A stretch of DNA of 64,000 nt from Epilithonimonas zeae (lineage in GTDB: Bacteria > Bacteroidota > Bacteroidia > Flavobacteriales > Weeksellaceae): the NCBI RefSeq assembly GCF_900141765.1, contig NZ_FSRK01000001.1:1736001-1800000 (forward strand), given 5' to 3'. Both the position numbers and the translations under genes were made by a program. Shown one piece after another: positions 1 through 64,000 of the stretch. Below the pieces are notes generated by a model, which was not told where the DNA came from, searched no databases, and saw nothing but the letters and a program-made list of their open reading frames with translations. How positions within the stretch are numbered: the first letter of the stretch is position 1; each line of letters begins with the position of its first letter.

Positions 1-88
1 TCAGAAAATCTTCTGCTTCCTTATAATCGTGATTTTTGTAAAGAATATGATAATATGGTGTATCAAACCATTCTTCGAACCATTGCAT
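1..88 (-). CDS. class I SAM-dependent methyltransferase, N-terminal fragment (cut by window edge)
   Basis: The minus strand opens with an ATG whose first 29 codons are all open and run off the left edge of the window. The N-terminus contains the pattern WFEEWFDTPYYHILYKN followed by a charged stretch ending EAEDF. Flavobacterial class I SAM-dependent methyltransferases of about 250 residues characteristically begin this way, but the SAM-binding motifs lie outside the window, so the family call rests on this short stretch. A -7 box TATTTTTG ends four bases before the ATG, which would place transcription initiation on the start codon itself. It is divergent from the THUMP methyltransferase gene. 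Target molecule unknown. Confidence 0.6.
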   Translation of the reverse strand, partial: MQWFEEWFDTPYYHILYKNHDYKEAEDFL

Positions 89-92
89 CTTG

Positions 93-100
93 CAAAAATA
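93..100 (-). promoter_or_regulatory. Bacteroidota -7 box for the leftward methyltransferase gene
   Basis: TATTTTTG on the minus strand matches the TAnnTTTG consensus and lies four bases before the ATG at 88. No TTG was found at the usual distance upstream. The geometry predicts a leaderless transcript. Confidence 0.45.
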
Positions 101-197
101 GTGAAATTTTGGTTGGATGATGGAAGTTTTATGATTGAAGTTAACATCGTATTGAAAATCATCCAGCTTCCTTCTTCTAACATCGAGCAAAAAACTC

Positions 198-205
198 TAC
201 TTTTG
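198..205 (+). promoter_or_regulatory. Bacteroidota -7 box for the THUMP methyltransferase gene
   Basis: TACTTTTG matches TAnnTTTG and ends four bases before the ATG at 210, so the predicted transcription start coincides with the start codon. No clear -33 TTG is visible at the expected spacing. Confidence 0.45.
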
Positions 206-209
206 CAAA

Positions 210-1376
210 ATGGATATAAATAATCTAAAGATACAGGTCAAAACTTTTTTTGGTCTGGAACAAGTCTTAGCGGAAGAGATTAAAAAACTGGGCGGTAAAA
301 ATGTAGAAGTTAAAAACCGTGCGGTAACTTGTGAAGGCGACCTTGGTTTTCTTTACAAACTCAATTATTCTTGCAGAACAGCTCTTAAAATTTTGGTTCC
401 GATAATGGAATTCAAAGCTTTTAACGAGACCAAATATTACGATAAATTATACAAGTTTGAGTGGGACCAGTTCTTGGAACCGAACCAGACCTTTGCTATT
501 GATGCAACTGTAAACTCAGAGAGATTCAGTCATTCGCAGTTTATGACTTTGAAAATGAAAGACGCCATTGTTGATTATTTTCAGGAAAAACATAAGGTAA
601 GACCTAATATTAATAAAGATAATCCGGATATCAAATTCCATCTTCATATTGACAGAGAATTGGTTTCAATCTCTCTTGACAGTTCGGGAGATCCGCTTTT
701 CAAACGTGGTTACAGAAAGGAACAAACAGTTGCACCAATCAATGAAGTTTTGGCAAGCGGAATGTTGCAACTTGCCGGCTGGGATGGAAAAGGTAATTTT
801 CTAGACCCAATGTGTGGTTCAGGAACTTTGTTGATAGAAGCAGCGATGATTGCAATGGATTTGCCGGCGCAGACTTTTAGAAGGAATTTTGCTTTCCAGA
901 ATTGGAAAAACTATGATTCTGAATTATTCAAAACCATCAAAGAAGTTCGACTGAATCGGGTGAAGGAATTCACCGGGAAAATTGTAGGTTACGACATCGA
1001 TTATAGCGCTTTGGATGCAGCAAGAGCTAATATAGAATCTGCCGAGATGGAAGATGTTATTACAGTTAGAAATAAAAACTTCTTCGATTCTGAGAAAGAT
1101 ATGTTCCCGTTGCTGATGGTTTTCAATCCACCTTATGACGAGAGAATTTCTATTAATGATGATGATTTCTACAAAAAAATTGGTGATACTTTCAAACAAC
1201 ATTATCCAAATACTTTGGCTTGGTTGATTTCTGCAGACCTTGACGCGCCAAAAAAAATAGGATTGAGACCTTCCAGAAAAATCAAGTTATTCAACGGAAA
1301 ATTGGAAACGAGATTTTTGCAGTATGAGATGTATGATGGATCGAAGAAAGGGAAATATATGGATAAGCAATCATAA
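210..1376 (+). CDS. THUMP-domain class I SAM-dependent RNA methyltransferase (RlmL/YpsC family)
   Basis: Predicted to methylate a guanine base (N2) in 23S rRNA in the cytoplasm. The 388-residue protein has an N-terminal THUMP RNA-binding region (roughly residues 1-155), a glycine-rich SAM-binding segment with LDPMCGSGTLLIEAAMIA near residue 200, and the catalytic NPPYDERI motif near residue 305, which is the NPP[FY] signature of amino-group methyltransferases. Length fits the single-domain RlmL/YpsC group rather than the fused 700-residue RlmKL of enterobacteria. The exact nucleotide target cannot be read from sequence. It is convergent with the next small gene, with one base between the stop codons. 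Confidence 0.88.
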   Translation: MDINNLKIQVKTFFGLEQVLAEEIKKLGGKNVEVKNRAVTCEGDLGFLYKLNYSCRTALKILVPIMEFKAFNETKYYDKLYKFEWDQFLEPNQTFAIDATVNSERFSHSQFMTLKMKDAIVDYFQEKHKVRPNINKDNPDIKFHLHIDRELVSISLDSSGDPLFKRGYRKEQTVAPINEVLASGMLQLAGWDGKGNFLDPMCGSGTLLIEAAMIAMDLPAQTFRRNFAFQNWKNYDSELFKTIKEVRLNRVKEFTGKIVGYDIDYSALDAARANIESAEMEDVITVRNKNFFDSEKDMFPLLMVFNPPYDERISINDDDFYKKIGDTFKQHYPNTLAWLISADLDAPKKIGLRPSRKIKLFNGKLETRFLQYEMYDGSKKGKYMDKQS

Positions 1377-1377
1377 T

Positions 1378-1725
1378 TTACCTTATTATCTTTATTAGAT
1401 AAAATATTCCGAATAGTATTAGAAAAATTGACAACAAAGTGACTCCATAAATTTTATAAATCTTTTTGGATTGTTGCAAATCAGAAACGCCATAATTTTC
1501 ATTCACAGGAATTATGGCGTTTTCTTTTAATATCAAATTAATCTGCTCACGATTTTCTTCAAGAAAATAATATCTGCAATAATTAGAAATATTTGTGTTG
1601 CTTATATCTTCAGCAAAAAAAGAAATTCTATTTTGCGAAACAAGATTTTCAAATTGCACATAATCTTTGAATTGAATCAACGTTTTGAAATGTTCTTTTT
1701 CGAAAATATTAAAATCCATTGACAC
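1378..1725 (-). CDS. hypothetical protein with C-terminal membrane anchor
   Basis: I do not recognise the family. The 115-residue product has a polar, acidic N-terminal part (about 85 residues, with a run of FEKEHFKTLIQFKDYVQFEN-like helices) and ends in one strongly hydrophobic segment of about 20 residues (YGVTLLSIFLILFGIFYLI) followed by KIIR, so it looks tail-anchored with the soluble part in the cytoplasm. The start could be the first or the third codon, since MSM offers two ATGs. It faces the rRNA methyltransferase tail to tail and stands alone on this strand. Confidence 0.6.
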   Translation of the reverse strand: MSMDFNIFEKEHFKTLIQFKDYVQFENLVSQNRISFFAEDISNTNISNYCRYYFLEENREQINLILKENAIIPVNENYGVSDLQQSKKIYKIYGVTLLSIFLILFGIFYLIKIIR

Positions 1726-1753
1726 TTTTTCTCAAATTTAAAACCTTTTTCAA

Positions 1754-1761
1754 TATTTTTG
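1754..1761 (+). promoter_or_regulatory. -7 box for the GT2 gene
   Basis: TATTTTTG matches TAnnTTTG and lies 22 bases before the proposed TTG start at 1783, giving a short leader. The position supports the TTG codon as the start. Confidence 0.4.
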
Positions 1762-1782
1762 AAAATAATTTCATAATTCACA

Positions 1783-2778
1783 TTGACAACAATCTCCATC
1801 ATCATTGCAATTTTCAACAGAAAAGACGAATTGTTCGAACTTCTTAATTCTTTGTCTCATCAAACTGATAAGGATTTTGAAGTCATAATTGTGGATGATG
1901 GTTCCAAAATAGCACTTCTCCCAACGGTTGAATTATTTCAAGAACAATTGGATATCCAGTTTTTTCGAAAAGAAAATTCTGGTCCAGGACTGAGCCGAAA
2001 CTACGGCGCAAAACGCGCGAAAAATGATTGGCTGGTTTTTGTAGATTCGGACGTGATTGTAGAAACAGATTACATCGAAAATATCAAGAAAAATCTTACC
2101 GAAAATCCTTGTGATGCTTTTGGTGGTGCAGATAAAGCGCACAGAGGTTTCAATCTGATGCAGAAAGCTATTTCTTATTCTATGACTTCTGTTTTCACAA
2201 CTGGCGGAATTCGAGGAAGTAAAAAAGCAGTAACGAAATTTCAGCCTAGAAGTTTCAATATGGGCGTGAATAAAGAGAAATTCTTGAGCATCGGTGGATT
2301 TTCTGAAATGAGAATTGGCGAAGATCCAGATCTATCGATGACGTTTTGGGAAAATGGCTACACAACTTTGTTCTATGATAATATTGGCGTTTATCACAAA
2401 AGAAGAACCGACTTTGGCAAATTCTCCAAACAAGTGTACCAATTCGGCTGTGCAAGACCAATTCTGAATCAAAGACATCCAAATTATGTGAAACCTACGT
2501 TTTGGTTTCCGAGCATTTTTCTGTTGGGTTATTTGGTTGGAGTTATTCATTATTTCGTTTGGGGAAATGGATTGATTCTCGCTTTGTACGGACTTTATAC
2601 ATTTCTTGTTTTCTTCCACGCTTTGATGGTTACGAAAAATATCAGCATTGCCGGAATGGCGATAATTTCTACTTATATTCAAATGTTCTCTTACGGTTAC
2701 GGCTTTCTGAAATCCTGGTTTCTTCTCAATATTATGAAGCAAACTCCGAAAGAAGCTTTTCCAAAACATTTTCATTAA
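1783..2778 (+). CDS. glycosyltransferase family 2 with C-terminal membrane segments
   Basis: Transfers a sugar from a nucleotide-sugar donor, probably onto a lipid-linked or surface polysaccharide acceptor at the inner face of the cytoplasmic membrane. The N-terminus has the GT-A fold hallmarks: SIIIAIFNRKDEL, then VIIVDDGS near residue 35, and the metal-binding region VFVDSDV near residue 87. A GEDPDLSMTFWENG block near residue 180 is the usual acceptor-site ED motif. About three hydrophobic helices follow residue 240. The start is a TTG, because an in-frame stop lies three codons upstream and no ATG precedes the conserved strand. It stands alone, so the product is not identifiable. Confidence 0.85.
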   Translation: MTTISIIIAIFNRKDELFELLNSLSHQTDKDFEVIIVDDGSKIALLPTVELFQEQLDIQFFRKENSGPGLSRNYGAKRAKNDWLVFVDSDVIVETDYIENIKKNLTENPCDAFGGADKAHRGFNLMQKAISYSMTSVFTTGGIRGSKKAVTKFQPRSFNMGVNKEKFLSIGGFSEMRIGEDPDLSMTFWENGYTTLFYDNIGVYHKRRTDFGKFSKQVYQFGCARPILNQRHPNYVKPTFWFPSIFLLGYLVGVIHYFVWGNGLILALYGLYTFLVFFHALMVTKNISIAGMAIISTYIQMFSYGYGFLKSWFLLNIMKQTPKEAFPKHFH

Positions 2779-2861
2779 TTTAATTAACATTTAATTATCA
2801 GTTATAAATCTTTGCTTGGAATATTTTTTGTAAATTTTATAGGAATTAAATTTATAAAACT

Positions 2862-4598
2862 ATGTCAAAAAATATCGCCGATCAATTTGTAGAAATCCTA
2901 GTAAAAACGGGAGTTAAACGCATATATGCTGTCACTGGTGACAGCCTTAATTTTTTAAATGACGCCATAAAACGTGAAGGTTCCATCAAATGGATTCACG
3001 TACGACACGAGGAAGTTGGTGCTTTCGCTGCAGCTGCTGAAGCTGAATTGGAAGGTCTTGCTGTTTGTGCGGGAAGTTCGGGTCCAGGTCACGTTCATCT
3101 CATCAACGGACTTTACGAAGCTAACCGTGGAAATGTTCCCGTTCTGGCAATTGCTTCGACTTGCGAAAGTTCAGAGTTTGGAACTTCTTATTTTCAGGAA
3201 ACGAATACGATCAAATTGTTTGATGACTGTTCTGTTTATAACCAAATTGCAACAACACCTGAACAAGCGCCAAGAATGTTACAGGCAGCTTTGCAACATG
3301 CCATTTCTCAAAAAGGTGTGGCAGTTTTAGGAATGCCAGGTGATCTTTTCGAAGCCGATTCTGTGAAAAATATTAGTTCCGATTTAGTTTTCAAAACTAA
3401 TCCAAGAATTATTCCTTCTGAAGAAGAAACCAATTGGATTGCAGAACATCTCAATTCAGGAAAAAAAGTGGCAATCTATTGTGGAATCGGAGCTTCTGAA
3501 GCACATTCTGAAGTCATTGCTTTGGCAGAAAAACTGAAAGCACCAATCGGATATTCTTTCCGAGGAAAAATGGGAATCCAGTACAGTAATCATTACGAAG
3601 TTGGAATGACTGGACTTTTGGGATTGCCTTCTGCCTTCAAAGCAATGCACGAAGCAGATGTAATTTTATTGCTCGGAACAGATTTTCCTTACGTGAAATT
3701 TATGCCGGTTGATAAAATAATTATTCAGATTGATGATAAACCTGAACGTTTGGGAAGAAGAGCACAATTAACGAGAGGTTTTGCAGGAAAGATCAAAGAT
3801 TCATTAATCGGTCTTCTGCCTTTAATTAAAATTAATGATGACAGAAAATTCCTTGAGAAGCAATTGGAGTTCTACCAAACTGTAAAAAATAATCTCAGAT
3901 CCTACGTTGAAGACAAAGGAAAAGAGAATCACATCTCACCTGAATTCGTTGCCGAAACTTTGAATATTAAAGCTAATAAAGACACAATCTTCACCGTAGA
4001 TACTGGAATGTGCTGCGTTTGGGGTGCAAGATATTTGCAAGCGACAGGCGAGCGAAAACTTCTGGGATCTTTCAGTCACGGAACAATGGCGAACGCAATG
4101 CCAATGGCTATCGGAGCGCAATTATCCAATCCGGACAAACAAGTAATCGCACTTTGCGGAGACGGCGGACTTTCTATGTTGTTGGGCGATATCGCAACGA
4201 TCAAACAATATAATTTACCAATCAAAATCATTGTTTTCAATAACCGCTCCTTGGGAATGGTAAAACTGGAAATGGAAGTAAACGGAATTCCGGACAACGA
4301 GACGGATATGATCAATCCGGATTTCGGACTTTTAGCTCAGGCTTTCGGAATCAAAGGCATCAATGTGACAGATCCGGAAAAAGTGGAAGAAGCGATTGAT
4401 GATGCTTTGCAAACAAACGGTCCAGTTTTGGTCAATGTTTTTACAGATCCAAATGCGTTGGCAATGCCACCAAAAGTTGGTTGGGATCAGATGAAAGGAA
4501 TGGGAATCGCAATGACGAGAATGATGTTGGATGGTAATTTCAAAGAAGTGGCGGACACGATCTCCAGCAATTACAGACACATTAAAGAAATTTTATAA
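2862..4598 (+). CDS. poxB: thiamine-diphosphate pyruvate dehydrogenase (quinone), PoxB type
   Basis: Oxidatively decarboxylates pyruvate to acetate and CO2, passing electrons via FAD to membrane quinone. At 578 residues it is close to the usual length. The N-terminal ThDP-binding domain has the catalytic glutamate in IHVRHEEVGAFAAAAEAEL, the central domain carries the FAD/nucleotide fold, and the C-terminal domain has the ThDP motif GDGGLSML ending NNRSLGMVKLEME. The family also includes acetolactate synthase and other ThDP decarboxylases. The HEEVGAF...EAEL and SSGPGHVHLINGLYEA stretches favour PoxB, but the substrate is an inference. Monocistronic, closed by a strong terminator. Confidence 0.82.
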   Translation: MSKNIADQFVEILVKTGVKRIYAVTGDSLNFLNDAIKREGSIKWIHVRHEEVGAFAAAAEAELEGLAVCAGSSGPGHVHLINGLYEANRGNVPVLAIASTCESSEFGTSYFQETNTIKLFDDCSVYNQIATTPEQAPRMLQAALQHAISQKGVAVLGMPGDLFEADSVKNISSDLVFKTNPRIIPSEEETNWIAEHLNSGKKVAIYCGIGASEAHSEVIALAEKLKAPIGYSFRGKMGIQYSNHYEVGMTGLLGLPSAFKAMHEADVILLLGTDFPYVKFMPVDKIIIQIDDKPERLGRRAQLTRGFAGKIKDSLIGLLPLIKINDDRKFLEKQLEFYQTVKNNLRSYVEDKGKENHISPEFVAETLNIKANKDTIFTVDTGMCCVWGARYLQATGERKLLGSFSHGTMANAMPMAIGAQLSNPDKQVIALCGDGGLSMLLGDIATIKQYNLPIKIIVFNNRSLGMVKLEMEVNGIPDNETDMINPDFGLLAQAFGIKGINVTDPEKVEEAIDDALQTNGPVLVNVFTDPNALAMPPKVGWDQMKGMGIAMTRMMLDGNFKEVADTISSNYRHIKEIL

Positions 4599-4605
4599 AT
4601 CTTGA

Positions 4606-4630
4606 CCCAATTCTATAATTGGGCTTTTTT
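4606..4630 (+). terminator. intrinsic terminator of poxB
   Basis: CCCAATT, loop CTAT, AATTGGG, then C and a run of six T. Confidence 0.85.
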
Positions 4631-4647
4631 ATTGATTTTAAAGCAAA

Positions 4648-4674
4648 AAAAGCTTCACACAATGTGAAGCTTTT
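4648..4674. terminator. intrinsic terminator, bidirectional, serving the leftward secreted-protein gene
   Basis: A perfect 12-bp stem (AAAAGCTTCACA pairing with TGTGAAGCTTTT) around a 3-base loop, with A/T runs on both sides. Confidence 0.85.
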
Positions 4675-4708
4675 AGAAAATAATATATATAACCTTAGTT
4701 TAAAAAAA

Positions 4709-5302
4709 CTATTTTAGAGAAATCATTCTGCTGAAACTATCGCCGTCTTTTTCAACATTGATGATGTAAGTTTCAGGGTTTGCAGGATTCAGATCAAAAG
4801 TTAAATCAATCAATCCATCTTTCGCAACGTTATTTTTACTGTAATAGGTGTTGTTTGCTGTATCGAAAATTGACACTTTCACATCCCCGATAACATTAGT
4901 CATTTTTAATTTAACCAAATTTTTGTTGATGGTATATTCTGGTTTTGAAAGTGTAGAAACCGGAGATTTTTCCAAAGAAACCTGGTCACCATCTACTACA
5001 ATTTTGTATTTTTCAATTTTAGCATCAGATTCTGCAACCAAAAAATAAGTTCCAGAAGCCATTTCGCTCATATTGTAAGACTTTTCTATACTGTCACTGT
5101 TAATGATTTTTTCAGAATATATCTCACCTTTGTCACTGTTATAAACATATAGAGAAACATTCTTCGCATTAGAAACTTCAAAATGTAGTGTCTTTTGACT
5201 TACCTCTCCTATTGATACAGAAAAATCTTTATCCTTAGCCATTGCACTTGTAGAAACAAAAATACTTGCCACAAGAAAACCAAATTTTAATATACTTTTC
5301 AT
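4709..5302 (-). CDS. secreted beta-sandwich protein of unknown function
   Basis: The 197-residue product starts with a clear signal peptide (MKSILKFGFLVASIFVSTSAMA, cleavage probably after AMA). The mature part is rich in beta-strand and holds two similar stretches, GTYFLVAESDAKIEKYKIVV near residue 85 and PETYIINVEKDGDSFSRMI at the very end. Both resemble the closing strands of Por/T9SS-like sandwich modules (pattern G-x-Y-x-hydrophobic), but the conserved PNP start of a true sorting domain is missing. The start was placed at the ATG directly before the signal peptide rather than at an upstream ATG 13 codons earlier. Divergent from the AraC gene. No enzymatic residues seen. Confidence 0.65.
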   Translation of the reverse strand: MKSILKFGFLVASIFVSTSAMAKDKDFSVSIGEVSQKTLHFEVSNAKNVSLYVYNSDKGEIYSEKIINSDSIEKSYNMSEMASGTYFLVAESDAKIEKYKIVVDGDQVSLEKSPVSTLSKPEYTINKNLVKLKMTNVIGDVKVSIFDTANNTYYSKNNVAKDGLIDLTFDLNPANPETYIINVEKDGDSFSRMISLK

Positions 5303-5443
5303 ATTACTATCTTTAATTGTTTTACTATGCAAATGTATCATGGATAAACCTCAAATAATACAATACAATTTTCATTTATATGTTCTATATTAACATTAAC
5401 TAAATGTTAATTAATAAAATAAGGTAATTTAAAACATAATAAA

Positions 5444-5451
5444 TAAATTTG
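5444..5451 (+). promoter_or_regulatory. -7 box for the AraC-type regulator
   Basis: TAAATTTG matches TAnnTTTG. The predicted transcription start near 5456 falls on an ATG that opens a four-codon ORF (MKSP, stop), leaving a leader of about 48 bases before the regulator's ATG at 5504. Confidence 0.5.
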
Positions 5452-5503
5452 CATTATGAAATCCCCGTGATTGGAAAATGATAAAAAACAATCAAATCTG
5501 CAT

Positions 5504-6376
5504 ATGAAACATAACAGTCCAACTTTTGAAGCGGTAAGTCCTGATATTGGAAGTAGTTTTACTTGTCTGAAGTTTAATCGGAATGAAAATATCAAATCGC
5601 ACATTTGGCATTATCATCCTGAGATTGAGCTGATTTTCGTTTGTGGCGGTTCTGGAAAAAGGCAGATTGGAAGTAATATTTCTTACTTTTCAGATGGCGA
5701 CTTGATTCTGATTGGCAGTAATCTCCCACATTGTGGAATGACCAATGAAAATACCAATAATGACTATGAAGTTGTGATTCAGTTTCCTATGGATTTTCTT
5801 GGCTCCGAATTTTGGCAGGCTAAGGAAATGAACAAAATTGCCGTGCTTTTAGAGGCTGCGAAAAGCGGAATTGTTTTCGGTGATGAAGTTAAAAATGCTT
5901 TGAAAACAAAAATGGAAGCTTTGGCAGAAGCAACATCTTTGGCCAAATTGATGATTCTAATTGAGATTTTGGACGAACTTTCCCACACTCAAGATTATAA
6001 AATCCTAAATGCTTCAAAATATTATCTGCAAACTCAGAAAGAAGATAATGACCGAATCAGTGTGATTTTCAATTATGTAAAAGACCATTTTAAGGAGCAA
6101 ATAACTCTGGAAACCGTTGCGGAATTATCCAATATGACAGTTCCTTCTTTTTGTCGCTATTTCAAAAAAATTACCAATAAAACCTTCACTCAGTTTGTGA
6201 ATGAATATCGAATCACGCATTCTCTAAAACTCTTGGCGGAACAGCCGATGAGCATCACGGAAGTTTGCTTTGATAGTGGATTTAATAATTTCAGTTACTT
6301 CAACAAAACTTTCAAAGAACATACACAGAAAAGTCCGTCGCAGTATAGAAAGGAGTTTAGTAATATTTTGGCTTGA
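5504..6376 (+). CDS. AraC-family transcriptional regulator with cupin sensor domain
   Basis: DNA-binding regulator, probably sensing a small sugar-like or aromatic ligand. Residues 25-110 form an AraC-type cupin barrel (HIWHYHPEIELIFVCGGSG, then DGDLILIGSNLPH), and the last 100 residues form the double helix-turn-helix: a first helix pair LETVAELSNMTVPSFCRYFKK and a second ITEVCFDSGFNNFSYFNKTF, ending in the family signature SPSQYRKEF. The reading frame is open from a TTG at 5471, but the ATG at 5504 is preferred because it begins just before the conserved cupin and leaves a normal leader. No neighbouring catabolic operon suggests a target, although the divergent secreted-protein gene is a candidate. 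Confidence 0.85.
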   Translation: MKHNSPTFEAVSPDIGSSFTCLKFNRNENIKSHIWHYHPEIELIFVCGGSGKRQIGSNISYFSDGDLILIGSNLPHCGMTNENTNNDYEVVIQFPMDFLGSEFWQAKEMNKIAVLLEAAKSGIVFGDEVKNALKTKMEALAEATSLAKLMILIEILDELSHTQDYKILNASKYYLQTQKEDNDRISVIFNYVKDHFKEQITLETVAELSNMTVPSFCRYFKKITNKTFTQFVNEYRITHSLKLLAEQPMSITEVCFDSGFNNFSYFNKTFKEHTQKSPSQYRKEFSNILA

Positions 6377-6382
6377 TTTATT

Positions 6383-6721
6383 TTAAAGCATTCTGCAATC
6401 TGAAAATTCAACAATTCTACTTCCAGAATTAGTTTCTATTTTCACTTTATTCCTTATAACAAAAAAATTATCTTGTAACGCTGAATAATCGTGCGAGGTT
6501 TGTTCCAAATTGATAATATCTAAAATTGTAGGTAAGCCAACAAATGGGATTTCTTCCAAACTATAAAAAGTTACATTTTCAAATCTTAAAATTTTTTGTT
6601 CAAAAATGTTATTTTCCCAATCAGTTGGAAAGTCAATGAAAAAATCAATTATTTGCCCATCTAGATTTTCTATGACTTTTAATATTTTGGAGTCGTGAAA
6701 AGAAATTTCGTTAAAAATCAT
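6383..6721 (-). CDS. hypothetical protein, small acidic, cotranscribed with the aminotransferase
   Basis: A 112-residue soluble protein without signal peptide or membrane segment. Predicted to be mostly beta-strand (FHDSKILKVIENLDGQIIDFFIDFP, then alternating polar and hydrophobic strands), an arrangement seen in many small bacterial immunity-type and adaptor proteins, though no family can be named. It begins 17 bases after the stop of the exported aminotransferase, so the two probably share an mRNA. It ends only six bases from the stop of the AraC gene on the other strand. Confidence 0.55.
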   Translation of the reverse strand: MIFNEISFHDSKILKVIENLDGQIIDFFIDFPTDWENNIFEQKILRFENVTFYSLEEIPFVGLPTILDIINLEQTSHDYSALQDNFFVIRNKVKIETNSGSRIVEFSDCRML

Positions 6722-6738
6722 AATTTATTTGTCTAATA

Positions 6739-7842
6739 TTAAGAGATAACACTAAAATACTTCTTCATCTCCTCCATCGTCCCCAAACTAATTCTCGTCC
6801 ACTTCCCTTCTTCCTCATACGTTTTTCCGCCAAGGATTTTAGCTTCTTTCAGTTTTTTGAAATATTCACCTTTATAATTCTCCAAAGAAAAATAAATAAA
6901 ATTCGCAGAAGACGGAATGGTTTTAATTCCTCGTTTATTAAATTCTGAAATTGTAAAATCTTTCACTTTCTGATTGTTATGAAGAACCTTGGAAATAAAT
7001 TCCTTGTCTTCCATTCCTGCAATTGCACCAGCCATTGTCACAACACTGATTTCCGCACCACTCCAGCTTTGCAGTTTTTTCAATTCAACAATCAATTTTG
7101 GATTTCCGATAGCGTAACCTAATCTTGCGCCAGCAAATCCATAAAGTTTGGAAAATGTTCTCGTAATAATCAAGTTTTTATAAACATCAACCAAATCGCT
7201 GAGAGATTTCTGAGTCGTAAATTCAATATAAGCTTCATCCACCAAAACAATGATATTGTCTGGAATTGATTTGATAAAATTCTCAATTTCCTGTCTTGAA
7301 AGCAAATCTCCGGTTGGATTATTCGGATTGCAGATATAGATAAGTTTCGTATCTTTTTGAATAGAACTTTTCATCTTTTCCAGATCGATTTTCTTCTTAT
7401 CGTTCAGAGGAATTATCGTTTTTGACATTCCGAGAAACTCAGCAATCGGTTCAAAAATCGTGAAAGACGGGTCCGGAATGATGAAATGTCCTTTATTAAT
7501 CGAAACATATTTGGTAATCAATTCCAACAGAAAAGATGAACCTGCGGAAACCAAAAGATTTTCTTTTTTAGACTGGTTGATTTCCGCCAACTTCTCACAA
7601 AGAATATCAGCAAATTTGAAATCATAAAGAGATGAAAATCTAAGACTGTTTTGCATCGCTTCCAAAGCTTTCGGCGAAGTTCCAAAAGGATTTTCGTTGA
7701 AGCAGAGTCGGATGGTTTCGTTATCTTTTTTTAGTAAGTTGAAATTCGGGGTTTCTTTTGCTAAAAATTCCAGTGGCGAAAGCGTAAAAGCAGCACTTCC
7801 TAAAAAAGCGGTTTTCAGCCAGTCTCTTCTGTTGATAGACAT
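6739..7842 (-). CDS. Tat-exported PLP-dependent aminotransferase, HisC-like
   Basis: A fold-type I aminotransferase of 367 residues. The body matches histidinol-phosphate aminotransferases: LCFNENPFGTSPKAL near residue 45, YICNPNNPTGDL with the PLP-contacting Asn-Pro-Thr-Gly, DEAYIEF, and the Schiff-base lysine in TRTFSKLYGFAGARLGYAIG, then arginine motifs near the end. The N-terminus is unusual for HisC: INRRDWLKTAFLGSAAFTLSP is a twin-arginine export signal, and the enzyme core starts only after it. This implies export of a folded, PLP-loaded enzyme to the periplasm, so histidine synthesis is unlikely to be its role. Substrate unknown. Confidence 0.8.
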   Translation of the reverse strand: MSINRRDWLKTAFLGSAAFTLSPLEFLAKETPNFNLLKKDNETIRLCFNENPFGTSPKALEAMQNSLRFSSLYDFKFADILCEKLAEINQSKKENLLVSAGSSFLLELITKYVSINKGHFIIPDPSFTIFEPIAEFLGMSKTIIPLNDKKKIDLEKMKSSIQKDTKLIYICNPNNPTGDLLSRQEIENFIKSIPDNIIVLVDEAYIEFTTQKSLSDLVDVYKNLIITRTFSKLYGFAGARLGYAIGNPKLIVELKKLQSWSGAEISVVTMAGAIAGMEDKEFISKVLHNNQKVKDFTISEFNKRGIKTIPSSANFIYFSLENYKGEYFKKLKEAKILGGKTYEEEGKWTRISLGTMEEMKKYFSVIS

Positions 7843-7952
7843 AGTTATTTCAAATTTTGAATAAAATTAAAGTTTATTCTTTATTATTCAATTTCTTTTA
7901 ACCGATTTTTTCTGATTTATATCTTGGAAAATACCATTTTCATCGGGTATAA

Positions 7953-7983
7953 TTGATTTAGTTTTCATTCAGCAATACTTTTG
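7953..7983 (+). promoter_or_regulatory. promoter with both -33 and -7 elements, CPBP protease gene
   Basis: TTG, 20 bases, TACTTTTG: this is the full Bacteroidota primary-sigma consensus (TTG, 19-20 bp, TAnnTTTG). The leader before the ATG at 8011 would be about 23 bases. Confidence 0.65.
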
Positions 7984-8010
7984 AATCATCAATTAAAAAC
8001 AAATAAAAAA

Positions 8011-8742
8011 ATGTCATTACTCACTCCTCTCATCTGGCTTCTGATAATGTTTCCGATTTTCATTATCGCTTTTTTCAACTCTAAAAAAGGAAATTTGAAA
8101 TTCCTTTTGTTATTCATAGTTCTCTTTTTAGCAGACAATTATATTCAGATTTTAACCAAACAATATTTACCAGATTTTGGGCTCAAATTCTCTTGGTTAG
8201 GAAAATTATTGAGCTTGGCAATTTCATTATCAGCAATTTATTTTGTTAATAAGAACGACAGAAAAGAAATTGGTTTCACAACTTCTACTAACTCGAAAAA
8301 ACAAATCAAATTCGGAGTTTTGGTTTTTCTTGGATTTTTGACATTTGATTTCATATTCAAGTTCGTTCTATTTCCAAAAGGTGGAGAATTTGATTTAGAG
8401 ACATTTGCTTTCCAGGCAACAATGCCAGGTTTGACAGAAGAAATACTTTTCCGCGGAATCTACCTTTGGATTTTTGACAAGGTCTTTTTACCGAATTGGA
8501 ATTACAAAGGAATCACGTTTGGTTGGTCATTTGTGATTGTGACACTACTTTTCGGAGTTGCTCACGGCGCTGTTTTGACTTCGGATTATCAATTCAAATT
8601 TGACATTATTACAATCGTTTATCTGACTTTGATATCTTCTTTAAGTTTGGGAATTTTAAGGAAGTTCTCCGGAAACCTTATCTATTCTATTGTTGGTCAT
8701 AATGTCATCAATGTGATGAATGCCATTATCAGAATTCTTTAA
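8011..8742 (+). CDS. CPBP-family intramembrane metalloprotease
   Basis: Integral membrane protein of 243 residues with about seven or eight hydrophobic helices. The CPBP (Abi/CAAX) protease motifs are present: EEILFRG near residue 145 (the paired glutamates and arginine of motif 1), FGVAHGA (motif 2 with His) near residue 185, and HNVINVMNA (motif 3, His and Asn) at the end. Members cleave substrates within the membrane, and in bacteria they are linked to bacteriocin self-protection or anti-sigma factor cleavage. The substrate here is unknown. The ATG was chosen over an upstream TTG, as it follows a consensus promoter at normal distance. Likely cotranscribed with the DUF5694 gene 19 bases downstream. 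Confidence 0.85.
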   Translation: MSLLTPLIWLLIMFPIFIIAFFNSKKGNLKFLLLFIVLFLADNYIQILTKQYLPDFGLKFSWLGKLLSLAISLSAIYFVNKNDRKEIGFTTSTNSKKQIKFGVLVFLGFLTFDFIFKFVLFPKGGEFDLETFAFQATMPGLTEEILFRGIYLWIFDKVFLPNWNYKGITFGWSFVIVTLLFGVAHGAVLTSDYQFKFDIITIVYLTLISSLSLGILRKFSGNLIYSIVGHNVINVMNAIIRIL

Positions 8743-8761
8743 TTTTTTAATATAAATAATT

Positions 8762-9604
8762 ATGTTTATCAAATCTAAAAAAGTTTTATTACTTATTGTT
8801 TTATTAGTTTTCAACTTTAGTTTTTCTCAGGAAAAAATCAACGTTCTGTTATTAGGAACTTATCACTTCAATAATCCAGGAAATGATGCTATTAAAGGTA
8901 TGGAAAGAAATATTCTAACGCCTGACAATCAAAAAGGCTTGGATGAAATTACCAATTCAATTATTTCTAAATTTAAACCAGACCAGATTTTTGTAGAAAG
9001 CAATTTTAATGAAAAAGAAGACTTAAATAATCAATATCAATTGTATCTTAAAAATCAGTACAGTCGATTTACTGACACCATAAAAAAGCCAAGAATGAAG
9101 CGGTTTTACACAGAAGGGGAAACTTTTCAGCTGGCTTTCAGATTAGCTAAAAGAGCAAACATTGGACAGATTTATCCAATTGATAGTCTTATCGAAATGA
9201 GATTTGATATTCTTCAAAAAGAATTGAATTCTAATCCTGTAACGAAAAGTATTTTAGAAAAAAAGGCCGTTAAAATGACTCAATCGGGCGACAAATGTAT
9301 GTCCAAAGATTTATTAAAAGATGTCTTTATTTGTTTGAACCAAAAAGCCCAGCTAGCTGAGAATAAAGGTTTTTATATTTCTATCGCTAACAAAGTCAAT
9401 CCTGATGGTAAATATTTTGGTTCAAATCTCGTTGCGGATTTTTATAAAAGAAATCTAATTATGTATTCTAATATTCAAAATCAGATAGAGCCAAAAACAA
9501 AGAATATTTTTATTTTGGTTGGGACTGGTCACGCCGCAATTTTCAGAGAGTTTTTTGAAAATGATGAGAATTTTAATCTGATTGAAGTTGATGAAGTTTT
9601 GTAG
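8762..9604 (+). CDS. DUF5694 secreted protein
   Basis: A 280-residue protein with a signal peptide (KKVLLLIVLLVFNFSFSQ) that should act in the periplasm or at the cell surface. The mature part matches DUF5694: INVLLLGTYHFNNPGNDAIK at the N-terminus, a conserved Glu in QIFVESNF, and a closing FILVGTGHAAIFREFF near residue 255. The G-x-x-H motifs at the two ends resemble the layout of the TraB/TIKI and ChaN-like superfamily, which supports a metal- or heme-dependent hydrolase, but this link is inferred from motif layout only. It follows the CPBP protease in the same orientation. Confidence 0.72.
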   Translation: MFIKSKKVLLLIVLLVFNFSFSQEKINVLLLGTYHFNNPGNDAIKGMERNILTPDNQKGLDEITNSIISKFKPDQIFVESNFNEKEDLNNQYQLYLKNQYSRFTDTIKKPRMKRFYTEGETFQLAFRLAKRANIGQIYPIDSLIEMRFDILQKELNSNPVTKSILEKKAVKMTQSGDKCMSKDLLKDVFICLNQKAQLAENKGFYISIANKVNPDGKYFGSNLVADFYKRNLIMYSNIQNQIEPKTKNIFILVGTGHAAIFREFFENDENFNLIEVDEVL

Positions 9605-9643
9605 AAAACTTCAATCTCATCATTAATTCTAATCTCAAAAGCT

Positions 9644-9651
9644 TATTTTTG
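9644..9651 (+). promoter_or_regulatory. -7 box for the sensor kinase gene
   Basis: TATTTTTG matches TAnnTTTG. Because it ends two bases before the ATG at 9654, a transcript from it would favour the in-frame ATG at 9675 as the true start. Confidence 0.4.
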
Positions 9652-9653
9652 AA

Positions 9654-10835
9654 ATGCCTTTTTACATTAGCAAAATGCAGACAGAACCGACGATAGCAGA
9701 ACTTCAACCCAGTCAAAATATCTTAATAGAATTCGAAAAATTCTATAACAAAAGCCCGAAAATAATTTTCCATTTTTTGATGTGGTTTGTATTTTCAGTT
9801 TTATTATTTCTCAATTATTATATCGAACTCAAACTAACTGTTTTTGAAGGTTTAATTTTAACATTAAGAAATGCGGTCAACAATATGGTGGTTTTCTATA
9901 TTTTCTTCTACTTATTAGTTCCGAAAATATTCTTGTTAAAGAGAAAAACATCCATTATATTATTGATTCTGAGCATTCCGGTTTTGGTTTATATCTGGAT
10001 GATTGTCAATCATTTTATGTATGTGATTTATTATCATTTAGGCTACGAAATCAACGTTCCGGTTTATAAAGACATCATTAAAAAAAATGGCTCCATAAGC
10101 TTGATGGAAGCAATTCCTCTCAAGGCTGTTATTGGAAATGCAGTTCTTGTGATTTTTACAATGTTGCCTTTTTTCTTCATTAAGATTTTGTTTGAAATCA
10201 TCAAAATATATAACAGAACCACAGAATTACAACAACAAAAACTGGAAGTCGAAATCCAGAATATCAATATTGAAAAAGACTTTTTAAAATCGCAACTCAA
10301 TCCACATTTTCTCTTCAATACACTGAATAATCTTTATGGTTTGAGTGTCAAAAAAGATGATTCTGCGCCGGAAGTTATCCTAAATCTTTCCGATATAATG
10401 AGTTACACGCTCTACGAATCCAATTCCGAGAAAGTGCCTCTGGAAAAGGAAATAGACTTTATCAAAAATTATTTTGAACTTGAAAAAATGCGTTATCCGA
10501 AAGACAAAAATATTCAATTGGAAATCTTTGGAGAAGATGAAATTTCAGGACTTTATATTGCGCCACTTCTGACATTTACGTTTATTGAAAATGCTTTTAA
10601 ATATGGGTTGAAAAGCCAAAATCCTTTCATCAAACAAGAAGTTATTATGAATGACAATCAGTTCTTATTCATTGTTGAAAATGATAAAGAAAGGATAAGT
10701 GAGAGAAATAAATTCGGAGGAATTGGAATCGAGAATATCAAAAAAAGGTTACAATTGTTATATCCAAATCAACATCAATTGGAAATTAATAACCTTGAAA
10801 ATAGCTTCAGAATCGAACTAAAAATCAATCTATAA
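9654..10835 (+). CDS. sensor histidine kinase, LytS/YehU type
   Basis: Membrane sensor of a two-component system. It has four hydrophobic segments (roughly residues 40-58, 66-88, 100-128 and 160-188) without a large extracytoplasmic domain. A short coiled coil follows (TTELQQQKLEVEIQNINIEKDFLKSQ), then the His_kinase box LNPHFLFNTLNNLYGLSV with phosphoacceptor His218, and a C-terminal ATPase domain with the N-box FIENAFKYGLK and the G-box GGIGIENIKKRLQLLY. Its response regulator starts two bases after the stop. The in-frame ATG at 9675 is an alternative start. The signal it senses is unknown. Confidence 0.88.
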   Translation: MPFYISKMQTEPTIAELQPSQNILIEFEKFYNKSPKIIFHFLMWFVFSVLLFLNYYIELKLTVFEGLILTLRNAVNNMVVFYIFFYLLVPKIFLLKRKTSIILLILSIPVLVYIWMIVNHFMYVIYYHLGYEINVPVYKDIIKKNGSISLMEAIPLKAVIGNAVLVIFTMLPFFFIKILFEIIKIYNRTTELQQQKLEVEIQNINIEKDFLKSQLNPHFLFNTLNNLYGLSVKKDDSAPEVILNLSDIMSYTLYESNSEKVPLEKEIDFIKNYFELEKMRYPKDKNIQLEIFGEDEISGLYIAPLLTFTFIENAFKYGLKSQNPFIKQEVIMNDNQFLFIVENDKERISERNKFGGIGIENIKKRLQLLYPNQHQLEINNLENSFRIELKINL

Positions 10836-10837
10836 CA

Positions 10838-11545
10838 ATGGAAAAACTAAAATGTCTGGTTTTGGACGACGAACCAATCGGAAGAGAAATCATTGAGAAT
10901 TTTATCAAAGAAATTCCTTTTCTGAAACTGGTTTCTTCTTTTGGCGACCCTTTGGAAGCGATGACTTTTCTTCAAAACAACAAGATTGATTTGATTTTCA
11001 GTGATATTCAGATGCCGAAAATCAACGGATTGGAATTGGTTCGAGCTTTGGAAAATCCGCCGGTTATTATTTTCATAACGGCTCACAGAGATTTTGCTTT
11101 GGACGGATTCGAAACCGGAGCAACAGATTATCTGGTAAAACCTGTTCGTTTTGATAGATTCTTGAAAGCGGTCAACAAAGCCAAAGATTACATCGAACTG
11201 AAGCAAAAATCAACGGTTCATCAAGTCAATTCTGACCGAATTTTCATCAAGTCTGATGGAAAACTCACGAAGATTCTTTTGGAAGAAATCCTCTACGTAG
11301 AAGCACAAGGCGATTATCTGAAAATCGTGATTAATAATGAAACTTACACCACTCTAGCCACTTTGAAATCTATGGATGAAGTTCTCACTTTACCAAAGTT
11401 TTTCCGAGTTCAACGTTCATTTATCATCAATCTGGAAGCCATCCGAAGTCTGAATGGAAATATAGTGGAACTAATAAATGGAAAAAGTATTTCGATTGCG
11501 CTGAATAAGAAGGAGGAATTGTTTCAGTTGTTGGGAATCAGGTGA
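10838..11545 (+). CDS. LytTR-family response regulator
   Basis: Partner of the preceding kinase, separated from it by two bases. The receiver domain (residues 1-120) has the acidic pair DDEP at 10-12, phosphoacceptor Asp56 in FSDIQMP, Thr in FITAHRD and Lys in TDYLVKPV. The C-terminal 100 residues are a LytTR DNA-binding domain (IFIKSDGKLTKILLEEILYVEAQGDYLKI and FFRVQRSFIINLEAI). Such pairs in Bacteroidota often control membrane or efflux functions, but no target site is recognisable here. Confidence 0.92.
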   Translation: MEKLKCLVLDDEPIGREIIENFIKEIPFLKLVSSFGDPLEAMTFLQNNKIDLIFSDIQMPKINGLELVRALENPPVIIFITAHRDFALDGFETGATDYLVKPVRFDRFLKAVNKAKDYIELKQKSTVHQVNSDRIFIKSDGKLTKILLEEILYVEAQGDYLKIVINNETYTTLATLKSMDEVLTLPKFFRVQRSFIINLEAIRSLNGNIVELINGKSISIALNKKEELFQLLGIR

Positions 11546-11566
11546 TTTTTTGGTAAGTTTACTTAG

Positions 11567-11947
11567 ATGAAAATAAAATATAACGAAGGTTTAGAATTAA
11601 GAAAACAAGATAAAATAATTATCTTAATTTTTTTTCTATTCATTTTTGGATTGATTGGAATTCTTGGCGCTTTCGGATATTTTGATAATGCAAAGAGAGA
11701 ACAAGTTTTAAAAGAAGAATATTCTGGAAAAGTAATTGATTTATTTCACGATAAAAATGACCACAGTAGTTATAAAGCAAAACTAACTAATGGAAAAATT
11801 ATTTATGTGTATTTTCCTTTAGAAAAGAAATTTGCAACACTTAATTTAAATGATAGTATAATCAAACAAAAGAATTCTGTTTACATTTTAGTTTTCAAAA
11901 ATGGAAAGTTTGAAAGGATAATCAACACTTTAACTTCTAAAGATTAG
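11567..11947 (+). CDS. hypothetical single-pass membrane protein
   Basis: The 126-residue product has one hydrophobic helix (IIILIFFLFIFGLIGILGAFGYF, about residues 17-40) after a short basic cytoplasmic end, then a soluble domain of about 85 residues predicted to be a small beta barrel (EYSGKVIDLFHDKNDHSSYK, KLTNGKIIYVYFP). Similar anchored mini-domains are common in flavobacteria, but I cannot name a family. It follows the response regulator by 21 bases and could be on the same transcript. Confidence 0.6.
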   Translation: MKIKYNEGLELRKQDKIIILIFFLFIFGLIGILGAFGYFDNAKREQVLKEEYSGKVIDLFHDKNDHSSYKAKLTNGKIIYVYFPLEKKFATLNLNDSIIKQKNSVYILVFKNGKFERIINTLTSKD

Positions 11948-11962
11948 AAAATAAAAATAACC

Positions 11963-12796
11963 CTACTCAAAAATAATCGTCTTATTCCCATCAATAAAAA
12001 CCTTATCATCAAAGACCAATTTCAAGGCATTTGCTAGAACAATTCGTTCCACATCTTTTCCTATTTTCGCAAGGTCTTTTGCCGTTTTGGAATGACTGAC
12101 TTTGATGATGTCCTGATAAATAATCGGACCTTCATCCAAATCATTCGTCACGAAATGAGCTGTTGCGCCGATAATTTTCACACCTCTTTTGAAAGCCTGT
12201 TTGTAAGGATTCGCACCAATAAATGCTGGTAAAAATGAATGATGGATATTGATAATTTTCCCTTCCAAATCATGAATAAAATTGGGCGACAGAATCCGCA
12301 TAAACTTCGCCAAAACCAAATAATCGAATTGATAATTTTTCAAAGTTTCTTTAATTTGGTTTTCGTGTTCTTCTCTAGTGATATTTTCCGCCGGAATATA
12401 AATAAACGGAACATCAAATTTCTCCGTCAATTCTCGTAAAGTTTCATAGTTTCCAACAACAGCCAAAATATTGAAATTCAAATCTTTGAACTGGTTTCTA
12501 ATCAACAAATCTGCGAGACAATGGTGTTCCTTGGTAACGAGAATCACGACATCTTTTTTCCGTCCATCCACACAATCCACTTTAGAATTTGGTGGCAACA
12601 TTACTAAAACTTCTTTGGCAATCTGTTCTCTGTCACAATCGCCTTCGAAAGTTGTTCGCATAAAAAAACGTCCGTTATCTTCATCAACAAATTCATCATT
12701 TTTCGTGATGTTGAAATCGTTTTTGAAAAGCAGTTCGGAGATTTTATAGACCAAACCTTTTTCATCGGTACAATTGATTCTTAGAATAGTTTCCAT
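11963..12796 (-). CDS. purU: formyltetrahydrofolate deformylase
   Basis: Hydrolyses 10-formyl-tetrahydrofolate to formate and tetrahydrofolate, balancing one-carbon units and feeding formate to purine synthesis. The 277-residue protein has the expected ACT domain (residues 1-80, ILRINCTDEKGLVYKISELL) and a formyltransferase-like catalytic domain with LAKFMRILSP, the catalytic NIHHSFLPAFIGANPY segment near residue 195, and the Asp of DLDEGPIIYQ. Full length, standard start. It lies 19 bases upstream of the GHL10 gene's stop on the same strand and so follows it in transcription order. Confidence 0.93.
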   Translation of the reverse strand: METILRINCTDEKGLVYKISELLFKNDFNITKNDEFVDEDNGRFFMRTTFEGDCDREQIAKEVLVMLPPNSKVDCVDGRKKDVVILVTKEHHCLADLLIRNQFKDLNFNILAVVGNYETLRELTEKFDVPFIYIPAENITREEHENQIKETLKNYQFDYLVLAKFMRILSPNFIHDLEGKIINIHHSFLPAFIGANPYKQAFKRGVKIIGATAHFVTNDLDEGPIIYQDIIKVSHSKTAKDLAKIGKDVERIVLANALKLVFDDKVFIDGNKTIIFE

Positions 12797-12815
12797 TGGT
12801 GTTTTTGAGTTTTTT

Positions 12816-14390
12816 TTAATTGGTAGAAATAGCTTTGTAAGAACTCAATTTCCCCAATTTATCAGCATACCTAACCACAACATTTGTCAACTTTTTTCCA
12901 TTCGAAAATGAAGAAACTGTTTTGGTATTAATTTGTGGAGAAACAATTTCTGTTTGCCAATTATCACCGTATTTTAAATAGATCACATAAGACAAAGCAT
13001 CGTTATTTTTCGTCCAATTAATCATAACATTACGATCTTGTTTTTTCAAATCTACATTCAGTTCTGATAAAGGTTTTGAAGTCAGCCAAGTTGTTTCGGG
13101 AATCAAAACTTTTTCTTTGTAAGAATTGTTTTTTAATTCCTGCTGCATTTCATAATTTTTACTAATTCCTGCGATGCTGTAATGGACTTCTCCGGCATTA
13201 TTTTTTAGGATTTGTCTGGTAACCTCTATTTCTCGGGCAATTTCTGTCGCTTTATTCGGAGATTTTACAGCAACGGTGTTAAGACCTGGCCAAAGATGTC
13301 GACTTTTCGTATTCTCATCATTCCACCATTGTAAAAGAAGCGGAAAGCTCTGTCCCGGTGAATCTACAGGCCAATACAACTGAGGCGTAAAATAATCTAC
13401 CCAACCTTGGTTCAGCCATAATTTGGCATCCGCATACAATTCATCATACTGAGAAGAACCTTTGATTCCAGCAGGAAAACCAGGTTTCCAAATCCCAAAC
13501 GGACTGATTCCAAATTTCACATCATTTTTTTGAGCTTTGATTTCGTCATAGATTCTTTTTACAAATTTGTTGACATTTCCTCTTCGCCAATCACCTCTGG
13601 AAAGCGTTCCGCCAGATTGTTGATAAACCGACCACGTTTTGAAATCGGGGAAATCCTTTCCGCCGTTATATTCGGCATAAGGATAGAAATAATCATCCAG
13701 ATGAATTCCATCAACATCGTATCTTGAAATGATATCTTTAATCACTTTTGAAGCCTGATCTTGCGTTCTGTCATCAGCGGGATCAAACCAATACATTCCG
13801 TTTTTCAGCTTCAAAATATTGTCAGGTGATTTTCTAACCATCGATTCTGATGAGATTGCACCACCGTTGGAGTGATGTGCTCTAAATGGATTCAGCCAAG
13901 CGTGAAATTCTAAACCACGTTTATGGCATTCTTCAATCCAAAATTCCAAAGGATCATATTCCGGATAAGGTGCTAAGCCAATTTGTCCTGTCAAAAAATG
14001 AGACCAAGGTTCGTGAGGGCTTTTGTACAAAGCATCCGCAGAAGGACGAACTTGTAAAATAACCGCATTGAAATTGAGATCTACCAACATATCCAACATT
14101 TGAATGGCTTCTTGTTTTTGCTGATCTACAGACAGATTATTTCTGGAAGGCCAATTGATATTTGCAACCGATGCAATCCAAACTGCTCGGAATTCCCTTT
14201 TGATTTCCGGTAATTTGATATTATTCAACTGAACCACCGGTTTTGGAGGAAGTTTAATTTCTATTTTTGTAATTGGTTTTTTAACACCAGATTTAGTTGG
14301 TGTTTTTTTAGTCTTTGTTGCACAAGAAACTACAAAGATTGCCAATAAAATGATTTGGAAAAATGATAATCTGAAACGCATAGTTTGCAA
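12816..14390 (-). CDS. GHL10-family (DUF187) glycoside hydrolase lipoprotein, DigH/YddW-like
   Basis: A lipid-anchored cell-envelope enzyme of 524 residues. A signal peptide ends in the lipobox VVSC (SFFQIILLAIFVVSCATK). After a Lys/Pro linker comes the GHL10 domain: FRAVWIASVANINWPSR, FNAVILQVRPSADALYKS, EFHAWLNPFRAHH, and the acidic DGIHLDDYFYPY segment expected to carry catalytic Asp residues. A fibronectin III-like domain (last 85 residues) follows. E. coli DigH in this family cuts denuded peptidoglycan glycan strands, so a role in cell-wall remodelling is likely. The start could be the first ATG or that at 14381, three codons on. Confidence 0.85.
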   Translation of the reverse strand: MQTMRFRLSFFQIILLAIFVVSCATKTKKTPTKSGVKKPITKIEIKLPPKPVVQLNNIKLPEIKREFRAVWIASVANINWPSRNNLSVDQQKQEAIQMLDMLVDLNFNAVILQVRPSADALYKSPHEPWSHFLTGQIGLAPYPEYDPLEFWIEECHKRGLEFHAWLNPFRAHHSNGGAISSESMVRKSPDNILKLKNGMYWFDPADDRTQDQASKVIKDIISRYDVDGIHLDDYFYPYAEYNGGKDFPDFKTWSVYQQSGGTLSRGDWRRGNVNKFVKRIYDEIKAQKNDVKFGISPFGIWKPGFPAGIKGSSQYDELYADAKLWLNQGWVDYFTPQLYWPVDSPGQSFPLLLQWWNDENTKSRHLWPGLNTVAVKSPNKATEIAREIEVTRQILKNNAGEVHYSIAGISKNYEMQQELKNNSYKEKVLIPETTWLTSKPLSELNVDLKKQDRNVMINWTKNNDALSYVIYLKYGDNWQTEIVSPQINTKTVSSFSNGKKLTNVVVRYADKLGKLSSYKAISTN

Positions 14391-14414
14391 AACTAAACGA
14401 TAAAATCAGAATAA

Positions 14415-14444
14415 CAAAAAAAGCATCCAATAATGGATGCTTTT
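14415..14444 (-). terminator. intrinsic terminator of typA
   Basis: An 11-bp perfect stem (AAAAGCATCCA pairing with TGGATGCTTTT) with loop ATAA and a run of T on the minus strand. Confidence 0.85.
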
Positions 14445-14464
14445 GATATAATATTTGGGAAAAA

Positions 14465-16279
14465 TTAAGCTTTAGCTTGTCTTTCCACTCTTTTTCTGTC
14501 TTCTTCAGAAAGAAGCTTCTTTCTCATACGGATGAAGTTAGGCGTAACCTCGATTGCTTCATCAGCTTGAATATATTCCATACATTCTTCCAATGAAAAC
14601 AAGATTTTTGGAGCAACTCCGGTATCTTTATCTTTTCCGGAAGCACGCATATTGTTTAGCTGTTTAGCTTCAACGATATTTACAACCAAATCTCCTGGCT
14701 TGTTTTGCTCACCGATAACCATACCAGCATAGATTTCCTCACCCGGGTCAACAAAGAACTTACCTCTGTCTTGTAATTTAGCAATAGAATATTCAGTTGC
14801 AGGACCTTGAGTTTTGCTGATTAATACACCATTATTTCTTCCAGGAATAGCTCCTTTGAAAGGCTTATATTCTGTGAAACGGTGTGCCATAATAGCTTCA
14901 CCAGCAGTAGCAGTCAACATTTGAGAACGTAATCCGATGAGACCTCTTGAAGGAATCTCGAATTCCATATGCTGCATTTCACCTTTAGTTTCCATGATGT
15001 GAAGATCTCCTTTTCTTTGAGTTGCCAAATCGATAACTCTAGAAGCGAATTCTTCCGGAACATCAACAACCAAAGATTCGTAAGGCTCTAATTTTTCACC
15101 ATTCTCACCTTCTTTCAAAATAACTTGTGGCTGACCAATTGTCATTTCGTAACCTTCCCTTCTCATCGTTTCAATCAAAACTGACAAGTGAAGAATACCT
15201 CTACCAAAAACCAGGAAAGTATTAGCATCATCAGTTTGTTGAACTCTCAATGCCAAGTTTTTCTCTAATTCCTTAGTTAGTCTTTCTTTCAGGTGGTTAG
15301 AAGTTACATATTTACCATCTTTACCAAAGAAAGGCGAGTTGTTGATAGAGAACGTCATATTCAACGTTGGCTCATCAATTGCAGTTCTTGGCAATGGTTC
15401 TGGATTTTCTAAATCTACGAAAGAATCTCCAATCTGGAAAGCATCAAAACCTACTACAGCACAGATATCTCCAGCTTTAACTTCAGTTACTTTTTTCTTT
15501 CCAAGACCTTCGAAAACGTAAAGTTCTTTTACTTTTCCTTTCACAATTTTTCCGTCAGCTTGTGCCAGACCAATCCATTGAGATTCTTTGATTTCGCCCC
15601 TGATTACTTTTCCGATTGCAATTCTTCCTAAGAAAGATGAGAAATCCAAAGAAACAATTTGCATTTGCAAAGAACCTTCAGATACTTTAGGTTCCGGAAC
15701 ATATTGTAAAATCCCGTCTAGTAATGGGAAAATATTGTCCGTTTGTTCCAATGAAGTGTTGAACCAGCCTTGTTTAGATGAACCATAGAATGTTGGGAAA
15801 TCCAACTGCTCTTCAGTTGCATCCAGGTTGAAGAATAAGTCAAAAACCTGGTCGTGAACTTCGTCCGGACGACAGTTTGGTTTGTCCACTTTGTTGATAA
15901 CCACCAAAGGTCTAAGACCAAGTTCCAAAGCTTTTTGAAGTACGAATCTCGTTTGTGGCATTGGTCCTTCGAACGCATCTACCAACAAGATCACACCATC
16001 TGCCATTTTCAAAACTCTTTCTACCTCACCACCAAAATCGGCGTGACCAGGTGTATCGATTACATTGATTTTTACGTCTTTGTAATTAACTGAGATGTTT
16101 TTTGAAAGAATCGTAATTCCTCTTTCTCTTTCCAAATCGTTGTTATCCATAATCAACTCACCACTCTCCTGATTCTCTCTGAAGATGTTAGTTGCGTGAA
16201 TAATCTTATCAACCAAAGTCGTTTTTCCGTGGTCAACGTGTGCGATAATCGCTATATTTCTAATGTTTTGCATATCCAT
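14465..16279 (-). CDS. typA: ribosome-associated translational GTPase TypA/BipA
   Basis: Translation-factor GTPase needed for 50S subunit assembly and growth under stress such as cold. At 604 residues it has the normal length. The G domain shows G1 IIAHVDHGKTTLVDKI, switch region RERGITILSKN, G3 DTPGHADFGGEVERVL and G4 VVINKVDKPN. Domain II, the EF-G III/V-like domains and the TypA-specific C-terminal domain follow (ATEYSIAKLQDRGKFFVDPGEEIYAGMVIGE). Two in-frame ATGs open the gene (M-D-M). A -7 box lies just upstream. Monocistronic. Confidence 0.96.
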   Translation of the reverse strand: MDMQNIRNIAIIAHVDHGKTTLVDKIIHATNIFRENQESGELIMDNNDLERERGITILSKNISVNYKDVKINVIDTPGHADFGGEVERVLKMADGVILLVDAFEGPMPQTRFVLQKALELGLRPLVVINKVDKPNCRPDEVHDQVFDLFFNLDATEEQLDFPTFYGSSKQGWFNTSLEQTDNIFPLLDGILQYVPEPKVSEGSLQMQIVSLDFSSFLGRIAIGKVIRGEIKESQWIGLAQADGKIVKGKVKELYVFEGLGKKKVTEVKAGDICAVVGFDAFQIGDSFVDLENPEPLPRTAIDEPTLNMTFSINNSPFFGKDGKYVTSNHLKERLTKELEKNLALRVQQTDDANTFLVFGRGILHLSVLIETMRREGYEMTIGQPQVILKEGENGEKLEPYESLVVDVPEEFASRVIDLATQRKGDLHIMETKGEMQHMEFEIPSRGLIGLRSQMLTATAGEAIMAHRFTEYKPFKGAIPGRNNGVLISKTQGPATEYSIAKLQDRGKFFVDPGEEIYAGMVIGEQNKPGDLVVNIVEAKQLNNMRASGKDKDTGVAPKILFSLEECMEYIQADEAIEVTPNFIRMRKKLLSEEDRKRVERQAKA

Positions 16280-16291
16280 TTTTTACGCGTG

Positions 16292-16299
16292 CAAATGTA
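16292..16299 (-). promoter_or_regulatory. -7 box of typA
   Basis: TACATTTG on the minus strand matches TAnnTTTG and lies 12 bases before the typA ATG. Confidence 0.5.
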
Positions 16300-16397
16300 G
16301 TGAATTTTTATGGGATGATGAACTCTGATTCAATTATTTTTAAAAATAAGGCTAAATAATTAACATCTAATTAAAGCTTTGTTAATCAGTAGATTAA

Positions 16398-17582
16398 TTA
16401 AAAGCTTTTCAGAATTTCTTTTCCATCAACGGATTGCGTAAAAATCAGGTATTGATTTCCGCCGTCATTCAACTTGTATTTTTTCTTGATTTCTTCTGGT
16501 TTCAGAGGATAATTTTTGGAAACAATATTATACTTCTCCCCTTTTTTCAAATCTTTAGCTTCTATTTTTTCAATTTGCAAAACACGTCCTGGGAAATTTT
16601 CGATTTTATTTTCTGAAGTATAGAAATGTGTATTCGGATGAAGTTTTTTCAATCCGAATTTATCTGAAATAATGTTAAACGCACCGGCTTTCAGAATTGA
16701 ATTATTTGGAATATAAAGGAAATTCAAACTTTCTGAGAATTCTGATTCCGCAGATTTTTCGTCATTGAAATTGAAAGAAAATACGGGTTCATCAGATTCA
16801 AGATTAATACAAGTTATTTTTGTGTCTTGAATTTTGGCTCCTGAATCTTGTTTTTCAATAATTAATAAAAGTTCTTTCACTTCATTTCTAACCGCAATAA
16901 TTTGAATTTCTGTAATGCTTTTCAATTCTGAAATTAAATATGAAATATCAATTAAAGGCGATAATTTGACAATAATTTTATCAGAAATTGAATTTAATTT
17001 CTCCTCAATTTTTAATAGATTAGGCGATAAATCTTCGAGCAAAAATTTCTTTTTATTTTGCTGGTCGCGTCTTGCTGGGTCGAGATAAATAACATCAAAC
17101 TTATTAAAATTGTCAATCTGAGGTTCTCGAAGACCATCTAAAAACCCTTCCAGATTTTCATTAACAAATTTGGCTTTCCGATTTAATATTTTCCAATTAT
17201 TCTCAACAATTGAAATCAGTTCGAAATTTTGTTCAATTAATGTTATTTCATCAAAATTTTGAGACAAAAAATAAGCGTCAATTCCAAATCCACAAGTCAA
17301 GTCGAGGAATGTTTTTCCTTTTAAGTTTTGAGCCTTATATTCTGCTGTAGATTGGGATGAGGCTTGTTCCAGATTGAGATTTGGTGGGAAAATAATTCCT
17401 TCCTTTAATAAAAACGGAAACTTCTTTTCTGCTGTTTTCTTTCCTTTGATTTGTTGAACAATTTCCTGCATCGAAACATCAGAAAATGGTGATTTTTTCA
17501 ATAATAATTTATTTAAATCAGAATTGAGATTTTGTTTGATATAGTTTTGAATATCAGAAGAAATTATTTTAGAAAAATTCAT
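16398..17582 (-). CDS. class I SAM-dependent methyltransferase with THUMP-like C-terminal domain
   Basis: A 394-residue putative RNA or protein methyltransferase. The SAM fold begins near residue 90 with FLDLTCGFGIDAYFLSQNF and acidic LIEQN. The motif VIYLDPARRDQQNKK near residue 165 replaces the usual catalytic NPPY with DPARR, which is diagnostic of the THUMP-like methyltransferase family common in Bacteroidota. The last 80 residues fit the THUMP-like domain (GRVLQIEKIEAKDLKKGEKYNIVSKNYPLKPEEIKKK). The substrate is not known to me. Single gene, no partner nearby. Confidence 0.82.
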   Translation of the reverse strand: MNFSKIISSDIQNYIKQNLNSDLNKLLLKKSPFSDVSMQEIVQQIKGKKTAEKKFPFLLKEGIIFPPNLNLEQASSQSTAEYKAQNLKGKTFLDLTCGFGIDAYFLSQNFDEITLIEQNFELISIVENNWKILNRKAKFVNENLEGFLDGLREPQIDNFNKFDVIYLDPARRDQQNKKKFLLEDLSPNLLKIEEKLNSISDKIIVKLSPLIDISYLISELKSITEIQIIAVRNEVKELLLIIEKQDSGAKIQDTKITCINLESDEPVFSFNFNDEKSAESEFSESLNFLYIPNNSILKAGAFNIISDKFGLKKLHPNTHFYTSENKIENFPGRVLQIEKIEAKDLKKGEKYNIVSKNYPLKPEEIKKKYKLNDGGNQYLIFTQSVDGKEILKSF

Positions 17583-17666
17583 TAATTTTTATCAGAAATC
17601 TATCGTTAGAATTTAAAATTTTGATACCAATATTTACAAAGATAATTGATTAAAAATAATTTCTAT

Positions 17667-19064
17667 TTAAACCGATTTCATATTTTCCCCATCACGGAAA
17701 TTCAATCTTCTGAAAACCAAACCGGAAAGTATCGTTAGAAATCCAACCACCAAAAAAGTATATCGAAAAGCTGTGTGAACTTGATTTTTAACTAAAGTGG
17801 TGTCACCTTCAAACAATTTCAAAACAATCAGACCAAATGCAATCCCGAATCCAACCGCAAACTGCTGATTAACAGAAACTAGAGAATTGCCACTGCTATT
17901 TTGGTAAGGTCGCAGATCAGCAATAGAAATCGTGTTCATCGAAGTAAATTGAATCGAGTTGAAAAAACCAAGAATCAACAAAATCGGAATAAACCAATAA
18001 ATCGAACTTTGAACACTCGGAATTGCCAGACAACAAATCAAAATCCCGATGGTAAATGTATTGACCATCAAAGTTTTGCGATAACCAAATCTATCTAAAA
18101 TTCCAATGACAAAAGATTTCCCGAACATTGCCGTAAGAGCCATCGGTGCAATAATCCAACCAGAAGTGAGCGCCGATTTTCCATAAGCAATCTGAATCAT
18201 CAACGGAACCAAAAGCGGAATGGAACTGATTCCTAGTCTTGTTGCTAAATTTCCAAGAATCCCGACCCGGAACGTTCGAACTTTAAAAAGATTGAGAGGA
18301 AAAATTGGATTATTATCTTTTTTAGCGTGTTTATAATAGAAATAGAGCATCAAAAATCCCAGAAAAAATATCATCAGAACGGGCGTGATATTTTGGGCAT
18401 TTCCCAGTAATTCCAATGCACTTGAAAGTAATAAAGAAGCCAAAGCAAAAATCAGAAACCCCTTCAAATCAAAGTCTATGACTGGCGATTTGTAATTCGG
18501 CATATATTTTAAACTGAGAACAATTCCGAGAATCCCTATTGGAATATTAATCAAAAAAATCCAGTGCCAAGTTAAATAATCTACCATATATCCGCCTACT
18601 AAAGGTCCCATTACCGGACCAATCAATGCAGGAATAATGGCGAAATTCATTGCTTTCAAAAGTTCATTTTTATTGAAAGCCCGAATCAATGCTAATTTCC
18701 CAACCGGCGTCATCAAACTACCGCCAACACCTTGAATTACTCTTGAGATTACCAATTCGGTAAGATTTTGTGATAATGAACAGAACAATGAACCTACTGA
18801 AAAAACAACCAGCGAAAGAATGAAGATTTTTTTGGTTCCGAATTTGTCCGCCAAAAATCCACTGACCGGCATAAACAGGGCCAAAGTCAGAACGTAACTG
18901 ATGATGGCATTTTGCATATCCAAAGGCGATTCCTGCAAATCTCTGGCGATGGAAGGCAAAGACGTATTCAGAATTGTGGAATCTAACATTTGCATAAAAA
19001 TCGCCGTTCCCAGAATCAGAGGAAGAAATTTTTTGACAGAATCCGTAGTAATATTTTCGTTCAT
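17667..19064 (-). CDS. MFS transporter, DHA2 (14-helix drug:H+ antiporter) family
   Basis: Inner-membrane proton antiporter of 465 residues. The N-terminal half has the DHA2 motif C-like LDSTILNTSLPSIA in helix 1 and motif A GFLADKFGTKKIF between helices 2 and 3. The middle has PVMGPLVGGYMVDYLTWHWIFLINIPIGILG, the family's signature of helices 5-6. The substrate may be a toxic compound, and involvement with agmatine or putrescine is only suggested by position next to aguA. The reading frame extends another 31 codons upstream through a terminator hairpin, so the ATG at 19064 is the plausible start. Confidence 0.88.
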   Translation of the reverse strand: MNENITTDSVKKFLPLILGTAIFMQMLDSTILNTSLPSIARDLQESPLDMQNAIISYVLTLALFMPVSGFLADKFGTKKIFILSLVVFSVGSLFCSLSQNLTELVISRVIQGVGGSLMTPVGKLALIRAFNKNELLKAMNFAIIPALIGPVMGPLVGGYMVDYLTWHWIFLINIPIGILGIVLSLKYMPNYKSPVIDFDLKGFLIFALASLLLSSALELLGNAQNITPVLMIFFLGFLMLYFYYKHAKKDNNPIFPLNLFKVRTFRVGILGNLATRLGISSIPLLVPLMIQIAYGKSALTSGWIIAPMALTAMFGKSFVIGILDRFGYRKTLMVNTFTIGILICCLAIPSVQSSIYWFIPILLILGFFNSIQFTSMNTISIADLRPYQNSSGNSLVSVNQQFAVGFGIAFGLIVLKLFEGDTTLVKNQVHTAFRYTFLVVGFLTILSGLVFRRLNFRDGENMKSV

Positions 19065-19075
19065 AATTTTCAAAT

Positions 19076-19099
19076 AAAAAAAGTCCGCATAATGCGGAC
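19076..19099 (-). terminator. intrinsic terminator of aguA, just before the MFS start codon
   Basis: GTCCGCA pairs with TGCGGAC around a 3-base loop, followed on the minus strand by seven T. It ends 11 bases before the MFS ATG. Confidence 0.8.
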
Positions 19100-19105
19100 C
19101 TAAAT

Positions 19106-20164
19106 CTATACCAAAGGTTCTTGCTGACTTAAACAGTGGAAACTTCCCAATCCCCAAATAATATCAGTAGAATCTATTCCAACGACTTTTCTATCTGGAA
19201 AACATTTTTGGATAATTTCTAATGCCACTTCATCTTTATCGCATCTATAAGTCGGAACAATAAGCGATTTGTTGGCGATGTAAAAATTAGCGTAAGACGC
19301 CGGTAATCTTTGTCCGTCACAATACACTGGGTCTGGCATTGGCAATTCAATAATATTCAGTTTTTCGCCATTCAGCAAAGTCATTTCTTGCAGTTGACGA
19401 AGGTTGGTTTGAAGAATTTCGTAATTATCATCTTCTTTATTATCTTCGATTACGGTCAGAACTGTATTTTCATTCACAAATCTGATGGTGTCATCCACGT
19501 GACCGTCTGTATCGTCACCTACAATTCCGTCATCTACCCAAAGAACTTGCTTTTGTCCGTAATATTTTTTCAGAAACTCTTCTACTTCTTCCTGCGAAAG
19601 ATGTGGATTTCTGTTTTCATTAAGCAGACAAGATTTGGAAGTTAAAACTGTTCCAGCACCGTTAAACTCAACAGAACCTCCTTCCATAATAATTCCAGGA
19701 TACAAAACAGGCAAACCTTTTTCTTCAGCAATTTTAGTTGGAATTACATCATCCAATTCGAATGGCGGATATTTTCCTCCCCAAGCATTGAAACCCCAAT
19801 CAATAATGATTTTTTGAGGTTCTTCTCCGTTTTTATTCACTAAAAAAGCAGGTCCGTGGTCTCTGCACCAAGCGTCATTGGTTTCGTGAAAGTAGAATTC
19901 AACTTTAGAAATATCTGCTCCGGCTTTGGAAATATGTTCCATTGCGAAAGCCTGCATTTCATGGTCTTTGACATTGATGCAAACAAATTCGCCTTTCGTC
20001 AATTCAGCAATGAATTGTGCGTAAGCAGGGTAAATCAAATCGATTCTTTCCGGCCAAGATTCTTCCTTGTGAGGCCAGGATAGCCAGGTTGCTTCGTGTT
20101 CTTCCCATTCGGCAGGGAAAGTGTATCCATTTTCTAACGGATTAAAATCTTTATCTATAACCAT
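19106..20164 (-). CDS. aguA: agmatine deiminase
   Basis: Converts agmatine to N-carbamoylputrescine plus ammonia in the cytoplasm, the first step of putrescine formation by this route. The 352-residue protein belongs to the peptidylarginine-deiminase-like fold: TWLSWPHKEESWP at the N-terminus, NDAWCRDHGP near residue 95, the catalytic acid/histidine region VGDDTDGHVDDTIRF near residue 215, and the nucleophilic cysteine in GSFHCLSQQEP close to the C-terminus. Its ATG overlaps the stop of aguB by one base (TAATG), a sign of translational coupling. No speA is present in the window. Confidence 0.93.
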   Translation of the reverse strand: MVIDKDFNPLENGYTFPAEWEEHEATWLSWPHKEESWPERIDLIYPAYAQFIAELTKGEFVCINVKDHEMQAFAMEHISKAGADISKVEFYFHETNDAWCRDHGPAFLVNKNGEEPQKIIIDWGFNAWGGKYPPFELDDVIPTKIAEEKGLPVLYPGIIMEGGSVEFNGAGTVLTSKSCLLNENRNPHLSQEEVEEFLKKYYGQKQVLWVDDGIVGDDTDGHVDDTIRFVNENTVLTVIEDNKEDDNYEILQTNLRQLQEMTLLNGEKLNIIELPMPDPVYCDGQRLPASYANFYIANKSLIVPTYRCDKDEVALEIIQKCFPDRKVVGIDSTDIIWGLGSFHCLSQQEPLV

Positions 20165-21039
20165 TAATCCTCGTCAATAAAACGTTTTGTAATCGGCGAA
20201 TAAGTTTCGATTCTTCTGTCTCTCAGGAATGGCCAGTGTTTTCTCATATAATCGGTTTGAGACAGGTCAACTTCTGTGACAACAACTTCTTCCTTATCGT
20301 GAGAACCAAGATATAACAGTTTTCCTTGAGCATTGGTCACAAAACTTCCACCCCAAAATTTCATTGCGCCATCTTGTTCAAAACCTACTCTATTGACAGA
20401 AACTACAGGAACACCATTAGCAACTGAGTGAGAACGCTGAATCGTCTGCCAGGCATTGTATTGATCTTGATTGGTTTCTTCATCCTGGTCGGTTGCCCAA
20501 CCAATAGCTGTTGGATAGAACATAATATCTGCGCCCATCAACGCTGTAATTCTGGAAGCTTCCGGATACCATTGGTCCCAACAAATCAAAACACCAACTT
20601 TTCCAAATTTCGTAGGGAAAACCTTGTAACCCAAGTCACCTGGTGTGAAATAGAATTTTTCATAAAAAGCAGGGTCATCAGGAATGTGCATTTTACGGTA
20701 TTTTCCAAGATAAGTTCCGTCTGCATCTATAACAGCCGTTGTATTATGATAAAGACCTTGTGCTCTTTTTTCGAATAATGAAGCGATGATTACAACACCC
20801 AATTCTTTAGCAATCGGAGAAAGTGCATCTGTTGAAGGACCAGGAATTGGTTCTGCCAGTTCGAAATTATCGTAGTCTTCTACATCACAAAAATACAATG
20901 ATGTAAAAAGTTCCTGCAAGCAAACAATTTGAGCCCCTTTTGCGGCGGCTTCTTTTATCTTTTCAATGGCTTTGTTCAGGTTTGATTGCTTATCAGCAAC
21001 ACAAGACATCTGAACTGTTCCGATTTTAACCTTTGACAT
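20164..21039 (-). CDS. aguB: N-carbamoylputrescine amidase
   Basis: Nitrilase-superfamily amidohydrolase that turns N-carbamoylputrescine into putrescine, CO2 and ammonia. The Glu-Lys-Cys triad is visible: Glu in IVCLQELFTSLYFC near residue 43, Lys in YRKMHIPDDP near residue 120, Cys in VGVLICWDQWYPEASR near residue 158. The 291-residue length is standard. It is the first gene of the aguBA operon, so the bacterium makes putrescine from agmatine by the two-enzyme route typical of plants and some bacteria. Confidence 0.94.
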   Translation of the reverse strand: MSKVKIGTVQMSCVADKQSNLNKAIEKIKEAAAKGAQIVCLQELFTSLYFCDVEDYDNFELAEPIPGPSTDALSPIAKELGVVIIASLFEKRAQGLYHNTTAVIDADGTYLGKYRKMHIPDDPAFYEKFYFTPGDLGYKVFPTKFGKVGVLICWDQWYPEASRITALMGADIMFYPTAIGWATDQDEETNQDQYNAWQTIQRSHSVANGVPVVSVNRVGFEQDGAMKFWGGSFVTNAQGKLLYLGSHDKEEVVVTEVDLSQTDYMRKHWPFLRDRRIETYSPITKRFIDED

Positions 21040-21181
21040 TATTTAAAAAATTTTTACAAAAATACTAAGATTCTAGGGAATCAAAAATTCAACCAAAAGA
21101 TTTTAAACGAATATTTCTAAAAATTAATTTAATCATCCATACTTTCTATGATTTAAAACTGTTAAATTCCTTGGGAAACTT

Positions 21182-21189
21182 TACCTTTG
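21182..21189 (+). promoter_or_regulatory. -7 box for the thioesterase gene
   Basis: TACCTTTG matches TAnnTTTG, with the gene's first ATG 25 bases downstream. No TTG at a standard distance was found. Confidence 0.45.
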
Positions 21190-21214
21190 CACCAAATTAA
21201 AATGCAAAATAATT

Positions 21215-21628
21215 ATGATGAATTATCATACCAGAAAATGGATTAAACCAGAAGACCTTAACCCAAATCACTCACTTTTTGGAGGAAGACTTTTGCAGTG
21301 GATTGATGAAGAAGCTGCACTTTATGCCATTATTCAGTTAGAAAATTCGAGGGCGGTAACAAAGTATATTTCAGAAATCAATTTTGTAAGCTCTGCAAAA
21401 CAAGGCGATATTATTGAAATCGGGATTGAAGCCGTGGAATTTGGTAGAACTTCTCTGACATTACGATGTGAAGTTCGAAATAAAATGACACATCAGAAAA
21501 TCATTACGATTGATAAATTGGTTTTCGTGGCTCTTGGCGAAGATGGATTACCCAAACCGCACGGAAAAACAAAAATCGAATATGTTGAGGATAGGCTTTA
21601 TGTTAAAAATACAAATCCAGAATTATAA
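21215..21628 (+). CDS. hot-dog fold acyl-CoA thioesterase (YciA/BACH-like)
   Basis: Hydrolyses acyl-CoA to free acid and CoA. The 137-residue single hot-dog domain has NPNHSLFGGRLLQWIDEEAA at residues 19-38, the conserved central helix with catalytic Asp, followed by strands SEINFVSSAKQGDIIEIGIE and SLTLRCEVRNKMT. The active form should be a hexamer or trimer of dimers. It starts with two consecutive ATGs, and an earlier ATG at 21202 is out of frame. Its substrate length preference is not readable from sequence. Confidence 0.88.
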   Translation: MMNYHTRKWIKPEDLNPNHSLFGGRLLQWIDEEAALYAIIQLENSRAVTKYISEINFVSSAKQGDIIEIGIEAVEFGRTSLTLRCEVRNKMTHQKIITIDKLVFVALGEDGLPKPHGKTKIEYVEDRLYVKNTNPEL

Positions 21629-21657
21629 TAGAATCTAAACCAGATTCTATTTTTTTT
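21628..21657 (+). terminator. intrinsic terminator of the thioesterase gene
   Basis: ATAGAATCT pairs with AGATTCTAT around loop AAACC, followed by T7. Confidence 0.85.
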
Positions 21658-21732
21658 GTCCGATATTTCAGCAAGGCTGGATTATCTCTTCCAAAAATTT
21701 TAATTAAATTCGTGAAATTTTAAAAATTTGAA

Positions 21733-23868
21733 ATGAAAAAAATTCTCTTATCAGCTTTTGCATTGTCAACAGTAATGACATTTGCTCAGCAATACGGAGG
21801 GATGTGGATTCCGACAGAAGTTAATGAAAAAGAAATGAAAGAACTTGGAATGAAAATCTCTGCAAAAGATATTTTCAATCCGGAAAAAGCGAGCATCAAA
21901 GACGCTGTAGTTCAGTTTGATGGTGGTTGTACTGCGGAAATTATTTCGGGAAAAGGATTGTTATTAACCAATCATCATTGTGGTTATGATAATATCCAGT
22001 CCCACTCAACAGTAGAAAATGACCTTTTGACCAACGGATTCTGGGCAAAAGATATGAATGGAGAATTACCAAATCCTGGAGTGACTGTAGATTTCATTAC
22101 TGATATCAAAGAAGTTACAAAAGACATTCTTGCAGGAACTAACGGTATATCCGGAAAAGATCTGGATGCAAAAATCAAACAAAATACAGACGCTTATATT
22201 GCTTCTCAAAAACCTGAGAGCTATCAGAAAATATCCGTAAGATCTATGTATTATGGTAATAAATATTATGCTTATGTCATAGAAACTTACAAGGATATCC
22301 GTTTGGTTGGCGCACCACCTTCAGCGATTGGAAAATACGGTTCTGATACAGATAACTGGGTTTGGCCAAGACATACGGGAGATTTCTCGATGTTTAGAAT
22401 CTACGCCGATAAGAACAACAAACCTGCAGAATATTCCAAAGATAATATTCCTTATACGCCGAAACATTTCTTGCCAATTTCTATCAAAGACAAGAAAGAA
22501 GATGATTTCACTTTTGTTTTCGGATTCCCAGGAAGAACAACGGAATATCTTCCTGCTGTAGCGGTTGAAAAAATAATGACGGAAATTGATCCGGCGATGA
22601 TTTCTGTGCGTGATGTTACATTGAAAACACTTGATGAGAAGATGAGAGTGGACAACGCTACAAGAATAAAATACGCATCTAAGTATGCAAGAATCTCTAA
22701 TGCTTGGAAAAAATGGCAAGGTGAAATCGAAGGTCTTAAAAAGTCTAATGCTATTGGGAAAAAGCAGCAATATGAGCAATCTTTGATTTCAAAAAATCCT
22801 GCTATCAAAACTACAATCGACGGACTTAATAAACTTTATAATGAGCAAGCGCCTTATGCCTTGAACAGAGCTTACTACAGTGAATTGCCGAGAAATGCGG
22901 AAACTTTGGCTTTAGGAAGTTTATTTGGGAGTTATGTAGAAGCTGTAGAAAACGGAACGTCTTCTCAGAAATCTCTGGATAATCTGAAATCCAGATTGTC
23001 TGAAATTTACAAAGATTATGAAAGCGGTCTTGATGCAAAAGTAACTGCAAAAGTGATTGCACTTTATGCCAACAAAACGCCTCAGCAGTTTTTACCAGCT
23101 GGTTTTGAAAAGTATAAAGATGTTAATCAAAACGTTTCTACCATAGAAAACTGGGCGAAAAATTCTGTAGTGATGGGAAGCGGAAAAGTGAACGGCGCAA
23201 CAGTTTATTCTGATATTAATAAAGTTTTTGCAGATCAAAACACTTTGATTCAAGCGCTTAAAAATGATCCAATTGTTCAGCTTTACGCAGCTATCAAAGG
23301 AACTTATTTAAAAACAACGCACGATAAAGTGACGTCTTATCAAACTGAAATCGATGCGTTGCAGAAACAATTTATGGCTCAGCAAATGGAAACGGATAAA
23401 GACCGAAAATTCTTTCCGGATGCCAATTCTACGCTTCGTGTAACGTATGGAAAAGTGAAAGGTTCTAATCCACGAGATGCCGTTACTTATGGTTATCAAA
23501 CGCATCTTTCTGGTGTGATGGAAAAATATATTCCTGGAGATTATGAATTTGATTTGCCTAAAAAACTAATCAATCTTTATAACACCAAAGATTACGGAAT
23601 CTATAAAGATAAATCTGGTGATGTTCCGGTTAACTTTACAGCAACCAATCACACTACTGGTGGAAACTCCGGAAGCCCAGCTTTGGATGCTTACGGAAAC
23701 CTTATCGGCCTTAACTTCGACAGACAATGGGAAGGCACAATGAGTGACATCAATTATGATCCCAAACTATGTAGAAATATTATGGTGGATACCAAATATA
23801 TTCTTTTCGTGATTGACAAATATGCTGACGCAAAATGGTTAATCAACGAGATGAAAGTTGTGAAGTAA
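21733..23868 (+). CDS. S46-family dipeptidyl-peptidase, predicted DPP11 (Asp/Glu-specific)
   Basis: Exopeptidase that removes dipeptides from peptide N-termini in the periplasm, feeding amino-acid catabolism. The 711-residue protein has a signal peptide (ILLSAFALSTVMTFA), the catalytic His in GLLLTNHHCGYDN (His82 by position), the family block WVWPRHTGDFSMFR near residue 220, and the catalytic Ser646 in GGNSGSPALD. Eighteen residues after the serine comes Arg664 in GLNFDRQWEG. In DPP11 enzymes an Arg at this position (Arg673 in Porphyromonas gingivalis, 18 after Ser655) selects acidic P1 residues, while DPP7 has Gly. Ends in a terminator that abuts the next gene. Confidence 0.92.
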   Translation: MKKILLSAFALSTVMTFAQQYGGMWIPTEVNEKEMKELGMKISAKDIFNPEKASIKDAVVQFDGGCTAEIISGKGLLLTNHHCGYDNIQSHSTVENDLLTNGFWAKDMNGELPNPGVTVDFITDIKEVTKDILAGTNGISGKDLDAKIKQNTDAYIASQKPESYQKISVRSMYYGNKYYAYVIETYKDIRLVGAPPSAIGKYGSDTDNWVWPRHTGDFSMFRIYADKNNKPAEYSKDNIPYTPKHFLPISIKDKKEDDFTFVFGFPGRTTEYLPAVAVEKIMTEIDPAMISVRDVTLKTLDEKMRVDNATRIKYASKYARISNAWKKWQGEIEGLKKSNAIGKKQQYEQSLISKNPAIKTTIDGLNKLYNEQAPYALNRAYYSELPRNAETLALGSLFGSYVEAVENGTSSQKSLDNLKSRLSEIYKDYESGLDAKVTAKVIALYANKTPQQFLPAGFEKYKDVNQNVSTIENWAKNSVVMGSGKVNGATVYSDINKVFADQNTLIQALKNDPIVQLYAAIKGTYLKTTHDKVTSYQTEIDALQKQFMAQQMETDKDRKFFPDANSTLRVTYGKVKGSNPRDAVTYGYQTHLSGVMEKYIPGDYEFDLPKKLINLYNTKDYGIYKDKSGDVPVNFTATNHTTGGNSGSPALDAYGNLIGLNFDRQWEGTMSDINYDPKLCRNIMVDTKYILFVIDKYADAKWLINEMKVVK

Positions 23869-23890
23869 TTAAATATTAAATTAAATAGAG

Positions 23891-23926
23891 CTTTGCCAAA
23901 GATGATTATCTTTGGCAAAGTTTTTT
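23891..23926 (+). terminator. intrinsic terminator directly abutting the mepB start codon
   Basis: A 13-bp perfect stem (CTTTGCCAAAGAT pairing with ATCTTTGGCAAAG), loop GATT, then six T. The base after the last T is the A of the next gene's ATG. Confidence 0.88.
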
Positions 23927-24424
23927 ATGATAAAAGAACTACAACATTTAAATGATTTAATTTTAAAAGAATTAAATCTTCAACTTTCGGAAATCACTCC
24001 AGATTTGGAATGTGAGGAATATTCTGGTTTTAATTTTAAAATTAATCAAACCACGTTTAAATTCCGAAAGTCAAAACTGACACCGAAGAAGATTGGTCAA
24101 TTTGTAACCTTTTGGAAAAGAGATTTGGATGGAAAAACGGTTCCTTTTGATGTTAATGATGATTTTGACTTTTATATAATTTCGATTGAAGAAAGCGAGA
24201 ACTCTGGGTTTTTCGTGTTTCCGAAAGTTATTCTAGAAAAAGAAAATTTAATTTCCGGCGAACAAAAAACTGGTAAAAGGGGTTTTAGAATTTATGCAGA
24301 TTGGCATTTCCCGAATAGCAAGCAGGCTGAAAAAACAAAACTCTGGCAAACCGAGTATTTCATCAATTATTCTGATTCAGATGAATTAATTTTTAATCAA
24401 TTTAGAAAAATTACAAAGCTCTAA
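23927..24424 (+). CDS. mepB: MepB-family protein
   Basis: A 165-residue cytoplasmic protein. It matches the MepB family: the pattern EYSGFNFKINQTTFKFRKSKLTPKKIGQFVTFWKRD in the first half and the second-half strand SGFFVFPKVILEKENLIS, closing with GKRGFRIYADWHFPNSKQAEKTKLWQ. In Staphylococcus mepB is encoded with a multidrug efflux pump, but its biochemical function is unknown, and no efflux gene is adjacent here. The ATG follows a terminator U-tract with no spacer. A TTG 15 bases upstream lies inside the hairpin and is an unlikely start. Confidence 0.8.
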   Translation: MIKELQHLNDLILKELNLQLSEITPDLECEEYSGFNFKINQTTFKFRKSKLTPKKIGQFVTFWKRDLDGKTVPFDVNDDFDFYIISIEESENSGFFVFPKVILEKENLISGEQKTGKRGFRIYADWHFPNSKQAEKTKLWQTEYFINYSDSDELIFNQFRKITKL

Positions 24425-24428
24425 TACT

Positions 24429-25880
24429 CTATTTCTCACAATCACACTCTTGTCTCCTGTGGCGTTTCATTTCATTATCCCAAAAAGGATATAGCTTGAT
24501 GGCAATATAAAAATTAGCAGCGTGAAGATGTTTCTGCTTGAATAATAAAGGAAAAGCATTCTCACTTCCAAGAATCAATGGTCCGATTCTGAAATAGCCA
24601 CCAAACTGAAGACTCTTATACTCTGACAAAGTTGTAGAAATTCCGTAACCAATAGCAGCTTTCTGAACTGAATAATTGGCATTAAGAATATTATTCCGTT
24701 TCACAGAATTTTCAAAAACCGGAACACGTTGTATCCAGTTGAAATTAACAAAATGATTTTCTTTAATTCTTTGACTGTAATTTAAATTAATACTCGTCGG
24801 CAAACCAATTTTAAAGCCATTACCTACAAAAGATTTGTTTTCGTCACCATAAGCTTCTTTGCTTAATAGTTTTAAATATTGTTCTGGACTTTCAAATTCC
24901 TGATCCTCCAGATTGGGATTATTCTGCAACCACACGGTATTTCCATTGACAAAACTATGATTTGATCCTTGTTTGAAATTGACATAACCTAAATCCAAAA
25001 TATTAAAAGAAAATTTAGTTTGATATTCATCTTCTCTCGGATTTTTATCAATCATTGTAAGTGCCAAATCCAAACCCAAACCAGAACCATTTTGTTTATA
25101 ATCATAGCGTTTTGTTTCTGAATTATAATTTGTAATGTAATTGACAGAAACATTATAATCCGATGCATAGATATTCATTAATTCAGGATTGTCGCCAATC
25201 GCAGGTTCTGTTGCAGTTAGCTTTATATCCTGATGACTGATGATATTAGCAGCGTCTAATCCCATTTCGTATTTCAAATTTAATCCTAGAATCCATTGTT
25301 TGTCAGAAGTTGGGAAAATTGTGGTTGCCGCATTTAATCCAATTTCATTCCAGTTCATAGCAATTGAAGAGAATGGTTTCATTTCGTAAAACTCAGGTTG
25401 TTTAATCATTTCGTTACCAAATCGAAGATAGTTGTCCAAATCCAGAACAGAAGCTTGTGATCTCAAACGACTGAAGAATCCAAACACATATTTTTTTTCT
25501 TTGATATTAGCTGTCATAGAAAACGAAGGTCCAAGAATATCTGAATTGAACATTAGACTGGCATTCTCTTTATTATAAAAATCAAAAACACCTGGTTGAG
25601 TTTCTCCGGTAATTCCGCGTTTTGGGTTGGCTAATTGTATTGGCGTTCCTGCTAAACCGAAAAGGCTTTGTTTAGAAATGTAAGTGTAATCATTCTGAAG
25701 AAAAAGATCTGCAGAAACCAAATTTACATCCCAAGGATTTGGATTGAGAAAAGGCTGTGTTGGCGAAAAAATAGCAGAATTAATGCCGCTGTAACTATCA
25801 TTGGTAAAAGTAAAATTATTCTGGGCTGTAATTTTTACAATACAGAACACAATCAACCCCAAACAAAATAATTTCAACAT
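24429..25880 (-). CDS. DUF5723-family outer-membrane barrel protein
   Basis: A 483-residue secreted protein with a signal peptide (MLKLFCLGLIVFCIVKITAQ). The mature chain is dominated by alternating polar and hydrophobic strands with aromatic girdles, typical of an outer-membrane beta barrel. The sequence around residues 25-60 (YSGINSAIFSPTQPFLNPNPWDVN) matches DUF5723 proteins of Bacteroidota, whose role is not established. The C-terminus is unusual in that it does not end in an aromatic but in a Cys-rich polar tail (RRQECDCEK). The start was set at the ATG that precedes the signal peptide, four codons after the first in-frame ATG. Convergent with mepB. Confidence 0.75.
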   Translation of the reverse strand: MLKLFCLGLIVFCIVKITAQNNFTFTNDSYSGINSAIFSPTQPFLNPNPWDVNLVSADLFLQNDYTYISKQSLFGLAGTPIQLANPKRGITGETQPGVFDFYNKENASLMFNSDILGPSFSMTANIKEKKYVFGFFSRLRSQASVLDLDNYLRFGNEMIKQPEFYEMKPFSSIAMNWNEIGLNAATTIFPTSDKQWILGLNLKYEMGLDAANIISHQDIKLTATEPAIGDNPELMNIYASDYNVSVNYITNYNSETKRYDYKQNGSGLGLDLALTMIDKNPREDEYQTKFSFNILDLGYVNFKQGSNHSFVNGNTVWLQNNPNLEDQEFESPEQYLKLLSKEAYGDENKSFVGNGFKIGLPTSINLNYSQRIKENHFVNFNWIQRVPVFENSVKRNNILNANYSVQKAAIGYGISTTLSEYKSLQFGGYFRIGPLILGSENAFPLLFKQKHLHAANFYIAIKLYPFWDNEMKRHRRQECDCEK

Positions 25881-26150
25881 TTTACAAACCAATTAATTAT
25901 AAACTAATTTTTAAAGAAAATATTGTTGAATAATAAAATTGTTAAACGTAAGATTAATAATGAGTGTTTAATCTGAAAACTAATATAGAAACTGTACTAA
26001 TTATAGTAAATAAGAAAAGCCTTATGATCAATTAAGTCATTGATAGTCAGTACTTTTTTTTGTAAAATCAAATATCTAATATTTGTCCCCTGTGTTTTAT
26101 TGCACAATTCATAATAAAATTTAGATTTATACAACTAATCTGATTGTATT

Positions 26151-26732
26151 ATGAAAAAATTTAAACTTTTAATTATTGGAGCATTTATGATTACAGTAAA
26201 AATAAGTGCACAAAGTGAACCATTTGTGGGACAAATTATGTTTGTTCCGTACAACTTTGCACCAGTTGGCTGGCGCGATTGCGATGGATCTATACTCAGT
26301 ATTGCAGAGTATTCTACTTTATTTCAGCTAATCGGAACAACTTATGGTGGAAATGGGCAGACAACTTTCGCTTTACCGGATATGAGAGGCAGAGTTGTTA
26401 TAGATGATGGAAATGGAGCTGGTCTTAGTCCATATGTACTTGGACAAAAGGGAGGTACAGAAACTGTAACATTAACAGTCAATCAAATGCCATCTCACAC
26501 TCATAATGTTGTAGGATCTAATTTGAACGGAAATAGCAGCTCGCCAACCAATGCGGTACCGGCTAATACAAGAATATTAGATCCAGAATATTCTGATGCA
26601 ACTTCCGATACAACTATGAAGACCAATACTGTATCAAACAATGGTGGATCTCAACCGCATAACAATATGATGCCTACAACAGCAATGAAATGTGTAATCG
26701 CTACAGAAGGCATTTTCCCATCACAAAACTAA
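26151..26732 (+). CDS. secreted phage tail-collar domain protein 1
   Basis: A 193-residue exported protein with a signal peptide (KLLIIGAFMITVKISAQ). The mature part is a phage Tail Collar domain (PF07484-like): FVGQIMFVPYNFAPVGWRDC, then GTTYGGNGQTTFALPDMRGR, and a His-rich MPSHTHN motif that binds metal in tail-collar proteins. The protein ends with GIFPSQN, as in the next two. It is the first of three tandem paralogues, closest to MdpB-type microcystin-dependent proteins, and no phage genes surround it. It may be a trimeric surface protein. Its receptor and exact role are unknown. Confidence 0.82.
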   Translation: MKKFKLLIIGAFMITVKISAQSEPFVGQIMFVPYNFAPVGWRDCDGSILSIAEYSTLFQLIGTTYGGNGQTTFALPDMRGRVVIDDGNGAGLSPYVLGQKGGTETVTLTVNQMPSHTHNVVGSNLNGNSSSPTNAVPANTRILDPEYSDATSDTTMKTNTVSNNGGSQPHNNMMPTTAMKCVIATEGIFPSQN

Positions 26733-26737
26733 AAACT

Positions 26738-27325
26738 ATGAAAACAAGTAAACTATTTTTTTTGATGTTTATGATTGCAATAAACTCAAAACTCTCCGCA
26801 CAAGATGGCTCACAATACGTTGGGCAAATCGCCTGGGTGTCATTTACATTTGTACCAACAGGCTGGGCAGAGTGCAATGGTGCATTGCTTCCCATACAAC
26901 AAAACACAGCTCTATTTGCCTTACTAGGAACACAATACGGCGGTAATGGTACAACCAATTTTGCACTTCCCGATTTCCGAGGACGAACGCTTATAGGTTC
27001 TGGAGACGGACCAGGACTAACACCGCAATCTAATGGCGAAATGACAGGAGAAAATCAAACAACTCTTAATATTCTTAATCTACCTTCACATAATCATTCT
27101 GCAAAAGCTGTAAAAGCTGTTGGTAATAAAAACATGCCAGGAAGCAATTTGCCTGCAAACACGGGAGATGAGGATCAGGAATATTCTACTGCTACACCAG
27201 ACACTACTTTTAGTGCGCAGGCTATCCAACCTAGCGGATCTGGCCAGGCTCATAATAATATGCAGCCTTATGGTACTTTAAAATGTATTATTGCTTTAAA
27301 CGGAGTATTTCCTCAACGTCCTTAA
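26738..27325 (+). CDS. secreted phage tail-collar domain protein 2
   Basis: Second of three tandem paralogues, 195 residues, starting five bases after the first ends. The signal peptide is SKLFFLMFMIAINSKLSAQ. The collar core reads YVGQIAWVSFTFVPTGWAEC, GTQYGGNGTTNFALPDFRGR and LPSHNHS. The reading frame stays open for 16 codons upstream, but the ATG at the signal peptide is clearly the start. Differences between copies are concentrated in the distal loops between the His motif and the C-terminus, where a receptor-binding surface would lie. Confidence 0.82.
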   Translation: MKTSKLFFLMFMIAINSKLSAQDGSQYVGQIAWVSFTFVPTGWAECNGALLPIQQNTALFALLGTQYGGNGTTNFALPDFRGRTLIGSGDGPGLTPQSNGEMTGENQTTLNILNLPSHNHSAKAVKAVGNKNMPGSNLPANTGDEDQEYSTATPDTTFSAQAIQPSGSGQAHNNMQPYGTLKCIIALNGVFPQRP

Positions 27326-27341
27326 TTTTAATATTTACATT

Positions 27342-27926
27342 ATGAAAAATAAAAATTTAATTATCATCGGTTTGATATTATTATCATTAAAAAGTTTTGC
27401 TCAGTCTACCCCATTTCTTGGGCAGATAGCTTATGTTACTTTTGGCTACGCACCCAAAGGTTGGGCTGAATGTAATGGTCAAACCTTACCAATTAATCAA
27501 AATGTAGCTTTGTTTTCACTTTTGGGAACTACCTATGGTGGGAATGGCAGTACTACTTTTATGTTGCCGAATATCCAGGGTAGGGTTATTTTAGGGAATG
27601 GTCAGGGACCTGGTTTACCCAATTATTTACAAGGCGATATTGGAGGAGAAGAAAATCACACGCTTACTTTGAACGAGATGCCAACACATAATCACAGCTT
27701 ATTGGCTGTTAAAGCCAATGGTAACACCAGTGATCCAAGTTTGGGTGTACCAGCAGATACAAAAACTCTGGACAAAGAGTACAGCACAGACCTCAGCAGT
27801 CCAGCTCTTATGAAAAATGATATGCTTAATAATACAGGAGGTAGCCAACCACATCCGAACATCCAGCCTTACATCACTTTCAAATGTATTATTGCTTTAC
27901 AGGGCATATATCCATCAAGACCTTAA
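27342..27926 (+). CDS. secreted phage tail-collar domain protein 3
   Basis: Third tandem copy, 194 residues, with signal peptide LIIIGLILLSLKSFAQ and collar core FLGQIAYVTFGYAPKGWAEC, GTTYGGNGSTTFMLPNIQGR and MPTHNHS. Sixteen bases separate it from copy 2 and 11 from the T9SS cargo gene, so all four genes appear to be one operon. Copies 2 and 3 share the GWAEC version of the core, copy 1 has GWRDC, so 2 and 3 look like the more recent duplication. Members of the operon are all exported, which argues for a joint role at the cell surface. Confidence 0.82.
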   Translation: MKNKNLIIIGLILLSLKSFAQSTPFLGQIAYVTFGYAPKGWAECNGQTLPINQNVALFSLLGTTYGGNGSTTFMLPNIQGRVILGNGQGPGLPNYLQGDIGGEENHTLTLNEMPTHNHSLLAVKANGNTSDPSLGVPADTKTLDKEYSTDLSSPALMKNDMLNNTGGSQPHPNIQPYITFKCIIALQGIYPSRP

Positions 27927-27937
27927 AATTTAAACTT

Positions 27938-28630
27938 ATGAAAAAAATATATTTATTATCAACAATATTACTGTCTGCTGTGGTTCTCGCACAGGATATA
28001 ACATTCAGTGGATGTACAAATTTATTTGGTACTGCCAATTATCTTTTTACCAAGGAAACCAATCCCGATACTTATGGCAAAAGAATCTACGTAACGTCAC
28101 CAGTAACGGGAGATCAACCTTGTGGAGGTTTGGGAACTTGCGAATTCAAAATACAATGGAACAACTCGCTTTCCAGATGGGAATTTTTGGCTGACGAAGG
28201 TGACGGAACTTTTACCAGTCCATATCTCATATATTATAATTCCACAGGAAACAGTACAGCACCTAATCCGCCAAGTAATAATGTTGGAACTTGGGTAGAA
28301 AACACATCGGTAACAGAAGGTGCTTGTGGTGGAAATCTGACAACATCCAATTCCAATTTTTCAGGCGATGTTCATACAACAACTTTAGCCGTTGATGAAA
28401 CCAATAGTGGCAAAGCACTTCTATTTCCTAATCCTGTTGTGGATAATATCGGTATCCAAGGTATTGGAAATGCAAAAGAATATCAAATAGTAGGTATGAG
28501 TGGACAAATAATAAGATCTTCAAAATTTGAAAATAAAATTAATGTCAAGGATTTGGAATCCGGAGTTTATCAATTGATAATTATCACGGGCGATTCCAAA
28601 ACGCATCAGTTTAGATTTATAAAAAAGTAA
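27938..28630 (+). CDS. T9SS-secreted protein with C-terminal type A sorting domain
   Basis: A 230-residue protein with a signal peptide (IYLLSTILLSAVVLAQ). The central part is rich in Gly, Thr, Ser and Cys (FSGCTNLFGTANYLF, CGGLGTCEFKIQW) without a recognised domain. The last 75 residues are a Por-type sorting domain: LLFPNPVVDN, then the strands IVGMSGQIIRS and KDLESGVYQLIIITGD, ending FRFIKK. Such domains direct export by the type IX system and are cut off or attached at the cell surface. It closes the tail-collar operon. The upstream reading frame is open, but the ATG directly before the signal peptide is the start. Confidence 0.85.
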   Translation: MKKIYLLSTILLSAVVLAQDITFSGCTNLFGTANYLFTKETNPDTYGKRIYVTSPVTGDQPCGGLGTCEFKIQWNNSLSRWEFLADEGDGTFTSPYLIYYNSTGNSTAPNPPSNNVGTWVENTSVTEGACGGNLTTSNSNFSGDVHTTTLAVDETNSGKALLFPNPVVDNIGIQGIGNAKEYQIVGMSGQIIRSSKFENKINVKDLESGVYQLIIITGDSKTHQFRFIKK

Positions 28631-28652
28631 ACTATATGTCTTTAATTTTATA

Positions 28653-28682
28653 AGTCGGGAGAGTTTTCTTCCGGCTTTTTGT
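28653..28682 (+). terminator. intrinsic terminator of the tail-collar operon
   Basis: A 10-bp stem (AGTCGGGAGA pairing with TCTTCCGGCT, two G-U pairs), loop GTTT, then T5. Confidence 0.8.
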
Positions 28683-28701
28683 TTTTCAAAATGTAAACAC
28701 T

Positions 28702-28709
28702 TAAATTTG
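28702..28709 (+). promoter_or_regulatory. -7 box for the DUF2071 gene
   Basis: TAAATTTG matches TAnnTTTG, with the ATG 28 bases downstream. Confidence 0.45.
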
Positions 28710-28737
28710 ATTTAAATCTAATGACAGAAAGCAATCC

Positions 28738-29457
28738 ATGAAAATACCAACAGTCCACGGAATTATTGAAAGAAGAATGCTCATCAATTATATTGTTGAA
28801 CCCAAGTTTGTGGAGAAGATTTTGCCAAAGCCATTTAAACCAAAACTCTATAATGGTAAAGCAATTGTAGAAATTTGCTTGATACGATTGAAAAATATTA
28901 AACCAAAAGGCTTTCCTTATTTCACTGGAATTAATTCAGAAAATGGCGCTCATAGAATTGCTGTAGAATGGGATGAAAATGGAGAAATGAAAGAAGGTGT
29001 TTATATCCCAAGAAGAGATACTAATTTAAGACTAAATTCTCTAATTGGTGGCAGAATTTTTTCAGGTAGACATTATTATGCAAAATTCAATGTGAAAGAA
29101 GAGAATCATAATTATCATTTAGATTTTAAAAGTTCGGATAATACAACGATAGAAATTGATGCCAAACTAGTCTCTGAATTTAGTTCTAATTCTATCTTTA
29201 AATCTATAGATAATGTTTCAGATTTTTTTGAGAAAGGATCGGTTGGATATTCACCTAATGGTAATTGTTTTGAAGGTTTGAAACTCGAAACATACCATTG
29301 GGAAATAAAACCTTTGGAAGTTTCAAATGTAAAATCAAGTTTTTTTGATAATCGGAATATTTTTCCAGAAGGTTCTATTCAATTTGACAATGCTGTTTTG
29401 ATGGAAAATATAGAACACGAATGGAAATCCCTAAGAAGTATAAAACAAAGTTTATGA
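28738..29457 (+). CDS. DUF2071 / acetoacetate-decarboxylase-like fold protein
   Basis: A 239-residue cytoplasmic protein. The pattern KIPTVHGIIERRMLINYIVEPKFVEKILPKPFKP and the later GVYIPRRDTNLRLNSLIGGRIFSGRHYYAKF match DUF2071 proteins, which share the beta-barrel fold of acetoacetate decarboxylase. The catalytic lysine of true acetoacetate decarboxylase cannot be identified with confidence here, so decarboxylase activity is not claimed. It has its own promoter just after the preceding operon's terminator. Confidence 0.75.
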   Translation: MKIPTVHGIIERRMLINYIVEPKFVEKILPKPFKPKLYNGKAIVEICLIRLKNIKPKGFPYFTGINSENGAHRIAVEWDENGEMKEGVYIPRRDTNLRLNSLIGGRIFSGRHYYAKFNVKEENHNYHLDFKSSDNTTIEIDAKLVSEFSSNSIFKSIDNVSDFFEKGSVGYSPNGNCFEGLKLETYHWEIKPLEVSNVKSSFFDNRNIFPEGSIQFDNAVLMENIEHEWKSLRSIKQSL

Positions 29458-29489
29458 TTTATTAAATTTACCCAGTTTAAAGTATATAA

Positions 29490-29497
29490 TATTTTTG
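29490..29497 (+). promoter_or_regulatory. -7 box for the 2-TM membrane protein gene
   Basis: TATTTTTG matches TAnnTTTG. It overlaps a TTG at 29495 that would otherwise look like a start codon, so the ATG at 29540 is the better start. Confidence 0.45.
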
Positions 29498-29539
29498 AAC
29501 AATGCCAAAGCAGACAAGCAAATCAAAATTATTGGATTG

Positions 29540-30136
29540 ATGAATGAATTTATAAGTAAGGAAATCAAGAATCTGAAAAAACTACGATTAACAGCTATCG
29601 GTTTTTTGGCTTTGACCAATTGTGCCATCATTGGCTGTTTTGTTTACTTGTTTTATCAGGTTTACGTCAGCAGGGACATTCAGGAAAACTTTATCAGTTA
29701 TGTCTTTCCAACGGTTTTATATCTACAGTTGGTTTTAGCATTAGGCTTTGTACCAATCATCGTCGTCATCCACAGAAGATTCAGAAGTGTTATTAATGAA
29801 CTTGCTCATCTTGATGAGGAATTTGTCTTCCATTATCAGAATTATATCCGATTTATCCAACGGTTAATGACAGTCATTCCTTTGTATCTGTTTTCCCAGA
29901 AAGGATTATTGGTATTTATGAATTTCAAAACACAATTAATTCCTCCTAGCACAATTAATTTCATCAAGATCAAACGTGTAAATTTTGGACGCTTCAGAAA
30001 ATGCTCGATTTATCTGTACCAGGACAAAACTTTGATCTCTAAAATAACTTATCACAAAAGCCATCCTGCAGAAGCAGAATTTTTGAAACAAAATACTCAT
30101 CTGATTAACAACAATGATGTCCGGATTGAAGATTAA
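29540..30136 (+). CDS. hypothetical membrane protein with two transmembrane segments
   Basis: A 198-residue integral membrane protein I cannot assign to a family. Two hydrophobic helices (LTAIGFLALTNCAIIGCFVYLF and FPTVLYLQLVLALGFVPIIVVI) are followed by a cytoplasmic part with RLMTVIPLYLFSQKGLLVF and a basic strand-rich tail (RFRKCSIYLYQDKTLISKITY). The frame is open from a TTG upstream, but that codon lies in a promoter box, so the internal ATG is preferred. Its stop is 22 bases before the next gene's ATG, so both are probably one operon. Confidence 0.6.
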   Translation: MNEFISKEIKNLKKLRLTAIGFLALTNCAIIGCFVYLFYQVYVSRDIQENFISYVFPTVLYLQLVLALGFVPIIVVIHRRFRSVINELAHLDEEFVFHYQNYIRFIQRLMTVIPLYLFSQKGLLVFMNFKTQLIPPSTINFIKIKRVNFGRFRKCSIYLYQDKTLISKITYHKSHPAEAEFLKQNTHLINNNDVRIED

Positions 30137-30158
30137 TTTAATTCTAAAAAAATTAAAA

Positions 30159-30755
30159 ATGAAAACGCAACTTTTACCATTCTTTCTATTGTTATTTTTG
30201 ATGAGCTGTGACACCAAAGGAATAGAACATAAGAATGTTATCATCTCAAAAGTTCATTACAAACCGAATTCAAAGATTATTGATACACTTTGGGTTTCTC
30301 AAAATGATTCTAATGATTTTAGTCAGAAAGAAGTGATGTCAGGTAATCCTGGACAAAGACCAGAACCAGTTACCATTTATGAATTGAAAGCTCCAGTTGA
30401 CGGCGCATATTACTATATCTATGATAATGAAGGAAAGTTGTTTATGGAAGGGCGTTATGATAAGAAATACACCTACGAAGGCCACACTAATGAGCACGGC
30501 GATTTCTACAATTCCAAAACCTACAGATACAGAGACAATGGCAAATTGAGAAGCGTTCACTATATGGAGGATGGCAGAAATGTCAAAACAGAATCTTATA
30601 ACAGAAAAGAACAACTGGATGAAGTCCGATATATTCATAAAAAATCCGAAACAACCACTAAAGTCGAGATCTACGAAAATGGTGAAGTGAAGAAAACCAG
30701 AGTCTATACAAGTTTTGATAATTATTATACAGTTCCTGGCGCAACTAAACCATAA
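30159..30755 (+). CDS. lipoprotein with MORN-like repeats
   Basis: A 198-residue lipoprotein: the signal peptide ends in LMSC (QLLPFFLLLFLMSCDTK). The second half holds repeats of the form YxxGxLxxxxxYxxG, such as YDNEGKLFMEGRYDK, YRDNGKLRSVHYMEDG and YENGEVKKTRVY, which resemble the MORN-variant repeats found in bacterial toxin-antitoxin and surface proteins. No catalytic motif is visible. It is convergent with the M16 peptidase gene across a shared terminator. Function unknown. Confidence 0.65.
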   Translation: MKTQLLPFFLLLFLMSCDTKGIEHKNVIISKVHYKPNSKIIDTLWVSQNDSNDFSQKEVMSGNPGQRPEPVTIYELKAPVDGAYYYIYDNEGKLFMEGRYDKKYTYEGHTNEHGDFYNSKTYRYRDNGKLRSVHYMEDGRNVKTESYNRKEQLDEVRYIHKKSETTTKVEIYENGEVKKTRVYTSFDNYYTVPGATKP

Positions 30756-30767
30756 CATCAAAAACAA

Positions 30768-30795
30768 AAAAGTGAAGCACTTCTGCTCCACTTTT
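30768..30795. terminator. bidirectional intrinsic terminator between the MORN-like lipoprotein and M16 peptidase genes
   Basis: Stem AAAAGTGAAGCA pairing with TGCTCCACTTTT (one A-C mismatch), loop CTTC, T-runs on both strands. Confidence 0.75.
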
Positions 30796-30817
30796 CTTAT
30801 TTAAAAATCAATTAAGA

Positions 30818-33730
30818 TTAATATCCAAAAATCTCTTCAAGACTTACTTCTGTGAAAGTTCCCATCTTGTTGATAGAATCCATATTCAGGTTTTCTTTTT
30901 TACCAATGATTGCTGTATTGTATTGCAATGGTTTGATTTCGGTATTGTAGAAATCGGTCAATTGAGGCAATGTTAAAGATTGGATTTCTGCATAGATATC
31001 TTTTCTCACATCGTGATCAATTCCTAATTTTTTAAGTGATAATTGATTGTAATAAGTTACCGTTCTGTTGATTCTGTTAGATGCGATTTGTTTCAAAGCA
31101 GATCCTTTTGCATTCTCAAACTGAGCCGGGATTTGTGGTAATTCTGCCATCAAATCACTCATTGCAGCTACTGCCAAAGGTAATTTGTTCGCTTGAGTTC
31201 CGATGTAGTTAGTTACATAATTCGGATGGTTTTTCTCAGTCGCATTAGCATAAGAAACATAAGCTGAATAAGCCAAAGACTTACTTTCTCTAATTTCCTG
31301 GAACACGATAGAAGACAATCCACGTCCAAAATACTCATTGAAAACACTCGCTTTTCCGAAGTTCGCGACATTCACATTACCAGCTTTTGCAACCTTAGAC
31401 ATTTCCATCTGCACCATATCGTACGGCGTGAAATAAACTTTCCCAGCGGTTGCAGGTTCAGCATATTCTTTAGCAGCTGCAGGTTGTAGTTTTGTATTAA
31501 CAATGTAAGGCTTCACCGCTTTTTCTAATCCTTTTTGGTCTTCACCGTAAAGGAAAACTTCGTAAGGATATTCGTTAAGTGTTTTGATTTTAGAAATCAA
31601 TTCTGTCACGTTGATGCTTTTCAAACGGTCTTTAGAAATCACATCCGTCATTCTGGAGTCTTTACCAAATTTAGCATAGTTAGCCAACGCAGCCATTATT
31701 CTGTTCTTGTCTTTCTTAGCAACTTCCCTGGATTCCAAAATGGTGTTTACCGTTTGGTCGTAGATAGCTTGATCTGCTTTCACGTTATTGATCCAATGGT
31801 TCATCAGCTCCACGCCTTTCTTCATATTACTTTCCAATCCACTTAACGCAATAATCATCTGGTCGTTTGACGTTCTGAATTGATTCGTAATTCCCAGTTT
31901 GTAGAATTCTTCTTTCAATTGTTCAGGCGTATATTTATCTGTTCCAAGATATTGAAGAACTGTTACACCAAGCGCTAACTCTTTGTCATTATCTGTTCCG
32001 AAAGGAAAAACATAATTGACCTGAGCCACTTCATTGTATTTATTCTTGATGAAGCTGATTTTTTTGTCTTTGATTGTAGAAGTAGCGATGGCGGTTTTGA
32101 AATCGATAAACTCTGGCTTGATGTCAGAAGATTTTGTATTGATAATTTCTTTCAGGAAAGGCGATTGCGCTTCTCTGTTCAATTTGATTGGCGTGATTCC
32201 TGGATTTTCTACACGAACCAATTTATCATTCACACCTTTTTCTTTGTAAACGACAACATAATTATCCTTAAAGAAATCATTAGCAAACTTTACAACATCC
32301 GCTTTTGTAATGGCTTCGTATTGGTTGATCTCGTCTAATTCCTGCTCCCAAGTTCTGTTTCCAATGTAAGTTGAATATAATGTTGTAGCCAGTCCGTCAG
32401 CTGTTTCCCAACGTTTCATTCTCTGAACTTTCAGGTCGTTTACAATCGCATTTAGCATCCAGTCTGGGAACTGTCCTTTCTTAACCAAATCAATTTGTTC
32501 CAATAACAATTTCTTAGCATCATCAAAGCTTTGTCCATCTTTCGGAACCACACTTAGTACAAATGCACCATAAGTTTTGAAAGGCGATTCGTAAGCGCCA
32601 GCACCAAGAGTTTTTTGTTTTTGGTTGATGTTAAGGTCAATTAAACCTGCATCTCCGCTGTTACTTAAGATTTCGGCAACTACGTCTGCCAATCTAGCTT
32701 CCTGAGTTCCGTTCGAATCCGTTCTCCAGGCCATTGTCATTCTTGGTGTAGATGGACTTTTCACCGTTCTGGAAACGATGCTTGTCATTGGTTCTTCAGA
32801 AACCATTTTTTTCATTGGTAATTCTTTGTACTTGAAAGTTCCGAAGTACTGATCGACCATTTTAATAGTCTTGTCAAAGTCCAAATCTCCTACTAAAACA
32901 ACTGCCATATTATTAGGCACATAATACGTATCAAAATACTTGTGGATCGCTACCATAGAAGGGCTCTTCAAATGCTCCGAAGTACCGATTGTCGTCTGCT
33001 GACCGTTTGGATGTTTTGGAAACAAAGCTTCCATCATGGCATAATTAACCAATCTTCCGTCATTATCCTGAGCACGGTTGTACTCTTCATAAACCGCTTC
33101 CAATTCTGTATGGAATAATCTCAAAACCAATTCAGAGAAACGTTCTTTTTCAACTTTCAACCATTTTTCCAATTCGTTGGATGGGATGTTGTTTTTGTAA
33201 ACCGTTTCGTCTAACCAAGTGTGAGCATTGGTTCCGGTTGCTCCAAGAGAAGAAATCGCTTTGTCATACTCGTTAGCGATTGCATATTTGGAAGCTTCCT
33301 GAGAAACCTCATCAATCTTCTTGTATAATGCTTTTTTCTTTTCCGGATCTTTTTCTGCTTTATGTTGCTCGTACAAGTCGGAGATTTGCGTCAGGTAATT
33401 TTTTTCCTTTGCCCAGTCGCTGGTTCCCAATTTAGAAGTTCCTTTGAAAACCATATGTTCCAGGTAATGCGCCAATCCTGTATTATCACTTGGATCATTA
33501 TTAGAACCTGTTCTTACAGGAATATAAGTTTGGATTCTGGGAGCGTCATCATTTTTAGCAAGATAGACTTTCAGTCCGTTTTTTAAGGTGTAAACTCTAA
33601 CGCCCGATTGGTCATTTTTTACAGTTTCGTAAGTGTAACCTTGTTTGTCGGTGCTGGTTTGTGTTTCAAATTTCTGTGCCATTGCATTCAACATAAATAA
33701 GAGTGAAATCGAAATAAATATTTTCTTCAT
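30818..33730 (-). CDS. M16-family zinc metallopeptidase (two-domain, exported)
   Basis: Periplasmic peptidase of 970 residues with a signal peptide (KIFISISLLFMLNAMA). The zinc site is the inverted motif HYLEH at residues 88-92 (His88, Glu91, His92), with the distal Glu in ELEAVYEEYNRA. A second, catalytically silent M16 half follows, with the usual closing R/Y region (YFGRGLSSIVFQEIRESKSLAYSAYVSYA), which shapes the substrate chamber. The length matches the bacterial pitrilysin-like group. In Bacteroidota such enzymes degrade imported or signal peptides, but the substrate here is unknown. A short palindrome lies in its leader. Confidence 0.92.
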   Translation of the reverse strand: MKKIFISISLLFMLNAMAQKFETQTSTDKQGYTYETVKNDQSGVRVYTLKNGLKVYLAKNDDAPRIQTYIPVRTGSNNDPSDNTGLAHYLEHMVFKGTSKLGTSDWAKEKNYLTQISDLYEQHKAEKDPEKKKALYKKIDEVSQEASKYAIANEYDKAISSLGATGTNAHTWLDETVYKNNIPSNELEKWLKVEKERFSELVLRLFHTELEAVYEEYNRAQDNDGRLVNYAMMEALFPKHPNGQQTTIGTSEHLKSPSMVAIHKYFDTYYVPNNMAVVLVGDLDFDKTIKMVDQYFGTFKYKELPMKKMVSEEPMTSIVSRTVKSPSTPRMTMAWRTDSNGTQEARLADVVAEILSNSGDAGLIDLNINQKQKTLGAGAYESPFKTYGAFVLSVVPKDGQSFDDAKKLLLEQIDLVKKGQFPDWMLNAIVNDLKVQRMKRWETADGLATTLYSTYIGNRTWEQELDEINQYEAITKADVVKFANDFFKDNYVVVYKEKGVNDKLVRVENPGITPIKLNREAQSPFLKEIINTKSSDIKPEFIDFKTAIATSTIKDKKISFIKNKYNEVAQVNYVFPFGTDNDKELALGVTVLQYLGTDKYTPEQLKEEFYKLGITNQFRTSNDQMIIALSGLESNMKKGVELMNHWINNVKADQAIYDQTVNTILESREVAKKDKNRIMAALANYAKFGKDSRMTDVISKDRLKSINVTELISKIKTLNEYPYEVFLYGEDQKGLEKAVKPYIVNTKLQPAAAKEYAEPATAGKVYFTPYDMVQMEMSKVAKAGNVNVANFGKASVFNEYFGRGLSSIVFQEIRESKSLAYSAYVSYANATEKNHPNYVTNYIGTQANKLPLAVAAMSDLMAELPQIPAQFENAKGSALKQIASNRINRTVTYYNQLSLKKLGIDHDVRKDIYAEIQSLTLPQLTDFYNTEIKPLQYNTAIIGKKENLNMDSINKMGTFTEVSLEEIFGY

Positions 33731-33820
33731 ATTAATACTTTTATTTTTTCGGAGCGTAATTTACGCAACATTTTATTAGTTGCCAATTGTTGGGGTTTGT
33801 TACTTTGGATGAAATCAAAA

Positions 33821-33844
33821 AAAGCACAGACTAATCTGTGCTTT
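33821..33844 (-). terminator. intrinsic terminator of the DJ-1/PfpI gene
   Basis: AAAGCACAGA pairs with TCTGTGCTTT (perfect 10 bp, loop CTAA), with a T-run on the minus strand. Confidence 0.85.
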
Positions 33845-33865
33845 ACTACTTAATTATTTAAAACT

Positions 33866-34543
33866 TTACAACATCTTCAACAATTCCTCCGCTACTTTTT
33901 CGGAGGATGCCGGGTTTTGCCCTGTAATCAGTTTGCCATCAACCACAGCGTATGGATGCCAGTCCTCTATTTTGCTGTACACGCCTCCATTTTCTTTCAG
34001 CATATCTTCTACAAGGAACGGAACAATGTCAGTCAATTGTACAGCATCTTCCTCTGTATTGGTAAAGCCCGTTACATTCTTACCTTTAACCAGATATTCT
34101 CCATCGATTTTTACGTGTCTTAAAACTCCTGGCGCGTGGCATACAAATGCTACAGGCTTATCCGCCTTATAAAAATCTATGATTAATTGCTGAGAAGTTT
34201 CATCTTCTGCCAAATCCCACAATGGTCCGTGACCACCTGGATAGAAAACCGCATCATAATCTGCAGGGTTGATTTCTGACAATTTTTTTGTGTTGCTCAG
34301 TTGCGCCAATAACTCTCTATCTTCCGCCATTCTGCGAGTTGCATCCGTTTGTGCTGATGGATCTTCACTTTTTGGGTCGATGGGCGGCTGTCCGCCTTTT
34401 GGTGATGCTAATGTGATTTCTGCGCCTTCATCAAGTAAAGCGTAATAAGGTGCTGCTAATTCTTCTGTCCAGAATCCTGTTTTCTTACCTGTGTTTCCCA
34501 GATCTTCGTGGCTCGTAAGCACGATTAATATTTTCTTGTTCAT
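33866..34543 (-). CDS. DJ-1/PfpI-family class I glutamine-amidotransferase-like protein
   Basis: A 225-residue cytoplasmic protein of the Hsp31-like branch. It has the nucleophile-elbow cysteine in VAFVCHAPGVLRHVK and the conserved glutamate in TGFWTEELAAPYYALLDEGAEI, plus DAVFYPGGHGPLWDL. Members act as glyoxalase III-type enzymes, deglycases or chaperones, and which applies is not decidable. The ATG lies just before KILIVLTS and the upstream extension of 19 codons is not conserved in pattern. It is preceded by the Crp/Fnr gene and an inverted repeat that looks like that regulator's operator. Confidence 0.87.
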   Translation of the reverse strand: MNKKILIVLTSHEDLGNTGKKTGFWTEELAAPYYALLDEGAEITLASPKGGQPPIDPKSEDPSAQTDATRRMAEDRELLAQLSNTKKLSEINPADYDAVFYPGGHGPLWDLAEDETSQQLIIDFYKADKPVAFVCHAPGVLRHVKIDGEYLVKGKNVTGFTNTEEDAVQLTDIVPFLVEDMLKENGGVYSKIEDWHPYAVVDGKLITGQNPASSEKVAEELLKML

Positions 34544-34620
34544 TTTGATGATTTTTAAAATTTGATAATACAAAATTGAGCCAATCGTCATTAAAAACAC
34601 AGGACATAAGTCACAAAATC

Positions 34621-34640
34621 ATAGTGACACACGTCACTAT
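34621..34640. promoter_or_regulatory. candidate Crp/Fnr-family operator upstream of the DJ-1/PfpI gene
   Basis: ATAGTGACACACGTCACTAT is a perfect 8-bp inverted repeat (spacer of 4). Read as half-sites it is GTGA, 6 bases, TCAC, the spacing used by CRP-type proteins. It overlaps the last codon and stop of the Crp/Fnr gene and lies 78 bases from the start of the gene it would control. Additional GTCAC half-sites lie beside it at 34610-34614. Confidence 0.5.
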
Positions 34641-35203
34641 TTTCGGGTAATCCGGCTTAATGTTTCTCTGGAAACACCTAGATAAGAGGCTATGATGGTT
34701 TTAGGAACCCGTTGGATAAGCGTTGGATATTGCGCCGAGAACTGTTCAAACCGTTCTTTGGCATCGGTCATTAGTAAAGACAAAATTCTTTTCTGCAAAG
34801 CCACATACCCCAGACTGTTTTTGACTCTGAAAAAATGCTCCACTTTGTGATTTTCTAAACAAATCTTTTCCAAATCATCTTTGGAAAGTGAATACAGCTC
34901 AACATCTTCCAGACAATGGATGCTAGTAACCGACGGCACGCCCGTATAAAACGCCTGAAAATCCGAAATCCACCAGTTTTCCATCGCAAATTGGATGATA
35001 TGTTCTTTTCCGTGAGTATCAATATAAGAAGCTTTCAGCAAACCTTTGGTAACAAAATAAATGTTGGTAATAGGTTCGTTCTCCTGAATTAGATATTGAT
35101 GTTTCTTCAGTTTTCTCAACTTAAAATAAGAAGTAAGCGTAGCAAACTCCTCGTCTGATAACGTTATCAATTCCTCAAAATGTTTCCTTAGTTCCAAACT
35201 CAT
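34637..35203 (-). CDS. Crp/Fnr-family transcriptional regulator
   Basis: A 188-residue regulator. The cyclic-nucleotide-binding-like barrel covers residues 15-125 (KKHQYLIQENEPITNIYFVTKGLLKASYI) but lacks the arginine-containing cAMP site, so the ligand is open. The C-terminal helix-turn-helix is VPKTIIASYLGVSRETLSRITRK. The start was taken at the ATG preceding the conserved helix LRKHFEELITLSDEEF, and an upstream ATG 21 codons earlier lies in sequence with no counterpart. Located right upstream of the DJ-1/PfpI gene on the same strand, with a palindrome at its 3' end that would serve as its operator. Confidence 0.85.
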   Translation of the reverse strand: MSLELRKHFEELITLSDEEFATLTSYFKLRKLKKHQYLIQENEPITNIYFVTKGLLKASYIDTHGKEHIIQFAMENWWISDFQAFYTGVPSVTSIHCLEDVELYSLSKDDLEKICLENHKVEHFFRVKNSLGYVALQKRILSLLMTDAKERFEQFSAQYPTLIQRVPKTIIASYLGVSRETLSRITRK

Positions 35204-35257
35204 TAGTATTGTTTTAGGCTTATAGCCAAAGATAGGGATTGTTTGTGTTTGATATGA

Positions 35258-35288
35258 AAAAAGCACAGACTTAAAACCTGTGCTTTTT
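35258..35288 (-). terminator. intrinsic terminator of the 35.3-kb gene
   Basis: AAAAAGCACAG pairs with CTGTGCTTTTT around a 9-base loop, leading to a T-run on the minus strand. Confidence 0.75.
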
Positions 35289-35299
35289 ACATTATATTT

Positions 35300-35677
35300 T
35301 CAATTGTTATCGTATTTCTGAAAAAGTCTTCTCTCAAATAGTTCGCATTCGCAAATGATATTATCCTTAATATTTTCACTTGTGAAATACCCAGAACAAT
35401 CAATAAAAATTTCTTCACCAATTCTAGAAAAATCAATATTATCGCCATTTTCTAAAGTGAAAAATATTGTTAGTTTATCTATCATATTAAAATCGAATCG
35501 TGAAAATCTAAGAACATAATTGGAAATCTCTTGTCCCTTCTTAATTGTTATCATTGAGAGATGCTGTTCATCCTTAAGATTTAATGTAATGATCTTTTCA
35601 TCATTATATGCAAAAGGTGGAAAATTGATATTTTCCCAAAACCCTAGTATTTTTTTTGGATCAGTCTGAAAGCTCAT
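35300..35677 (-). CDS. hypothetical protein, coupled to the triple-repeat protein
   Basis: A 125-residue soluble protein with no family I recognise. It is largely predicted beta-strand (ISNYVLRFSRFDFNMIDKLTIFFTLENGDNIDFSRIGEEIFIDC) and ends with ELFERRLFQKYDNN. Its ATG follows the stop of the triple-repeat gene after a single base (TAA A ATG), so the two are almost certainly cotranslated from one mRNA. A terminator closes this pair. Low GC like its upstream neighbours, unlike the core genes on either side. Confidence 0.55.
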   Translation of the reverse strand: MSFQTDPKKILGFWENINFPPFAYNDEKIITLNLKDEQHLSMITIKKGQEISNYVLRFSRFDFNMIDKLTIFFTLENGDNIDFSRIGEEIFIDCSGYFTSENIKDNIICECELFERRLFQKYDNN

Positions 35678-35678
35678 T

Positions 35679-35906
35679 TTAAATTTCGGTCAAATCAATT
35701 GTTATATTTTTCCCACCTATCTTCGCAATCTCAATTAGATTGGTTGTAGTTTTTGATGATGCGTTTTTTAAAGTAATGTGCATCCCCTTTTTTACAACAA
35801 TTTTAACTATTTCAATAATATTAGATGTTGTCTTTTCTTTTGCATCAATAATCACATTTGTACCAGTATTTACAATTTCGATAATGTTAGATGTTGTTTT
35901 TCCCAT
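35679..35906 (-). CDS. small protein made of three near-identical repeats
   Basis: A 75-residue protein that is almost entirely three repeats of about 25 residues, each beginning K-T-T-S/T-N-I/L-I-E-I and ending with a beta strand (NVIIDA, MHITLKN, NITIDL). The repeats begin at residues 3, 25 and 52 and keep TT and N-x-I-E-I without exception. The middle copy has a short insertion (VVKKGMH). No signal peptide, no membrane segment, no cysteines. I do not recognise a family. The pattern suggests a small solenoid or strand-stack. It precedes the 35.3-kb gene by one base and lies 117 bases downstream of the AlbA_2 gene. Confidence 0.6.
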   Translation of the reverse strand: MGKTTSNIIEIVNTGTNVIIDAKEKTTSNIIEIVKIVVKKGMHITLKNASSKTTTNLIEIAKIGGKNITIDLTEI

Positions 35907-36023
35907 ATTTATATTTGTTTAAAAATTTTTAAGTAAATATTATAAATTTTAATTTCACATATTAAAAACTTAAATTTCGTAGAATAATGTGTCGACTTTT
36001 AATGCTTTGAATTCTATTATATC

Positions 36024-36965
36024 TTAATTTCCATTAATACTTTCATTATTTTTACAGAGGTATTCATAAATATTCATTTTGTAATTCTCATCAACTTCCT
36101 TTCTAAATTCACCTGCACTAAAATAAAGAATTGTCTCAATCTTTAATTTTTCAAATATTTCTACAAGATTGGATTTATTTATCTTCCATTTTATACGCAG
36201 TATAGTGACAGATTCATTAGGATAAATCGGCGATATTGAATTACTAGAGACTTTAATTTTCGTATCATTTATTTCAGTATAATGATAATTATTGGGATCT
36301 CTTATGTCCCAATGAAGATTTACATCAGGACAATTTATAAAATATAAATTTAATTTATAATCCTTTTCGACCATATCACCATCATTTCCTGCGAAAATTT
36401 CGATTTGTAAAGTAAAAACTGATTCGTTTTGATCTAAAAGTTGGAATTTAATATCATCGATTTGTAGTTTGGATTTAAGTTTTCTACCATATGAATTCCT
36501 AATTTCATATTCTTCCATCATAACAGATTCAAAATTAAATCGTTTATAGAATCGTTTATCTTTAGATAAATGAGGTGCATCCAAACTCTTTGGAATTTTT
36601 ATCAAGTAAATCGTTTCATTTATATTTTGGGATTTTCTAATTGGATATATATTTATATTTGAAATTCTTCTTTGTATTGAAGAATTGATTACTTGTTCTA
36701 TCCATTCTTTAGTATAGATATTTCCATCAATAAAATTTATGGCACTTGCTTTATGATTATTTTCTTGAATTCCATAAATTATTATGCCTCCTTCAGAATT
36801 TGCAAATGCGGAAATATCTTTAGCAATCTCTTTTCTTTTTCCATCAGATTTATCTAAAGCAGGGGCATCTTTAAAATCTAAATAAATAGATTCTTCAACT
36901 TCATTTAAAATTAAATTTTCTATATCTTCAAAAGTATATTCTTCTTTTAAATAAAAATTATCCAT
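36024..36965 (-). CDS. AlbA_2 (Schlafen-type) domain protein
   Basis: A 313-residue protein. Residues 12-130 fit the AlbA_2 domain: NEVEESIYLDFKDAPALDKSD, then KEIAKDISAFANSEGGIIIYGIQENN, which is the conserved Glu/Asp/Gly core that forms a nucleic-acid-binding or nuclease site in Schlafen-like proteins. The C-terminal half is beta-rich (IEIFAGNDGDMVEKDYKLNLYFINCPDVNLHWDIRDPN) and not assignable. Stand-alone AlbA_2 proteins are frequent in defence-enriched regions, and some of the wider family cut tRNA, but no activity is shown here. No helicase or HTH domain is fused. Confidence 0.75.
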   Translation of the reverse strand: MDNFYLKEEYTFEDIENLILNEVEESIYLDFKDAPALDKSDGKRKEIAKDISAFANSEGGIIIYGIQENNHKASAINFIDGNIYTKEWIEQVINSSIQRRISNINIYPIRKSQNINETIYLIKIPKSLDAPHLSKDKRFYKRFNFESVMMEEYEIRNSYGRKLKSKLQIDDIKFQLLDQNESVFTLQIEIFAGNDGDMVEKDYKLNLYFINCPDVNLHWDIRDPNNYHYTEINDTKIKVSSNSISPIYPNESVTILRIKWKINKSNLVEIFEKLKIETILYFSAGEFRKEVDENYKMNIYEYLCKNNESINGN

Positions 36966-37069
36966 ATGCTTTTTTTAAATCTAGTTATTGGGTTAATTAT
37001 TAATAAAGTATTTACATCATTTCTTGTTTTAAAAATACAATTATTAGTGAGATAATTCACAAAAAAACC
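36966..37069. other. AT-rich intergenic stretch before the tandem array
   Basis: Only A/T-rich sequence upstream of the AlbA_2 start. A plausible leader for that gene but no clear TAnnTTTG box, and no ORF. Confidence 0.4.
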
Positions 37070-37327
37070 ACCTTCACCCACTTCACAAGTGGCTAAAGGT
37101 GGTTGGTCAAGTGGTTGTAACAGGTTAAGAACCGGCTGTAACGATTTCCATAACCGGTTGCAGGTGGTTACCTAAGTGGTCTAGGGCGGTTGTTGACTGC
37201 CCAAAGGTGGTTAGGTAAGTGGGTGTGACCACTTGTACAACCGGTCGCAGGTACTTCGAGACCGGTGGCGACCATTTCCGAACCGGGTAAAGGGTGGTTG
37301 AGAACCGGGGGTACCCCCTCCCGAACC
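37070..37327. repeat. tandem array of twelve degenerate 21/22-bp units
   Basis: Twelve consecutive units of 21 or 22 bp starting at 37070, 37091, 37113, 37134, 37156, 37178, 37200, 37221, 37243, 37264, 37285 and 37307. Each has GG (or a variant) at positions 1-2, TT at about 13-14, and ends in AACC or AAGT, so unit junctions read AACCGG (five times, with GACCGG once) or AAGTGG (four times). GC is clearly higher than in neighbouring DNA (about 50-75 per cent per unit). Lengths mix 21 and 22, so it cannot be a coding repeat in one frame. It starts 12 bases beyond the stop of the next gene (3' side). Confidence 0.8.
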
Positions 37328-37339
37328 ACCCCCTCTGGA

Positions 37340-37828
37340 CTAATCTTGTTTTTCAGATTCTCCAGGAATGGTGGATGTTGGCGCAATAAAAAACTGCTTC
37401 ATATCGTCATAGATGACATTGGTGCCAGGAACGTTTTCGCTGGACACATATTTTACATTTCGGTAAAACGTGAGCGAGTTGTGGTAGTTGTCAAAATCCA
37501 GCAGAATCTTGGTGTCAGAGAACTGCTCGGTCAGCGAGTTAAGTCTTTGCATACGGCTTTCCATCTGTTGTCTCGCATCATAATCTTTGTCATACTCTGC
37601 CTTGTCCAGAAACGGCGGAACATACTGTGGGTACTGCTCCATATAGCCTTTGGCTTTGTTCACAAAGAGTTTGTTCTGCTCGGCGATACTGCCGTACTGC
37701 TGGCGCTGTTCTGGCGTCAGATTGATGGTTTTGCCCAGCAATACAGATTCGATAATGCTAATAGCGTCGTCTAGTTTTGTAAGTTCAGCATTCGTGAACT
37801 CTACACTGATTAAATTTTCTAGTGCCAT
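37340..37828 (-). CDS. hypothetical protein, helical, GC-richer than neighbours, followed by the tandem array
   Basis: A 162-residue cytoplasmic protein, largely alpha-helical and coiled-coil in character (AELTKLDDAISIIESVLLGK, then LTPEQRQQYGSIAEQNKLF and ARQQMESRMQRLNSLTEQF). Proteins with this LTPEQRQQYG pattern are, from memory, common hypothetical proteins in flavobacteria. Function is unknown. Codon use differs from the surroundings: GC-rich third positions (CTG, CGC, CAG, GCC) stand out against the AT-rich neighbours, a sign of transfer or strong selection. The tandem array begins just after its stop codon. No catalytic motif seen. Confidence 0.7.
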   Translation of the reverse strand: MALENLISVEFTNAELTKLDDAISIIESVLLGKTINLTPEQRQQYGSIAEQNKLFVNKAKGYMEQYPQYVPPFLDKAEYDKDYDARQQMESRMQRLNSLTEQFSDTKILLDFDNYHNSLTFYRNVKYVSSENVPGTNVIYDDMKQFFIAPTSTIPGESEKQD

Positions 37829-37934
37829 TTGTCTTTTTGTTTTTAAAAATTAATATTAAAGTGAATTATAAAGAATATACAGCCAAGTGACAATGCTTGC
37901 AGGTATATCAATTATCTAGAGTGTAATTGGGAAA

Positions 37935-38075
37935 TTAATTCTTGTCATTAATCAAATCATTAATCCTTGAAAATATTCCAAAGATTGTCTGAGATGTAAT
38001 GTTGAGGTTGAATTGTTTTGCTCTTGCAGATTTTACCAAAGTGAAAGCTCGGCAAAAAGGAGATTTTGTAATCAT
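37935..38075 (-). CDS. small ORF (46 residues), possibly a small protein
   Basis: Open from ATG to TAA. The product starts MITKSPFCRAFTLVKSARAK and ends in an amphipathic stretch (SQTIFGIFSRINDLINDK) followed by Asn. It is basic, has one Cys, and has no signal peptide. The ATG lies 25 bases after a TTG-N18-TATATTTG promoter. I know no family. The combination of promoter, leader spacing and coherent amphipathic C-terminus makes it more than a random ORF, but a chance ORF of this length in AT-rich DNA is possible. Confidence 0.35.
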   Translation of the reverse strand: MITKSPFCRAFTLVKSARAKQFNLNITSQTIFGIFSRINDLINDKN

Positions 38076-38099
38076 TTTTAATATCATTTGTGTGTAAGA

Positions 38100-38128
38100 C
38101 AAATATATTTAAAATATTAATTCAGCAA
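38100..38128 (-). promoter_or_regulatory. promoter for the 46-codon small ORF
   Basis: On the minus strand, TTG (38126-38128), 18 bases, TATATTTG (38100-38107): a near-consensus Bacteroidota promoter. A transcript from it would have a leader of about 20 bases before the ATG at 38075. Confidence 0.5.
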
Positions 38129-38348
38129 TAATTGGATCAAAAATATTATCAATCCCAGAAAAATTTAAAGAAACAGAGAATGAAAGCCTTACGCCAATGT
38201 TGTATCTGAATTGTTTTAAAGGGTCTGAAATTTGCTACCTGACTGGGCTGTGAAAGTTGAGACTTTTATCAGTAGGCATCGGCTTTTTGGATATAATTGT
38301 CTCAATTGAATAATATTCTTCATTAATTAAAATTTTAAATATATCATT

Positions 38349-38903
38349 ATGCAAAACATTACACAAACTATTACCAAGTATTCTGCCGCGGCAATGGTTG
38401 CTATCTTTTCGCTTTCTCTTCAATCTTGTTCAGAATCTCCAGACCAATTTTTTGGCATTGCAGTTCTGAATACCAATATCATCAATGATTTTGCAACCCC
38501 AACTTTGGCAAAACATATCAATGACGAAACGGTAGAATTTGCTGATATCCCTTCCAGTAAGAAGAAAGGCGACGAAGCCATAACAATGGTCAATAACAAA
38601 ATCGCTTATCTGGAAAAATCTTTGAACGATATCAAAGCACTGAATGCTAATTCTGATGATAGAAAAGCTATCAAAGAAAAGTCTGTAGCGCTGTATAAAT
38701 ACGTCATCCCGGTTTATAAAAACGAATACACCAATTATGCTAAACTCTGCGACAGCAAAGCAGACCAAGCCAAGAAAGACGAAATCATCAGTGTTATTGA
38801 ACAAAAATATGCGACGAAATTCGAACAGATGTATATCGATCTGATGGATGACGGGAAAGCATTTGCCAAAGAAAACAATCTTAATGTTAATTGGGGGAAC
38901 TAA
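38349..38903 (+). CDS. hypothetical lipoprotein with helical body
   Basis: A 184-residue lipoprotein. The signal peptide ends in the lipobox SLQSC (SAAAMVAIFSLSLQSCSES). The mature chain is strongly helical and rich in Lys, Asp and Ala (KKGDEAITMVNNKIAYLEKSLNDIKAL and DDRKAIKEKSVALYKYVIPVY), like a four-helix bundle. No family is recognised. The region upstream belongs to the accessory stretch and its promoter is not clear. Confidence 0.65.
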   Translation: MQNITQTITKYSAAAMVAIFSLSLQSCSESPDQFFGIAVLNTNIINDFATPTLAKHINDETVEFADIPSSKKKGDEAITMVNNKIAYLEKSLNDIKALNANSDDRKAIKEKSVALYKYVIPVYKNEYTNYAKLCDSKADQAKKDEIISVIEQKYATKFEQMYIDLMDDGKAFAKENNLNVNWGN

Positions 38904-39029
38904 CAGAATTTGAAAGCGCTTATGAATATTGATGGAAATTAACTTCGAAACAGGATTTTGCCTTTAGATTCTAAGATGTAATTCGTTTCTTTGTCTTTTT
39001 AATATCAATTTACTTCAAATCAATATACA

Positions 39030-39344
39030 ATGTCTGAAAGGAAAACATTTAAACTAATCAATTTATATCGTCATACGGCTTTGGTGGAAGCCATCTCCTA
39101 TTTGATACTGTTGTTTATTGCGATGCCTTTAAAATATATTTGGGATATTCCGGAAGCTGTCAAGTATTTTGGATGGATACACGGTTGGTTGTTTCTTTTC
39201 TACTTTGCAGTTCTGATTGTTGCAGCTTTCAAATACCGTTGGAGTATTTTAAGAATTGTCTATTATCTTATAGCATCGGTACTTCCTTTTCTCCCTTTCC
39301 TGATTGATAAGAAATTGAAGCAGGAATCTCTGACAGCTCAATAA
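39030..39344 (+). CDS. DUF3817 membrane protein
   Basis: A 104-residue integral membrane protein with three hydrophobic helices. The N-terminus LINLYRHTALVEAISYLILLFIAMPLKYI and the motif FGWIHGWLFLFYF match DUF3817 proteins, which are otherwise uncharacterised. The C-terminal charged tail (DKKLKQES) is cytoplasmic. It ends at a strong bidirectional terminator. Confidence 0.8.
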   Translation: MSERKTFKLINLYRHTALVEAISYLILLFIAMPLKYIWDIPEAVKYFGWIHGWLFLFYFAVLIVAAFKYRWSILRIVYYLIASVLPFLPFLIDKKLKQESLTAQ

Positions 39345-39380
39345 AAAAAGACCAGCTTCAATAAAGCTGGTCTTTTTTTT
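39343..39380. terminator. bidirectional intrinsic terminator
   Basis: AGACCAGCTT pairs with AAGCTGGTCT (loop CAATA) with a run of A before and T after, serving the DUF3817 gene and the leftward lipocalin-like gene. Confidence 0.88.
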
Positions 39381-39389
39381 ATTTGGATT

Positions 39390-39833
39390 TTATTTGACCA
39401 AAACGGTAATAATCTTATCATCTTTACCATCGCCATCTACATCATCATAATCCGATACGAATTGAAACTCATTGTTGGTTCTGCTGACAATTTCTACATT
39501 CTCTCCATCAATCGTCATTTTCTTTTCATTATGATTATAAGTGTACGGAACTGTTACAATACCATAATTTTTACAGTCTCCCGCTGAATCAAAATCATAA
39601 ATGTGTGATGTCATTTTATTGTCAGACCCGAAATCAAAAGTACTGGCTTTATAACAATCAGAATAAGCTGTATTAGAGATGGTTACACCATTGCTGCCAA
39701 CTACAATTTTCCTAGATGGATTCCAAATACCAACAAGGGAAAACTCCTGAGTATTCTCATCATCTTTAGAGCAAGAACTTGCTAAAAGACCTATGAAACA
39801 CAATGCTAATAAGATATTCTTTTTCATTTTCAT
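39390..39833 (-). CDS. lipocalin-like surface lipoprotein
   Basis: A 147-residue lipoprotein with lipobox LLASSC. The first mature residues are CSKDDEN, which fits the lipoprotein export signal of Flavobacteriia (a Lys plus acidic residues after the cysteine) that sends lipoproteins to the outer face of the outer membrane. The rest fits a lipocalin-like barrel (LVGIWNPSRKIVV at the N-terminus, then strands MTSHIYDFD, IVTVPYTYNHNEKKMTID and FQFVSDYDDVDGDGKDDKI). The DVDGDGKDD stretch could bind calcium. The start is one of two nearby ATGs (M-K-M). Confidence 0.72.
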   Translation of the reverse strand: MKMKKNILLALCFIGLLASSCSKDDENTQEFSLVGIWNPSRKIVVGSNGVTISNTAYSDCYKASTFDFGSDNKMTSHIYDFDSAGDCKNYGIVTVPYTYNHNEKKMTIDGENVEIVSRTNNEFQFVSDYDDVDGDGKDDKIITVLVK

Positions 39834-39880
39834 AACTTTTTTACTAAAATAAAGATTTTTTCTTTGATAAAATTATTATT

Positions 39881-40915
39881 TTAAATCACACTCAAAAAAG
39901 CCATCGTATCCACATTATCCGCATAAGTGTCCAAAGAAGGATTTTGCGTTTCTCCAAAACCAATAGATTCTAAACCTAATTCTTGCTTAGCCACAATCGT
40001 TTGGATTTCGTCTTTGTTGGTTTCTACAAATTGCTTCACTTCTTCCAAAGTTTCATAACGTGAAAAATTGATCACAGACAACGGACTGAACAACTTCTCA
40101 TCTTCTTTCAGCATTACAAAATTATTATCCCAGAACTGGTCTTGATTCAACAGATAAATAGCTCTGTTATAATCGTAATTATTCGCATATTTGTTATGAT
40201 TGATGATATCTTTATAATTGATAAAATTCTCAAACAGACCATCCAGTTTCATTTCTTTTGGAATCAAGATTCGGGTTACATTTCTGCAGCCCAGTCCATA
40301 ATATCGGAAAATATCATCGGCTAACAATTGTAATTCTTCATTAGTTTCATCGCCTTTCAAAACTGCAACAGACGTTCTGTTTTTTCTGATGATACTCAAA
40401 CTGTTTTTGAAATAATATTCCAAATATCTTGCAGTATTGTTACTCCCTGTGGCAATCACAGCGTCATATTTTTCTAATCTTTCAACAATATGATATTCGA
40501 TTTCATTGTTAGAAAAATCATTCCACAATTCTAATAAATAAGGCAGCATCAATCGGTCTTTTGAAGATAATTTGATAACCGGAATATGATTACTCAGAAC
40601 CACAGAAATAATATCGTGAAACCCAACCAGCGGGATGTTCCCAGCTAATATCAATCCTACTCTTTTAGATGTATTTGATAACTGATATTTGGACAACCAG
40701 TTTTCAATATTTTCTTTAGTAAAGAGACTTGCCCATTGTTGTAAGTTATATCTTTGATTCTCTTGTGTGAACCACGGGTTTTCGATTTCAGAACGCTTCA
40801 TCAGATAAGCCAATCGCTCTTCTTTTTCATTGTAATGCTCATCATCATTTTTAAGGAAATTTCGGATGAATTCTCCTAACTTTTCAAGTCCTGAAATTTT
40901 GTATTCGTTCAGCAT
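39881..40915 (-). CDS. LuxC-like acyl-CoA reductase
   Basis: A 344-residue enzyme of the acyl-CoA reductase (LuxC) family, which reduces a thioester to an aldehyde with NAD(P)H. It shows the dinucleotide-fold GLILAGNIPLVGFHDIISV near residue 95, a catalytic cysteine region YYGLGCRNVTRILIPKEM near residue 220, and the start is the ATG before NEYKISGLEKLGEF. The longer frame of 40 codons upstream crosses the promoter region and is rejected. Bioluminescence genes are absent. Instead it is divergent from a ferredoxin and close to serine biosynthesis. Substrate unknown. Confidence 0.78.
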   Translation of the reverse strand: MLNEYKISGLEKLGEFIRNFLKNDDEHYNEKEERLAYLMKRSEIENPWFTQENQRYNLQQWASLFTKENIENWLSKYQLSNTSKRVGLILAGNIPLVGFHDIISVVLSNHIPVIKLSSKDRLMLPYLLELWNDFSNNEIEYHIVERLEKYDAVIATGSNNTARYLEYYFKNSLSIIRKNRTSVAVLKGDETNEELQLLADDIFRYYGLGCRNVTRILIPKEMKLDGLFENFINYKDIINHNKYANNYDYNRAIYLLNQDQFWDNNFVMLKEDEKLFSPLSVINFSRYETLEEVKQFVETNKDEIQTIVAKQELGLESIGFGETQNPSLDTYADNVDTMAFLSVI

Positions 40916-40932
40916 AGCTGGCTTTTTTTTTG

Positions 40933-40950
40933 TAATTTTGTGCAAAATTA
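40933..40950. promoter_or_regulatory. overlapping divergent -7 boxes of the acyl-CoA reductase and ferredoxin genes
   Basis: TAATTTTG (plus, 40933-40940) and TAATTTTG (minus, 40943-40950) sit two bases apart, so together they form a near-perfect 18-bp palindrome. Each predicted transcript starts inside the other's -7 box. Predicted leaders are about 20 bases (ferredoxin) and 23 bases (acyl-CoA reductase). Confidence 0.6.
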
Positions 40951-40964
40951 AAAATAAAATAGCA

Positions 40965-41315
40965 ATGGCTATCAAGATAACTGACGAATGTATCAATTGT
41001 GGCGCTTGTGAACCGGAATGTCCGAACACCGCCATCTATGAAGGAGCAGTAGATTGGAAAGCGTCCGAAGGGACGGAACTGAAAGGTATGGTGGTTTTAT
41101 CTTCCGGACTTTCTGTGAATGCAGATGCTGCACAACAGCCTGTAGAAGACGATTATTACTTCATCGTAACCGACAAATGTACCGAGTGTAAAGGTTTCCA
41201 CGAGGAGCCTCAATGTGCAGCTGTTTGTCCTGTTGACTGTTGTGTTCCAGATGAAGACAATGTAGAAACAGAAGAAGAATTGTTGGCGAAGAAAGCTTTC
41301 CTTCATAATGAATAA
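40965..41315 (+). CDS. fdx: 2[4Fe-4S] ferredoxin
   Basis: Small electron carrier of 116 residues with two [4Fe-4S] cluster motifs: ECINCGACEPECP at the start and KCTECKGFHEEPQCAAVCPVDCC in the middle, the second with the longer spacing of Alvin-type ferredoxins. It should pass low-potential electrons to reductases and biosynthetic enzymes. The ATG at 40965 opens the motif, and the long upstream open frame is a read-through of the divergent promoter region. The longer chain and acidic C-terminus (DEDNVETEEELLAKK) are typical of flavobacteria. Confidence 0.92.
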   Translation: MAIKITDECINCGACEPECPNTAIYEGAVDWKASEGTELKGMVVLSSGLSVNADAAQQPVEDDYYFIVTDKCTECKGFHEEPQCAAVCPVDCCVPDEDNVETEEELLAKKAFLHNE

Positions 41316-41319
41316 ATCA

Positions 41320-41350
41320 AAGCCATTAGCTCTAAGCTTGTGGCTTTTTA
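41320..41350 (+). terminator. intrinsic terminator of the ferredoxin gene
   Basis: AAAGCCA pairs with TGGCTTT across a 15-base loop containing AGCTCTAAGCTT, followed by T. Weaker than the others. Confidence 0.6.
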
Positions 41351-41386
41351 AAATTAAATACACTAACACCTAATTACTTATAATAA

Positions 41387-42442
41387 ATGAAAAAACATAA
41401 TTTTAGCGCAGGCCCTAGTATTCTTCCTCAGGAAGTTTTTCAAAAAGCATCAGAAGCCATCCTTGATTTCAACGGAATTGGTTTGTCTCTTTTGGAAATT
41501 TCACATAGAAGCAAAGATTTTGTTGCTGTGATGGACGAGGCTCGTGCTATTGTAAAAAGATTGATGAATCTTGGTGATGATTACGAAGTTCTATATCTAC
41601 AAGGTGGAGCAAGTCTTCAATTCCTGATGGTTCCTTACAATCTTTTGTCTGTTGACGGAAAAGCAGCTTATACCAATACAGGAACTTGGGCATCTGGTGC
41701 GATCAAGGAAGCTAAAATGATTGGTAATGTAGATGTGGTGGCTTCTTCCAAAGAATCTAATTATAATTATATTCCAAAAGATTTTACTGTTGGTTCAGAA
41801 TATGATTATTTCCACTGTACTTCTAACAATACGATTTTTGGAACTCAGATGAAATCTTTCCCAAAAGTAGATACGCTTTTGGTTTGCGATATGTCTTCCG
41901 ATATTTTCAGCAGAGAGTTGGATTTTTCTCAATTTGATTTGATTTATGCAGGTGCTCAGAAAAACATGGGTCCGGCTGGAGCAACTTTGGTTGTGGTTAA
42001 AAAATCAATTCTTGGAAAAACAGGAAGAACGATTCCAACTTATTTGGATTATTTGGTTCATATCGATAAAGAATCTATGTCTAATACGCCTCCTGTCTTT
42101 GCAGTTTATGCTTCGTATTTAACTCTAAAACATTTGGAAGAAAACGGCGGAATTGCAGCTGCTGAAGCTAAAAATAATGCAAAAGCTAAATTGCTTTATG
42201 ACGAGATTGATAACAATCCTAACTTCAAAGGTGTAGCAGCTATAGAAGACCGTTCTTTTATGAATGTGACTTTCACTTTGACAGACGAGTCTAAGCAAGA
42301 AGCTTTTGATACAGCTTGGAAAGCAGCAGGAATCAGCGGACTGAATGGGCACAGAAGTGTTGGCGGTTACAGAGCAAGTATTTACAACGCAATGCCAATC
42401 GAAAGCGTACAGGTTTTAGTAGATGTGATGAAAAGTATTTAA
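41387..42442 (+). CDS. serC: phosphoserine aminotransferase
   Basis: Transfers an amino group from glutamate to 3-phosphohydroxypyruvate, giving phosphoserine, the second step of serine synthesis (it can also serve pyridoxine synthesis). The 351-residue protein matches SerC: NFSAGPSILPQEV at the start, EISHRSKDF near residue 40, LYLQGGASLQF near 70, the PLP-binding region YAGAQKNMGPAGATLVVV with the Schiff-base lysine, and SVGGYRASIYNAM at the end. Upstream is the ferredoxin and downstream a terminator, then serA. Confidence 0.96.
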   Translation: MKKHNFSAGPSILPQEVFQKASEAILDFNGIGLSLLEISHRSKDFVAVMDEARAIVKRLMNLGDDYEVLYLQGGASLQFLMVPYNLLSVDGKAAYTNTGTWASGAIKEAKMIGNVDVVASSKESNYNYIPKDFTVGSEYDYFHCTSNNTIFGTQMKSFPKVDTLLVCDMSSDIFSRELDFSQFDLIYAGAQKNMGPAGATLVVVKKSILGKTGRTIPTYLDYLVHIDKESMSNTPPVFAVYASYLTLKHLEENGGIAAAEAKNNAKAKLLYDEIDNNPNFKGVAAIEDRSFMNVTFTLTDESKQEAFDTAWKAAGISGLNGHRSVGGYRASIYNAMPIESVQVLVDVMKSI

Positions 42443-42466
42443 TCAACTTTTCTCATTATAAATCAG

Positions 42467-42497
42467 AAACGTCCTTGTTAATTCAGGACGTTTTTTT
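42467..42497 (+). terminator. intrinsic terminator between serC and serA
   Basis: AAACGTCCT pairs with AGGACGTTT (loop of nine), followed by a T-run. So serA has a separate promoter or depends on read-through. Confidence 0.8.
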
Positions 42498-42604
42498 GTT
42501 AAAATAATGTTAATCAGAAGAAAAAGTCGTATCTTAGCCAACCTTGATTTTTAACTCAAACAAGTTAAGGAAACTCAGTAACTAAAGGATTTTTGAATTA
42601 AACA

Positions 42605-43561
42605 ATGATTGTATTAGCTAATGATGGACTCTCCGAAACGGGAATTCAACTTTTGAAAGAAGCAGATATTTCGGTTTTGGAAGCCAGAGTATCTCCTGAA
42701 CATCTAAGCGAATTCATCAATGACAACCAAGTTGATGTTCTTTTGGTAAGAAGTGCCACACAGGTTAGAAAAGACCTGATTGACAAATGTCCCAATCTTA
42801 AGATTATCGGACGTGGCGGAATTGGGATGGACAACATTGATGTAGAATATGCAATTGATAAAGGTATCTACATCATCAATACACCAAAAGCGTCTTGCAA
42901 ATCTGTTGCAGAATTGGTTTTCGCTCATTTCTTTTCATTAGCAAGATTCCTTCACGAGAGTAACAGATTGATGCCCTTGGAAGGAGAAACCAACTTCAAT
43001 GCACTGAAAAAATCATTCAATAATGCGACAGAACTTTCGGGTAAAACTTTAGGCGTAATCGGAATGGGAAATATCGGAATTGAAGTGATTAAGATGGGTA
43101 TTTCTCTCGGAATGAAAATCTTAGCTTACAACAGAACACCAAAAACTGAGAATATTCAGCTTAGCTTTTTCGATGGTCAATCTTTGGATTTCGAAATTAA
43201 ATCTGTAAATTTAGATGAAGTTTTAAAAAATTCGGATTTCATCAGCCTCAATACAGGTCTTACAGATGAATATTTGATAGATTCTGAAGAATTGGAACTA
43301 ATGAAAGAAGGTGTTTTCATTGCTAATACTGCAAGAGGTGGTGTTATCAATGAAGTAGCACTTTTGGATGCTATTGAAAGTGGAAAAGTCTATGGCGCTG
43401 CATTGGATGTTTTTGAAAAAGAACCCACTCCGGAAGTATTAATCCTAATGAATCCTGCTCTATCCCTTTCCCCTCACGTTGGTGGCAACACAATGGATGC
43501 CCAAAACAGAATTGGAGAAGAATTAGCACAACAAATTATAAAAATAAAAGCTCAACTATAA
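42605..43561 (+). CDS. serA: D-3-phosphoglycerate dehydrogenase (short form)
   Basis: Oxidises 3-phosphoglycerate with NAD, the first step of serine biosynthesis. The 318-residue enzyme has the D-2-hydroxyacid dehydrogenase NAD-fold (GKTLGVIGMGNIGIEVIKMG near residue 148) and the catalytic Arg, Glu and His (NTARGGVINEVALLDA near 241, LSPHVGGNTMDAQNR near 290). The ACT and ASB regulatory domains of the long E. coli enzyme are missing, so allosteric control by serine should be absent or different. Its neighbour serC and the DUF1015 gene four bases downstream support the pathway call. Confidence 0.92.
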   Translation: MIVLANDGLSETGIQLLKEADISVLEARVSPEHLSEFINDNQVDVLLVRSATQVRKDLIDKCPNLKIIGRGGIGMDNIDVEYAIDKGIYIINTPKASCKSVAELVFAHFFSLARFLHESNRLMPLEGETNFNALKKSFNNATELSGKTLGVIGMGNIGIEVIKMGISLGMKILAYNRTPKTENIQLSFFDGQSLDFEIKSVNLDEVLKNSDFISLNTGLTDEYLIDSEELELMKEGVFIANTARGGVINEVALLDAIESGKVYGAALDVFEKEPTPEVLILMNPALSLSPHVGGNTMDAQNRIGEELAQQIIKIKAQL

Positions 43562-43564
43562 TAT

Positions 43565-44806
43565 ATGCCAGTATTTAAACCATTTAGAGGAATCAGACCA
43601 AATCCTGATTTTATTGATGTCTTTCCTACTTATTCTTTGGATAATTTTACGCAGGAAGAAATCAATAAAAAAGCACAGCAGGATGATTCTTATATCCAGA
43701 TGATAAAGCCTGCGGTCGTAAGTAAATCCAAAGATGTTGATAGAAATCTGAGAAAGATAAGGTCTAACTTCGAAGAATTATTGGATGATAAAAAATTAAC
43801 TCAAGATGATTCTGCTTATTATTTATACGAGCAGACGCTGCCGGATAAAACAAGTTTCAGAGGATTGATGGGATTGGTAAGTGTAGATGATTTCTGGGAA
43901 GGAAAAATCAAAAAGCACGAATCTACAATTACAGAAAGAAGAATGAAAATGGCACATTACCTTGAAAAAGTGGGTGTACAAGCCGAGCCCGTTCTTTTAA
44001 CTTATCATTCCAATTCCAAAGTCGAATTATTGATGAATCACGAACAGAAGAATGTTCCAATCATCAATTATACCGACGACAAAAAAGTAAGACACAAGAT
44101 TTGGAGAATCGATAACAGATTGAAGCTTCAACAGTTCAAAGAAGTTCTAGACCCAATCGATTCATTTTATATTGCCGATGGACACCACAGAATTGGGTCT
44201 GTTGCAGAGTACGCTAAAAAGCAAAGAGACAAGTACAAAAGGTCTCACGGTACGGAACATTATAACTTTGTTTACAGTTTTATCGTTTCCAACCAATCTA
44301 TAAAAATCAACGATTACAATCGTCTTCTTAAGGATATCAATGGTTTGTCTGATGAAGAATTCCTTGAGAAACTAAGAGAAGATTTCCAGATTCACGAAAA
44401 AGGCGAAACACCTTATTTCCCTTCTCAAAAATTCCACATCAGTATGTATCTTGGCGGCAAATTTTACAGTTTGCACGTGAAGCACAATATCCGTGAGGAA
44501 AACAAAGATGGTAATGACCTAGACCATCATCTGGTTGACAAATATATTTTCGAAAATATAATCGGAATCGAAAATGCGAAGCATACCGATAAAATTACTT
44601 ATCTAAAAGGAACCTCTGATACAGCAGGAATTTCTGAACTAAAAGATAAAGTAGACAGTGGCGATTATAAAGTAGGTTTTGGAATCTATCCTATTAGTTT
44701 CTCAGACCTTCTGAAAATTTCTGACAAGGAAATAAAAATGCCACCAAAATGTACTTTGATTGAACCAAAGTTGATTACGGCTCTAGTGATGTATGATATG
44801 AAATAG
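43565..44806 (+). CDS. DUF1015 family protein
   Basis: A 413-residue cytoplasmic protein matching DUF1015, with the pattern PFRGIRPNPDFIDVF at the N-terminus, YYLYEQTLPDKTSFRGLMGLVSVDDFWEGKIKKHESTI, and the strongly conserved FYIADGHHRIGSVAEYAKK. The His-rich ADGHHR segment suggests a metal site or active site, but no function is established. It starts three bases after serA and must be cotranscribed with it. Such linkage is common in Bacteroidota and in other phyla, so a link to serine metabolism is plausible. Confidence 0.9.
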   Translation: MPVFKPFRGIRPNPDFIDVFPTYSLDNFTQEEINKKAQQDDSYIQMIKPAVVSKSKDVDRNLRKIRSNFEELLDDKKLTQDDSAYYLYEQTLPDKTSFRGLMGLVSVDDFWEGKIKKHESTITERRMKMAHYLEKVGVQAEPVLLTYHSNSKVELLMNHEQKNVPIINYTDDKKVRHKIWRIDNRLKLQQFKEVLDPIDSFYIADGHHRIGSVAEYAKKQRDKYKRSHGTEHYNFVYSFIVSNQSIKINDYNRLLKDINGLSDEEFLEKLREDFQIHEKGETPYFPSQKFHISMYLGGKFYSLHVKHNIREENKDGNDLDHHLVDKYIFENIIGIENAKHTDKITYLKGTSDTAGISELKDKVDSGDYKVGFGIYPISFSDLLKISDKEIKMPPKCTLIEPKLITALVMYDMK

Positions 44807-44825
44807 ATTTCTACTATATCAATAT

Positions 44826-44852
44826 AAAGGTGACAGTTTTGTTACCTTTTTT
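44826..44852 (+). terminator. intrinsic terminator of the serA-DUF1015 operon
   Basis: AAAGGTGACA pairs with TGTTACCTTT (one G-U pair) around loop GTTT, then T-run. Confidence 0.75.
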
Positions 44853-45018
44853 ATTTGCTCATATTAGTTAATTTAACTTTTTTAAATTGAAATTCAATAT
44901 CTTAAACAATATATTTTTAATGAAAATCTCAACATGTAAATATAATTAACAATTGTTAATTTTTATCTTTATCTTTACTTCTTAAAACACAAAAGGTATA
45001 TCTAATTAATAATCAAAT

Positions 45019-47220
45019 ATGTACCCAAAAGAATATATCAATTGTGATCAAGAGCCTATTCATATCTGCGGAGAAGTGCAGGAATACGGTTATCTGATAG
45101 GTACCCAAAACTCTAAAATAGTTTCCTACAGCGAGAATATTCTAGCGTTCTTTTCTCTCGACTCTTCTATACTTGGCAGAGACATCAAAGTTTTGTTAAG
45201 TGAACTAAATCTTGATATCAATTGGAATAATTATTCCAATAACCAAGAATTGGCTATTCAACATTTTGATTTCAAAGATGAAGAATATACTTTAAGTATT
45301 CACACCAATAATGAAATCACTTTTTTTGAGATAGAAAAGGTAATCCCAACTCATAAAATCAATAAAGAATATGCGGCAATTCAACATATTCTTAGAAACT
45401 CGAATGACGAGAATATCTGGAAAGTTCTTCTGAAAGAAATTCAGGATATTATTGACTTTGACAGAGCAATGATTTATCAATTCTTGTACGATGGCAGCGG
45501 TCAGGTTATAGAAGAGTTGGTAAAACCAAATCTTGAAAGCTATCTGCATTTACATTATCCGGAATCTGATATTCCCGCTCAGGCAAGAGCTCTATATCTT
45601 AAAAATCCGGTAAGAATCACTTCTCACGTTTCCGGAAAAACCTTTCCAATAGTTGGTGTGATTCCAAGAGAACAAATGGATTTGACTTACAGTGTAACAC
45701 GTTCGTCCTCTCCTGTTCACAGAGAATATCTCAAAAATGCACACGTAGAATCAAGCTTCAGCACATCAATTATTGTGAATGGAGAATTGTGGGGAATGGT
45801 AGCCTGTCAAAATGCAGCCCCCAAACATCTTGATCTGCAATCCAGATTATTGGCAGAAACATTGACTAGAACTTCTGCTAATGCTTTTGCTTCCTATAAA
45901 TCTCTTGAGACTCTGAAAGAATATCAGAGAATTAATCTTAATAATATTTCACTTCGTCAAAATCTTTTGAGTGAGGAAGATTTTGGAAAAGCTCTGGAGA
46001 CTAATATCAAAGATATTATGGACAGCTGTGCCGCGGACGGAATGATTATTAAAATAAATAATGAAATCTTAACTGCCGGTAACGTTCCCAATCATTCTGA
46101 TATTGAGAAAATTATCATTTGGAGCAGAGAGAACAATCATAATTTTGAAGAGAATATTTTCATCACCAACACACTTTGCCAAGATATCAATGTAGAATTG
46201 GACAATCCGGAAATCAGTTGTGGAATTATCACTAGTGTTTTAGGAAGCAACACGTCTGATATGTTGATCTGGCTGAGAAAAGAACAAGGTCAGAAAATCA
46301 AATGGGCCGGAAAACCTGAAAAAGGAACAGTTTCCGAAATCAAAGATGGTGTGGAAATCATCAAATTCTCGCCAAGAAAATCTTTTGAAGTTTGGAAAGA
46401 ATATGTAAAAGGAACTTCCCTGCCCTGGAAAATCAAAGAAATAGAATCTGCAAGATGGATTACTTCTGTGATTCTAAAAGCATCACATACCAAATCTTCC
46501 CAAATTGTTGACCTTAACAATCAATTAAAAGAACTGAACCAGGAATTAGATTCTTTTTCTCATACGATTTCGCACGATCTCAATACGCCGCTTACTGTCA
46601 TCAAACTCAATGCGCAAGTGGCAAAAAAGATTCCTGATCCTGAGAATATTCAGAAATCTTTGGATAGTATTATTACTCAGGTTGATATGATGAGCGAGAT
46701 GATCCGAAATGTTTTGGAATTAAGCAGAATCAAAAAATCTGAAATTGAACTGAAAAGTATTGAAGTTGATGCCTTAATCAATACTCTGGCAGAAGATTCT
46801 AAACTAAGTTTCAACTCGCCTCACACAGAAATCATTATCGAAAATACGCCGGAAGTTTTGGGTGACAAAACAATGATTTATCAAGTCTTCGGCAATGTCA
46901 TCGGCAATGCGGTGAAATATTCTTCCAGATCAGAAAAGCCATTAGTGAAAATAGTTGGTGAAGTCTATGAAGATACAGTAACTTACAAAATCACAGATAA
47001 CGGAATTGGGATTGATAATAAAGAGTCAAGTAAAATGTTCAAGATTTTCAGCAGAATGAATAATGCGAAGGAATTCAAAGGAAATGGTGTTGGTTTAAGT
47101 ATCGTTCATCATCTTATGGAAAAAATGGGCGGAAAAATAAGCTATGAAAGTGAAAGCGGAAAAGGAACAACATTTATATTAAATTTTCAAAAACCCAATT
47201 ATGATTTCAGTATTTCTTAA
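45019..47220 (+). CDS. bphP: bacteriophytochrome sensor histidine kinase
   Basis: Red/far-red light sensor of 733 residues. The PAS domain (about 5-105) carries the biliverdin-binding Cys9 in NCDQEPIHICG; the GAF domain (about 130-300) has YPESDIPAQARALY (Asp of the DIP motif) and SSPVHREYLKNAHVESSFS (conserved His); the PHY domain (about 315-480) has the tongue motif SPRKSFEVW. HisKA follows with FSHTISHDLNTPLTV (His519), then a HATPase with NAVKYS and GNGVGLSIVHHLMEKMGG. No receiver is attached, so the response regulator is elsewhere. It overlaps the downstream heme oxygenase gene by 20 bases. Cys9 is nearer the N-terminus than in many relatives. Confidence 0.93.
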   Translation: MYPKEYINCDQEPIHICGEVQEYGYLIGTQNSKIVSYSENILAFFSLDSSILGRDIKVLLSELNLDINWNNYSNNQELAIQHFDFKDEEYTLSIHTNNEITFFEIEKVIPTHKINKEYAAIQHILRNSNDENIWKVLLKEIQDIIDFDRAMIYQFLYDGSGQVIEELVKPNLESYLHLHYPESDIPAQARALYLKNPVRITSHVSGKTFPIVGVIPREQMDLTYSVTRSSSPVHREYLKNAHVESSFSTSIIVNGELWGMVACQNAAPKHLDLQSRLLAETLTRTSANAFASYKSLETLKEYQRINLNNISLRQNLLSEEDFGKALETNIKDIMDSCAADGMIIKINNEILTAGNVPNHSDIEKIIIWSRENNHNFEENIFITNTLCQDINVELDNPEISCGIITSVLGSNTSDMLIWLRKEQGQKIKWAGKPEKGTVSEIKDGVEIIKFSPRKSFEVWKEYVKGTSLPWKIKEIESARWITSVILKASHTKSSQIVDLNNQLKELNQELDSFSHTISHDLNTPLTVIKLNAQVAKKIPDPENIQKSLDSIITQVDMMSEMIRNVLELSRIKKSEIELKSIEVDALINTLAEDSKLSFNSPHTEIIIENTPEVLGDKTMIYQVFGNVIGNAVKYSSRSEKPLVKIVGEVYEDTVTYKITDNGIGIDNKESSKMFKIFSRMNNAKEFKGNGVGLSIVHHLMEKMGGKISYESESGKGTTFILNFQKPNYDFSIS

Positions 47221-47737
47221 AGAACAGACGAAACAGCAACACGACGACACAGAAGCAAAATTGCAATCCCAAAAGATTTTTGATAAGTCTTATACTTTAG
47301 ATGATTATAAAACGCTTTTGATTCATAATTATAAATTAATCAGCAGATACGAACCTCAAATTCAGGAACAATTGAAAGCTTATCCAGAGCTGAAATTGGA
47401 ATTAAGAAGTAAAATAGGTGCACTTAAAGTTGATTTAAACAATTTGAATATCGAAACTGAAAACGAAAATCCAACTCAAAATCTGGAAAACGAAGCAGAA
47501 GCGTTTGGTGCTTTGTACGTAATGGAAGGTTCTACGCTTGGAGGAAATGTCATTGCAAAACAACTTAAAAAGAATCCGGAATTTGAGAATGTAGAATTCA
47601 ATTATTTTGGAGTTTATGGTGAGAATACGGGACCTTACTGGCAGGAATTCAAATCTATTATTGATGATAAAATTACTGAAGAACAATACAATGATTGTGT
47701 TACCGGAGCGAAGAAAGCTTATCAGTTATTAGCATAA
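47201..47737 (+). CDS. bphO: biliverdin-producing heme oxygenase
   Basis: Cleaves heme to biliverdin, iron and CO in the cytoplasm, so it supplies the chromophore for the phytochrome it overlaps. The 178-residue helical protein has the proximal heme-ligand His14 in EQTKQQHDDTEAKL, and the distal-helix glycine motif YVMEGSTLGGNVIAKQL near residue 115. The start ATG lies within the 3' end of bphP, so translation should be coupled. The C-terminus is compact, matching the bacterial BphO/HmuO group rather than membrane-tailed eukaryotic enzymes. Confidence 0.9.
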   Translation: MISVFLKEQTKQQHDDTEAKLQSQKIFDKSYTLDDYKTLLIHNYKLISRYEPQIQEQLKAYPELKLELRSKIGALKVDLNNLNIETENENPTQNLENEAEAFGALYVMEGSTLGGNVIAKQLKKNPEFENVEFNYFGVYGENTGPYWQEFKSIIDDKITEEQYNDCVTGAKKAYQLLA

Positions 47738-47738
47738 A

Positions 47739-47769
47739 AAAACGGAGCGAAATTAATTCGCTCCGTTTT
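47739..47769. terminator. bidirectional terminator between bphO and the PPIase gene
   Basis: AAAACGGAGCGAA pairs with TTCGCTCCGTTTT (13 bp, loop ATTAA), with T-runs on both strands. Confidence 0.9.
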
Positions 47770-47788
47770 CTTTTTATTTGTTTCGAAA

Positions 47789-48886
47789 TTATTTCTCGAT
47801 TTTCACTAATTCTACATCGAAAACTAACCAAGAATTTGGTGGAATAACACCTCCTGCTCCTCTCTCTCCATATCCTAAAGCTGGCGGAATCAACAATGTT
47901 GCAGTTTCTCCTTCTTTCAGTAAAAGAATACCTTCATCCCAACCTTTGATTACCTGACCAACTCCAATTGGAATATCGATAGGCTGTCCTCTTTTGAAAG
48001 AGTTATCAAACTCTTCTCCATTGATCAGTTTCCCTGCATAATGTACAGCAACTGTTTGTCCCGGAGTTGGGTTGACGCCAGTAGAAGTTTTAGTAATCTT
48101 GTAAAAAAGACCAGAAGGCGTAGATTGCATTCCAGCTTTCATTTCGTTGACTAACTTCTCTTGGTTTGCTGCGAACTCTGCCAATTTCTTAGCTTTCTCT
48201 TCTTCAGCTTTTGCCAAATAGGCTTTGTTTTTTTCTTCGATTTTTTCTTTTCCTTCAGAGAAGATTTTTGCAGCATCGTAATGCTTGTATGCATCACCTT
48301 TACTGAAAACTGCTACCTTTGTCAAAACAACATCAGTTTTTGGTTTGTCCTGAGCACCTTTTTCTACATTAGCAATAGAATCGATAACCGGTAAACCACC
48401 CACAACTTTTCCAAAGATTGTATGTCTCCCATCTAACCAAGGTGTTGCAACCTCTGTAATGAAGAACTGAGAACCGTTGGTGTTAGGTCCGGAATTCGCC
48501 ATAGACAAAATCCCTTTTCCAGTGTGTTGAAGGTCGTTTTTCTCATCAGCAAATTTATATCCAGGATCTCCCATTCCTGTTCCTTGCGGATCTCCACCTT
48601 GGATCATAAAATCTTTGATCACTCTGTGGAAAATAGTTCCGTCATAGAAAGGTTCTCCTTTTTTCTTAGATTTGTTCTCGATCTTACCTTCTGCAAGACC
48701 AACAAAATTAGCAACAGTTACCGGAGATTTTTCATCTTCGAATTTTACAAGGATATCACCTTTACTTGTTACAAAATTACCATAAAGCCCGTCTGGCAAG
48801 CTTTTATAAACTTCTTTGTCTATTTCCAATGTTTTACAATTTAATAGTGTTAATAATGTTATAGAAAGTGCTATAATTTTCTTCAT
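47789..48886 (-). CDS. cyclophilin-FKBP fusion peptidyl-prolyl isomerase lipoprotein
   Basis: A 365-residue envelope lipoprotein (lipobox LLNC) with two unrelated PPIase folds. Residues 35-195 are a cyclophilin (FEDEKSPVTVANFVGLAEG, FHRVIKDFMIQGGDP, MANSGPNTNGSQFFI), then a helical linker of about 60 residues, then an FKBP at about 260-365 (TPGQTVAVHYAGKLINGEEFDNSF, GWDEGILLLKEGETATLLIPPALGYGERGAGG and IPPNSWLVFDVELV). Key cyclophilin residues (Phe, Gln in the FFITE and HRVI blocks) are present. Fusion of both immunophilin types in one chain is uncommon. It is in an operon with gldI. Confidence 0.9.
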   Translation of the reverse strand: MKKIIALSITLLTLLNCKTLEIDKEVYKSLPDGLYGNFVTSKGDILVKFEDEKSPVTVANFVGLAEGKIENKSKKKGEPFYDGTIFHRVIKDFMIQGGDPQGTGMGDPGYKFADEKNDLQHTGKGILSMANSGPNTNGSQFFITEVATPWLDGRHTIFGKVVGGLPVIDSIANVEKGAQDKPKTDVVLTKVAVFSKGDAYKHYDAAKIFSEGKEKIEEKNKAYLAKAEEEKAKKLAEFAANQEKLVNEMKAGMQSTPSGLFYKITKTSTGVNPTPGQTVAVHYAGKLINGEEFDNSFKRGQPIDIPIGVGQVIKGWDEGILLLKEGETATLLIPPALGYGERGAGGVIPPNSWLVFDVELVKIEK

Positions 48887-48904
48887 AGTTTATAATATCG
48901 TTGG

Positions 48905-49417
48905 TTATAATACTTTTACTTTAATGATTAAAGGCATATCGTTGGTTATTTTTTTGTTATCGCCATAGGTTCCATAAGCTAAAACCGAAGGTACTAGGAT
49001 CTCTGCTTCCTCGCCTTTTTTCAAATACCGAATAACATCTTCCACAGCATCCATTTCTACAAAATGTCCGAATTCCACATTCATATTTTGAATTGGAGTA
49101 TTATACAATTTGGTTCTGTCAAAATCATAGATATCGTATTGATAAGAAATCTTTTCACCGTTATTCTTGCGAGGTTGTTTTTCCAAATCTCCAATATTCA
49201 CCCAATAATTCATTCCCATTGGATAATATTTTACATCCTGAGCTTTGATCCAGTCTTCTATCTGAGCTCTTTCCAAACTGTTCAGTTCTTTCGTCCTGTT
49301 CTTAGAAACTTCCATTTCGCTTTCAGACATATATTGCTCCTCCGAATGATGGGCAGGTGCCTGTTTTGCGCAAGATGCAGCTAATGCGAAAATTGAGATG
49401 TAAAATAGTTGTTTCAT
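48905..49417 (-). CDS. gldI: gliding-motility-associated FKBP-type lipoprotein GldI
   Basis: A 170-residue lipoprotein with lipobox AASC (QLFYISIFALAASCAKQ). The C-terminal half is a reduced FKBP domain (QNMNVEFGHFVEMDAVEDVIRYLKKGEEAEILVPSVLAYG). GldI is known in Flavobacterium johnsoniae as a peptidyl-prolyl isomerase-like lipoprotein needed for gliding, probably by stabilising the T9SS/gliding machinery. The start ATG is taken just before the signal peptide. The fusion PPIase begins 18 bases downstream. Confidence 0.8.
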   Translation of the reverse strand: MKQLFYISIFALAASCAKQAPAHHSEEQYMSESEMEVSKNRTKELNSLERAQIEDWIKAQDVKYYPMGMNYWVNIGDLEKQPRKNNGEKISYQYDIYDFDRTKLYNTPIQNMNVEFGHFVEMDAVEDVIRYLKKGEEAEILVPSVLAYGTYGDNKKITNDMPLIIKVKVL

Positions 49418-49456
49418 TTCCAATATTGTTCTTTGAAATATCTCAAAAAACTTTTG

Positions 49457-49464
49457 CAAAATTA
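49457..49464 (-). promoter_or_regulatory. -7 box of gldI
   Basis: TAATTTTG on the minus strand, about 40 bases before the ATG at 49417. Confidence 0.4.
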
Positions 49465-49497
49465 AGAATTTTCAAAGACTTAATTGATATTAAAATA

Positions 49498-49523
49498 AAA
49501 ACCGGAAAATTATTTCCGGTTTT
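49498..49523 (-). terminator. intrinsic terminator of ilvE
   Basis: AAAACCGGAAA pairs with TTTCCGGTTTT (11 bp, loop ATTA). Confidence 0.8.
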
Positions 49524-49551
49524 CACTTTTCAATTTACTTTTTATTTAATT

Positions 49552-50622
49552 CTATACACTGTATACATTTTCTTCAACCAAATATCTCCATCCGAAAGGA
49601 TCTTCAGAATTATTAGTTTGGATATTGACAAGATCTGCCTTCAATTGTGCAGCAAAACTTTCTTCATCAGACAGTTTAGGTAAAGTAAGATGTTCACCTT
49701 GGTAGCCTAGGGCTTCAAAGATACTTGTAACAACAGCTGTCCCTACGCCCCAAACTTCTTTCAAAGTTCCGTTTTTCTGAGCTTCGATAACATCAGAAAC
49801 TTTTACATCTCCAATTACCACTTCAATTCCTCTTTTCTTAGCCAGCTGGATAAAACTATCTCTGGTAACACCATCCAAAATCTTATCCGATGTTTTAGGG
49901 GTATAAATAGTATCGTTGATTCTAACAAAAACGTTCATTGTTCCACTTTCTTCAAAATATTCGTGAGAACAATCGTCTGTCCAGATGATTTGCTCATAAC
50001 CTTCTTCTATAGCCAACTGAGTTGGATAGAAAGAAGCAGCATAATTACCAGCCGCTTTTGCAGCACCTACACCTCCACTTGCCGCTCTGGAATAATGATC
50101 AGAAATTTTAACTGATACCGGAGCAGTGTAATAACTTTTTGCAGGTGTTGCTACAATTGCAAACATATATTTTTCAGAGATTCTAGCTTTAAGAGCCTCT
50201 TCTGTTGCAAACAACAATGGTCTTATATAAAGTGAGGTTCCTTCTCCTTGCGGAATCCAGTCTCTATCGATATCAACTAAGGCTTTCAACCCTTCCATAA
50301 AGATCTCTTCGGAAATCTCAGGAATTGCCAATCTTTTTGCGGATTTGTTAATCCTCTGGAAGTTCTTTTCAGGACGGAAAAGGAATACTTGACCGTTATT
50401 ATCTTTATAAGCTTTCATACCCTCAAAACAAGCTTGTCCGTAATTCACCCCCATCATTGCTGGGGTAAAACCGATTGGACCATAAGGAACAAGTTGTACA
50501 TCCCCCCATTTTCCATTCTCATACTCACAAATAATCATATGATCTATGAAAGTGTTGCCGAATGAAAAATTATTAGGATCGAAGGTTGAGATTCTTGGGT
50601 TGGTAGATTTTTGAATTATCAT
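49552..50622 (-). CDS. ilvE: branched-chain amino acid aminotransferase
   Basis: Transaminates leucine, isoleucine and valine to or from their 2-oxo acids. The 356-residue fold-type IV enzyme has NYGQACFEGMKAYK near residue 80, YIRPLLFATE, SGGVGAAKAAGNYAASF with the PLP lysine, YEQIIWTDDCSHEYFEESGTMNVF, and GTAVVTSIFEAL. The length and motifs fit class II BCAT (eukaryote-type). Divergent from mnmD over a short AT-rich gap, closed downstream by its own terminator. Confidence 0.93.
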   Translation of the reverse strand: MIIQKSTNPRISTFDPNNFSFGNTFIDHMIICEYENGKWGDVQLVPYGPIGFTPAMMGVNYGQACFEGMKAYKDNNGQVFLFRPEKNFQRINKSAKRLAIPEISEEIFMEGLKALVDIDRDWIPQGEGTSLYIRPLLFATEEALKARISEKYMFAIVATPAKSYYTAPVSVKISDHYSRAASGGVGAAKAAGNYAASFYPTQLAIEEGYEQIIWTDDCSHEYFEESGTMNVFVRINDTIYTPKTSDKILDGVTRDSFIQLAKKRGIEVVIGDVKVSDVIEAQKNGTLKEVWGVGTAVVTSIFEALGYQGEHLTLPKLSDEESFAAQLKADLVNIQTNNSEDPFGWRYLVEENVYSV

Positions 50623-50685
50623 TTTTTAATTTTTTGTTGAGGTATTACAAATATATAATAATTTTTTAATAATCAAAATTTATGT

Positions 50686-50693
50686 TAAATTTG
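50686..50693 (+). promoter_or_regulatory. -7 box overlapping the start region of mnmD
   Basis: TAAATTTG lies just after the ATG at 50682, so a transcript from it would not include that ATG. This supports the in-frame TTG at 50706 as the real start. Confidence 0.4.
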
Positions 50694-50705
50694 AAAAAAA
50701 ATACT

Positions 50706-51380
50706 TTGAAAAGAGAATTAATTAGGACAAGTGACGGGAGTAAAACTTTACTAATCAACGAATTAGAAGAAACTTACCATTCCAAACACGGTGCTTTACA
50801 GGAAGCTAATCATGTATTTATCAAAAATGGACTGGATTTAACAAATAGTTACGAAATTAATATTTTAGAGTTAGGTTTTGGAACAGGTCTTAACGTTTTG
50901 GTAACATTTGATGCATATTTGCGAAATGATAAAAATCATAAAATCAATTATTTTGGGGTCGAAAAATATCCGATATTTTTTAATGAAGCTTCAGAATTGT
51001 CTTATTCTGAATTATTTCCGAACCAAATTGTTAAAGATTTGTCTCTAAAAATTCATGAAAAGCAATGGGAAAAATTAGTTGAATTGGATTCTAATTTTCA
51101 TCTTAAAAAAATTAAAGATGACTTTTTCAACATAAAAAATATGGATTTACCTCCTATCGATCTAGTTTATTTCGATTGTTTCGGAGCTAGAGTTCAGCCT
51201 GATCTCTGGGAAAAAGAGATATTTGAAATAGTTGCTGATAAAATGAAAACCGGAGGCTTATTAACAACTTATTCATCAAAAGGCAGTGTGAGAAGAACTT
51301 TGATAGAATTAGGTTTCGAAGTTGAAAAAAAACAAGGTCCTCCCGGAAAAAGAGAAATGATCAATGCCTGGAAGAAATAA
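50706..51380 (+). CDS. mnmD: tRNA 5-aminomethyl-2-thiouridine methyltransferase (MnmD)
   Basis: Methylates the wobble uridine of certain tRNAs (nm5s2U to mnm5s2U), keeping decoding accurate. The chain has RELIRTSDGSKTLLINELEETYHSKHGALQEANHVFI at the start, the SAM-binding ILELGFGTGLNVL, and FGVEKYP, and near the end GGLLTTYSSKGSVRRTLIELGFEVEKKQGPPGKREMINA, all typical of stand-alone MnmD. The frame has an ATG at 50682, but homologues begin with a Met-Lys-Arg-Glu segment that matches TTG-AAA-AGA-GAA here, so TTG is the probable start. The MnmC2 oxidase half is absent. Confidence 0.88.
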   Translation: MKRELIRTSDGSKTLLINELEETYHSKHGALQEANHVFIKNGLDLTNSYEINILELGFGTGLNVLVTFDAYLRNDKNHKINYFGVEKYPIFFNEASELSYSELFPNQIVKDLSLKIHEKQWEKLVELDSNFHLKKIKDDFFNIKNMDLPPIDLVYFDCFGARVQPDLWEKEIFEIVADKMKTGGLLTTYSSKGSVRRTLIELGFEVEKKQGPPGKREMINAWKK

Positions 51381-51413
51381 TTTCCCTAAATTAGGCACTG
51401 CAAATCACAATAT

Positions 51414-51830
51414 ATGATAGACAAAATCAACATTCGGGTGTATGCACTTTGTATAAAAGACAACAAAGTTCTTGCACTTCATGAAGAATATGCCGGAGAT
51501 CACCTCCTAAAATTACCTGGCGGCGGATTAGAGTTTGGAGAAAGTACTTTGGAATGCCTTAAAAGAGAGTTTCAGGAAGAACTGAATCTTGAAATTGAAA
51601 TTAAAGACCATTTTTACACACAAGACGACTTTCTGATTTCCAGATTCCGGGATAATGAGCAACTGATTACAATTTATTATCTTGCTGAAATCTTAAATGA
51701 AGAAGATCTTTTAATACTTGATCCTTGTATAGAAAAGACAGAATGGATTCCTTTAGAACGCGAAAATCCTTTTCCTTTACCAATTGACAAGCGCGTTTTC
51801 GATATAGCAAAACAAAAATTCCTGAAGTAA
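51414..51830 (+). CDS. NUDIX hydrolase
   Basis: A 138-residue NUDIX enzyme. The box runs GGGLEFGESTLECLKREFQEEL with the required Glu residues (E-x7-RE-x2-EE), starting near residue 38. It hydrolyses a nucleoside diphosphate linked to another moiety. The exact substrate is not predicted. The last codons lie inside the terminator stem. It follows mnmD by 33 bases, so both may be one transcript. Confidence 0.9.
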   Translation: MIDKINIRVYALCIKDNKVLALHEEYAGDHLLKLPGGGLEFGESTLECLKREFQEELNLEIEIKDHFYTQDDFLISRFRDNEQLITIYYLAEILNEEDLLILDPCIEKTEWIPLERENPFPLPIDKRVFDIAKQKFLK

Positions 51831-51846
51831 GTTTCAGGAATTTTTT
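51815..51846. terminator. intrinsic terminator overlapping the NUDIX stop codon, bidirectional
   Basis: AAAATTCCTGAA pairs with TTCAGGAATTTT (12 bp, loop of six) and runs into T. The left arm encodes the last residues of the NUDIX protein. Confidence 0.75.
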
Positions 51847-51864
51847 ATTTAATTTCTTTTGTAA

Positions 51865-52320
51865 TTACTTTACTTCAACGAAATTAACATCGCCGTCGTA
51901 TTTTTTATCAATAATCAAAATCATTGCAGTTTGAGTCGTATATGATTGGCTTTCACCAACAACTTTCTTGTATTTAATTTCAAGAATATTGCTATTTTTT
52001 CGAATAGAAACTGGTTTTAATTCTATACTTTGATTTGAAGGATCTTCGATCTGTGCGACAACAAATTCTTTAGAAAAATCAATTGGTGTGGGTTTCCCCT
52101 TATCCCCCATTGTTGTTGCCATTCCAAAAACCTGATCAAATTCTTCCTGAGTTTCAAACTTAGGATCATCAATTGCAGCATCCATATTATTCTTTACAAA
52201 ATAATTCTTCGCTTCTTTGTAAGGAATTTCTTGATTAAGAATTGAATCTCCTGATTTGACTGATGAATTGCAATTAATTAAAATCAATAATAATGCAATG
52301 TATGAAATCAATTTTCTCAT
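51865..52320 (-). CDS. hypothetical lipoprotein
   Basis: A 151-residue lipoprotein. The lipobox is LILINC (SYIALLLILINCNSS). The mature part has a loop-rich N-terminus followed by strands (EFVVAQIEDPSNQSIELKPVSIR, ILEIKYKKVVGESQSYTTQTAMILIIDKKYDGDVNF). It resembles small, secreted, protease-inhibitor-like or OmpA-accessory sandwiches but no family can be named. It is the last gene of a three-gene operon (GT4, sterol desaturase, this), beginning two bases after the desaturase stop. Confidence 0.65.
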   Translation of the reverse strand: MRKLISYIALLLILINCNSSVKSGDSILNQEIPYKEAKNYFVKNNMDAAIDDPKFETQEEFDQVFGMATTMGDKGKPTPIDFSKEFVVAQIEDPSNQSIELKPVSIRKNSNILEIKYKKVVGESQSYTTQTAMILIIDKKYDGDVNFVEVK

Positions 52321-52322
52321 AA

Positions 52323-53243
52323 TTATGATGCTTGTTTTTTTATTCTTCTTTCCAATTCTTCTCGCTGATAATCCCTAACAGTTTTTCCTTTTCCATCGTG
52401 TCGCCAGCCTGGTGAATAGAAAAGATATTTCAACTTATCTGTAAATTTTAAGTCAGGCTGTTTTAGATCACGTGCTATTTTTTTCCATTCGTAGAAAACA
52501 AGATTAACAGGACCTTTGTCTTCCATTTTAGGATAAATTCCGTATTTGATGGGAACTTCGGGAACTTCTTTTTCAAATGTTCCAAAAATTCTGTCCCAAA
52601 TAATCAGCGCCATTCCCATATTTCTGTCAAGATATCGGATGTTGCATGCGTGGTGAACTCTATGATGAGAAGGCGTGACCATAAACCACTCCAGAAAACC
52701 AAGATTCTTAACGGCTTGCGTATGAACCCAAGTCCCATAAACCTGCAATACCGAATATGCCACCATGATATGCCAAGGATTAAATCCTAAAAATGCTAAA
52801 GGCGAAAAGTACAAATATCTGTACAACGGTTGTAAAACAGGACTTCTGAAACCTGTCGTGATATTGAAATGATCCGAACTATGATGCGTAATATGAACCG
52901 CCCAAAATGCTCTGGAATGATGATCTACATAATGCAAAACATAATAAGCAAAATCCTGCAAAACAAAAACAGCTACAAAATACCAAACATTGAATTCCCA
53001 AGTAAAAAGGCGATGATGGTAAAAGAAAAACATCACAGCCATAGAAACACCTTTCATTAGCAAATCCAAACCGTAATTAAGAATTGCCAAATAGACATTG
53101 GACAAAACGTCTTTGGTCTCGTATAATTTTTCTCTGTTGAAATGACTGTAAATCATCTCTCCTAAAATCACAATCGCATGGATCGGGATTGACCACATAT
53201 AGATAATTCCCTGCCCGTTTTCGCTGAAAATTTCGTCTAACAT
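52323..53243 (-). CDS. sterol desaturase family di-iron membrane oxygenase
   Basis: A 306-residue integral membrane enzyme of the fatty acid hydroxylase/sterol desaturase superfamily. The three His clusters are present: HYVDHHSRAFWAVHITHHSS (HxxxH and HxxHH) and SHHRVHHACN (HHxxHH), which bind a di-iron centre. Several hydrophobic helices surround them. The substrate may be a membrane lipid, a carotenoid or a hopanoid-like compound. It lies between a GT4 and a lipoprotein gene, which suggests a modified cell-envelope lipid, but this is inference. Confidence 0.9.
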   Translation of the reverse strand: MLDEIFSENGQGIIYMWSIPIHAIVILGEMIYSHFNREKLYETKDVLSNVYLAILNYGLDLLMKGVSMAVMFFFYHHRLFTWEFNVWYFVAVFVLQDFAYYVLHYVDHHSRAFWAVHITHHSSDHFNITTGFRSPVLQPLYRYLYFSPLAFLGFNPWHIMVAYSVLQVYGTWVHTQAVKNLGFLEWFMVTPSHHRVHHACNIRYLDRNMGMALIIWDRIFGTFEKEVPEVPIKYGIYPKMEDKGPVNLVFYEWKKIARDLKQPDLKFTDKLKYLFYSPGWRHDGKGKTVRDYQREELERRIKKQAS

Positions 53244-53256
53244 GTTTATTTAGTTT

Positions 53257-54327
53257 TTATAAATTCCAAAGCAGATCTTCATATTTTTTCAGGATTATTT
53301 CTGAAGAAAAACGAGATTTTATAGAAGCTTTGATATTATCTTTATCATCGCTCCTATGAACAGAATGCTTTATTTTTTCAGCAAAATCATCATAATTTTC
53401 AATGTTGGAGATTTCGCCGTTGACTTGATCGATAATAATCTCATCAATTCCGCCGGGACAATTATTGGCTAAAGAATAAATACCACAAGTTCCGGCCTCC
53501 AATAGTACATTGGGAAAACCTTCATATCTGGAAGATAAAATGAACAGATCCGCAAATTTTAGATATTGATAAGGATTACTTTTCTTTCCATGAAAAATAA
53601 CGTGATCCAACCCAAGCATTTCTTTCATCTGCAAAAGCATTTCTTTATCTTTTCCATCACCAAGAATATGAAGTAAAATATTCTGATTTTTGAGTCTGGA
53701 AAATACTTTCAGAAGATTATCAAATCCTTTTCTAGCTGATAAATTTCCAATAGCAACAACATTTTTATGCTGATGAGAAAATTCCGTTGGACGTTCCGAT
53801 TGTTTTAGTTTCTCTTCTATAAAGTTGACATCAACAGGATTATTAATTTTAAATAGTTTCTTTTTCTTAATCCCAAAATTCTTGATCAGATCTACTTCCA
53901 TATCATTACTTTGGGCGATAATCTTATCATAATTATTGTAGAATTTATAGAAAAATTTAATCTCTTTTCTTGTAACGTGCTGAGAAACAACATTAGTTTC
54001 TCTTGCGATGAATTTAGTTTTTGGGAAAAGTTTTATGAATAATGATAGATAAGCATTCACTTCCCCAAAGCCAGAAAACACAATATCTGGTTTCCTACGC
54101 TTAATTTCCAGAAGAATTGGTTTTAAAGAATGTCTAATCCTTGGTGTATGGATATCAATAATTTCCACATCTGGCTTCAACAGGTCTAGATAAGCACCTT
54201 CTTTTCTTAATAAAAGAATCGCTGGTGAAAATTTGTCTCTGGGAAGATGATTGGCAATTGTAGTTACAATACGCTCTGCTCCTCCTGTTTCCAAATCGGG
54301 TAATATGAAAATGATTGATTTTTTCAT
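53257..54327 (-). CDS. glycosyltransferase family 4
   Basis: A 356-residue GT-B enzyme acting at the membrane or in the cytoplasm to transfer a sugar from a nucleotide-sugar. The N-terminal loop FILPDLETGGAERIVTTIANHL is the typical acceptor-domain start. The nucleotide-sugar domain contains VVAIGNLSARKGFDNLLKVF near residue 205 and the E-x7-E motif in SSRYEGFPNVLLEAGTCG near 290. Acceptor unknown. It starts the operon with the sterol desaturase. Confidence 0.88.
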   Translation of the reverse strand: MKKSIIFILPDLETGGAERIVTTIANHLPRDKFSPAILLLRKEGAYLDLLKPDVEIIDIHTPRIRHSLKPILLEIKRRKPDIVFSGFGEVNAYLSLFIKLFPKTKFIARETNVVSQHVTRKEIKFFYKFYNNYDKIIAQSNDMEVDLIKNFGIKKKKLFKINNPVDVNFIEEKLKQSERPTEFSHQHKNVVAIGNLSARKGFDNLLKVFSRLKNQNILLHILGDGKDKEMLLQMKEMLGLDHVIFHGKKSNPYQYLKFADLFILSSRYEGFPNVLLEAGTCGIYSLANNCPGGIDEIIIDQVNGEISNIENYDDFAEKIKHSVHRSDDKDNIKASIKSRFSSEIILKKYEDLLWNL

Positions 54328-54369
54328 AACTCAAAATTACAAAACCGAAATGGTAAATCCTATAAATAA

Positions 54370-54394
54370 AAATACCGGAACAAGTCCGGCATTT
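54370..54394 (-). terminator. intrinsic terminator of recQ
   Basis: Ten-base-pair stem with one G-U pair (AAATACCGGA and TCCGGCATTT), loop of five. Confidence 0.75.
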
Positions 54395-54402
54395 TATTTA
54401 TT

Positions 54403-56613
54403 TTAATTAGCTACATCACTAATAAATTTGATTCTTAGAATCCTTACTTCTTCATCAGTCAAATCGTCGCCATATTCTGCAAGCAAAGTTTTCATACTGT
54501 CACTTTCTGAGTTTTTCATAAAATCCATAAACTCCTCAACAATATCTTCATCAAAATTCTCATCAATATAATAATCGATATTCAGTTTTGTACCTTGATA
54601 AATGATACTTTCCATTTCAGAAAGAAGCTCTGTCATCGAGAGATTTTTTGCCTTTGCAATATCCTCCAGATCGATCTTTTTATCGGTATTTTGAATGATA
54701 AAAACTTTGTGGCTGGATTTGTTGGCCACCTGTTTCATCACCATATCCTGAGTTCTTTCTATCTCATTATCCTCTACATATTTTTTGATAAAGTCAGCAA
54801 ATTCTTTTCCGTACTTTCTGGCTTTTCCTTCACCAACACCATAGATTTTTGCAACTTCTTCTACAGTTATTGGATATTGTACCGTCATATCTTCCAGACT
54901 TGGATCCATAAAAACCGTATAAGGTGGAATCCCGTGTTTTTTAGCAACAGTTTTACGGAGTTCTTTCAACTGACCAAATAATAATTGATCCAATCCGCCT
55001 CCAGCTTGAGTTTGAACCTGTTCACTATCCGCTTTTGACTTAGATTGCACAAGATCATATTCTCTGTCTTCTGCTATGAAGAATGATTGTTTGTTTTTAC
55101 CGTTGATGAATTCATTTCCTTTTTCAGAAATTTTCAAAACACCGTAAGTTTCAATATCTTTTCTAAGAAAATCCTGAACAGTTGCTTGTCTGATAATAGA
55201 TTTCCAATAGTTATCACTTTCAGCTTTTCCGAATCCGAAAAATTCTGTCTGTTCCAATTTATAAGATTTGGTAACCGCAGATTCTTTTCCTGCAATAATG
55301 GAAATCAAATCTTTTGTGCGGAATTTTTCTCCCAAAGATTTGATCATCTCCAAAACTTTTTTCAAGTCCTGTGCTGCATCTTTTAGTTTTGGTGGATTTT
55401 GAGAATTATCACACATTAGAGCACCTTCACCTTTTACCGGGTCAAATTTTTCTCCAAAATAATAAAGCAAATATTGTCTTCTGCTCATCGAGGTTTCTGC
55501 ATAACCAACAACTTCATTCAGAAGCTGAAGACCAATCTCTCTTTCCGAAACTGGTTTTTGAGCTAAGAATTTTTCTAATTTCTCAATATCTTTTGGATCG
55601 TAGAAAGCCAGACAATGTCCTTCTCCTCCATCTCTGCCTGCACGACCAGTTTCCTGATAATAACTTTCCAAAGATTTCGGAATATCATAATGAATTACAA
55701 ATCGAACATCCGGCTTATCAATTCCCATCCCGAATGCAATAGTTGCTACAATCACGTCGGCTTCTTCCATCAAGAATTTATCCTGATTAGCTACTCTTAA
55801 TTTTTGATCCAATCCAGCGTGATAAGGCAGAGCATTCACTCCATTAACTTGCAAAAGCTGAGCAAATTCTTCAACTTTTCTTCTGCTAAGACAATAGACA
55901 ATTCCGGATTTCCCTTTATGTTGATTGATGAATCTTAAAATTTCTTTATCTACATTGACTTTCGGGCGGATTTCGTAAAACAAATTAGCTCTGTTAAAAC
56001 TTTCCTTGAAAACCAAAGCATTATTCATCCCCAAAGTTTTCTGAATATCATCCTGAACTTTTGGTGTTGCAGTAGCCGTTAAAGCAATAACAGGTACATC
56101 AGCAATCTTATCAATTATACCTTTTAGGTTTCTATATTCTGGGCGAAAATCGTGTCCCCATTCCGAGATACAGTGCGCCTCGTCTATCGCAACAAAAGAT
56201 ATTTTCACTGCTTTTAGAAACTCAAGATATTCTTCTTTGATGAGAGATTCCGGAGCGACGTAAAGCAATTTGGTTTTACCGGCTGTGATGTCATCCATCA
56301 CCTGTTTGGTCTGGGTTTTATTAAGAGAAGAATTCAGAACATGGGCAACACCTTCGTCTGAAGATAAACCGTTGACAGCATCTACTTGATTTTTCATCAA
56401 TGCAATCAATGGTGAAACTACAATCGCTGTTCCTTCAGAAATCAATGCCGGAAGCTGATAACAAAGTGATTTTCCACCACCAGTCGGCATCAAAACAAAT
56501 ATATCTTTGCCGCCGAGAAGTTCTTGTATAATCTGCTCTTGCTGACCTTTGAATTTTGAAAATCCGAAATATTTTTTGAGTTCAGCAGATAAGTTGATGT
56601 CTTTTGTGTCCAT
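54403..56613 (-). CDS. recQ: ATP-dependent DNA helicase RecQ
   Basis: 3'-5' DNA helicase for recombinational repair and stalled forks. The 736-residue protein has RecA-like domain 1 with the Walker [16 protein letters not shown] (about 41-55) and DEAH box [17 protein letters not shown], then domain 2 with the helicase motif [19 protein letters not shown], the zinc-binding region (CDNSQ near 395), a winged helix, and an HRDC domain at about 525-600 ([21 protein letters not shown]). About 100 extra residues follow the HRDC, as in other Bacteroidota RecQs. It is divergent from kdsD. Confidence 0.95.
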
Positions 56614-56630
56614 CCTTTAATATAGTTTGC

Positions 56631-56638
56631 TAAATTTG
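56631..56638 (+). promoter_or_regulatory. -7-like box in the recQ-kdsD gap
   Basis: TAAATTTG matches TAnnTTTG but lies about 150 bases upstream of kdsD, too far for a short leader. Weak support. Confidence 0.25.
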
Positions 56639-56791
56639 CATTTTATTGAAGGTTATACATTAATGGTAAATATCCTAAGTTTTAGGGATAAAAAAATGAA
56701 GCTAAAAAACTTCATTTTGTTCTGTTAAAATATTAGCGTGAAGATACAAAATATATATTATTAAAAAAAATAATTAAATACTTTAAAAGTT

Positions 56792-57751
56792 TTGGATTCA
56801 AAAGATATAATAGCAAATGCCCATCTGGCGCTGGATATAGAAATCAGTGAGTTGAACAATCTCAGAAACCGATTGGATGACAGTTTTATAAAAAGCGTTT
56901 TGACTATTAATGAAGCCAAAGGAAAATTGATTATTGTTGGAATAGGAAAATCTGCGCACGTTGCTAATAAAATTGTTGCTACGCTAAATTCAACAGGAAC
57001 ACCTTCGCAATTCCTTCACGCTGCCGAAGCTATCCATGGCGACCTTGGCGTGATTCAGAAACAAGATGTTGTTTTATGTATTTCTTATTCCGGAAATTCT
57101 CCGGAGATTGTGAATCTTCTACCATTCTTAAAAGAATATTCATCTGCTTTAATCGGAATGACCGGAAATCCCGAAAGTAAACTGGGAAAAGCTTCTGACA
57201 TCATTCTGAATACACATGTAGAAAAAGAAGCTTGCCCTAATAAATTAGCTCCTACAAGCTCTACAACAGTTCAAATGGCTTTAGGAGACGCTTTAGCGGT
57301 TTGCTTGATGGAACTGAACGGTTTTAAAGATATCGATTTCGCTAAATTTCATCCGGGTGGAAGTCTCGGTAAAAATCTGACGGCAAAAGTGGAACAATTC
57401 GTTTCTCAGAATAAACCGGAGGTTTCGCCAGAATCAGGAATCAGAGATGTGATTATTTCTGTAAGCGGTTCAAAACACGGAATTACTGTCGTTATTGAAA
57501 GCGAAAACATTATGGGCGTAATTACTGATGGTGATATCCGAAGAATGCTCCTGAATCAAGATGATATTTCTAAAGTTAAAGCGTCTGATATCATTAGTAA
57601 AAATCCAAAATCCATCGATAAAAATCAATTAGCAAAAGAAGCTATGCAGATTTTGAAAGAATACAATATTGGTCAATTAATCGTGACAGATAACGGAAAA
57701 TACTATGGAATTATCGATATCCATACTTTATTAGATGAAGGAATCAATTAA
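56792..57751 (+). CDS. kdsD: arabinose-5-phosphate isomerase (KpsF/GutQ family)
   Basis: Interconverts ribulose-5-phosphate and arabinose-5-phosphate, the first step of KDO synthesis for lipopolysaccharide. The 319-residue protein has an SIS domain (GKLIIVGIGKSAHVANKIVATLNSTGTP and LCISYSGNSPEIVNLLPFLK) and two CBS domains (about 205-319; INLITDGDIRR-type ending GVITDGDIRRMLL). A Cys/His pair in SIS family active sites is visible near HVEKEACPN. The start is a TTG, as no ATG lies near the conserved N-terminus. It precedes tatC by 54 bases. Confidence 0.88.
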   Translation: MDSKDIIANAHLALDIEISELNNLRNRLDDSFIKSVLTINEAKGKLIIVGIGKSAHVANKIVATLNSTGTPSQFLHAAEAIHGDLGVIQKQDVVLCISYSGNSPEIVNLLPFLKEYSSALIGMTGNPESKLGKASDIILNTHVEKEACPNKLAPTSSTTVQMALGDALAVCLMELNGFKDIDFAKFHPGGSLGKNLTAKVEQFVSQNKPEVSPESGIRDVIISVSGSKHGITVVIESENIMGVITDGDIRRMLLNQDDISKVKASDIISKNPKSIDKNQLAKEAMQILKEYNIGQLIVTDNGKYYGIIDIHTLLDEGIN

Positions 57752-57805
57752 TTTACAGAGTTTTGAAGTCAATCATCAATTATAATTAATCATTAATATA
57801 AAATA

Positions 57806-58624
57806 ATGAGTGAAGAAAAGGAGATGTCCTTCCTTGGACATATTGGAGAACTGAGATCACACCTTGTAAGATCTATTTTAGCGATTGTCATTTTAGCCAT
57901 TATTGTTGGATTCAACATCAACTGGGTAATGGATCATATCTTTTTTGGTCCTACAAGAAATGATTTTTTGACTTTTCGGATTGTAAATCATTTCTCCAGA
58001 GAGTTGACAGGCAATGATAGTTTTATTCTGCCAGCACAGTTTAGTGTTCAACAGAAACAATTGTTTCAACAGTTCAATGTAATGATGGCAGTTTCTATCT
58101 TTTCGGGTGTTGTTTTAGCTTTTCCTTATATCGTTTGGGAGATCTGGAAATTCATCAGTCCAGCTTTGATGCCTAATGAGAAAAAGAATTCGATTTTTTA
58201 CATCAATGCAATTTGGATGTTATTTATGACCGGCGTTTTGACAGGTTATTTTTTGATTTTGCCTTTTGCAATTAACTTCGGATTGTTGTTCAAAGTTTCT
58301 GATAATATCGTTCAATTATTTGACTTGTCAGACTACACTACTCTATTCTTACAGGTGACAATGGGAATGGGTGTTGTCTTTCTTTTCCCAATTGCCGTTT
58401 ATATTTTAACATCCATTGGAATTCTTACTCCAAAATTCCTTAGAACCTACAGAAGACACGCGATTGTTTTAATTATGGTTGTTGCAGCAATTATCACACC
58501 TGCTGATGTTTTGAGTATGATGGCAGCAGCACTTCCTCTGATTATATTATACGAAATCAGTGTGATAATGTCCAATGTCATTTACAAGAAAATGCAGAAA
58601 AAGAATCTAAAAAACGAAAATTAA
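57806..58624 (+). CDS. tatC: twin-arginine translocase subunit TatC
   Basis: Inner-membrane receptor that recognises the twin-arginine signal of folded exported proteins. At 272 residues it has six hydrophobic helices and the family motifs MSFLGHIGELRSHLVRSILAI at the start and FPYIVWEIWKFISPALMPNEKK near residue 110. TatA is not in the window. It provides the export route for the exported aminotransferase in the 7-kb region. Downstream is a bidirectional terminator. Confidence 0.94.
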   Translation: MSEEKEMSFLGHIGELRSHLVRSILAIVILAIIVGFNINWVMDHIFFGPTRNDFLTFRIVNHFSRELTGNDSFILPAQFSVQQKQLFQQFNVMMAVSIFSGVVLAFPYIVWEIWKFISPALMPNEKKNSIFYINAIWMLFMTGVLTGYFLILPFAINFGLLFKVSDNIVQLFDLSDYTTLFLQVTMGMGVVFLFPIAVYILTSIGILTPKFLRTYRRHAIVLIMVVAAIITPADVLSMMAAALPLIILYEISVIMSNVIYKKMQKKNLKNEN

Positions 58625-58640
58625 AAATCAGATAGAAAGT

Positions 58641-58673
58641 AAAAAATCAGCAATAATAATTGCTGATTTTTTT
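58641..58673. terminator. bidirectional terminator between tatC and the Crp/Fnr gene
   Basis: AAAAAATCAGCAAT pairs with ATTGCTGATTTTTT (14 bp, loop AATA). Confidence 0.9.
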
Positions 58674-58674
58674 A

Positions 58675-59247
58675 TTAACCTTTTACGATCTCTTTTCTAA
58701 TTCTGCTGAGTGATGTATCTGTAATCCCGAGATAAGAAGCGACATTTTTAAGAGGCGCAAATTTCAGAACATCAGGTTTTTCTTGAATTAAGTCCAGATA
58801 ACGTTCTGTAGCAGATTTGGTAATCATTTCCACAGAACGGTTTTTAAGATAAAATAACTGATAAGACATCCACGCTCTTCCCCATTCCGTAAGCGCCGGA
58901 ATACTATGGAACAATTCCTGGAAATCCTCATAACTTATTTTCCAAACCACACAATCTGTCTCCGCCTGTATATTTTCTATCGAAGGAATTCTTTGGAATA
59001 TTGAAGACGCTTCTATAATAATATCATTGATTGTAAAGAAATTAATGGTAATATCGTCATTATTGATATCATAAACAAACGAACGCACAACGCCACTTTC
59101 CAGTACGAAATAATCATTGGAGATTTCATTCTCTTTTAGGAAAAAGTCACCTTTTTTATAATTGATTTTCTCGTGTTTATTAAAGATTAGACTGAGGTCT
59201 TCTTCAGAAAATGCGGGATGCTGATAAATATTTTTTAGTACGTCCAT
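58675..59247 (-). CDS. Crp/Fnr-family transcriptional regulator
   Basis: A 190-residue regulator with an N-terminal cyclic-nucleotide-binding-like barrel (INYKKGDFFLKENEISNDYFVLESGVVRSFVYD) and a C-terminal winged helix (KNVASYLGITDTSLSRIRKEIVKG). As in other Bacteroidota members the cAMP-contact residues are absent. It starts just 10 bases after the hairpin that terminates tpx, so it may be expressed by read-through from a peroxide-stress operon or from its own promoter. Its targets are unknown, tpx being a candidate. Confidence 0.85.
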   Translation of the reverse strand: MDVLKNIYQHPAFSEEDLSLIFNKHEKINYKKGDFFLKENEISNDYFVLESGVVRSFVYDINNDDITINFFTINDIIIEASSIFQRIPSIENIQAETDCVVWKISYEDFQELFHSIPALTEWGRAWMSYQLFYLKNRSVEMITKSATERYLDLIQEKPDVLKFAPLKNVASYLGITDTSLSRIRKEIVKG

Positions 59248-59256
59248 AAAATAAAA

Positions 59257-59288
59257 AACGGAAAGTCTAAAATAGTAGATTTTCCGTT
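59257..59288 (-). terminator. intrinsic terminator of tpx, just before the Crp/Fnr start
   Basis: AACGGAAAGTCTA pairs with TAGATTTTCCGTT (13 bp, one G-U pair, loop of six), then T6 on the minus strand. Confidence 0.85.
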
Positions 59289-59313
59289 AATATGAATTAT
59301 TTTAATTGAAATT

Positions 59314-59811
59314 TTATTTCAATGCGCTGATTGCATTTTCGTAATTTGGTTCCTGCCCTATTTCCGGAACTTGCTCTGTGTAGATCACAGTTCCTTTTTC
59401 GTCCAAAGCCACAACCGCTCTACTCAACAAACCTCTCAATGGGGAATCGTCCAAAGTCACTCCGTAATCTTCTCCGAAATTCCCTCTGAAATCCGACAAA
59501 ACTTCTACATTGTCAAGACCTTCAGCCGCACAAAATCTATTAAGCGCAAATGGTAGATCTCTGGAAACATTAATAACAACAGTATTTTCCAAAGAACCAG
59601 CTTCTTTGTTGAATTGTCTTGCAGAAGCAGCACAAACGCCCGTATCGATACTTGGGAAGATATTCAACAATACTTTTTTTCCAGTATAATCGGCCAGATG
59701 TTTTTCTGATAGATCTGCTCCGACTAATGTAAATTCCTGAGCGATAGTTCCAACTTCCGGCAAAGTTCCAACCGTATTGATAGGACTCCCTTTGAATGTA
59801 ATTTGTGACAT
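59314..59811 (-). CDS. tpx: thiol peroxidase
   Basis: Lipid/alkyl hydroperoxide-reducing peroxiredoxin of the atypical two-cysteine type. The 165-residue protein has the peroxidatic Cys60 in FPSIDTGVCAASARQFN and the resolving Cys94 in FALNRFCAAEGLDNV, matching the spacing of E. coli Tpx (61 and 95). Thioredoxin should be the reductant. Downstream on the same strand is a Crp/Fnr regulator. Confidence 0.94.
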   Translation of the reverse strand: MSQITFKGSPINTVGTLPEVGTIAQEFTLVGADLSEKHLADYTGKKVLLNIFPSIDTGVCAASARQFNKEAGSLENTVVINVSRDLPFALNRFCAAEGLDNVEVLSDFRGNFGEDYGVTLDDSPLRGLLSRAVVALDEKGTVIYTEQVPEIGQEPNYENAISALK

Positions 59812-59909
59812 TGTTTTATTTTTTAGTAAGACTCAAAATTAGATATTTTTTTCCGAAATAAATATTAACAAATATTCTTATTTTAGCGCCCAAATTATTA
59901 AATACACAA

Positions 59910-60359
59910 ATGAAAAAACTCTATTTTGGTGTATTACTGGTTTTTCCTTTGTTAGGAAGCGCTCAGTCGGTCATTGGGAATATTAATTCCGGTGCTGTTT
60001 CTGAGAATTCTTTCAACCATTCTGTAGGAGAAATCTATGTAATACCATCTAATCCGGATGATGTCAATTCCGGAACACTGGGGATCCTATACCAAACCAA
60101 TCTAAAGGTTTTAGGTATTAATGAAATATTGAAAGACGAAGTTAAAATCTATCCCAATCCTACTGCCGATTTTATCAATCTACAATTAAGTTCGAAAACT
60201 AAAATTGACGAAGCTGTTATCTACGACAATTCCGGCAGAATCATTTTAAAAACAAAAATCGAATCGGATAAAATAGATTTACGTTCCCTCAATACAGGAA
60301 TCTATCTTCTTTATTTCACAAACACGGATATCAAACCTATAAAAATTATAAAAAAATAA
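59910..60359 (+). CDS. small T9SS-secreted protein with type A sorting domain
   Basis: A 149-residue protein with a signal peptide (LYFGVLLVFPLLGSAQ). Residues 25-65 form a short passenger (NSGAVSENSFNHSVGEIYVIP), and the last 75 residues are a T9SS C-terminal sorting domain (KIYPNPTADFINLQLSSK, then AVIYDNSGRIILKTK and LNTGIYLLYFTN, ending IIKK). So nearly the whole mature protein is the sorting tag, an unusually small passenger. It is seven bases upstream of the SusE/SusF-like gene, so both are probably expressed together. Confidence 0.8.
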   Translation: MKKLYFGVLLVFPLLGSAQSVIGNINSGAVSENSFNHSVGEIYVIPSNPDDVNSGTLGILYQTNLKVLGINEILKDEVKIYPNPTADFINLQLSSKTKIDEAVIYDNSGRIILKTKIESDKIDLRSLNTGIYLLYFTNTDIKPIKIIKK

Positions 60360-60366
60360 AAACCAA

Positions 60367-61719
60367 ATGAAAAAACTCTACATCGCTTTAAGTTTATTTT
60401 TAGCTTCATTCGCTTATTCTCAAGTTCCACAAGCTTTTAGTTATCAAACCATTGCTTTCAATTCTGCGGGTGCGCCAATTGCTAATGGAAACGTCAACTT
60501 AAGAATCAGCATTCTGGACAATTCTGCAACAGGAACTGTTTTATATACTGAAACTCATACAAAAACAACCAATTCCAAAGGTTTGGTTAATTTAAATATT
60601 GGAAGCGGAACACCGACTACAGGAAACTTCGGCGGAATCAATTGGGGAACGAATACAAAATTTGTAAAAGTTGAAATGGACCCAACTGGCGGAAACAATT
60701 ATACTAATGTTGGTGTAAATCAGCTGATGAGTGTGCCTTATGCTCAAGTTAGTAAAACTGTTGTTACGGGAGCCGGACAAGGAATTATTTTGGTTTCTCC
60801 TAATGGAACCCCTTATGAGCTAAATGTCAACGATAATGGTCAATTATCTTTACCAACTTCCAATTCTTCAAGCACAGCGGCTTCTAATTTATATCTTTAT
60901 GGTTCTTTTAATAATTGGTCACCAGCTTCTGCATTAGAATTTGGAAAGAACGTACAACCATTTGGCTCGGGTTATAATGGTTTTATTTATTTAAAAGCAG
61001 GAGACCAAATTAAATTCTTAGCAGATAAAACAGGAAATGTTATATATGGTGGAAACGATGGATTAACTGGGAATATTGTTAAGAATGGAAATGCCATCAC
61101 AATTCCTTCCAATGGATATTACAGAATCGTAATTGACCAAAGTAATAGTTATTATCAAATTTTTTCTATAAATGTAAAATTTGGATATGATTACACTATG
61201 AAATTAGACAACTGTACTCCCTCTTATACAAATTTTAATATGCAGAATGTATATCCAAGCAGTATGAGTTATTATGTAGAAATTGGCAGTAATGATTTTG
61301 GAGATAATCTAGCGGATGGAAGCTTAGATTATAATGGTCCAAAAATTGTCTTGCCCGGAAATAATGTATTAAAAACTAAAATTAATTTCAACGGCTCGGG
61401 TAGTTATTCTTATGTCCCTTGGTATACTCCACCATCAAACCTTTATATGAAGGTATATTATACCAATGGAACAAGTGGAAATCAGTCAATAACAATGTCT
61501 TCTTCTGCCGCAAGTATTTACAATGGAACTTTTACCACAGCTCATCCTGCTGTAATATATTTTACAGATTCTTATTCCGGGAATGGTACAATTCAATATG
61601 GAGGACAAAATAATATTATTACTCCGGCTGGACAAGGTTTTATTAATATTCCAGAACCTGGCAGTTATTCTGTAAAATTAGATTTTACAACATCAAGTTA
61701 TACTGTTCAAAAACAATAA
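60367..61719 (+). CDS. SusE/SusF-like secreted protein with repetitive N-terminal domain
   Basis: A 450-residue protein with a signal peptide (IALSLFLASFAYSQ). The N-terminal part (about 20-125, PQAFSYQTIAFNSAGAPIANGNVNLRISILD) is the opening found in many Bacteroidota surface and tail-like proteins. The middle (LYLYGSFNNWSPASALEFGKNV, GFIYLKAGDQIKFLADKTG, VIYGGNDGLTGNIVKNGNAI) fits a SusE/SusF carbohydrate-binding module. The rest is Ser/Thr/Asn-rich strand. No lipobox is visible, unlike SusE and SusF. It likely binds a glycan at the cell surface, but no SusC/SusD genes flank it. Confidence 0.7.
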   Translation: MKKLYIALSLFLASFAYSQVPQAFSYQTIAFNSAGAPIANGNVNLRISILDNSATGTVLYTETHTKTTNSKGLVNLNIGSGTPTTGNFGGINWGTNTKFVKVEMDPTGGNNYTNVGVNQLMSVPYAQVSKTVVTGAGQGIILVSPNGTPYELNVNDNGQLSLPTSNSSSTAASNLYLYGSFNNWSPASALEFGKNVQPFGSGYNGFIYLKAGDQIKFLADKTGNVIYGGNDGLTGNIVKNGNAITIPSNGYYRIVIDQSNSYYQIFSINVKFGYDYTMKLDNCTPSYTNFNMQNVYPSSMSYYVEIGSNDFGDNLADGSLDYNGPKIVLPGNNVLKTKINFNGSGSYSYVPWYTPPSNLYMKVYYTNGTSGNQSITMSSSAASIYNGTFTTAHPAVIYFTDSYSGNGTIQYGGQNNIITPAGQGFINIPEPGSYSVKLDFTTSSYTVQKQ

Positions 61720-61727
61720 AGACAATG

Positions 61728-61753
61728 AGACTGCAATAAGCAGTCTTTTTTTT
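61728..61753 (+). terminator. intrinsic terminator of the T9SS/SusE-like pair
   Basis: AGACTGC pairs with GCAGTCT, loop AATAA, followed by T8. Confidence 0.85.
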
Positions 61754-61820
61754 ATTTTAATTAACAAGAAAAACGCTCAAAAATCATATTTCTGATATTA
61801 GAAAATTATTATAAAAACAC

Positions 61821-61828
61821 TAAATTTG
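61821..61828 (+). promoter_or_regulatory. -7 box of the isocitrate dehydrogenase gene
   Basis: TAAATTTG matches TAnnTTTG, leaving a leader of about 35 bases. No TTG was found 19-20 bases upstream. Confidence 0.5.
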
Positions 61829-61849
61829 TATGTTTTGAAAAAACAGTAA

Positions 61850-64000
<2,151 letters not shown>

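Follow-up and report, generated by a model that had tools for sequence, protein, structure and literature searches.

We show that, in Epilithonimonas zeae, a gene for a small, predicted helical protein is followed directly by a tandem array of short, degenerate, mirror-symmetric units, and that arrays of the same geometry accompany relatives of this gene across Bacteroidota. Within the window, as we call the whole 64,000-nucleotide stretch of contig NZ_FSRK01000001.1 that was analyzed, the array is real, and it is not isolated. From lineage to lineage, the arrays keep their spacing and their mirror symmetry while their letters change, and they look like a putative landing strip for a protein, of a kind hitherto undescribed.

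A sequence-only reading of the window had proposed twelve units spaced by 21 or 22 bp, and every one of these unit starts and steps is borne out, the steps running 21, 22, 21, 22, 22, 22, 21, 22, 21, 21 and 22 bp, with a last unit of 21 bp (Table 1). Its account of the units themselves fits most of them: GG lies within the first five bases of ten of the twelve, TT occupies positions 13-14 in nine, and ten end in AACC or AAGT, the two exceptions ending in ACTG and GACC. The GC content per unit, put there at about 50-75%, spans 0.43 to 0.76, and that of the 500-bp flanks is 0.23 and 0.43, the second flank being the gene. On the minus strand, which is the sense of the gene, the units follow the grammar CC-(GG/AC)TT-N3/4-AA(CC/GT)-..., and dyads lie at the N3/4 spacer and half a unit away from it; judging from the units, the choice between 21 and 22 bp in the window group comes down to whether 3 or 4 bp separate TT from AA. 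A chain model with a learned 21-column profile and permitted steps of 20-23 bp gives the array a score of 134.4, against a mean of 38.2 (sd 7.8, maximum 68.2) in 1000 dinucleotide shuffles, the kind of randomized-sequence comparison that the earlier reading had called for. It is the sole such array in the window, where the next-best place scores 57. A tandem-repeat finder, the other check then suggested, reports no array in this interval (TRF, minimum score 30), because the units are too degenerate. A coding repeat is ruled out by steps that mix 20-23 bp and by a stop codon between gene and array, in agreement with the argument from mixed unit lengths that the array cannot be a protein repeat in one frame. 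Curved DNA by 10.5-bp phasing was also rejected, the autocorrelation of W/S and AA/TT being 0.00 to +0.02 at lags 10-11.

Table 1. Features of the array locus, in coordinates of the window
Feature	Position	Strand	Remarks
Array	37070..37327	.	12 degenerate 21/22-bp units
Terminator-like hairpin of the last array units	37066..37104	-	AACCACC...GGTGGTT, followed by a minus-strand T-run
Long hairpin at the gene-proximal array end	37292..37331	-	GGTGGTTCGGGAGGGGGTACCCCC...AACCACC
Founder gene of the family	37340..37828	-	162 aa; array directly 3' of the gene
AlbA_2 gene	36024..36965	-	313 aa; next gene 3' of the array; Schlafen AlbA_2, PF04326, E 1.5e-16
Two small ORFs	35300..35906	-	75 and 125 aa; same variable stretch as the AlbA_2 gene

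The product of the founder gene is acidic and all-helical in its AlphaFold2 model (mean pLDDT 87.7). Searches of Pfam and NCBIfam brought no match that passed the cut-off, those of PHROGs none with E under 0.01 and that of PADLOC none at all, and neither Foldseek nor VIA-align returned a convincing structural relative, a weak test for a helical protein. A profile search, run on 4943 candidates from 5.8 billion proteins, gathered 1016 relatives at E 1e-3; among the 120 of these matches listed, the named ones are hypothetical proteins, many from Chryseobacterium and one from Epilithonimonas, or carry unrelated automatic names. The median pI of the family proteins is 5.2, with values above 8 in 3 of 111. 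Forty-eight of 198 related genomes, that of E. zeae included, contain a family match, often as several divergent copies.

The array travels with this family. We collected 147 family loci (85, with those of the E. zeae genome, and 62 more, some from the same genomes again), which include loci from Chryseobacterium, Epilithonimonas, Aquimarina, Kordia, Capnocytophaga and Taibaiella. A lack of any 21/22-bp period at homologous loci had been named in advance as a finding that would refute the array, and the opposite is seen: in the 300 bp downstream of 83 loci, the mean autocorrelation peaks at 0.410 for lag 21 and 0.332 for lag 22, and again at 0.372 for lag 42 and 0.353 for lag 63, over a baseline near 0.27. 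No comparable period was found upstream of 85 family loci, nor within the genes apart from the codon period. When 143 of the 147 loci were scored against 858 shuffles, four being left out for short downstream sequence, 122 lay above the 95% point, 118 above the 99% point and 114 above the maximum. Once identical stretches are removed, an array above the 99% point of the null stands just 3' of the gene in 111 of 136 distinct loci, which are still related to one another, and the same threshold is passed by 8 of 300 ordinary downstream regions (drawn from 485) of the E. zeae genome. The remaining 25 distinct loci have no array within 300 bp at this level. Among the 21 loci below the 95% point, the gene is truncated in three (L021, L069 and L149) and the array lies further away in three others (L110, L111 and L136), the rest having none visible. 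The link between the array and its neighboring gene is real, being kept from Chryseobacterium to Taibaiella.

Across these loci, the unit consensus is wholly different between distant members: GGTT/AACC in the window, TCCGGA in L023, L024, L028 and L036, GAACCCC in L027 and GAGTC/GACTC in L082, with units of 22 bp in L038 and L143. Array similarity tracks the identity of the linked proteins, averaging 0.91 above 90% identity and falling to 0.32-0.33, the level of unrelated arrays, below about 35%; in 11 of 147 pairs above 75% protein identity, the arrays were no more alike than unrelated ones. The geometry is far more uniform. Out of 970 steps, in a model limited to 20-23 bp, 618 measure 21 bp, 315 measure 22 bp, 31 measure 20 bp and 6 measure 23 bp; the mean step of 21.31 bp, together with a model-free autocorrelation that peaks at 21-22, upholds the spacing of two helical turns noted at the outset for the window. 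Instead of being plain direct repeats, the units show dyad symmetry, which exceeds that of column-permuted versions in 90 of 111 arrays at p<0.05 and in 76 of them at p<0.01. Unit number and the order of 21- and 22-bp steps are nearly the same in L001, L004 and L005, and L006 and L007 have one unit fewer. We also observed a CCCCCTT-N4-AAGGGGG unit inside many Chryseobacterium arrays. In L018, the array lies 76 bp after the gene and consists of 43-bp double units, mostly exact repeats and unlike the degenerate arrays elsewhere, which suggests recent homogenization or expansion.

Most arrays are also better conserved than the synonymous positions beside them. In 21 orthologous pairs, hand-chosen and in part sharing loci, array identity, whose low values are inflated by gapped DNA alignment, exceeds that at 4-fold sites of the linked gene in 17 (by at most 0.02 in three), equals it in two and falls below it in two. 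Examples are 0.90 versus 0.74 in L001/L003 and 0.91 versus 0.67 in L004/L005 on the one side, and 0.90 versus 0.99 in L019/L020 and 0.87 versus 0.90 in L100/L104 on the other. Among the close relatives of the window array, the AA and TT columns are 0.94-1.00 identical and the 3/4-bp spacer 0.61-0.82.

Sites that are phase-locked, symmetric, mostly conserved and strand-symmetric argue for a cooperative DNA-binding protein. The reading that we prefer, and to which we give roughly an even chance of being right, is that selection maintains the array as double-stranded DNA, a platform of many sites for a putative multimeric DNA-binding protein. In such a platform, dyad-symmetric sites, about 8-19 of them, follow one another every two helical turns, at a mean distance of 21.3 bp; all would then face the same side of the helix, with neighboring half-sites alternating in orientation. 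The sites would be filled cooperatively by a multimeric protein, turning some 250 bp between two genes into a nucleoprotein complex, which might affect how the gene behind the array is expressed or how stable it is. Sequence specificity would drift between lineages and the geometry would stay. Among the points against a DNA platform is the conservation of single letters. Eight columns outside the spacer have no clear majority letter within arrays, and in the closest group five of these are 0.83-0.95 identical and three 0.67-0.77; single units therefore tend to keep their own letters, a conservation that tends to exceed the need of simple operator sites.

Arrays also occur away from the family gene. 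A DNA search of the E. zeae genome returned a second full-length copy of the window array, at 78% identity over 274 bp, and copies lie at the same place in six relatives, a place that has no family gene. This second locus is flanked by genes that, judged by their sequence, presumably encode an acyl-CoA dehydrogenase and an AsmA-like protein. Seven other genomes of the genus have a different array type at the same place (six were fitted, with scores of 66-79), which, with the seven type I genomes, brings the presence of an array there to 14 of 23 genomes. These free arrays are mostly conserved as well. Compared with 4-fold positions of the flanking genes, identity is 0.79-0.95 versus 0.49-0.80 in five type I pairs and 0.76 versus 0.57-0.65 in L171/L172, and in one of the seven pairs, L176/L171, the array value of 0.76 falls between flanking values of 0.79 and 0.74. 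For type II, six pairs give 0.77-0.88 versus 0.57-0.67, two further pairs being without codon data. Other genomes of Epilithonimonas and Chryseobacterium contain further free-standing arrays. A scan of 800 kb of the E. zeae genome gave 14 regions above a score of 65, half of them in reading frames. The seven that lie elsewhere are two arrays, at the second locus (127) and behind L002, the other family gene (126), a pair of candidates scoring 99 and 89, two simple repeats of 4 bp and a short run of 22/23-bp steps. In genome G017, which has no family match, a free array of 22 units made of near-identical 41-43-bp pairs lies at about 5050-5475 of L191 (contig C9).

These free arrays bear on the identity of the binder. 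It could be that the platform is as we propose and that the linked 162-aa family protein itself binds, each paralogue reading its own array, a possibility that had been raised for the neighboring gene from the start and that we consider doubtful. No other cluster of neighbors is present at more than 17 of the 147 loci, the gene's shadow frames left aside, and the array type tracks protein identity; however, co-inheritance alone explains this correlation. The proteins are acidic, no DNA-binding fold was found for them by Foldseek or VIA-align, again a weak test for helical proteins, and arrays persist where the cognate gene does not: no type I gene is intact in G005, G003 and G009, whose type I arrays remain, and in G008 a type II array is present with no family match in the genome. 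The conserved free arrays include those of G005 and G003, which are without a close type I gene, and that of G008. The acidity of the protein, coupled with the conservation of arrays in some genomes that lack the gene, suggests that the binder may be another protein, with the linked one as its partner or as a regulated passenger.

The other main rival, which we likewise hold to be improbable, is that the array acts as RNA: a repeat-rich 3' UTR or a small RNA, processed or else bound in single-stranded form, with its own terminator hairpin. In its favor, the gene before the window array has no other obvious terminator, and a strong hairpin with a T-run (A at 37061-37067 on the forward strand) closes the array. 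This hairpin is kept with small changes in the orthologues L003-L007, the long hairpin at the gene-proximal end is kept in L003-L005 and partly broken in L006 and L007, and one or more hairpins are conserved in every one of three orthologous groups. In other groups, however, a terminator-like hairpin precedes the array, and the consensus is strand-symmetric. Moreover, the two arms of the same dyad pair slightly less well than swapped arms (z of -2.24 and -2.75 for the two dyads, in arrays of at least 7 units), which argues against arrays of hairpins and for double-stranded DNA sites; the values from an arm-swap variant in which each array loses its best hairpin are set aside here, being biased downwards. 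Permutation of half-units leaves little excess of folding energy, with a mean z of -0.53 and -0.46 on the two strands of 104 arrays, of which 10 and 8 fold more than 2 sd better than permuted; the lowest values, -3.7, belong to L130 and L139. About one hairpin per array stands out, or two in the window group, one at each end, and the mean excess is probably accounted for by about one terminator-like hairpin per array. Consensus folding yields double changes in 15, 6 and 8 pairs that are not assigned to one hairpin and may be shifts of the whole consensus, and its column-shuffle z-scores are not used here as proof of RNA structure because the shuffle also destroys period and symmetry. Rfam has no match at gathering score over the array in 20 loci, the two matches found lying outside the arrays, and in the window the best match over the array reaches 21 bits against a gathering score of 105. 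The evidence favors protein-binding DNA, as had been proposed. In L045, a Flavo-1 RNA (RF01705; 1040-1127, minus strand) adjoins an array without overlapping it.

The genes behind the arrays are variable. The next gene is co-directional at 93 of 110 family loci, compared with 453 of 614 control neighbors in the E. zeae genome over all gaps and 59 of 88 over gaps of at least 250 bp (raw counts throughout), so that the array tends to stand before a gene start. At the second locus, six different cargo sets follow the type I array over seven genomes and include TPR (twice), DUF2314 and SUKH genes, the others being unassigned. At the window locus, the place is taken by the AlbA_2 gene in E. zeae and elsewhere by a 284-aa gene or by a trypsin-like gene with another gene, in G001 by a leucine-rich-repeat/TIR gene that follows a partial array, and in L202, L203 and L204, from three genomes, by genes that we take from their sequence to be Y1-transposase-like; G005 has neither gene, array nor cargo there. 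The array could on this account be a platform for gene exchange, integron-like in outcome, at which a recombinase encoded elsewhere swaps the 3' cargo. We think this quite unlikely. The six cargo sets, with another array or none in the other genomes, would fit it, as would the identity just after the array, which is below 0.6 for 10 of the 21 orthologous pairs, whereas upstream of the gene a single pair of the 21 is that low. However, about 45 bp past the array are largely common to the seven genomes at the second locus (L170-L176, with an insertion in L173) before the cargo differs, which places the junction outside the array and gives no support there to a precise crossover within it. Cargo also turns over at places without an array, and a non-systematic look found no recombinase or fixed crossover point. 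The shared 45 bp (about 4760-4805 in L170, likewise in L171-L176) hold a TTG...TATTTTTA motif that resembles the Bacteroidota promoter and is directed towards the variable gene.

That the array is a functionless, neutral minisatellite born of slippage is very improbable: freshly homogenized arrays such as L018, with its exact 43-bp repeats, and that of G017, and the slightly greater likeness of neighboring units (0.514 at distance 1 versus 0.444-0.464 at distances 7-9) speak for it, but in most pairs the arrays are better conserved than 4-fold sites, orthologues have nearly the same number of units and order of 21s and 22s, and the same period and symmetry recur with unrelated letters in distant lineages.

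The DNA platform that we favor shares features with several known systems. Iteron arrays of plasmid replication origins also consist of tandem sites about two helical turns apart beside one gene, and an iteron-type array or a mobile element had been suggested for the window. This suggestion is not supported: a Pfam scan of 8 window ORFs gave no replication initiator or Rep family, the units are dyad-symmetric and unlike between loci, and the array is chromosomal. A mobile element was rejected because relatives of the 162-aa protein are absent from phage and plasmid records by tblastn, and a pattern search for its close clade and relatives confirmed nothing in viral contigs. Partition centromeres such as parC with ParR similarly have about ten phased sites beside the gene of a small protein; in contrast to ParMRC and ParABS, the scan of 8 window ORFs showed no partition gene (ATPase or filament), the linked protein is acidic, and there are several array loci per chromosome. 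Type III toxin-antitoxin systems likewise pair a repeat array, ToxI, with a neighboring gene whose product has about 160 aa. Here, however, the array is 3' and not 5' of the gene, its units are 21/22-nt and degenerate, and searches of Pfam, NCBIfam, PHROGs and PADLOC assigned the window protein to no ToxN, CptN or TenpN family. REP/BIME elements with their RAYT transposases (PMC6006769) are dispersed, intergenic and symmetric with one copy beside the gene, in which the array is alike; unlike in that system, the family gene has no Y1 (HUH) transposase match, and the array has 8-19 units at fixed spacing and no hairpin palindrome per unit. Within the same phylum, PINSR of Prevotella intermedia is a dispersed intergenic repeat of similar length, 188 bp, with 177 and 184 copies in two strains, and the portion of its description available sets it apart, by description alone, as having one consensus and no stated internal period (PMC4755523). 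The available parts of these two papers and of PMC4679880 contain nothing that describes the array element, nor did we find a description in open-access PMC papers, subscription journals lying outside this search.

Free letters combined with fixed spacing and symmetry escape both repeat finders and similarity searches, and such arrays may therefore be overlooked in many genomes. The array gives a testable molecular context to a family of 1016 sequences with no assigned function, and a handle on how Bacteroidota organize and regulate exchangeable genes. More broadly, and only as a tentative suggestion, the arrays may form a phylum-wide class defined by geometry, with about ten dyad sites every 21.3 bp, a helical protein family in cis, satellites that outlive the gene, and a platform role for exchangeable accessory genes, such as silencing them or forming a boundary. 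To our knowledge, no xenogeneic silencer of the H-NS/Lsr2 type has been settled for Bacteroidota.

A few further observations concern the surroundings of the arrays. In the window, the two small ORFs sit between the AlbA_2 gene and a Crp-type regulator (34637-35266). The 75-aa ORF (35679-35906, minus strand), which has no family match above cut-off, consists of three similar stretches, TTSNIIEIV, TTSNIIEIV and TTTNLIEIA, and adjoins a two-copy 22-bp repeat (35937-35978). A REP-like GCTCCGGAGGAGC palindrome is present at the related locus L209. In genome G001, a leucine-rich-repeat/TIR cargo that matches Thoeris ThsB profiles lies behind a partial array (L180, 705-1844).
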